Assembly (NCBI GenBank): GCA_031257175.1
Contig: JAIRPE010000101.1
Coordinates: forward strand, 1 to 33,019
Direction of reading: 5' to 3'
From: Eubacteriales Family XIII. Incertae Sedis bacterium
Lineage (GTDB): Bacteria; Bacillota; Clostridia; Peptostreptococcales; Anaerovoracaceae
Length of the DNA: 33,019 nt
Positions within the stretch are counted from its first letter, which is position 1, and each line of letters begins with the position of its first letter. Made by a program: the position numbers and the translations under genes. This document shows positions 1-33,019 of the stretch, piece by piece. Under the pieces are notes generated by a model that was not told the DNA's origin, did not search any database, and saw nothing but the letters and a program-made list of their open reading frames with translations.

Positions 1-2
1 AT

Positions 3-80
3 GGGCCCGACGCGAGGAAACCGCCCCGAGGCGCCGCGCTGGCAAGCCTGATGGCCGCCCTGCTGGCAAGAGCGGGATAA
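3..80 (+). CDS. Possible 3' end of an upstream CDS truncated by the window edge (..GPDARKPPRGAALASLMAALLARAG*)
   Basis: Open frame from the window edge to TAA at 78-80; too short to identify. Confidence 0.25.
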   Translation, partial: GPDARKPPRGAALASLMAALLARAG

Positions 81-183
81 GACGGCGGGAGAGCCAGTCC
101 GGCGGCCCCCTCCCGTGCCCCGCCATCGTCCGAATACCTTTCACGTCGAATTCTCCTAAATATAGTAAATAACGACATAATAA

Positions 184-192
184 TGGTATAAT
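184..192 (+). promoter_or_regulatory. Candidate extended -10 promoter (TGGTATAAT) for the GH31 gene
   Basis: TGG at 184-186 followed by consensus TATAAT at 187-192 in an AT-rich patch; no clear -35. Confidence 0.45.
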
Positions 193-433
193 ACCTATAG
201 TGGATACATGAAACAGTTTGACTTTTTCCCATGGGACAGATCCTGAAAAAACTGTTTCTGCCCGGCGACCGACTTAAAATTTGATGAGGCACGGAGGGAA
301 AAGCGGCACGGCAAGAATCACAAGGCGATGTCGGAGGATAGGTTTTTTGAAGTCCCCCGCAGGAGGCTTCAGTTTTAGGGGCCAGTCGGCGCGGGAAGCG
401 CCGTCTCCCTTGAAAAGGAAAGGAAGGTTTTTT

Positions 434-3400
434 ATGGGAAATTTAAAAAAACTCATGAGTATCGTGACGGCTTGCGCCACGCTTTTTGGCGCACAGACTT
501 TCGTATCCGCCTCTCCGTTGCCTGACGCCTCGACCGCCCAGTCGATAAACCTCGACTTAGGAGGCGCGAAGCTGAAGATCCAGGCATATGCGGACGACAT
601 TGTGCGTGTCCGGTATTCGCCGGACGGTAATTTCCTGACGAAGGATTTTGATGACGACAGGTACATAGCCACGTTCGTTGACCCAAAAGCCGACTTGGCG
701 CCGATAGACATGCAAATAACCGATGACGGCGCGGTTGTAACCGCCAAAACCGCCAAGCTGGACATCAGGGTGAACAAATCGACGGGCGCGGTTTCTTACT
801 ATGACAAGGAAGGCGCCCTTATACTGGCCGAAAAGGATCGAACATTCAGTCCTGCCGGAGTCGGCGGCCGGGATGTTTTCAGCGTGACCCAGCGGTTCAG
901 CTCGCCTGCCGCGGAGCGCCTGTATGGCTTCGGCAACGTAAATGAAAAACTCGGGCTCAAAGGCGATAATGTTTCTGTCCGCCAGACGAACACAGGGAAA
1001 CGTACGCCTATGTTCGTGTCGAACCTTGGTTACGGCATACTGTTTGACATGACTTCAAACGGTTCGCTTAACTGGGCGGACGGCAACGCCACGTATGGCT
1101 ATACGGCCAGCGCCGCCGACTCGATGGATTACTACTTCTTCTACGGCCCCGAAGCGGATGCTGTTGTCGCGGATTACCGCAAGGTGACAGGTCAGGCCAC
1201 CATGCTGCCTAAGAGCGCGTTCGGCTACACCCAGTCGCGCAACCGCTATGCGTCGCAGACGGAGCTTGTCAGCATAGTCAACCAGTTCAGAGAGAAAAAG
1301 ATACCGCTTGACACGATAGTGATCGACTACTACTGGTGGAACGGGGGGTTCAACAACATAATGGAGGCAAGCTCCAACTGGAACAACCTCGCAGGCACGA
1401 TGAACACGTTGCACGATAAAAATGTGTCTGCGTCTATATCCATCTGGCCCTCCTTTGATCTGGGGACTACGACGTCCAATTACTTGCAGTCCAACTATCC
1501 GGGGATACTTCTGACATCCGACAGCGGCGGATTCGGCGGCACGCGTTACGATCCGTCGTCTGACGCGTACAGAAAAGCTTACTGGAAGCTTATCAATGAC
1601 CATGTTTTCAGCAAAGGCTTGGATTCTATCTGGCTTGACGCATGTGAGCCGGAAGCGGGCACGTGGGCTTCGAACGGGACGAATTTGCAGGTAGCCTACG
1701 GAAACGCGCGTCCGATCGGCGCTATATACCCGTTATTGACTAACAAGGGCGTTTATGAGGGGCAACGCTCCGAACCCGGCAACACGAAGCGCGTTAACTC
1801 TCTGTCCAGGGGCGCGGTCGCGGGCATACAGCGCTACGGGATCCAGAGCTGGTCGGGCGACATCGCGTCCGGCTTCGATTCGTTGCGGGCGGAAATCAAA
1901 GGCGTCCTCAACTTCTCAGCGGCAGGACTCCCATATTTCTCGACGGACACGGGCGGATATTTCACTTTTAACAGCGCTGACGGGAACGGGCGGGAGATGT
2001 TTCTGCGCTGGCTCCAGTTCTCGACGTTCAACAGCATTATGCGCGTACATGGCGAGAACGCCGGCGGCGGCAATAACCGTGAGCCGTGGCAGTTCGGCGG
2101 CGAATACGAAAAATATATCACGAGTTACATAAACCTGCGCGAGAGGCTTATGCCGTATACCTATTCGCTGGCAGGGAAGGTCACGCAGGACGGGTACACC
2201 ATGGTGCGTCCGTTGGTGTTCGATTTCAGGCAGGACGCGGACGCGATAAATGTTCAGGATCAATTTATGTTCGGGCCGTCGCTCCTCGTAAACCCCGTTT
2301 ACACGTTGGGCCAACGGGAAAAGAGCATTTATCTCCCTGCCGGGCGGTGGGTGGATTTCTGGACTGGCGTTGCCACGTCGAGCGCGGGGCAGACGTTCAC
2401 GGCGAAAGCCCCCCTTGACAAATTGCCGCTGTTCGTGAAGGCCGGCTCGATCATTCCTATGGGCCCGTTCATCCAGTACGCCGAAGAATCGGCCGATCCG
2501 ACGGAAATCCGCGTGTATATGGGCGATAACGGCAAGTTCACGCTCTACGAAGACGAAGGCGGCAACTATAACTACGAGCAAGGCAAGTTTTCCGAGATTC
2601 CCTTCGAATGGGACGAGGCTTCTAAGACCCTCAAAATAGGGGCTCGTTCGGGAAGCTTTGACGGAATGTTGGAGAATCGCGTGTTTAACCTGGTTTTCGT
2701 TCAGCCGGGATACGGCACGGGAGTAGATCTGTCATCGAAATATCAGGCGACCGTGAATTATGACGGGAATGCGGCACAGGCGGTTTTTAACCCTGACTGG
2801 AAAATTCCGCTTCCTCCCATAGACCCGGAAACCCTGCCCAAGCCCGAACCTGCCCCAAAACCGCTGACTGCGGCAAAATCCATGGTAGGAGAGTGGTTGT
2901 TTGAGGAAGGCGAGGGACTGCGCATAAAGGACACGTCCGGCCATTTCAACGACGGCGGGTTGGTGACGTCGGACTCAAATGTCTGGAGGGAAGGCAAGTC
3001 GGGCCTGGCCCTAAATTACACTGGCGGCGGGAACACGTTTGTTCAGGCGAACAATAGCGAATCTTTGCAAATCACGAATGAAGTCACTTTTTCAGGATGG
3101 ATTTACCCGCAGTCAGGCAGTTCCAATTTCAGGTTCATTATGAGCAAAGGCGGCAATGACGGCCCCAACCCTGGGTATCCCGGATTTTGCCTGCTCCTGG
3201 CCAATAACGCTAACAACAGGCTGCAGTTGGAGATGCAGACGGCAAAAAACGCGTCAGGAGCCACGAGCAAATCGACCATTGCCATGTCAAGCGGCAGCAT
3301 TCCCTATGACCAATGGACGCATGTGGCGTTTACTTGGAAAGGAGCGGCGGCAGGAGGCGACGGGATTGCTCGAATTTATGTCAACGGCGCGCAGGCGGCT

Positions 3401-5782
3401 TCCGGAAGTTTCAGCGGCCCGATTGGCGTGAACGACGAGCCGCTCAATATTGGACGCAACAGCGCCAATAACAGCGGCTATCCGCTATGTTTCTATGGCT
3501 CTATTGACGAGGCGCGTCTGTTTAATTACGCGCTGACCCAAGATGACATAGTCAAGCTTGCCAATATGCAAAACGTTTCCGCGCCCAATCCCCGGAATAT
3601 AAGCGTCACGCCCGGCGATTCCGCTTTGACCGTGACATGGGACGATCCCGTTGAAGCTTCGCTTGAGCGCGTAATAGTTTCATGCGCCCCCCATGACGGC
3701 GGCGCCCCTATGGTGTTCAATGTGCCAAAAGGCGTCGGATCGCAGGCGATAACAGGATTGGAAAATGGGAAATACTACCAAGTGCTTCTCCAGTCTGTTC
3801 TGAGCGGCGGAATGACTTCAGAGGGCGTATATGTCGTCGGTCGCGCCGCGCCGTACATGTCCGCCGTTGAAAACGCCGTTATTTATGACAGCGACGTATA
3901 TGGGTATGTCGTAAACAATTCCGGTCGGAGTCTTAGCGGCAAAGTCAAGGCTGAAGTGTTTGAAGGAGGCGTAGAGCCTGTAAAAACGACGATTTTGGAC
4001 AATTTCATTGTCGCTGGAATGGATATGCTTAGGTTTAAGGCGGATATTGGCGATTTTGTAAGCGGGCAGACAGTGAAGCTTTCCTTCGTCGATGAAAACG
4101 GCGAGGCTCTTTCGGGAACAGTGACGCTTGTTCGCCGTCAGACGGTTCCGCCGATTGACCCTGACATGTTGCCGAAGCCGGATCTTCCGTCGGTCGTGAA
4201 ACCGGACGCGCCCGCCAGGGCTATGGTCGGCGAATGGCTGTTCGAGGAAGGGACAGGCACGAAAATTAACGACACGTCCGGTCTTGGCAACGACGGCGTT
4301 CTAAAAGCCTCGAACGCGAACGTGTGGGCGGTAGGCGGCGGCAAACAGGGCTCGGCGTTGAACTATGCCGGCGGGGGCAACACGTTTGTGGAGATAGCGA
4401 ACGGCGAATCGTTGCAAATCGCGGACGAGATAACGTTTTCAGGTTGGATACGCCCGTCGAGCGGCAACTCCGGCTACAGATTCATCGCCGCCAAGGGCGG
4501 CAACGACAGCGGCCATCCGGGATATTGCCTGTTGTTGCAGAACAACGCAAACAACAGGATTCAACTGGAGATACAAACGCCTAGGAACAGTTCCGGCGCC
4601 ACTGTGAAATCGACGGTCGCCGCTAACGCCAACATACCCTACGACCAATGGTCGCACGTGGCGTTCACATGGAAAGGCCAGGCGGCCGGAGGTGATAGCG
4701 TCGCAAGGTTGTACGTCAATGGGGCTGAGGTCGGCAGCGGGAGTTTCGTCGGGCCGATAGGAGTCAATGACGAGCCGCTGAACATCGGTCGCAACAGCAC
4801 GAATAACGCCGGATACCCACTGTGCTTTTACGGGCTTATCGATGAGACGAGACTGTTCAACTACGCGCTGACGCGGGACGAGATAGTGGAACTGGCAAAT
4901 ATGCGGAGAGTCACGGCGCTTAACCCGCAAAACGTAAAAATAGTTCCCGGCGACAAGAGCGTCGTGGTTACATGGGATGATCCTGACGAGGAATCCTTGG
5001 AGCGTGTCAATGTGGCCTGCGAGCCATACGCGGGCGGGACGGCGCAAAGCTTTTCGGTAGGCAAGGGCATCGAGACGCTCACGATAACCGGATTAGAAAA
5101 CGGTGAGTACTATCGGGTGCTTTTGCAGAGCGTTTTGGACGACGGGCGCACGTCAAGCGGCATATACGCCGTTGGAAAAGCCGCGCCGTTCCTAGCCGGA
5201 ATTGAGGCTGCGGTCACCCATGGCGATAAGCTTTATGGCTATGTGGTGAACAACGCGGCGACAAGCCTGAGCGGAAAGCTTGTGGCGGAAGTGTTCAAAA
5301 GCGGCGCCTCGACGCCGATAAAAACCGCCGTCGTCGAAGATTTGGCCATCGAGCCGTTGGGGATGACTAGCTTCGTGGCGGACTTGGGAGAATACGATGA
5401 CGATCAGAGCGTTAAAATTTCCTATATCAGCGGCACGGATGAAGATTTGGCTCAGCCTACGATCATCAGGCGTACTCTGATTTATGGCGGTTATTCTGAT
5501 TATCAGATATGCGGTTACGGTCTTTCGGAGGATTCTGTGGGAACGGTGACGGTTGTGGCGAAAGGCGGCCGCGCGGCATTTTTGATCGTCGCCGCCTACG
5601 ACGCGGCGGGCAGGCTCATAGACTCCAGAACCGCGAAGCTGTCACGGGCCGACAGCCCGAAGGCGTACGCCGTCGATTTCAGCTTAGTCGGCGCGGCGAG
5701 AGTCAGGGCGTTTATCTGGAGCGACACGTTTGCCCCATTAGCGGAGCCGTTGGATATAGCGTGGCGGAACAGGCAGAACTAG
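434..5782 (+). CDS. Secreted glycoside hydrolase family 31 (alpha-glucosidase/alpha-xylosidase-like) with two LamG-like and FN3-like C-terminal repeats
   Basis: Signal peptide MGNLKKLMSIVTACATLFGAQTFVSA; GH31 nucleophile-type motif SIWLDACEPEAG; SWSGDIASGFDSLRAEIKGVLNFSAAGLPYFSTDTGGYF; LFVKAGSIIP; two copies of MVGEWLFEEG..NIGRNS..LCFYG.IDE.RLFNYAL. The ATG at 434 fits the signal peptide better than the upstream ORF start at 281. Confidence 0.9.
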   Translation: MGNLKKLMSIVTACATLFGAQTFVSASPLPDASTAQSINLDLGGAKLKIQAYADDIVRVRYSPDGNFLTKDFDDDRYIATFVDPKADLAPIDMQITDDGAVVTAKTAKLDIRVNKSTGAVSYYDKEGALILAEKDRTFSPAGVGGRDVFSVTQRFSSPAAERLYGFGNVNEKLGLKGDNVSVRQTNTGKRTPMFVSNLGYGILFDMTSNGSLNWADGNATYGYTASAADSMDYYFFYGPEADAVVADYRKVTGQATMLPKSAFGYTQSRNRYASQTELVSIVNQFREKKIPLDTIVIDYYWWNGGFNNIMEASSNWNNLAGTMNTLHDKNVSASISIWPSFDLGTTTSNYLQSNYPGILLTSDSGGFGGTRYDPSSDAYRKAYWKLINDHVFSKGLDSIWLDACEPEAGTWASNGTNLQVAYGNARPIGAIYPLLTNKGVYEGQRSEPGNTKRVNSLSRGAVAGIQRYGIQSWSGDIASGFDSLRAEIKGVLNFSAAGLPYFSTDTGGYFTFNSADGNGREMFLRWLQFSTFNSIMRVHGENAGGGNNREPWQFGGEYEKYITSYINLRERLMPYTYSLAGKVTQDGYTMVRPLVFDFRQDADAINVQDQFMFGPSLLVNPVYTLGQREKSIYLPAGRWVDFWTGVATSSAGQTFTAKAPLDKLPLFVKAGSIIPMGPFIQYAEESADPTEIRVYMGDNGKFTLYEDEGGNYNYEQGKFSEIPFEWDEASKTLKIGARSGSFDGMLENRVFNLVFVQPGYGTGVDLSSKYQATVNYDGNAAQAVFNPDWKIPLPPIDPETLPKPEPAPKPLTAAKSMVGEWLFEEGEGLRIKDTSGHFNDGGLVTSDSNVWREGKSGLALNYTGGGNTFVQANNSESLQITNEVTFSGWIYPQSGSSNFRFIMSKGGNDGPNPGYPGFCLLLANNANNRLQLEMQTAKNASGATSKSTIAMSSGSIPYDQWTHVAFTWKGAAAGGDGIARIYVNGAQAASGSFSGPIGVNDEPLNIGRNSANNSGYPLCFYGSIDEARLFNYALTQDDIVKLANMQNVSAPNPRNISVTPGDSALTVTWDDPVEASLERVIVSCAPHDGGAPMVFNVPKGVGSQAITGLENGKYYQVLLQSVLSGGMTSEGVYVVGRAAPYMSAVENAVIYDSDVYGYVVNNSGRSLSGKVKAEVFEGGVEPVKTTILDNFIVAGMDMLRFKADIGDFVSGQTVKLSFVDENGEALSGTVTLVRRQTVPPIDPDMLPKPDLPSVVKPDAPARAMVGEWLFEEGTGTKINDTSGLGNDGVLKASNANVWAVGGGKQGSALNYAGGGNTFVEIANGESLQIADEITFSGWIRPSSGNSGYRFIAAKGGNDSGHPGYCLLLQNNANNRIQLEIQTPRNSSGATVKSTVAANANIPYDQWSHVAFTWKGQAAGGDSVARLYVNGAEVGSGSFVGPIGVNDEPLNIGRNSTNNAGYPLCFYGLIDETRLFNYALTRDEIVELANMRRVTALNPQNVKIVPGDKSVVVTWDDPDEESLERVNVACEPYAGGTAQSFSVGKGIETLTITGLENGEYYRVLLQSVLDDGRTSSGIYAVGKAAPFLAGIEAAVTHGDKLYGYVVNNAATSLSGKLVAEVFKSGASTPIKTAVVEDLAIEPLGMTSFVADLGEYDDDQSVKISYISGTDEDLAQPTIIRRTLIYGGYSDYQICGYGLSEDSVGTVTVVAKGGRAAFLIVAAYDAAGRLIDSRTAKLSRADSPKAYAVDFSLVGAARVRAFIWSDTFAPLAEPLDIAWRNRQN
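2812..5490 (+). repeat. Intragenic tandem duplication (about 1.33 kb per unit: linker + LamG + FN3-like + beta domain)
   Basis: Unit 1 starts PPIDPETLPKP (~2813), unit 2 starts PPIDPDMLPKP (~4148); long collinear protein similarity, e.g. NIGRNSANNSGYPLCFYGSIDEARLFNYAL vs NIGRNSTNNAGYPLCFYGLIDETRLFNYAL. Confidence 0.85.
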
Positions 5783-5823
5783 AATCCCGAACCGTCTGTT
5801 TCGTGACGGAGCGAATACTGTCA

Positions 5824-5861
5824 GAGCCCACCGACGAACGAGTGCGGTCGTCGGTGGGCTC
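5824..5861 (+). terminator. Intrinsic-terminator-like hairpin after the GH31 gene
   Basis: Perfect 14-bp stem GAGCCCACCGACGA/TCGTCGGTGGGCTC; weak T-tract. Confidence 0.6.
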
Positions 5862-5889
5862 CACTTGAAAAGCGCGGTGTCCCCGCCCC

Positions 5890-6432
5890 TCAGTCCCCGT
5901 CCTCCCCGTAAGCCCCCACGGAGAAAACATACTCGCTCAACGGGTAGTCCAGGCGCTCCGAGAAGTCGTAGTAATGCGTGTCGCCGCCCAGCGCCTCCAG
6001 GCGGGCCAGGGTCAGGGCGTCCAATACGGAAACCCGCGACTCATCCCCCGTCACGGCGTTCTCGCAGGCCACGGCGCCCTCCTCCAGGAACCAGCCCCTG
6101 AAGCGGAAAAACTCCTCGGCGTAGCTTCGCAGGCTCTCTTCCCGCGACGAGCCCTTCCCCGCCAGATCCGCCAGCCCGGTGAGGTTCTGGCCTATGGCGC
6201 TCATCAGGGAATGCAGCTCCACCTGATCGTCGGGCATGTTCTCCAGCATGTCCTGGAAATAGCCCTCCGTCAGCTCCGAGAGCGCGTGGGCGTCCGCCCC
6301 CGAGAAAAGGAGGAAAATCGGCTCGAAGGGTATGTCCGCCTCGGCCTCGACCAGGGCGGCGAACTGCTCAAAAAAAGAAAACCCCCCAGGCTCGTCGATT
6401 TCAACCAATTCCATCAGATCGCTCAGCTCCAA
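5890..6432 (-). CDS. Uncharacterised acidic protein (180 aa) downstream of murI
   Basis: Open frame, TTG start with a GGGAGGA ribosome-binding site just upstream; co-directional with murI with a ~30-nt gap. Confidence 0.7.
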   Translation of the reverse strand: MELSDLMELVEIDEPGGFSFFEQFAALVEAEADIPFEPIFLLFSGADAHALSELTEGYFQDMLENMPDDQVELHSLMSAIGQNLTGLADLAGKGSSREESLRSYAEEFFRFRGWFLEEGAVACENAVTGDESRVSVLDALTLARLEALGGDTHYYDFSERLDYPLSEYVFSVGAYGEDGD

Positions 6433-6461
6433 GATTTTCCTCCCGTCCCCCTGCGGCCGTT

Positions 6462-7301
6462 TCAGCCCGTCTGCGTCCTCAGCGTCTGCCGCTTGTCCAG
6501 GTTGATGCTCCGAATCACGATGTCGTACTCAGTGTCCTCAAAAATCCTGTCCACCATCCGCACGAAATTCTCCGACAGGTCGCTGGCGAAAAACGTGTGT
6601 TCCCCCACCCTCGGGCCTGCGTGGAGGCGGTTCGCGTCCAGGGACTCCAGTATACTGGACAAAATCTCCTCGGACGGGTCGATAATCCTCAGCCCTGGGT
6701 ATATCCTCTCGATGTTCCGCCTGATCAACGGGTAGTGGGTGCAGCCCAGCACCAGCGTGCCGACGCGGCTCTCGGCGAAAAAGGAGTCCAGGTAGTGCCT
6801 TATGGTCAAGTCCATTATCTCGCTCTGGATGATACCCTCCTCGATGAGGGGCACGAAGGCGGGGCAGGGCTTCTGATATATGTCCAGCCCGTCGTTCTTC
6901 GACAGTATCTTCCTCCGGTAGGCGTTGCTGTGTATGGTCGCTCTGGTGCCGATGATGCCCACGCGGTGCCTCGCGGCGCAGGTTTCCGCCACCTTGCGGG
7001 CGGCAGGGCTTATTATCCCCAAAATAGGTATGGTCGGATGCCGCTCGCGCAGGTCGGCCAGGCAAGTGGCGCTGATGGTGTTGCAGGCGATGATAATCAT
7101 CTTCACGCCGTTCTCCGCCAAAAAATCCGTGATTTCCAGCGAGAACGCCTTTATGGTGGACACGGCCTTAGACCCGTAGGGGGTGCGGGCGGTGTCGCCG
7201 AAATATATTATTTCCTCGTTCGGCAGGGCCGTCATGATGTAGGGCAAGCACGTCAATCCTCCCAGACCTGAGTCGAAAATCCCTATAGGGCGGTCATCCA
7301 T
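6462..7301 (-). CDS. murI: Glutamate racemase
   Basis: MDDRPIGIFDSGLGGLT; ACNTISAT; GCTHYPL motifs. Start set at the ATG at 7301 rather than the long ORF start at 7430. Confidence 0.95.
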   Translation of the reverse strand: MDDRPIGIFDSGLGGLTCLPYIMTALPNEEIIYFGDTARTPYGSKAVSTIKAFSLEITDFLAENGVKMIIIACNTISATCLADLRERHPTIPILGIISPAARKVAETCAARHRVGIIGTRATIHSNAYRRKILSKNDGLDIYQKPCPAFVPLIEEGIIQSEIMDLTIRHYLDSFFAESRVGTLVLGCTHYPLIRRNIERIYPGLRIIDPSEEILSSILESLDANRLHAGPRVGEHTFFASDLSENFVRMVDRIFEDTEYDIVIRSINLDKRQTLRTQTG

Positions 7302-7437
7302 CGCTTCCCCTTTCTGACGCCGGCCTCCAACTAAAACGCCCCGCGCCCCTGAACGCGGCTCCCTCGGAGGGCCGCGCCCCATGGCGCGTTCGGGCTTTGC
7401 GGGCGGCGAGCGGCGCCTAGGGCGGCACATGCTCGAC

Positions 7438-7466
7438 TTAACACCCGTTATATATTATAATATAAT
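7438..7466 (+). promoter_or_regulatory. Sigma-70/sigma-A-type promoter for pepF: TTAACA-N17-TATAAT
   Basis: TTAACA 7438-7443, 17-nt spacer, TATAAT 7461-7466. Confidence 0.65.
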
Positions 7467-7487
7467 ATGAAAATGGAGGCAATCGCA

Positions 7488-9278
7488 ATGGAAAAAATTA
7501 AACAACGCCATGAGATAGAAGAAAAGCACAAGTGGGACCTGAGCGCCGTCTACGCGGACGAGGCGGGCTGGGAGCGGGATTTCGCGGAGACGGAGGCGGG
7601 CTCCGAGGCCTTCGCGGGATTTTCGGGCAAACTCGGCGGCGCGGCGCCCCTGCTGGCGGCGCTGGAGGAAAAAGACAGGCTGTGGCAGACGGCGGAAAGG
7701 ATTTTCGTCTACGCGCGGATGCGCAAGGACGAGGACAACCGCGAATCCAGATACCAGGCGCTGGCGGATCGGGCGCAGTCATTGATGGCCAGAGTCGCGT
7801 CCCGATTCTCCTTCTTCGTCCCCGAGATTTTGGAGCTTCCCGAGGCGACGTTGCGGGGATTTATGGATGAAGAGCCTAAATTAAGAAAATACGCCCATTA
7901 TTTCAATACATTGCTGAGAGAGAAGGCGCACATACTGTCAAAGCCCGAGGAAAGCCTCATAGCCCAGTATTCCGAAGTCACAGGCGCCACCAACGATATT
8001 TTCAGCATGATAAACAACGCGGACATGAAGTTCGGCACGGTCACGGATCAGAACGGCGAAGAGGCGGAATTGACCCACGGGAACTACGTGCTGTTTCTGG
8101 AATCCCCCGACAGAAGGACGCGGAAGGAGGCGTTTGAGAAGATGTACGGGGCCTACGCGAGGCAGCGCAACACCCTGGCGGCCACGTACAGCTACAACAC
8201 CAAGACGGACGCGGTGGCCGCCCGCGTCAGGAAATACCCGTCCTCGCTGGCGTCCGCGCTCTCGGGTGACAATATCCCGACCGCCGTGTACGACAACCTC
8301 ATAGAGGCGGTGGGCGCGCGGCTGGGGGCGCTGCACAGGTATATGGACGTGAGGCGCAGGTTGCTGGGAGTGGACGAGGTGCATATGTACGACGTGTACG
8401 TCCCGTTGTTCCAACGCGAGGAGCGGCACATACCCTTTGAGGAGGCGCTGTCCGTGATGAAAGAGGGGCTGGCCGTGCTGGGCGACGAGTACGTCTCCGT
8501 CATCGACGAGGCCGTGAGGGAGCGTTGGCTGGACGTGTACGAGAACGAGGGCAAGACCAGCGGCGCCTACTCCTTCGGCAGCTACGACAGCCGCCCGTAC
8601 ATATTGATGAATTACAAGGGGAAGCTGAAGGACGTGTTCACCCTGGCGCACGAGATGGGGCATTCCATGCATTCCTGGCACACCAGGAGGAACCAGCCTT
8701 TTATCTATGGCGGGCATTCCATCTTCACGGCGGAGGTGGCGTCCACGGTGAACGAGGCGCTGCTGATGCGCCATCTGCTGGAACGCGCCGACAGCCCGTC
8801 GGAGAAGAAGTACCTGCTGAACCTGCATATAGAGGAGTTCCGCACCACCCTGTTCCGCCAGACCATGTTCGCGGAATTCGAGCGGCTCACCCACGAGACC
8901 GTGGAGCGGGGCGGGGCGCTCACGGCGGACTTCCTCTCCGAAGAGTACCACAAGCTGAACGGGAAGTATTTCGGGGAGGCGGTGGCCAATGACGCGGAGA
9001 TCGCCATGGAATGGGCCAGGATACCGCACTTCTACAGGGCGTTTTACGTATACAAATACGCCACCGGCTATTCGGCGGCCACGGCCATAGCGAAGGGCAT
9101 AGCGGAGGGCGGAGCCCCGGCGAGGGACGCCTATATCGAGTTTTTAAAGACCGGGGAGAGCGACGACCCGATAGAATTGCTCAAAATCGCCGGGATTGAC
9201 ATGAGCAGGCCCGAGCCGGTCCTTCAGGCCATGGACCGCTTCGAGGCGTTGGTGGGGGAATTGGAAGCGATTTCGTGA
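7488..9278 (+). CDS. pepF: Oligoendopeptidase F (M3 family)
   Basis: Zinc protease motif TLAHEMGHSMHSW; M3 fold features. Start at ATG 7488 chosen because 7467 abuts the predicted -10; GGAGG at ~7476 upstream of 7488. Confidence 0.92.
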   Translation: MEKIKQRHEIEEKHKWDLSAVYADEAGWERDFAETEAGSEAFAGFSGKLGGAAPLLAALEEKDRLWQTAERIFVYARMRKDEDNRESRYQALADRAQSLMARVASRFSFFVPEILELPEATLRGFMDEEPKLRKYAHYFNTLLREKAHILSKPEESLIAQYSEVTGATNDIFSMINNADMKFGTVTDQNGEEAELTHGNYVLFLESPDRRTRKEAFEKMYGAYARQRNTLAATYSYNTKTDAVAARVRKYPSSLASALSGDNIPTAVYDNLIEAVGARLGALHRYMDVRRRLLGVDEVHMYDVYVPLFQREERHIPFEEALSVMKEGLAVLGDEYVSVIDEAVRERWLDVYENEGKTSGAYSFGSYDSRPYILMNYKGKLKDVFTLAHEMGHSMHSWHTRRNQPFIYGGHSIFTAEVASTVNEALLMRHLLERADSPSEKKYLLNLHIEEFRTTLFRQTMFAEFERLTHETVERGGALTADFLSEEYHKLNGKYFGEAVANDAEIAMEWARIPHFYRAFYVYKYATGYSAATAIAKGIAEGGAPARDAYIEFLKTGESDDPIELLKIAGIDMSRPEPVLQAMDRFEALVGELEAIS

Positions 9279-9285
9279 GGTGGCC

Positions 9286-10092
9286 ATGGGCAGCGGGATA
9301 ATCAGCATTTTCTCGAATTCGGAAAGCGGCTCCGTCAAGATAAAGCGGCAGCTGCGCATGAAGCTCAAGGACGCGGGGTTCGTCCCGTCGGGCGGCTACG
9401 ACCCCGAGGCGGAGCTAGTGATATGCATAGGCGGGGACGGCGCCCTGCTGAACACCCTGCGCCTCCTGGACTTCCCTGACGTGCCCGTGGTGGGGGTGAA
9501 CACGGGGCATTTGGGGTTTTTCCAGGAGTTGCAGCCGTCGGAGCTGGATGAGTTCGTTTTCCGCTACAAGGAGCGGCGGTACGTGGTGCATTGCCTGAAA
9601 ACGGCGGGCGCGGAGATCGTCCACGGGGACGACGCCAAGACGTCCCTCATCGGGCTGAACGAGATAGTGATACGCGGGGCGGCCTCGCGGGTGGCGCATC
9701 TGGATATTTTTATCGGCGACAGCTTCATCGAGGCGTTCCGAGGGGACGGGGTGCTGGTCTCCACGCCTTCGGGCAGCACGGCGTACAACTACGCCCTGGG
9801 CGGGAGCATAGTGGACCCGAGGCTGGATTTGCTCCAGGTCACGCCCATCGCGCCCATAAACAACTCCGCCTACAGGTCTTTCACCTCCAGCGTCCTGCTG
9901 CCGCCGCATCTGGAGCTGAACGTGTTCCCCGAGCAGGGCGCGGATAAGAGCGTGCTGATAGCGGCTGACGGCGCAGAGGGCGTGTACGTCGGGGTCAAGC
10001 GCATACACATCGGCTTTTCGGGCAAGGCGGTGAAGCTGATACGTTTCGAGAATTATGATTTTTGGAACAAAGCCAAGCAGAAGCTGTTGTAG
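9286..10092 (+). CDS. nadK: NAD kinase (NAD+/ATP kinase)
   Basis: CIGGDGALLNTLR (GGDG motif), GVNTGHLGF, STPSGSTAYNYALGGSIVDP. Confidence 0.92.
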   Translation: MGSGIISIFSNSESGSVKIKRQLRMKLKDAGFVPSGGYDPEAELVICIGGDGALLNTLRLLDFPDVPVVGVNTGHLGFFQELQPSELDEFVFRYKERRYVVHCLKTAGAEIVHGDDAKTSLIGLNEIVIRGAASRVAHLDIFIGDSFIEAFRGDGVLVSTPSGSTAYNYALGGSIVDPRLDLLQVTPIAPINNSAYRSFTSSVLLPPHLELNVFPEQGADKSVLIAADGAEGVYVGVKRIHIGFSGKAVKLIRFENYDFWNKAKQKLL

Positions 10093-10119
10093 GCGGGCGG
10101 CATTAGAGAGGTAATTAAA

Positions 10120-11067
10120 TTGGTTTTTGGATTGAAGAAGTCCTTTTTCGGAAAATTAAAACAGAAAATAGAAGATGTTATTTTTATGCGTCCCGAAGTG
10201 GACGAAAACACCTTGGACGCTTTGGAAGAAGTCCTGATCACTTCGGATATAGCCATGGGTACTACCATGAAGATCGTGTCGGAACTGAGAGAGGCCGTCC
10301 GAATGGAGAGGCTGACCGATCCCGAGCAGGTTAAAGAACGCATTGCCGCCATAGTGAAGCGGCTGGTGGACAAAGGCGATCGGCACAAATGGGCGGACGC
10401 GTCGCCGCTGGTCGTTTTAGTGGTGGGGGTCAACGGCGGGGGGAAAACGACGTCGATAGCGAAGTTAGCGAGTTTCTACAAGGGCAAAGGGAAAACAGTC
10501 TTGCTGGCCGCTGCCGACACATTCCGGGCGGCGGCAGGAGAGCAGCTTGAAATTTGGGCTGAACGCGTAGGAGCCAACGTGATAAGGCATCAGGAAGGGG
10601 CGGATCCGTCCGCCGTTATTTTTGACGCGATTCATTCCGCAAAGGCAAAAAAAGCGGACGTGCTGATATGCGACACCGCCGGAAGGCTGCAGACGAAGCG
10701 GAACCTCATGGCCGAACTGGAAAAAATGAACAAAGTCGTGACAAAAGAGTTTCCGGAAGCCGCAAGGGAGACATTGCTGGTGCTGGACGCCACAACAGGC
10801 AAGAACGCGATTTCGCAAGCCAAAGAATTCGGGACGGTCACTGATATTTCCGGGATTATGCTCACCAAAATGGACGGCACGGCAAAGGGAGGCATAGTTA
10901 TCACCATTGCCGACGAGCTCGATCTTCCGGTAAAATTCATAGGCGTTGGAGAAAAAATCGACGATCTCAGGATTTTCAATCCGGAAGAATTCGCGGCAAG
11001 CATTTTCGAGGATGACGGCGGTTCAGAGGCTCCCATAAAAGCATCAGGAGAGGGCGTGGGAAAATGA
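10120..11067 (+). CDS. ftsY: Signal recognition particle receptor FtsY
   Basis: VNGGGKTTSIAKLA P-loop, AADTFRAAAGEQL, DTAGRLQTKRNLMAEL, LTKMDGTAKGG, GVGEKIDDL; no M domain, which fits FtsY rather than Ffh. TTG start with an upstream AGAGAGG. Confidence 0.93.
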   Translation: MVFGLKKSFFGKLKQKIEDVIFMRPEVDENTLDALEEVLITSDIAMGTTMKIVSELREAVRMERLTDPEQVKERIAAIVKRLVDKGDRHKWADASPLVVLVVGVNGGGKTTSIAKLASFYKGKGKTVLLAAADTFRAAAGEQLEIWAERVGANVIRHQEGADPSAVIFDAIHSAKAKKADVLICDTAGRLQTKRNLMAELEKMNKVVTKEFPEAARETLLVLDATTGKNAISQAKEFGTVTDISGIMLTKMDGTAKGGIVITIADELDLPVKFIGVGEKIDDLRIFNPEEFAASIFEDDGGSEAPIKASGEGVGK

Positions 11068-12386
11068 GCAAACCTATAGTGGCCGTGGTCGGCAGGCCGA
11101 ACGTGGGGAAATCAACCCTATTTAACAGGTTGGCAGGCAAAAGGATTTCCATCGTGGAGGACACGCCAGGCGTCACTCGTGACAGGATTTACGCGGAAGC
11201 GGAATGGAGAAATATAACCTTTGGCATCATAGACACGGGCGGCATAGAACCCGACAGCGATGACGAGCTGTTCTTACAGATGAGGGAACAGGCTGAGATC
11301 GCCATGGATATGGCGGATGTGATAGTGTTCATCGTGGACGGCAAGGAAGGGCTTACCGTCTATGACAGGGATGTGGCCGACATGCTCATGCGCACCAGGA
11401 AAAAAATCGTGCTGGCGGTCAACAAGGCGGACAGCCCTGGATTGCCTGCCGGTTATTATGATTTTTTCGAGCTGGGATTGGGAGAACCGATGGCCATATC
11501 CGCAGCGAACATGTTGGGGCTGGGGGATTTGCTCGACAAGATAGTGGAGAACTTTCCGGCTCTATCTTCTGAAGAAGACGAGGACGCGGTCAAGATCGCT
11601 GTCATCGGGAAGCCGAACGTGGGTAAATCATCGCTGGTCAACATGCTGTTGGGGGAGAACAGGGTCATTGTATCTGACATAGCGGGCACGACCAGGGACT
11701 CGGTGGATTCCCCGTTTGAGTGGAACGGCGCGCCATACGTGCTAATAGACACGGCGGGCGTCCGGCGCCGCAGTAAAATCGCCGGAGATATCGAAAAATA
11801 CAGTGTTATTCGGACGATGGCCGCAATTGAGCGCAGCGACGTGTGCCTCTTGATGCTTGACGCGGCGGAGGGCGTCACGGAGCAGGATAAGCGTGTGGCA
11901 GGCATGGCGCATGAGGCGGGCAAGGGCATAGTCATAGTAGTCAATAAATGGGATTTGATAGAGAAACACACGGGCACCATGAACGAGTTCAGAAAAAAGC
12001 TGAGGGCCGAACTGGTATTTCTCTCTTATGCCCCTGACGTGTTCATATCGATCCTTGAAAGGCAACGGATAAAAAACGTCATGGAAATGGCAGGGCGTGT
12101 CGCGGAAATACGTGCCTTGAGAGTGGCCACGGGGCAGCTCAACAGTCTCTTGGCGGATGCGGTGATGTTCAAACCGCCGCCCTCCGACAAGGGTAAGCGG
12201 CTGAAGATATATTATATTTCCCAAGTAGGGGTTAAGCCGCCGCTGTTTTCGCTGAAAGTTAACGACGAAAAGCTCGTGCATTTTTCGTATGCAAGGTATT
12301 TGGAAAACAGGATCAGGGATAGTTTCGGTTTCGAAGGGACATCGATAAAATTCGTTTTCAGAGGCAAAGGGGAGAAAGGAGAATAG
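11064..12386 (+). CDS. der: Ribosome biogenesis GTPase Der (EngA)
   Basis: Two G domains (GRPNVGKSTLFN and GKPNVGKSSLVN), KH-like C-terminus; start overlaps the ftsY stop (ATGA). Confidence 0.95.
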   Translation: MSKPIVAVVGRPNVGKSTLFNRLAGKRISIVEDTPGVTRDRIYAEAEWRNITFGIIDTGGIEPDSDDELFLQMREQAEIAMDMADVIVFIVDGKEGLTVYDRDVADMLMRTRKKIVLAVNKADSPGLPAGYYDFFELGLGEPMAISAANMLGLGDLLDKIVENFPALSSEEDEDAVKIAVIGKPNVGKSSLVNMLLGENRVIVSDIAGTTRDSVDSPFEWNGAPYVLIDTAGVRRRSKIAGDIEKYSVIRTMAAIERSDVCLLMLDAAEGVTEQDKRVAGMAHEAGKGIVIVVNKWDLIEKHTGTMNEFRKKLRAELVFLSYAPDVFISILERQRIKNVMEMAGRVAEIRALRVATGQLNSLLADAVMFKPPPSDKGKRLKIYYISQVGVKPPLFSLKVNDEKLVHFSYARYLENRIRDSFGFEGTSIKFVFRGKGEKGE

Positions 12387-12411
12387 GCTGATAAACGCTG
12401 TTACTGGGAAT

Positions 12412-13035
12412 ATGACAAGCTTCATGGAAGAATTGGCCGCTATAGACAGTAGCGTGGTGATACTTTTGTTTTACATAGCCGCCGCATATTTTGCAGGTTC
12501 GTTTTCGCCTTCCATCATGTTAGGAAAGTTGAACGGGATTGACATCAGGACGAAGGGCAGCGGCAACGCGGGCACGACGAACGTGCTAAGGACATTGGGG
12601 AAGAAGGCGGCGGCGATAACGTTGGCGGTGGATGTCTGTAAGGGCTTCGCGGCTGTTTTCTTGGCAAAAATGCTGTTCGGCGCCGCATTCGCGCTACTCT
12701 GCGGTATAGCCGTCATATGCGGGCACATATGGCCGGCCGTTCATGGGTTCAGAGGAGGCAAGGGAGTAGCGACCGGCTTGGGGGTTCTTCTGGCGTTTAA
12801 CGCGGTCATAGGAGGATTGGCGCTGGCAGTTGCGGCGGCGGTTATGCTGGTGACAAAGAGGGTTTCGGTCGGCGCGTTGACGGCGGCGGCGGCATTTCCG
12901 GCCATGGTCTTTTGGATGGAGCCCGTCTACTTCGCGCCGGCATTGGCAATTGCCGTCGTAGTTTGGATTAAGCACAGACAGAACCTGGTGCGGCTGGTTA
13001 GAGGCGAGGAGCCGAAAATCCGTTTTAAGCCGTGA
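12412..13035 (+). CDS. plsY: Acyl-phosphate:glycerol-3-phosphate acyltransferase PlsY
   Basis: AYFAGSFSPSIMLGKLNGIDIRTKGSGNAGTTNVLRTLGKKAA; HGFRGGKGVATGLGV; multiple TM segments. Confidence 0.93.
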   Translation: MTSFMEELAAIDSSVVILLFYIAAAYFAGSFSPSIMLGKLNGIDIRTKGSGNAGTTNVLRTLGKKAAAITLAVDVCKGFAAVFLAKMLFGAAFALLCGIAVICGHIWPAVHGFRGGKGVATGLGVLLAFNAVIGGLALAVAAAVMLVTKRVSVGALTAAAAFPAMVFWMEPVYFAPALAIAVVVWIKHRQNLVRLVRGEEPKIRFKP

Positions 13036-13076
13036 ACGTGGATTAATATAAGCAAGCAGGAAAGGAATATTATTTG

Positions 13077-14093
13077 ATGAAACAGAAAATTGCCGTGATC
13101 GGAGCGGGGAGCTGGGGCACGGCCCTTGCGATTAGTTTGGGCTCGAAGGGGCACGAGACGGTCATATGGGATGTGGATAAGGATTTGCTGGCAGGTATCG
13201 ACAAGTCGAGAGAGAACGGACGCTATCTGCCAGGCATAAGACTTAACGACAACATAGTAGTGGCATATGATATGAAGGTCGCTCTGGATGGGGCGGATAT
13301 GGCATTGTTCGCGGTTCCCGCTCAGCATTTCAGAGAGGCCGCGATCTCCGCCGCGCGCTATTTGGAAGGCGGGACGCCTGTGGTCAACGCCGCCAAAGGC
13401 ATAGAGGAAAAGACGCTTAAAACCTTGTCCGAGGTGTCGCGTGAGTTGTTGCCGAACCATGGGTACGCGGTCGTTTCCGGGCCGTCCCACGCCGAAGAGG
13501 TCGGTCAGGCCATGCCTACCACGTTGGTTGCCGCAGCGAAAGAAATCAAGCTGGCGGAGTATGTGCAGGACGTGTTCATGACAGAGAGGTTCAGGGTTTA
13601 CACTAATACGGACGTCCAAGGCGTGGAACTGGGGGGAGCGTTGAAAAATATAATAGCCTTGTGCGCAGGCATATCCGACGGGATGGGTTTTGGCGACAAC
13701 GCCAAAGCGGCTCTTATGACAAGGGGACTTGTCGAGATGGCGAGGTTGGGGGAACGGCTAGGGGGCAAAAGGGAAACGTTTTTCGGGTTGTCGGGCGTGG
13801 GGGATTTGATAGTCACATGCACCAGCGCGCACAGCCGCAACCGACGTTGCGGGATAATGATAGGGGAGGGCGCGCCGCCAAACGAAGCGATGGAGCGCGT
13901 CGGAATGGTGGTGGAAGGAGTTTATACGGCACGGGCGGCGTATAAGCTGTCGAAAATCACGGGGGCGGAGATGCCGCTTACTGAGCAAGTTTGCAAAGTT
14001 ATTGACGGTGAGACGAGCGCCAAGGACGCCGTGGCGGCGCTGATGACCAGGCAAAAACGTCATGAGCCCGAAGAGTTGCCGGGGATTTTTTAA
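13077..14093 (+). CDS. gpsA: NAD(P)-dependent glycerol-3-phosphate dehydrogenase
   Basis: IAVIGAGSWGTALAI; SGPSHAEEV; GALKNIIALCAGISDGMGFGDNAKAALMTRGL; GLSGVGDLIVTCTSAHSRNRRCG. Confidence 0.95.
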   Translation: MKQKIAVIGAGSWGTALAISLGSKGHETVIWDVDKDLLAGIDKSRENGRYLPGIRLNDNIVVAYDMKVALDGADMALFAVPAQHFREAAISAARYLEGGTPVVNAAKGIEEKTLKTLSEVSRELLPNHGYAVVSGPSHAEEVGQAMPTTLVAAAKEIKLAEYVQDVFMTERFRVYTNTDVQGVELGGALKNIIALCAGISDGMGFGDNAKAALMTRGLVEMARLGERLGGKRETFFGLSGVGDLIVTCTSAHSRNRRCGIMIGEGAPPNEAMERVGMVVEGVYTARAAYKLSKITGAEMPLTEQVCKVIDGETSAKDAVAALMTRQKRHEPEELPGIF

Positions 14094-14103
14094 GAAAACG
14101 CAA

Positions 14104-14130
14104 AACGGGGTCGCGATCCGCGACCCCGTT
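14104..14130 (+). terminator. Intrinsic terminator between gpsA and the SLH gene
   Basis: Perfect 12-bp stem AACGGGGTCGCG/CGCGACCCCGTT, 3-nt loop, followed by CTTTAAT. Confidence 0.7.
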
Positions 14131-14191
14131 CTTTAATACGCAATCACCATCCGCGCCCGGCTTTCAAGCCATGGCGCGTCCGAACCCGAAC

Positions 14192-15052
14192 CTAGAAATT
14201 CTGGTGGGCGGAACGGGGCGAATTCTCCACGAAGCGCTTGAGAAGAGCGGAGGCCTCGGCTCTGGTCAAGGCGGACTTGGGATAGAAGTTGCCGTCGGGC
14301 TGGCCGTCCAGCAAACCATAGGCACGAAGGAGGTTCACGTCCTCCAGCGCCCAGTCGGAGATGTCGGCCGCGTCGTTGAACGGCGGCTTATAAATCCTGG
14401 TGCTCCTGGGAATCTTCGAAGAATAGTTTATGTACGCGGCGATGATTTTGGCGGCCTGCTCCCTGGTGACCACCGCGTCCGGCGCGAAGGCCGAGTCGCC
14501 CACTCCGACGGCTATGCCGTTGAAGGACGCCCAAGCCACGTAGGGGGCGTAGTAGGCGTCGGCGGCCACGTCGTAGAACGACGAGCCCACGCCTGCGGCC
14601 GGCTGGATGCCGTCATAGCGGCCCAGCACCGTGACGAGCATGCCGCGGGTCAAAACGCCGTTGGGGTCGAACTTGCCGTCGCCCACGCCGCTGAAAAGGC
14701 CGTTTTTAACGACAAAAGCGATATCCGCCTCAGCCCAGTGGCCCGTCACGTCAGAAAACTCGCTGGCGGCAGGCAACGGCGCATCGACGGGGGCGCTTAT
14801 GGGGATAATAGGCTGGGGCGCGGCTTCCGCCGGTTGCTCTTCAGCCGCGGGCTCGCTTTCGATAGCCGCTTCGGAAGTGGCGTCCTCGCTGACCGCGGAG
14901 GGGCTGGCCGTGCTTTCCGTCGCCGCGGAGGCCGTTTCAGCCGGGTTCTCCGGGTCGGCCGCGAAAGCGGAAGCCGAAGGGACTACGACCAAGGCCGCGC
15001 TCAAAGCGGCGACAGCCAAAAATGAGATGGCTCTCTTAATAGTATTTGACAT
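14192..15052 (-). CDS. SLH-domain surface protein with an Ala/Glu/Ser-rich linker
   Basis: Signal peptide (MSNTIKRAISFLAVAALSAALVVVPSASAFA), low-complexity linker, three SLH repeats (FSDVTGHWAE.., FYDVAADAYYAPYV.., FNDAADISDWALEDV..). AGGAGGA RBS upstream of the ATG at 15052. Confidence 0.85.
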   Translation of the reverse strand: MSNTIKRAISFLAVAALSAALVVVPSASAFAADPENPAETASAATESTASPSAVSEDATSEAAIESEPAAEEQPAEAAPQPIIPISAPVDAPLPAASEFSDVTGHWAEADIAFVVKNGLFSGVGDGKFDPNGVLTRGMLVTVLGRYDGIQPAAGVGSSFYDVAADAYYAPYVAWASFNGIAVGVGDSAFAPDAVVTREQAAKIIAAYINYSSKIPRSTRIYKPPFNDAADISDWALEDVNLLRAYGLLDGQPDGNFYPKSALTRAEASALLKRFVENSPRSAHQNF

Positions 15053-15067
15053 AAAATCCTCCTTTAT

Positions 15068-15088
15068 TTTTATTGACAATCAATAAAA
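15068..15088. repeat. Inverted repeat TTTTATTGA-CAA-TCAATAAAA in the leader of the SLH gene
   Basis: Perfect 9-bp arms, 3-nt spacer, adjacent to the ribosome-binding site. Confidence 0.7.
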
Positions 15089-15299
15089 TAGCTGTCCATC
15101 CAGCCCAAGGCGCCTGTAGGCCCCCAGGCAAAAAATAAAATCACTCATAGAAAAGTATAACAATTTCATCTCAGATATGCAATGATTTCCCCGCATTTGA
15201 ATAATTACATTTACTTTTCAAAAACTACTGTGATAAAATAGTAAGTGTTACTCGTTCCGTATTGTTTAGCCGTTTGGCATGAAAGGGAGTTGTCGTGAA

Positions 15300-16502
15300 A
15301 TGACTTTAAGAAAAACAGTAATCGCGCTCGTGTGCCTCGTGATAGCCGTAGGCCCGGCGCCCCGCGTTTTCGCCGTTTCCGCCCCCGCCGGGGCGACGGA
15401 GGTAGACGTGCCCGTGACGGTCGCGTCATCCTCGCAGGAGCCGATAATAGGAGTGGACATTTACGTGAGGCTGTCCTCCGGCCTTCAGGGCGTGAGCTTC
15501 GTGCCTGCGGCAGGCAACGCCGCGGGAGTCCCCGTGCCCTTCGACTCGGAAGGGGAAACTCTGAATTTCGGCACGCACGCGGACGCTGACCGTCCGATCG
15601 CGCTGTCAGGAGGCAGCCTCAACGTGGGGATATTGAAATGCTCATACAAGGGCAACGCCGAGGAACGCGTCAGCTTTGAGGAAGTGACCATATACAGGGT
15701 CGCGGAGAACGGGGGGATGGTATCCGAGGCGCTGTCCGAGAGCGGAGCCTTGCCGGCGGACATTCCCGTGACGAGAGGCGCGGGAACCTCGACGCCCCCA
15801 AGCGCGGGCCAGAGCGGCGGCGCCGTTCCCGACGCGGGCGCGGGCGCGGCGGCACCGACGTCGGGCGGCGCGGTCGGGACTTCGCCCGCCGCGGTGGCGG
15901 ATTCCGCGCTGCCCGGCCCGGAGGCTTACGGCGCCCCGTCTTCGGGGGTGTACACGTTCATTGACGTTTGGGAAGCGGAGTGGGCGAGAACTGCCATAGA
16001 GTATCTGGCGACATATAAAGGCATACAGGGGACGGGGTATGGTTATTTCCTGCCCAACGCCTACGTCACGAGGGCGCAGTTCGCCCGTCTTCTGAACCAG
16101 GCATTCGCCTTCCCCGCCGTCACGGCGCCTGCCGATTTCGTCGACGTGCCGCCGGGGGAATGGTGCTACGAGGACGTGACGAGACTGGCGGCGGCGGGAA
16201 TAATCCAGGGCTACGACGCGACCAGCTTCCGGCCCAACGACCTTATATCCAGAGAGCAGATGGCGACGATGACAGACCGCGCGCTCGAGTACTTCGGCTC
16301 GCGGCTGGAAGCGAATTGGCAGAACAGCGTGGCCGATTTGTACGTGGCCGCCTCCTATGCCTGGTTTCCCATACAAAAGCTGTATGAAGCGGGCCTGATA
16401 ACCGGCATGGAGGACGGCACGTTCATGCCCAAAAGTTACACCACCCGCGCCCAGGCGGCGGTGATTATCCTTAGGGCGCTGCGGATGACAGGGAAGAACT
16501 GA
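15300..16502 (+). CDS. SLH-domain protein with an N-terminal cohesin-like domain
   Basis: Signal peptide; N-terminal region VDVPVTVASSSQEPIIGVDIYVRLSSG..LNVGILKCSYKG..VSFEEVTIY resembles cohesin-type beta domains; three C-terminal SLH repeats (FIDVWEAEWARTAIEYL.., FVDVPPGEWCYEDV.., VADLYVAASYAWFPI..). The ATG at 15279 is an alternative start. Confidence 0.8.
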   Translation: MTLRKTVIALVCLVIAVGPAPRVFAVSAPAGATEVDVPVTVASSSQEPIIGVDIYVRLSSGLQGVSFVPAAGNAAGVPVPFDSEGETLNFGTHADADRPIALSGGSLNVGILKCSYKGNAEERVSFEEVTIYRVAENGGMVSEALSESGALPADIPVTRGAGTSTPPSAGQSGGAVPDAGAGAAAPTSGGAVGTSPAAVADSALPGPEAYGAPSSGVYTFIDVWEAEWARTAIEYLATYKGIQGTGYGYFLPNAYVTRAQFARLLNQAFAFPAVTAPADFVDVPPGEWCYEDVTRLAAAGIIQGYDATSFRPNDLISREQMATMTDRALEYFGSRLEANWQNSVADLYVAASYAWFPIQKLYEAGLITGMEDGTFMPKSYTTRAQAAVIILRALRMTGKN

Positions 16503-16555
16503 CGAATACGCCGAGGCGATGAGAACGACGGCAGACCGTATTGGCTAAACAGCCC

Positions 16556-16593
16556 GGCGGGCCCCTGAACCCATATCGGTTCAGGGGCCCGCC
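16556..16593 (+). terminator. Terminator-like hairpin after the SLH/cohesin-like gene
   Basis: Perfect 16-bp stem GGCGGGCCCCTGAACC/GGTTCAGGGGCCCGCC with a 6-nt loop; weak T-tract. Confidence 0.65.
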
Positions 16594-16732
16594 CCGTCTT
16601 GAACCGATTTTGCCTAAACAGGGGGAACCTGCTCGTGCATGAACTAGGATAAATAGCTCTTGGAACGAATAAAACTGCGGGAGAGGGTTGATTTTAGGAA
16701 AATTGCAGACTAGGGGAATAATGGCGCGGCGT

Positions 16733-16748
16733 TGGCACGGGGATTGCA
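16733..16748 (+). promoter_or_regulatory. Sigma-54 (RpoN) -24/-12 promoter TGGCACGGGGATTGCA upstream of kdd
   Basis: Exact match to TGGCAC-N5-TTGCA; invariant GG (16734-16735) and GC (16746-16747) separated by 10 nt. Confidence 0.85.
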
Positions 16749-16853
16749 ACGTTATTGAACGTTGGCGAGAAACGCGGAACGGCGTGTTCGGCCGTCGTTC
16801 AATGCGATGTTTTGAGCTATTGGTTATTATTGTAAGAGAAAAGGAGATTAATG

Positions 16854-17885
16854 ATGAAAAAAGGATGCCCATTCGGCACGCACAGGGTCATTTCGCCCAA
16901 AGGCGTGCTGCCTCAGCCCGCAGACGTGATTGACAACAGCATGGAGATTTACGACAACGAGGTTCTCATCGACGTCCAGACCTTGAACGTCGATTCGGCC
17001 AGCTTCACCCAGATCGAGAAGCAGGCGAAGGGCGACGTGGAAGAAATCAAGAAAATCATGAAAGGCATAGTGGCGAAGGCCGGCAAGCACAAGAATCCCG
17101 TGACCGGCTCGGGCGGCATGCTTATCGGCACGGTCAAGGAGATAGGGCCGGCGTACAAGGGCAGCCTGAAGGTGGGGGACAAGCTGGCCACGCTGGTCTC
17201 GCTCTCCCTCACGCCGTTGGTCATAAAGGAGATACACGAGGTCAGGCCCGACATAGACCAGGTGGACATCACGGGCCAGGCCATACTGTTCCAGAGCGGC
17301 ATATACGCGGTGCTGCCCAAGGACATGCCTGAGACACTGGCGCTGTCCGTGCTGGACGTGGCGGGGGCCCCCGCGCAGGCGGCCAGGCTGGTGCAGTCGG
17401 GCGACACGGTGGTGGTCATAGGCGGCGGCGGCAAGTCAGGGCTTCTTTGCCTCCACGAAGCCAAGAAGAGGGCCGGCGTGACGGGCAAGGTCATATGCGT
17501 GGGCGGCAGCGAGAAGTCCACGGACAGGGCCAGAAAGCTGAACCTGGCGGACGAGTATTTCGCTTTCGACGCCACCGACGCGGTGGGGCTCTACAACAAG
17601 ATTTCAGACCTCACCGACGGCAAGCTGGCGGACGTGGTCATAAACTGCGTCAACATAGAGAACACCGAGATGTCGTCAATACTGGCCTGCAGGGACAGGG
17701 GCACGGTGTACTTCTTCTCCATGGCCACCAGCTTCACGAAGGCCGCCCTGGGCGCGGAAGGCGTGGGCAAGGACGTGAACATGATTATCGGCAACGGCTA
17801 CTGCAAAGACCACGCGGACATATCGCTTCAGGTGCTGCGCGAGAACCCGGCGCTCAGGAAGCTGTTTGAGGAGATGTACGCCTGA
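16854..17885 (+). CDS. kdd: L-erythro-3,5-diaminohexanoate dehydrogenase
   Basis: CPFGTHRVISPKGVLPQPADVIDN N-terminus; Rossmann VVVIGGGGKSGLLCLHEAKKR; linked to kam genes. Confidence 0.9.
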   Translation: MKKGCPFGTHRVISPKGVLPQPADVIDNSMEIYDNEVLIDVQTLNVDSASFTQIEKQAKGDVEEIKKIMKGIVAKAGKHKNPVTGSGGMLIGTVKEIGPAYKGSLKVGDKLATLVSLSLTPLVIKEIHEVRPDIDQVDITGQAILFQSGIYAVLPKDMPETLALSVLDVAGAPAQAARLVQSGDTVVVIGGGGKSGLLCLHEAKKRAGVTGKVICVGGSEKSTDRARKLNLADEYFAFDATDAVGLYNKISDLTDGKLADVVINCVNIENTEMSSILACRDRGTVYFFSMATSFTKAALGAEGVGKDVNMIIGNGYCKDHADISLQVLRENPALRKLFEEMYA

Positions 17886-17959
17886 TAACGGCGCCGTCGT
17901 CACGGGAAAGCGATGGCCGCGTCTGCGGCCGTCCGCGTCCCGAGCGGCGCATACCTATC

Positions 17960-17989
17960 TTTTTTAGATTCCGCCCAAAATTATTGGGC
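17960..17989. repeat. Hairpin motif TTTTTTAGATTCCGCCCAAAATTATTGGGC upstream of kamA
   Basis: Internal stem GCCCAA-AATTA-TTGGGC; near-identical copy at 27462-27490. Confidence 0.6.
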
Positions 17990-18079
17990 AGACGTTCGGA
18001 AGATAGTATCTACTAATCCGTTTCAAGATAACATGTCAGGCGCGGATCAGTGTTATGATAGAGGGAAGGGGAACAAGTT

Positions 18080-19348
18080 ATGGCAGCGATTAGAAATTGG
18101 AAAGACGTCCCGCTTTGGAAAAACGTAAGCGACGAGGAATGGAACGATTGGCTATGGCAGATAAGGAACAGGCTTTCCAGCGTGGATGAGATAAGGCAGG
18201 TGGTCAACCTGACCGATCAAGAGGCGGCGGACATCGAGAAGGTCATGGATGGCTTCCGTGTGGGCATAACGCCCTATTACGCCTCTTTGATGGACCCGGA
18301 CGACCCCAGATGCCCGGTTAGGATGCAGGCGGTGCCCACCATAGCCGAGACGCGCAGGGGCGCGGGCGACATGGAGGACCCCCTCCACGAGGACGAGGAC
18401 TCCCCCGCGCCGGGCCTGACGCACAGATACCCTGACAGGGTGCTGTTCCTGATAACGGACCAATGCTCCATGTACTGCCGGCACTGCACCAGGCGCAGGA
18501 TGGCGGGCGAGCATGACGGCGCCAGGAGCAAGGAGGACATCGAGAAGTGCTTGGAGTACATCAGGAAGACCCCCGTGGTCAGGGACGTGCTGCTCTCGGG
18601 CGGCGACTGCCTCTGCGTGTCGGACGAGTTCCTGGAGTACGTCATAAGCGAGCTGCGTAAGATACCCCATGTGGAGATAGTGCGGCTGGGCTCCAGGACG
18701 CCCGTGGTCATGCCCATGCGCATAACGGACAACCTGGTCAACATGCTGAAGAAATACCATCCCATATGGCTGAACACGCATTTCAACCACCCCAAGGAGA
18801 TGACGCCTGAGGCGCAGGAGGCCGTGCGCAAACTGGCCGACGCGGGCATCCCCCTGGGCAATCAGAGCGTGCTGCTTCGCGGGCTGAACGACTGCCCCCA
18901 CATCATGCGCGATCTGGTGCATGTGCTGGTGAAGAACAGGGTCAGGCCGTACTACATTTACCAATGCGACCTTTCCTTGGGAATAGAGCATTTCAGAACC
19001 AAGGTGTCCAAGGGCATAGAGATAATAGAAGGGCTGCGGGGGCACACCTCGGGCTTCGCGGTGCCCACCTTCGTGGTGGACGCGCCCGGAGGCGGCGGCA
19101 AGACGCCCGTCATGCCCCAGTACGTCATTTCCCACACGCCCAAGAAGGTGGTGCTGCGCAACTATGAGGGCGTCATAACCTCGTACACGGAGCCGAAGCA
19201 CATGGAGGACATACCCTGCACCTGCGATTACTGCACGGGCAAGAAAAAGTACGAATACGAGGGCGTGGCGGCCATATCGGTGACGGACAAATTGTCCATA
19301 GAGCCTGCCGACCTGGCGAGGCACAAGCGGAACAGCATGAAGAAATAG
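18080..19348 (+). CDS. kamA: Lysine 2,3-aminomutase (radical SAM, PLP)
   Basis: Radical SAM motif DQCSMYCRHCTRRR; C-terminal cysteines CTCDYC; VDAPGGGGKTPVMPQY. Confidence 0.95.
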   Translation: MAAIRNWKDVPLWKNVSDEEWNDWLWQIRNRLSSVDEIRQVVNLTDQEAADIEKVMDGFRVGITPYYASLMDPDDPRCPVRMQAVPTIAETRRGAGDMEDPLHEDEDSPAPGLTHRYPDRVLFLITDQCSMYCRHCTRRRMAGEHDGARSKEDIEKCLEYIRKTPVVRDVLLSGGDCLCVSDEFLEYVISELRKIPHVEIVRLGSRTPVVMPMRITDNLVNMLKKYHPIWLNTHFNHPKEMTPEAQEAVRKLADAGIPLGNQSVLLRGLNDCPHIMRDLVHVLVKNRVRPYYIYQCDLSLGIEHFRTKVSKGIEIIEGLRGHTSGFAVPTFVVDAPGGGGKTPVMPQYVISHTPKKVVLRNYEGVITSYTEPKHMEDIPCTCDYCTGKKKYEYEGVAAISVTDKLSIEPADLARHKRNSMKK

Positions 19349-19359
19349 CGGGGTGCGCG

Positions 19360-20499
19360 TTGGGACTGCTGCGGGACATTGCGAGGGAGCATAAGACAGT
19401 CTCCCTGGTGGGGATGGCCAAGAACGCGGGCAAAACCACGGCCATGAACTACCTGATAGCCCAGGCCGAGGACGAGGGCGTCAGGCTGGGAGTCACGTCC
19501 ACCGGGAGGGACGGCGAGTCCGTGGACGTGGTGACGGGCACGGAGAAGCCCAAGGTCTACCTGACGGAGGACACGCTGGTGGCGGTTCCCGCGGGGCTTT
19601 ACGACCTTTCAGGCGCGGGGCTTGAGATACTGCGCATGACGGAATTTTCATCGCCTCTGGGGCAGGTGATGCTGTGCAGGGTGGCCGAGGCGGGCTACGT
19701 CCAGGTGGCGGGGCCCGTGACCACGGCCGGCCAGAGGCGGATTTGCGCGGAAATGCTGGCGGCGGGCGTGGATTTGGTGCTTATAGACGGGGCCATAGAC
19801 CGCAAATCCATAGCGGCGCCCGACGCCTCGGACGCCATAATACTGTCCACGGGCGCGGCCCTGTCCCGCAACATGACCAAGGCGGCCGAGGAGACGGGCT
19901 ACGCGACGGAACTGTTCGGCCTGCCCGTGCTGGAGGACGCGGCGGCGCGGGAGGCCATAGCGGCCAGGCCCGACAGGCTTCTGGCCATAGGCTCGCCTGC
20001 GGGCGGCGCGGCGGGCGGGGCGCTGGCCGTGCCTCTGGAGATGAAAACGGGGCTTCGGGCAGGCGCGAGGATTAGGGAGGCGCTGGCGGTTTTCGACAAG
20101 GCCGAGGCAGGGGGCGGCGCCAGGGCGGACAAGGCCAATGAGGGCGGCGGGGGCTCGCGGGGCGGGGCCTCGGGGGCTGACGGCAAAAGCGGCGCGGGGA
20201 TGTTCTACATATACGTGCCGGGGGCGCTGACCGACGGAATGCTGTCGGGTCTGGAGCCTAAAACCCTCAGCGGCGCGGCGTTCGTGGTCACGGACCCCAC
20301 GAAGATATTTTTGGACAGGCTCAACTACAAGCGGCTCAAGGCCAGAGGGCTGAGGATTTTCACGATGGCGGGGGTGAAGGTGGCGGCAGTCACCGTGAAC
20401 CCCACCTCGCCCGAGGGCTATTCCTTCGACAGCGGCGAGTTCATCGAGGCGGTCAGGGCGGTGACGGGCGGAATCCCGGTGATAGACGTGCGGATGTGA
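19360..20499 (+). CDS. kamB: Lysine 5,6-aminomutase reactivase subunit KamB (P-loop protein)
   Basis: Walker A GMAKNAGKTTAMNYL; position between kamA and the MutS-like kamC; TTG start. Confidence 0.8.
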   Translation: MGLLRDIAREHKTVSLVGMAKNAGKTTAMNYLIAQAEDEGVRLGVTSTGRDGESVDVVTGTEKPKVYLTEDTLVAVPAGLYDLSGAGLEILRMTEFSSPLGQVMLCRVAEAGYVQVAGPVTTAGQRRICAEMLAAGVDLVLIDGAIDRKSIAAPDASDAIILSTGAALSRNMTKAAEETGYATELFGLPVLEDAAAREAIAARPDRLLAIGSPAGGAAGGALAVPLEMKTGLRAGARIREALAVFDKAEAGGGARADKANEGGGGSRGGASGADGKSGAGMFYIYVPGALTDGMLSGLEPKTLSGAAFVVTDPTKIFLDRLNYKRLKARGLRIFTMAGVKVAAVTVNPTSPEGYSFDSGEFIEAVRAVTGGIPVIDVRM

Positions 20500-22142
20500 A
20501 ACATATGTTGGCAAGCGAAAGAACCAAGAGGGAATTAGGCTTTCTGGACGTCCTGTCGAGGGTCAGGCCGCGCAGCCCCTTCGGCAAGCGGCGCATGGAC
20601 AATCTCATGCCCTACATGCCGGGCGACGAGGCCAGGCTGGAGGGCGAGCTGGACAGGCTGGAGCGCATGTGCCGCGTCTCCCTTTCCCATAGGCAGGAAT
20701 GGGAGGGGCTGGCGGCGGTTTTCCACGCCATGAAGGACGTCAGCGCCACTATAGAGCGCAGCAGCCACGAGACCTTGAGCGTGGTGGAGCTGTACGAGGT
20801 CAAGGCGCTGCTGCTGCAGATGGAGGAGTCGCGGGCCATAATAGCGGGCATGGGGGACGGCTGGCCGTCCAATCTCACCCCGGCGGCCGCTGACGGCCTG
20901 CTGGATTTGCTGGACCCCGAAGGCAGCCGCCTGCCCGCTTTCTATATTTACGACCAATTTTCGGAAAAACTAGCAAATTTGCGCAAAGAGAAGAAGGACA
21001 AGGAACTGGCGCTGCGCAGGGAGCAGAAGAAGCTGGCCGAGGAGGCGGAGGCCCGTCTGGGCATAAAGCTCTCCCCCAAATTCGACGCGTCCGTCCCGCG
21101 AAGCGAGACAGAGAAGCTGGCCGCCGCCGAGTCGTCCCCTTTGCTCCAGGTGGGGGGCGAGGATTTCTCGTCGGTGACCTTCCAACTGCGGCTGGGCGCG
21201 GAGGGCAGGCGGCTGACGGCTGAGGCGGACACCATAGGGGCCCTGGTGGAGGACGAGGAGCTGGCCGTAAGGAAGAGGCTCTCAAAGGAGGTGGCGAAGT
21301 ACGCCCCCCTGTTGCTGAAGAACTGCCGCGTCATAGGGGACGCGGACTTCGTCATGGCCAAGACGGATCACGCCATACGCCACGACTGCGTGAAGCCCGG
21401 CGTGGTGCGCATACACACCCTGCGACTGGAGGACGGCAGGTATCTGCCACTGGAGCGCCTGCTCCGCGAGAAGGGCCAGGATTATTCGCCTGTGAGCATT
21501 TTCCTGGACGAAGGGGTGTCCTGCATCACGGGCGCGAACATGGGCGGCAAGACGATTTCCATGAAGCTGGCGGGCCTGGTGGCGCTGATGGCGCAGCACG
21601 GCTTTTTCGTGCCCTGCAAGTCGGCCTTCGTGGGGCTTTCCTCATCGGCGCACATACTGATAGGGGACAGCCAGGACATGCAGAAGGGGCTTTCCAGCTT
21701 CGGCAGCGAGATGGAGGGCCTGGGGGAGATATTGTCCAAAAGCGGCGAGAAGGCGCTGATTTTCATCGACGAGATAGCCGGCTCCACGAATCCCGCTGAG
21801 GGGCGGGCGCTGACGAAGGCGCTGATAGGCTATCTGTCGAAGAGGCCCTACATAACGCTGATGACCACCCACTTCGAGAGGGTGGCCGAAGGGGCGGGGG
21901 TGGTGAACCTGCGCGTGCACGGCCTGTCAAGCGCGGACTTCGACCGCCTGTCGGCAGAGCTTAGGAACGCGGGCATCAACGACAGGATAGAAATCATCAC
22001 CAGGTTTATGGATTACAGATTGGAGAGGGTGAACGGCGGCGCGGAGATTCCCAAGGACGCATTGCGCATAGCGGAGATACTGGGGATAAAGCGCGAGATA
22101 ATAGATGGGGCGAGGGAGATATTGGAGGCGCAGGCCCAATGA
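20496..22142 (+). CDS. kamC: Lysine 5,6-aminomutase reactivase ATPase KamC (MutS-family ATPase)
   Basis: MutS-type Walker A TGANMGGKTISMKLAGLVALMAQHGFFVPC, Walker B ALIFIDEIAGSTNPAEGRAL; GTG start overlaps the kamB stop (ATG at 20505 is an alternative). Confidence 0.83.
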   Translation: MKHMLASERTKRELGFLDVLSRVRPRSPFGKRRMDNLMPYMPGDEARLEGELDRLERMCRVSLSHRQEWEGLAAVFHAMKDVSATIERSSHETLSVVELYEVKALLLQMEESRAIIAGMGDGWPSNLTPAAADGLLDLLDPEGSRLPAFYIYDQFSEKLANLRKEKKDKELALRREQKKLAEEAEARLGIKLSPKFDASVPRSETEKLAAAESSPLLQVGGEDFSSVTFQLRLGAEGRRLTAEADTIGALVEDEELAVRKRLSKEVAKYAPLLLKNCRVIGDADFVMAKTDHAIRHDCVKPGVVRIHTLRLEDGRYLPLERLLREKGQDYSPVSIFLDEGVSCITGANMGGKTISMKLAGLVALMAQHGFFVPCKSAFVGLSSSAHILIGDSQDMQKGLSSFGSEMEGLGEILSKSGEKALIFIDEIAGSTNPAEGRALTKALIGYLSKRPYITLMTTHFERVAEGAGVVNLRVHGLSSADFDRLSAELRNAGINDRIEIITRFMDYRLERVNGGAEIPKDALRIAEILGIKREIIDGAREILEAQAQ

Positions 22143-22200
22143 CGTCGCGGCGGGGGGCGGGGGATAAGCCCGTTCTCGCGGTTTGCGGCGCCTTGCGGCG

Positions 22201-22261
22201 TTTCCGGCGGCCCTCGGTGGGGGAAGGCCCCGCGCGGAGGGGCGCGGGCGAGTCCCGGAAA
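22201..22261 (+). other. Structured element in the kamC-kamD intergenic region
   Basis: Outer stem TTTCCGG (22201-22207)/CCGGAAA (22255-22261) enclosing hairpin CCCGCGC (22229-22235)/GCGCGGG (22242-22248). Confidence 0.5.
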
Positions 22262-22293
22262 ATTGTTTAATTAGTATTTTAAGGAGGCTATGA

Positions 22294-23853
22294 ATGAGCA
22301 AACTGAATTTAGACCCTGCGGTCATCGAGAGCGCCAGGGGCTGCGCGGCGAGGATAGCCGCCAGCGTCCAGAGCTTCATCGAGCGCCACACCACGGTCAG
22401 CACGGAGAGAACCGTGGCGCGGCTGTTGGGCGTGGACGGGGTGGATGAGATGGAATCGCCGCTTTCCAACGTGCTTATCGACCAGCTGAAGGAAGCCGGG
22501 GTTTTGAGCAGGGGGGCCGCCTACTGGATAGGCAACGCCGCCATAGCCACCGGCCTTGGCCCTCAGAAAATCGCCGAGGAAGCGGCGGCAGGCAGGCTGG
22601 ACGTGACCAAACTGCCCGCCGCGCCCGTGAAGGACGCCGAGAGCGCGGTCATGCCCATAGCGAAAGAGGCGCTGGCGGCCATCAAGAAGCAGCGGGCCGA
22701 CAGGGAGAGGATGATAAAGGACATAGGCGAGGGCCGGCAGCCCTACCTCTACGTCATAGTCGCCACGGGCAATATCTATGAGGACGTGGTGCAGGCCCAG
22801 GCGGCCGCCAGGCAGGGCGCCGACATCATCGCGGTCATAAGGACCACGGGCCAGAGCCTGCTGGACTACGTGCCCTACGGCGCCACCACGGAAGGCTTCG
22901 GCGGCACCTACGCCACCCAGGAGAACTTCCGCATAATGCGCAAGGCGCTGGACGAGGTGGGCGACGAGGTGGGCCGCTACATAAGGCTCTGCAACTACTC
23001 CTCAGGCATGTGCATGCCCGAGATCGCGGCCATGGGCGCGCTGGAGAGGCTGGACGTCATGCTGAACGACGCCCTGTACGGCATACTCTTCCGCGACATC
23101 AACATGCAGAGGACGCTGGTGGACCAGTTCTTCTCCAGGGTGATAATAGGCTACAGCGGCATAGTGTTCAACTCAGGCGAGGACAACTACCTGACCACCG
23201 CGGACGCCTTCGAGGAGGCGCACACGGTGCTGGCCTCCCAGTTCATAAACGAGCAGCTGGCCGTGCTGGCGAACATACCCGAAGAGCAGATGGGCCTGGG
23301 GCACGCCTTCGAGATGGACCCGTCCATCGAGGACGGCTTCCTCTACGAGCTGGCGCAGGCCGTCATGGCCAGGGAGATTTTCCCCAAGGCGTCGCTGAAA
23401 TACATGCCGCCCACGAAATTCATGACGGGCAATATCTTCAAGGGCCACATCCAGGACGCGCTGTTCAACCTAATAGCCGTCTGGTCGGGCCAATCCCTGC
23501 AGCTTCTGGGGATGCTGACGGAGGCCATACACACGCCCCATCTCCAGGACAGGTTCTTGTCAATAGAGAATGCTTCTTACATTTTTAATAACGCGAGGAA
23601 TTTAGGGGAAGAAGTGGAATTCAAGAAAGGCGGCATCATCCAGAAGCGGGCGGCGCTGGTTCTGGGCGAGGCGGACAAGCTGCTGCGCCAGATAGAGGCG
23701 GACGGGCTGTTCGCCACCATAGAGCAGGGCAAGTTCGGCGGCGTGAAGCGCGCCAGGGACGGCGGCAAGGGGCTGGAAGGCGTCGTGGTGAAGCACGGCG
23801 AGTATTTCAACCCGTTCATCCCGCTCATGCTGAAGGGAGGCGATGCGATATGA
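22294..23853 (+). CDS. kamD: Lysine 5,6-aminomutase alpha subunit
   Basis: MSKLNLDPAVIESARGCAARIA; long conserved alpha subunit TIM-barrel; overlaps kamE; AAGGAGG RBS. Confidence 0.93.
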   Translation: MSKLNLDPAVIESARGCAARIAASVQSFIERHTTVSTERTVARLLGVDGVDEMESPLSNVLIDQLKEAGVLSRGAAYWIGNAAIATGLGPQKIAEEAAAGRLDVTKLPAAPVKDAESAVMPIAKEALAAIKKQRADRERMIKDIGEGRQPYLYVIVATGNIYEDVVQAQAAARQGADIIAVIRTTGQSLLDYVPYGATTEGFGGTYATQENFRIMRKALDEVGDEVGRYIRLCNYSSGMCMPEIAAMGALERLDVMLNDALYGILFRDINMQRTLVDQFFSRVIIGYSGIVFNSGEDNYLTTADAFEEAHTVLASQFINEQLAVLANIPEEQMGLGHAFEMDPSIEDGFLYELAQAVMAREIFPKASLKYMPPTKFMTGNIFKGHIQDALFNLIAVWSGQSLQLLGMLTEAIHTPHLQDRFLSIENASYIFNNARNLGEEVEFKKGGIIQKRAALVLGEADKLLRQIEADGLFATIEQGKFGGVKRARDGGKGLEGVVVKHGEYFNPFIPLMLKGGDAI

Positions 23854-24614
23854 CTAAGACGGCAGGTTCCGCAGTTGATTTGACGAAGGTGAAGCCCTAT
23901 GGCGACACCATGAACGACGGCATGACGGAGCTGACGTTCACATTGCCCGTGCCTTACGGGCCTGAGGCCGACGAGGCGGCCAGGCAGCTGGCCAGGAAGA
24001 TGGGGCTGGACGAGCCGAACGCGGCTTTTTCCAAGGATTTGGGCCAAGGCTTCACCTTCTTCGTGGTATACGGCAAGTGCCAGCACTCCGTGGACTTCAC
24101 GACCATAAAGGTGGCCAAGGCGGACGTGGAGGTGATGAGCAGGGAAGAATGCCAGGACTACATCGCCAAGAACATCAAGAGGGACGTGGTCATAGTGGGC
24201 GCCACCACGGGCACGGACGCCCATACCGTGGGCATAGACGCCATCATGAACATGAAGGGCTTCCACGGGCATTACGGATTGGAGAGGTACAAGGGGATAG
24301 AAGCGGTGAACCTGGGCTCCCAGGTTCCCAACGAGACGCTGGTGGCCAAGGCCATAGAGCTTAACGCGGACGCCATCATCGTGTCCCAGATAGTGACCCA
24401 GAAGGACGTCCACGTGCTGAACCTGACGAACCTGGTGGAGCTGGTGGAGGCCGAGGGCATAAGGGACAAGGTGGTGCTGGCCTGCGGCGGCCCCAGGATT
24501 TCCTACGAGCTGGCGCAGGAACTGGGCTATGACGCGGGATTCGGGGCGCACACCTACGCCGAGGACGTGGCCTCCTTCATCCTGACGGAGGTAGTGAGGC
24601 GCGGGCTGGTATAG
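23850..24614 (+). CDS. kamE: Lysine 5,6-aminomutase beta subunit (B12-binding)
   Basis: B12-binding motif TDAHTVGIDAIMNMKGFHGHYGLERYKG (DxHxxG); SQIVTQKDVHVLNLTNLVELVEAEG. Confidence 0.95.
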   Translation: MTKTAGSAVDLTKVKPYGDTMNDGMTELTFTLPVPYGPEADEAARQLARKMGLDEPNAAFSKDLGQGFTFFVVYGKCQHSVDFTTIKVAKADVEVMSREECQDYIAKNIKRDVVIVGATTGTDAHTVGIDAIMNMKGFHGHYGLERYKGIEAVNLGSQVPNETLVAKAIELNADAIIVSQIVTQKDVHVLNLTNLVELVEAEGIRDKVVLACGGPRISYELAQELGYDAGFGAHTYAEDVASFILTEVVRRGLV

Positions 24615-24685
24615 CTAGCGGAGCGGAGCGGCGGCGCGGGGCCTTTTAGGGCCTCTCGCGGGCCGTGACGCGGGAGGGAGTTTTT

Positions 24686-25366
24686 ATGAAAGACAAGATA
24701 AAGACCGCTGACGAAGCCGTCTCCATGATTGGCGACGGGGCGGCCGTGATGGTGGGCGGCTTCATGGCCTGCGGCACGCCTGAAATTTTGATTGACGCGT
24801 TGGTCAGGAAGGGTTCCAAGAACCTCACCATCATCTGCAACGACGCGGGGGTGCCCGGTAGGGGCGTGGCCAAGCTTTTGACCAACGGGCAGATAAAGAC
24901 GCTCATAGCCTCCCACGTGGGGCTGAACCCCGAGGTGGCGCAGCGCATGAACACGGACGTGCCCGAGGACAAGCTGGAATGCCTGCTGATCCCCCAGGGC
25001 ACCCTGGCTGAGAGGATAAGGGCCGGCGGCTGCGGCCTGGGCGGCTTCCTGACGCCCACGGGCGTGGGCACCATCGTGGCCGAGGGCAAGCAGGTCATCA
25101 CCCTGGACGGGCGGGATTATTTGCTGGAGCTGCCCCTGCGGGCGGACTACGCCCTCATCAGAGGCAACGTGACCGACAAGTTCGGCAACACCACCTACCA
25201 CGGCACGACCCGCACCTTCAACCTCATGATGGCCACCGCGGCCGAGCATGTGATAGTGGGTACCTGCAAAATCGTGGAGGTGGGGGAGATAGACCCCAAC
25301 TCCGTGGTGACGTCGGGGATTTTCGTGGATTCCATCGTGGGAGGTGAGCAACCGTGGCAGATATAA
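24686..25366 (+). CDS. atoD: Acetoacetate/butyrate-type CoA-transferase subunit A
   Basis: [62 protein letters not shown]. Confidence 0.88.
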
Positions 25367-26004
25367 AGGAGATTATCGCGGCAAGGGTGGCGAAGGAGCT
25401 GCATGACGGCGACGTGGTGAATCTGGGCATCGGCCTGCCCACCATGGTGGCCGACTTCCTGCCCGAGGGAGTCAGCATCATCCTCCAGTCCGAGAACGGC
25501 ATAATGGGCATGGGCCCGGCGCCCGAGCCGGGCAAGGAGGACGTGGACATAGTCAACGCCGGCGGCCAGTGCGTGACCATAGTCCCGGGCGCCATGTTCT
25601 TCGACAGCGCCACCTCCTTCGGAATCATACGGGGCGGGCACGTGGACGTGACGGTGCTGGGCGCCCTGGAGGTGGACGAGAAAGGCAATCTGGCCAACTG
25701 GATAGTGCCAGGCAAGATAGTGCCGGGCATGGGCGGCGCCATGGACCTGGTGGTGGGCGCGCGCAAGGTGGTCATAGCCATGACCCACACCCAAAAGGGC
25801 AAGCCAAAGATTCTGAAAAGCTGCACCCTGCCCTACACGGCGGTGGGCGTGGTGGATTTGATAATAACGGAGATGGGCGTGATGGAAGTGACCCCCGAGG
25901 GCATAGTCCTGAAGGAGCTGCACCCGGACTACACGGTGGAGCAGGTGAAAGAGGCCACGGAGGCCACGCTCCTGGTCAGCCCTGATCTGAAGGTCATGGC
26001 GTAG
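25354..26004 (+). CDS. atoA: Acetoacetate/butyrate-type CoA-transferase subunit B
   Basis: [35 protein letters not shown] (SENG catalytic Glu motif); [25 protein letters not shown] start overlapping subunit A. Confidence 0.9.
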
Positions 26005-26092
26005 GCGTGAAGGAGGCCCGCCCCGACGGCGGGTTGGGATAAGGTATAGGGCGGTATTCGTAAATTATACGCCGTCATTGACTGACGGGAGA

Positions 26093-26135
26093 CTCAAAAA
26101 ACCGCGCCCGCCGGGCCCCCTGCCCCGGCGGGCGC
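26093..26135 (-). terminator. Intrinsic terminator of the MFS gene (minus strand)
   Basis: 12-bp stem GCGCCCGCCGGG/CCCGGCGGGCGC followed on the minus strand by GGTTTTTTGAG. Confidence 0.75.
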
Positions 26136-26150
26136 TCCCGCCGCTACCGA

Positions 26151-27413
26151 CTAAACGGCGATTTTAGCGTGTACGGCGGGCTTGAGCTTATAGCAGACAT
26201 GCACGCCGACCCCCATCAGCGCCATGAGGGCTATGTCGCTGCCCCAGGCCCCCGCGTAAGAACCGGTGAAATCAAAAATCAACGAGCCGACGATAGGCCC
26301 CACGCCCGCGCCTAGGCTGCTGGCGACGCTGGCGTAGCCGAAAATGGCGCCAAAATCGCGGTTCCCCACCATGTCGCTGGTGATGAGAGGCATGTTCACC
26401 GTCGCGTTGGCGTTCCCCAGCCCGAAGAACAGAGTGGCGGCAGGGGCCAGGAACAGCATGTTGGGCAGGCACAAAAGCAGGACGAGCGCCAGAATCATGG
26501 AACACACTGCGGACGTGGCCCCCACCCGCGCGCTCCACTTGTCTCCTATGGCGCCCAGAGCCAGCTTGCCCACTATGACGCCCAGGGACGATATAGACAC
26601 GTAGGCGCCGATATTCATCGGGTTTATGCCTATGTCCGTCATGTAGGGCGCGACGTTGATATTGAACAGCGTCGTCGTCATGGCGAACAGGAAGAAAGTG
26701 AAGAACATAAGCCAGAAAAGATAAGATGAAAGCGCCTGCTTGGCGCTCAGGCCAAAGGCGGCGTCCTTGGACGCCTGAGCCGTGTTCGGGTCGTCGCCGA
26801 TGCGCGCGACCCCCTTATCCGCAGGGGACTTGACCACGGCGAACAAGATGAGCGGGATAATAATGACGAGAACCATCACGGCGTACATGCGGTAGGAAAC
26901 GCGCCAGCTGTAAGTGCTGTTGATGTGCATGACCACGGGGCTTAAAATCATGGCGCCCACGCCGCTCCCCGTCATGGCTATGCCCATGGCCTTCCCCTTC
27001 ATCTTGGGGCCGAACCAGTTAGTGATAAGAATAGAAATAGGCACGCTGGTCAAAAACATGAAGCAAAAGCCCACGACGACGGAAATAACGTAAAACTGCC
27101 ATATGCGGGTCGCGAAGGAATAACCCATAAAGCCCGCGAACGCCAATGCCGCGAAAATCAGCATCAAAACCTTCACGTTGTACTTCTGGAACAGCTTGCC
27201 GACGAAAAGGGCCGCGACCATGGAACTCAGCGTGGAAATGGTTATGTGCGCCGTGAAGGCGGAGCGCTGGATGCCAAAATCCTCAGCCACATAGGTGGCC
27301 CAGAGGCCGGGCAAGTTAATGGCCGCCGTGAAAATCACCGCCATCAGGAAGAAACTGGCGACGACGATCCACCAACCGGGATAAATCCCCTTTTGTGCCG
27401 AATTTTGAGTCAT
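26151..27413 (-). CDS. MFS transporter (oxalate/formate antiporter-like or monocarboxylate carrier-like)
   Basis: YPGWWIVVASFFLMAVIFTAAINLPGLWATYVAEDFG; 12-TM-type hydrophobic pattern. Start at MTQNSAQ (27413) with a GGAGG RBS. Confidence 0.85.
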   Translation of the reverse strand: MTQNSAQKGIYPGWWIVVASFFLMAVIFTAAINLPGLWATYVAEDFGIQRSAFTAHITISTLSSMVAALFVGKLFQKYNVKVLMLIFAALAFAGFMGYSFATRIWQFYVISVVVGFCFMFLTSVPISILITNWFGPKMKGKAMGIAMTGSGVGAMILSPVVMHINSTYSWRVSYRMYAVMVLVIIIPLILFAVVKSPADKGVARIGDDPNTAQASKDAAFGLSAKQALSSYLFWLMFFTFFLFAMTTTLFNINVAPYMTDIGINPMNIGAYVSISSLGVIVGKLALGAIGDKWSARVGATSAVCSMILALVLLLCLPNMLFLAPAATLFFGLGNANATVNMPLITSDMVGNRDFGAIFGYASVASSLGAGVGPIVGSLIFDFTGSYAGAWGSDIALMALMGVGVHVCYKLKPAVHAKIAV

Positions 27414-27461
27414 GATAACACCTCCGTTCATCTTCTCCATAAAAAACCAAAACTTATTCCC

Positions 27462-27490
27462 TTTTTAAATTCCGCCCAAAATCATCGGGC
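27462..27490. repeat. Second copy of the TTTTTAAATTCCGCCCAAAATCATCGGGC motif, upstream of the MFS gene
   Basis: 26 of 29 aligned positions identical, by eye, to the copy at 17960-17989. Confidence 0.6.
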
Positions 27491-27570
27491 GCCGCGCCGC
27501 CCGCCCCCGCGCCCTTAGGGCGCGAAACCCCAAAGGCGCGTCGGCACGGGAGCGGGACGGGGCGAGGCCC

Positions 27571-27604
27571 CCCGTGGGGGATGCCAAAGGGCCTTCCCCA
27601 CGGG
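27571..27604 (-). terminator. Possible terminator hairpin downstream of the ThDP enzyme gene
   Basis: 9-bp stem CCCGTGGGG/CCCCACGGG 16 nt after the stop; no U-tract. Confidence 0.35.
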
Positions 27605-27619
27605 ACTGCTCCCTAAAGC

Positions 27620-29314
27620 CTACATGACGCTGGCGAAGCCAAGGGTTCGGGGACTGTACGCTTCCTTGTCCACCTCGCAGTTGAGGATGCCGGGCTTGCC
27701 CGAATCCATGATTTTTTTCAGGGAAGGTATCACATCCTCGTACCTGTCGATTCGGATGCCGACCCCGCCCCACATCTCGGTCATTTTCTCGTAAGAGAAC
27801 ATATCCTGCAGCAGATTGACGCTGTGGTGGCCATGCTCCTTGATAAAGTCGGGCTTACTCAGCCCCTCGGCCAGCTTTATCATGCCCCAGGCAGAGTCGT
27901 TTGAGATAACGCACACGACAGGGACGCCGTTGCGGACGAAGGTCTCGAACTCCATGGCGTGGAACCCGAAACTGCCGTCGCCCACATAGTAGAGGACGGG
28001 CTTGCGGTCGGCCGCCCAGGCCCCCAGAGAAAACCCCGCGCCCGTGCCGATGGTGCCCAGGTTGCTGAACTTCACCACCTGGCCCGGATAGCGGGCCACG
28101 GAATTGTAGAGTATCCATTGGGCCGCGTCGCCGCCGTCGCAGATGACGTGCCAGTCAGGCGCGTTCTCGGCCAGGAACTTCACCGTCTCCGCCGCCAGCC
28201 TGCCCGGTACGGGCGGCTGGGCCTCGCTGGTCTTGGCGTCCGAGAAGAACTTGCGCGCCTTCGCGGTCAGTTGGCGGGCCTCTTCCACCCAGGCCCCCGC
28301 GGCCACCTGCGGGACAAGAGCGGACGCTTCCCGATAAAGCTGCATGGCGGCCGCGCCGGGGCTCGCCACTATGCCCACGTCCGCGTCGCGGTTGAAGCCT
28401 ATCTTGTTCTTGTCCTCATTGATTTGGATGACCTTCGCGGCCTTATTGAAGGCGGGAGGCTTGGCGCGGCCCAGGTTCTGGAGGTTGTTGACGTTCAGCT
28501 CCAAAATAAGGTCGGCGGCCGCGACGGCGGCTTCCCCCAGAGAGAACAGCTCGTTCTTCGTCTCGTCGGCGAACAGCCCCCGCACGGCGGGCAAAAACGT
28601 GCTGTGGACGGGGATTTGCAGATAATTGACCAACTTTTCCACATATTCGCCGTGGAGAGTGGAATAGCGGCACTGCTCGCCCAGAACCAGGACGGGCTTC
28701 TTGGCCTCCGCCAGCATCTGGGCCGCCGCGTTCATGCGGTCGGGGTCTCCGAACACGGCGGAAGCGACGGCGTCCGCCTCAGGGAACGCCACCTCGTCCT
28801 CGTCGGCCTTGCCCATCACCGTGGTGATAGGTATCTCCAGATAGACGGGGCCGGAATCGGCGCTGGTGGCCCGACGGAACGCGCCGCGCACGTACTCAGG
28901 CAGGCGCTCGGTCACCAGGCAGCGCTTCGCGTCCTTGCAGACGGTTTTCATAAGATCCAAGGTGGGGCTGTCCTGGGCCACGCCCGAGTCGTACATATTC
29001 TGGAACCCGCCCCCGCCGATGTGGATCAGGGGCGTACCGGCCTCAAAAGCCTCAACCATGGGGGTGACGCAATTGAGAACGCCGGGGCCTGCGGTGGTGA
29101 TGACCACGCCGGGCTTGCCGGACACGCGGGCGTAAGCGTCGGCCGCGTACCCGCCCGCGCTCTCGTGGCGGACGCTGATGACCTCAATGCCTTCCTCGCG
29201 CAGTCCGTACATGATAGGCATGATATGGCCGCCGGACAGGGCGAACACGGTCTTTACTCCCTCTTTCTTCAGCTGCCTCGCGACCAGTTGGCCGCCTGTC
29301 AGCATCTTGCTCAT
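27620..29314 (-). CDS. Thiamine diphosphate-dependent enzyme (acetolactate synthase/2-hydroxyacyl-CoA lyase/decarboxylase superfamily), substrate unknown
   Basis: Catalytic Glu motif VRHESAGGYAADAYARVSGKPGVVITTAGPG; ThDP motif GDGSFGFHAMEFETFVRNGVPVVCVISNDSAWGM. Confidence 0.88.
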   Translation of the reverse strand: MSKMLTGGQLVARQLKKEGVKTVFALSGGHIMPIMYGLREEGIEVISVRHESAGGYAADAYARVSGKPGVVITTAGPGVLNCVTPMVEAFEAGTPLIHIGGGGFQNMYDSGVAQDSPTLDLMKTVCKDAKRCLVTERLPEYVRGAFRRATSADSGPVYLEIPITTVMGKADEDEVAFPEADAVASAVFGDPDRMNAAAQMLAEAKKPVLVLGEQCRYSTLHGEYVEKLVNYLQIPVHSTFLPAVRGLFADETKNELFSLGEAAVAAADLILELNVNNLQNLGRAKPPAFNKAAKVIQINEDKNKIGFNRDADVGIVASPGAAAMQLYREASALVPQVAAGAWVEEARQLTAKARKFFSDAKTSEAQPPVPGRLAAETVKFLAENAPDWHVICDGGDAAQWILYNSVARYPGQVVKFSNLGTIGTGAGFSLGAWAADRKPVLYYVGDGSFGFHAMEFETFVRNGVPVVCVISNDSAWGMIKLAEGLSKPDFIKEHGHHSVNLLQDMFSYEKMTEMWGGVGIRIDRYEDVIPSLKKIMDSGKPGILNCEVDKEAYSPRTLGFASVM

Positions 29315-29336
29315 CGTCTTTTCTCCTTCCAAAAAC

Positions 29337-30389
29337 TTAATCAAATACGAAAACCTCTTTTATGCTCTCGTGGTCGGCGCTGCGCTTCAGGGCCGCCTCT
29401 ATATCCTCTATCCTGCTCTTGTGGGTAACGATTTTCTCCGCCTTGGCCAACAGCTCGGGATGCCCCTTGGCCCACTGGAAAGTGCGCGAGTAGGGCGTGG
29501 TCCCGCCGAAAGTGCCGATAAGCCCCTTCTGGGAGCGAACCATGGTGGAGAGGTCAAGCTCCAGATTCTTGGCGTAGATGCCCACCACGCCCACCTTGCC
29601 CGTCACCTTGACCAGCGACAGGGCGAGATTGACCATGGGCGCGGCGCCCGAACACTCAAACACCACGTCCATACCCAGGCCGCCCGTGAGCTTCTTGACC
29701 GTGTCCTCCGCGTTCTGCCCCTCGTTGATAATGTAATCGTCGCCGCCCAGCTCGGCGACAGCCAGCTTAAGCCGCTCGACGTCGCTGGGAAGCCCGATGG
29801 ACGTCACGTAGGCGGCCCCCGCGGCCTTGGCCATCAGCACGGTGAAAAGGCCGATAGTCCCCGCGCCGATGACGGCGACCCTGTCGCCCAGCCTCACGCC
29901 CAGCTTCTCCACGGCGTTCGCCGCCACGCCCAGCGGCTCTATGAGTGAGCCTTGGATGAAAGACATGTCGTCGGGCATATGCAGTATCTGGTCCTTCTTC
30001 ACGACGGTGAACTCGGCGAAAGCGCCGTCCTTAGTCCCGCCGTTCCAGTAAAACTCGGGGCACATGGTCATCATGCCCTTGCGGCAGGCCTCGCAGACGC
30101 CGCAGACATGGACATTGTTGATGGTCACGCGGTCGCCGGGCTTCGCCTCATCAGGCTTGATGTCAGCGCCCACTTTCTCCACGACCCCCGAAAACTCGTG
30201 GCCGAAAATCAAAGGAAGGTACTTCTCGTACATGTGCATGCTGGGGTCCCATATGAACTTGTGGATGTCCGAGCCGCAGATGGCGCACGCCTTAACGCGT
30301 ATGAGAATCTCATCGGCGCCTATCTCGGGGATTGGCACGTCCAAAATCGTGTTTTCCGTGCCCGGCTTTAACTTGACAAGAGCCCTCAT
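29337..30389 (-). CDS. Zinc-dependent medium-chain alcohol dehydrogenase (sorbitol/threonine dehydrogenase-like)
   Basis: CAICGSDIHKF, GHEFSGVVEKVG, structural Zn CGVCEACRKGMMTMC, Rossmann VAVIGAGTIGLF. Confidence 0.9.
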   Translation of the reverse strand: MRALVKLKPGTENTILDVPIPEIGADEILIRVKACAICGSDIHKFIWDPSMHMYEKYLPLIFGHEFSGVVEKVGADIKPDEAKPGDRVTINNVHVCGVCEACRKGMMTMCPEFYWNGGTKDGAFAEFTVVKKDQILHMPDDMSFIQGSLIEPLGVAANAVEKLGVRLGDRVAVIGAGTIGLFTVLMAKAAGAAYVTSIGLPSDVERLKLAVAELGGDDYIINEGQNAEDTVKKLTGGLGMDVVFECSGAAPMVNLALSLVKVTGKVGVVGIYAKNLELDLSTMVRSQKGLIGTFGGTTPYSRTFQWAKGHPELLAKAEKIVTHKSRIEDIEAALKRSADHESIKEVFVFD

Positions 30390-30474
30390 TCCATTCACCT
30401 CTCTCCTATTCGCGGGACTGTCGCCCCTCGGGGGAACCGGCCTGATGGGCGGCCGGCCGTGCCGAAGCCGCGGC

Positions 30475-31302
30475 CTACACGTTCACCACGACGCCCGAAT
30501 CCACGTTGAATATCTGCCCCGTTATCTCCTTGGATTCCTCAGAGCAAAGGAATTGCACGGTGTAAGCGCAGTCCTCCACCTTCTGGGCGCGCTGCATGAC
30601 CGAATAACTGGCGCCCATCTTGTTGACCACGTCCTCCCCCGTCACGCAATCCCCGAACTGGTCGGGATACAAATCCTTCAGCGCCATGGCGGTCCCCTTG
30701 GAATATATGGCGGTATAGACCAATCCAGGGTTCAGCACGTTGACGTTGACGTTGTACGGGCCCATCTCCTTGGCGAGGCACAGCGCGTACTCGATGGTGG
30801 CCAGCTTCGTCACGCAGTAAACGGGCTTGATGGGGTCGGGCAGATAAGCCGCGATGCTGGCGGTGATCACGATTTTCCCGAACTTCCGCTCCTTCAGGAC
30901 GGGTATGAACGCCCTGGTCGTGCGGATGGCCCCCACCGTGTTGATGCTGTAGCCGCGCATCCACTCCTCGTCAGGCGCCTTCTCGCAACTGCCGCGGGTA
31001 TCGACCGCCTGGCCCACCCCCGCGTTGCAGAACAGGATGTCCGCCTTGTTGCCGAAGTCCTTCAAAATAGCCTGCGCGGCGGCGTTCACCTGCTCGCCGT
31101 CGCTTATGTCGGCCCGATAAGCCTTCACCTTGCCGCCGAAACTCTCGGCGGCCGCAAGAGTCTCGTCCGCGGGGTCTCTGTCAATGACCGCCACACTGGC
31201 CCCCGACTTGGCGAATTCCAGCGCGGTGGACTGCCCGATGCCCGACGCGCCGCCTGTGACGACGACATTGTAGCCTTGGAAATCAAACTTGATGTTTCGC
31301 AT
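30475..31302 (-). CDS. Short-chain dehydrogenase/reductase
   Basis: TGGASGIGQS, CNAGVG, S..YCVTK catalytic motif, NPGLVYT. Confidence 0.9.
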   Translation of the reverse strand: MRNIKFDFQGYNVVVTGGASGIGQSTALEFAKSGASVAVIDRDPADETLAAAESFGGKVKAYRADISDGEQVNAAAQAILKDFGNKADILFCNAGVGQAVDTRGSCEKAPDEEWMRGYSINTVGAIRTTRAFIPVLKERKFGKIVITASIAAYLPDPIKPVYCVTKLATIEYALCLAKEMGPYNVNVNVLNPGLVYTAIYSKGTAMALKDLYPDQFGDCVTGEDVVNKMGASYSVMQRAQKVEDCAYTVQFLCSEESKEITGQIFNVDSGVVVNV

Positions 31303-31415
31303 AATCCTACCTCCTTCAATGAAAATAAAGCCGACTTGGCGTGATGCGGAACATATCGCCCCGCCTACTAGACATTGCGTGTTCGCGGTCTTTTTTCCGT
31401 CGCCTTGCCCGACAG

Positions 31416-31444
31416 GAAAAACCCTCGCCGAAGCGGTTTCGGCG
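31416..31444 (-). terminator. Intrinsic terminator of the LysR gene (minus strand)
   Basis: Stem CGCCGAA/TTCGGCG followed on the minus strand by AGGGTTTTTCC. Confidence 0.6.
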
Positions 31445-31551
31445 CAACATTTAGTCGGTGGGGCAATACAGTTCTTTCATTAACTTAAGAATATCATGGA
31501 GGTAAGGAGGAAGTCCATTTCAGATAAGTGGACGTATCGTTCGCTTTTTCT

Positions 31552-32514
31552 CTACGAACTCGCGTTCATGAGCGGGAACCCTTCCTGCGAGGCGTCGAAG
31601 GGGCTTTGCTGCCGCCTTAAGAGGGGGATGTTCCCGGCCAGCTCCGCCTCCTTCAAAAAAGCCAGAAACGAGGCGGCGGCAGGGGACAGAGGTTTGCACT
31701 TTTTCCAGTATATTTTCTTTGCCTGGGGTATCCCCTCGAACTCCGCGACGCGCAAAACGGCGGAGTTATCGTAGGACTCCGTCATGGCCGCCCGCGCCGT
31801 CGTGATGACCACCCCGTGGACCCGCTCCAGCATAAGGGGGCGCAGAAAATACTCGAACTCCATTATCTTGTGGGGCTTGAACCCTATCCGGGCGAGCAGC
31901 CGATCCACGCACTGCTGAAAGTGGTCGCGCCTGGGCCTGTACAAAAACGTGTCCCTCTGAAATTCAAAAATGCTGCGCGGCGCGCCCCTGTCCTTCGCCA
32001 ACGGGTGGGATTTGGGGACGGCCAGAACGAAATAGTCCTCATAGAGGACGCAGGAACGCAGCGTGTCGTTGTCCAGGTCCTTGTCCGTCATGATAAAGTC
32101 CAGACTGGCCAAGTCCATGATTTTCCCGCGGTCGTCGGGGTCGCTGTCCATCTGCCGGATGAGGATTTCGGGATGCAGGCTGTGAAACTCCATGATCAAA
32201 TTATTCCAAAAGGCGGCGTCCCGCAATGAGAATGACATCCTGTTCTTCTGTTGCAGGCGCGCGGCGTCCAGCTCGTCCAGCCCGCGCGAGAGAGACGAAA
32301 AAACCTGCTCCACGTATGGGAGGAACTGTCGCCCGAAGTCGTTGAGCCGAATATTCCTGCCCACCCTGTCGAAAAGGCTGCAACCCAGTTCTTCCTCCAA
32401 ATGGCGAACCCCGGCGCTGACGCAGGAGGCGCTGACATGCAGCAGTCTCGCGGTCTCCTGAACGTTCTCATGGTAGGCCAGCTCTTTAAAGTACTCCAAA
32501 TGCAGCAGATACAT
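31552..32514 (-). CDS. LysR-family transcriptional regulator
   Basis: N-terminal wHTH MYLLHLEYFKELAYHENVQETARLLHVSASCVSAGVRHLEEELGCSLFDRVGRNIRLNDFG; AAAGGAGG RBS. Confidence 0.9.
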   Translation of the reverse strand: MYLLHLEYFKELAYHENVQETARLLHVSASCVSAGVRHLEEELGCSLFDRVGRNIRLNDFGRQFLPYVEQVFSSLSRGLDELDAARLQQKNRMSFSLRDAAFWNNLIMEFHSLHPEILIRQMDSDPDDRGKIMDLASLDFIMTDKDLDNDTLRSCVLYEDYFVLAVPKSHPLAKDRGAPRSIFEFQRDTFLYRPRRDHFQQCVDRLLARIGFKPHKIMEFEYFLRPLMLERVHGVVITTARAAMTESYDNSAVLRVAEFEGIPQAKKIYWKKCKPLSPAAASFLAFLKEAELAGNIPLLRRQQSPFDASQEGFPLMNASS

Positions 32515-32842
32515 CGCGCGCCTCCTTTCGTAAGAAAGCAGTGCCGCCTCTTCGCGGGCAGAGCGCCCGCCTCAAGGCTTGTCGGAATCGGATGTGAAGT
32601 GGCAACTCAACCAATGGGCCGGCGGGTTCGCGCCCCGTCGGGCCCGGCGCCCGCCGCTCGGCTTGGCCTGCGCACCAAGCCGCGTCTAATATATATCAAG
32701 AAAGGCTCGCCCCCGCGAAACCATGGCCCACGGGGCGAAGGCGCCGCTTCTGCCGCCCTCTTGCGGACGGCGGCGCGGCGAGATATACTTATTATATCAA
32801 ATCCCTTAAACAAATGGAAGATAAATACTATTCTGGACGGCG

Positions 32843-32883
32843 AAAAAAAACTTCGTAAAAACTTCGTAAAAATCTCGTAAAAA
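32843..32883 (+). promoter_or_regulatory. UP-element-like phased A-tract repeats (TCGTAAAAA x3, 11-nt period)
   Basis: TCGTAAAAA at 32853, 32864 and 32875, preceded by A8, ending 4 nt before the -35. Confidence 0.7.
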
Positions 32884-32887
32884 GTTC

Positions 32888-32916
32888 TTGACAGGGGCTT
32901 GCGGGCGTTATATAAT
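32888..32916 (+). promoter_or_regulatory. Full-consensus sigma-70/sigma-A promoter TTGACA-N17-TATAAT
   Basis: TTGACA 32888-32893, 17-nt spacer, TATAAT 32911-32916. Confidence 0.92.
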
Positions 32917-32919
32917 ATA

Positions 32920-33019
32920 AACGTTCCGCTCAAAACGAGCGGGCGCGGCGCGGCCCCCGAAGGGGGAGGAGGCGCCGAGGCACCTTGGAAACTGCATAGT
33001 GTAGAGAACCAGCCTGAAG
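32920..33019 (+). other. Probable rRNA operon leader (16S rRNA gene expected beyond the window)
   Basis: Strong promoter, no ORF or RBS, and CACCTTGGAAACTGCATAG, which resembles the CCTTGAAAACTGCATA-type leader common before Firmicutes rRNA genes. Confidence 0.6.

Follow-up and report, generated by a model that had tools for sequence, protein, structure and literature searches.

The analysed stretch of DNA, hereafter the window, comprises 33,019 nucleotides from a gut bacterium of the Anaerovoracaceae (Clostridiales Family XIII), whose genome is assembled as 2.04 Mb in 138 contigs and is 88% complete. It contains a lysine-to-butyrate operon in the order kdd-kamA-kamB-kamC-kamD-kamE-atoD-atoA, with all genes on the plus strand downstream of a predicted sigma-54 (-24/-12) promoter, which is itself preceded by a palindromic candidate enhancer (UAS) lying within an inverted repeat (Table 1).

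Table 1. Features of the kdd upstream region and operon, numbered from the first nucleotide of the window.
Feature	Position	Strand	Basis
16-bp perfect inverted repeat enclosing the UAS	16556..16593	+	Fold z -6.7
UAS TGAACCCATATCGGTTCA	16566..16583		Exact TGAACC-N6-GGTTCA; ends 149 nt before promoter
Possible degenerate second UAS, left half TTGAACCGATTTT only	16599..16614	+	Sequence, weak
Sigma-54 (-24/-12) promoter TGGCACGGGGATTGCA	16733..16748	+	Exact pattern, matrix score, kept position before kdd in relatives
Inverted repeat ATTGAACG...CGTTCAAT at/after predicted start	16754..16803		Weak RNA fold, z -1.6
Predicted transcription start	16758..16760	+	About 12 nt past GC element, from sigma-54 promoter geometry
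kdd, 3,5-diaminohexanoate dehydrogenase, first gene of operon	16851..17885	+	NF052381, 266 bits (cut-off 200); PDB 7dl3, E 1.7e-116
kamA, lysine 2,3-aminomutase	18080..19348	+	TIGR03820
kamB, lysine 5,6-aminomutase reactivase subunit	19360..20499	+	NF052386
kamC, reactivase ATPase (MutS-like)	20496..22142	+	NF052383
kamD, lysine 5,6-aminomutase alpha	22294..23853	+	NF052384
kamE, lysine 5,6-aminomutase beta	23850..24614	+	NF052385
atoD, CoA-transferase subunit A	24665..25366	+	TIGR02429
atoA, CoA-transferase subunit B, final gene of the run	25354..26004	+	TIGR02428

The initial annotation had described an exact match to the RpoN consensus, with GG-N10-GC spacing, about 100 nt before kdd. Both points hold: the match is exact, ten bases separate GG (16734-16735) from GC (16746-16747), and the kdd ATG lies 102 nt beyond the 3' end of the site. 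Together with the preceding T, the promoter reads TTGGCACGGGGATTGCA (16732-16748), in agreement with the context TTGGCAY-N5-TTGCW. A pattern scan allowing up to two mismatches returned four matches in the window, below the 9.4 that shuffling predicts, and this site is the sole exact one. Scored with a 17-column matrix derived from 12 sigma-54 sites of B. thuringiensis (PMC4428206), it reaches 20.2, the maximum possible, with the runner-up in the window at 11.5. A first-order Markov null matched to the composition of the window predicts 3.5e-5 sites scoring this high for the 348-nt gap ahead of kdd, and 0.007 for the window as a whole. As judged from sequence, the presence of a putative RpoN promoter of textbook form ahead of this lysine-fermentation operon is confirmed.

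Across the genome, the pattern TGGCAY-N5-TTGCW has eight exact matches, two of which precede lysine-pathway genes, namely kdd and kal (the latter at C97:26113-26128). Genome-wide counts at one mismatch do not exceed those of a reversed-pattern control; hence, a match carries information only when it is complete or backed by its context, and isolated near-matches were excluded from the evidence. No convincing site precedes lysP or nhaC in this genome, and one relative has a site before lysP. A separate exact match (C5:2724-2739) lies just 5' of the likely rpoN start, which suggests that rpoN may be autoregulated. Another (C40:5812-5827, minus strand) stands before a gene of the sodium/solute-symporter type, after which come genes of the CoA-transferase type, and no enhancer-binding protein (EBP) gene was seen near it. 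In the kdd leader, the inverted repeat at the predicted start resembles UAS half-sites; it was also considered as an RNA switch and rejected on account of its weak fold.

The -24/-12 match could in principle be fortuitous, with kdd transcribed by a housekeeping sigma factor, as some relatives seem to manage without a sigma-54 site before this gene. The low chance expectation given above argues against this, as does a search for sigma-70-like promoters on the plus strand between 16400 and 16900, which found none. The site moreover recurs before kdd (score of at least 14) in 68 of the 81 loci with an EBP immediately upstream, and we consider a chance match highly improbable. Operon-internal control positions lack such sites (0/84 for kamA, 0/28 for inner kdd copies). 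Leaders of kce also lack them (0/10), which counts against the proposed control. Five loci of order-mates without an adjacent EBP show no site across the 18-kb stretch, and their genomes do have rpoN.

The initial annotation had further expected rpoN in the genome, an activating EBP encoded outside the window, and a link of that EBP to kce/kal or to lysine transporters. A single intact rpoN is located on contig C5 and encodes all three sigma-54 domains (AID, CBD, and DBD). Three full EBPs are present, on contigs C15, C43, and C85, of which the first carries an N-terminal domain related to Kdd (a form referred to here as Kdd-EBP). The C15 EBP (C15:14054-16153, 699 aa) combines a Sigma54_activat AAA+ domain, with the Walker A motif GETGVGK, and a Fis-type HTH; its sigma-54 contact loop reads GAFTGS, and that of its nearest relatives GAFTGA. 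Its gene is followed by genes for two NhaC-type antiporters and for a LysP-type permease, which bears out the expected transporter link, and in close relatives the EBP gene is found beside lysP or kce. The C43 EBP has a PAS domain and belongs to an ethanolamine-type (eut-type) cluster with an exact sigma-54 site of its own (C43:19906-19921); the C85 EBP, with CBS and PAS domains, sits among housekeeping genes.

Of 149 relatives searched, 84 contain a Kdd-like stretch, and the fused Kdd-EBP form is common in the bacterium's own family. The usual order in Anaerovoracaceae is kal <- -> Kdd-EBP -> kdd-kamABCDE-atoDA, the regulator gene standing immediately 5' of kdd in most loci, and in other families of the order a PAS-type EBP occupies the place directly before kdd. 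Members of the bacterium's own sub-clade, by comparison, have the EBP away from kdd and adjoining lysP or kce (six loci). The kdd promoter persists there, scoring 15.6 and 14.1 in two relatives, against 20.2 here; a third has a site ahead of a kal-kdd pair (15.1), and a fourth has a weak kdd site (8.1), a point against the proposed control. In the tree, the EBP of this genome shares a clade with those of the sub-clade and the permease-adjacent paralogues, and the kdd-adjacent type lies outside it. A search of 388 genomes gave matches of EBP length within the family and in only two genomes from elsewhere; in the rest of the class the fusion is rare. Cultured carriers include Aminicella lysinilytica DSM 28287, Clostridium aminobutyricum DSM 2634, Anaerovorax sp. 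IOR16, and Emergencia timonensis.

The family also shows several other arrangements. C. aminobutyricum DSM 2634 has at least four Kdd-EBPs, and in several genomes (four loci) a Kdd-EBP gene is followed by two kdd copies in succession. At L103/L104 and L172/L173, two tandem Kdd-EBP genes precede kamA and atoDA; kamDE is absent, kamA has a sigma-54 site before it, and the loci may represent a different beta-lysine pathway. Seven Kdd-EBP paralogues have a divergent sigma-54 site, which in L106 and L108 precedes a DMT/EamA-type permease gene; this link suggests a transport branch of the Kdd-EBP family.

Reading the promoters of the bacterium's own sub-clade yielded the motif TGAACC-N6-GGTTCA, which has a single exact copy in the 2.04-Mb genome, namely the UAS before kdd. 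Its distance from the promoter falls within the 100-250 bp upstream that is expected of such elements, with the caveat that it is nested in a hairpin. Four further copies with one mismatch occur in the genome, two of them before kal. In the Kdd-EBP loci, most of which had no part in motif discovery, 36 of 40 copies (up to one mismatch) fall within the 4% of the sequence that lies before kdd or kal; none was found in the 19 target regions of order-mates that have either another type of regulator or none. A bias toward GAWWTC is seen even in the six unconstrained central columns, which fits a true site. The hairpin enclosing the palindrome could alternatively terminate transcription of the S-layer-type gene upstream of it. 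It lacks a following T run, and terminator prediction made no call there; in relatives such as L095, the UAS flanks do not lengthen the palindrome as they do in the window.

These patterns bear on which EBP would act at kdd. The C15 EBP is not adjacent to kdd in its own genome, and given the completeness of the assembly, another EBP could be missing from it. The sigma-54 promoter might then answer to the C43 or C85 protein, or to an absent regulator of the kdd-adjacent type, all the more as order-mates outside the family have a PAS-type EBP immediately 5' of kdd. However, the genomic settings of the C43 and C85 genes argue against these two, the UAS motif before kdd is that of Kdd-EBP loci and is absent at PAS-EBP loci, and four relatives of the same clade (77-89% complete) likewise carry the C15 type alone. 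Hence, activation by a different EBP appears unlikely, and the C15 Kdd-EBP is the preferred candidate.

A further connection between regulator and promoter comes from loci where both have changed. The GAFTGA loop contacts sigma-54 (PMC7175178), and some kdd-adjacent Kdd-EBPs lack it. A sigma-54 site before kdd (score of at least 12) is present at 53 of 53 loci whose Kdd-EBP has the loop versus none of the ten loop-less loci with a readable kdd leader; before kal, the corresponding figures are 48/54 and 0/12. The enhancer is retained in most loci whose Kdd-EBP lost the loop. Loss of rpoN as the cause of the missing sites was ruled out, as the gene is present in 21 of 21 genomes with and without the loop.

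By parsimony, the tree requires four changes each for the loop and for the kdd promoter. Fisher's test on their association gives p 8e-12, a descriptive value that ignores kinship. Three independent pairs on well-supported branches are all concordant; with about four independent co-losses in all, the sign test falls short of significance. This joint loss links Kdd-EBP and sigma-54 to the kdd promoter, as putative partners, more firmly than the motif alone. In TyrR-type EBPs, the GAFTGA loop has likewise disappeared and the protein works with sigma-70; here, the loss occurred about four times within one family and along with that of the sigma-54 promoter. We infer that the loop-less Kdd-EBPs may act with sigma-70.

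The N-terminal 352 aa of the C15 EBP returned no family in a Pfam search and matched none of the known EBP sensor groups (RR, PAS/V4R/ACT, GAF, PRD). They do align end to end with the Kdd of the window at 29% identity and match PDB 7dl3 with E 1.4e-23. Structure prediction was done on the domain of a homologue (L159), 61% identical, in place of the C15 domain. The model (pLDDT 90.7) has Kdd structures as its best PDB matches, with TM scores of 0.70-0.83, versus about 0.53 for generic dehydrogenases. Homology and fold thus extend over the full length of a Kdd, while the Kdd model NF052381 scores the domain at 145-148 bits (145.6-147.5), below its cut-off of 200, and the glycine-rich loop is missing.

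A comparison of 47 Kdd-EBPs with 68 Kdd sequences showed which residues persist. Retained Kdd-invariant positions include G78, K79, N82, P83, T85, G89, D261, E273, and E303, and with them the motif GK..NP.T..GG. Nearly all 47 EBPs have lost the dinucleotide loop GGGGKSG, whose later positions are mostly L/M and N. E303 corresponds in the alignment to E310 of 3,5-DAHDH, the enzyme of known structure, where this residue hydrogen-bonds the nicotinamide amide of NADPH (PMC9902596); the glutamate is kept in 46 of the 47.

Retention of this nicotinamide contact would suit a domain that is still an active dehydrogenase; alternatively, the domain could be a mere oligomerization module. In either case, the EBP would react to another cue, such as NADPH or redox state, or be constitutive. 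Loss of the dinucleotide loop and the sub-threshold Kdd score weigh against these options, as does retention of the other Kdd positions, and together they have a small though appreciable chance of being correct. With the loop lost and the remaining positions retained, we read the domain instead as a pseudo-enzyme sensor, one that would keep much of the pocket and would have given up catalysis.

A lysine aminomutase gene in B. thuringiensis (PMC4428206) and amino-acid fermentation in clostridia (PMC6615313) are already known to be under the control of sigma-54. In B. thuringiensis HD73, the EBP KamR and a -24/-12 promoter drive kamA (Zhang et al. 2014, as summarized in PMC4428206), so that there, as here, a lysine 2,3-aminomutase gene has such a promoter and a dedicated EBP. 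According to that summary, KamR senses through a PAS domain and is encoded next to its target, with no Kdd-like domain reported, whereas the C15 EBP neither has a PAS domain nor adjoins its putative target, and the operon described there differs from the kdd-kamDE-ato fermentation operon of the window. The Clostridiales regulons of PrdR, LeuR, OrdR, CdsR, and MdeR (Nie et al. 2019, PMC6615313) likewise join one-component EBPs to sigma-54 promoters on Stickland and other amino-acid fermentation operons, and most of their UAS lie 100-250 bp upstream. The main text of that paper names no lysine, kam, or aminomutase gene, and its list of EBP sensors contains no dehydrogenase-like domain. An enzyme-descended sensor is also found in the MocR/GabR transcription factors (PMC6917764, PMC5320631), but there a GntR-type winged helix is joined to a PLP enzyme of aminotransferase fold, in contrast to the EBP and dehydrogenase found here. 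Our search of the open-access literature found no description of a Kdd-like or dehydrogenase-derived EBP sensor, and such a sensor appears to be undescribed there.

The proposal of the initial annotation that RpoN and an EBP would drive the lysine locus is supported and extended by these sequence comparisons, and the enhancer, the identity of the EBP, and the recurrence of the same promoter across the order are additions to it. Building on a promoter, an enhancer, an rpoN gene, EBP domains, and a pattern of conservation established at the level of sequence, we hold with considerable confidence that the C15 Kdd-EBP acts at the UAS to drive the sigma-54 promoter of kdd-kamABCDE-atoDA, with its Kdd-like domain as the sensor. 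The pairing of this EBP with the UAS, the ligand, and activation rather than repression are what we infer within this proposal. Lysine would be taken up and converted to 3,5-diaminohexanoate, and this compound or a close pathway metabolite would most likely bind the Kdd-like domain, freeing the AAA+ domain during lysine fermentation. The EBP, seated on the palindrome, would then reach RNA polymerase-sigma-54 by DNA looping, and its AAA+ ring would open the promoter of the lysine-to-butyrate operon.

More broadly, and with somewhat less assurance, we favor the existence of a class of EBPs in which a catalytically retired Kdd serves as sensor of the enzyme's own substrate. Such EBPs would be the main regulators of the lysine-to-butyrate pathway in Anaerovoracaceae, duplicated for transporter control and rewired about four times from sigma-54 to another sigma factor. 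The missing regulator of this gut pathway would thereby be named, together with a candidate binding site and a testable ligand, and an enzyme-derived sensor would join the EBP sensor types listed in the literature consulted (response regulator, PAS, GAF, V4R, ACT, and others). The family would also offer a natural series in which activator and promoters shed sigma-54 dependence jointly and the enhancer is kept, making the evolution of sigma-factor switching experimentally accessible.
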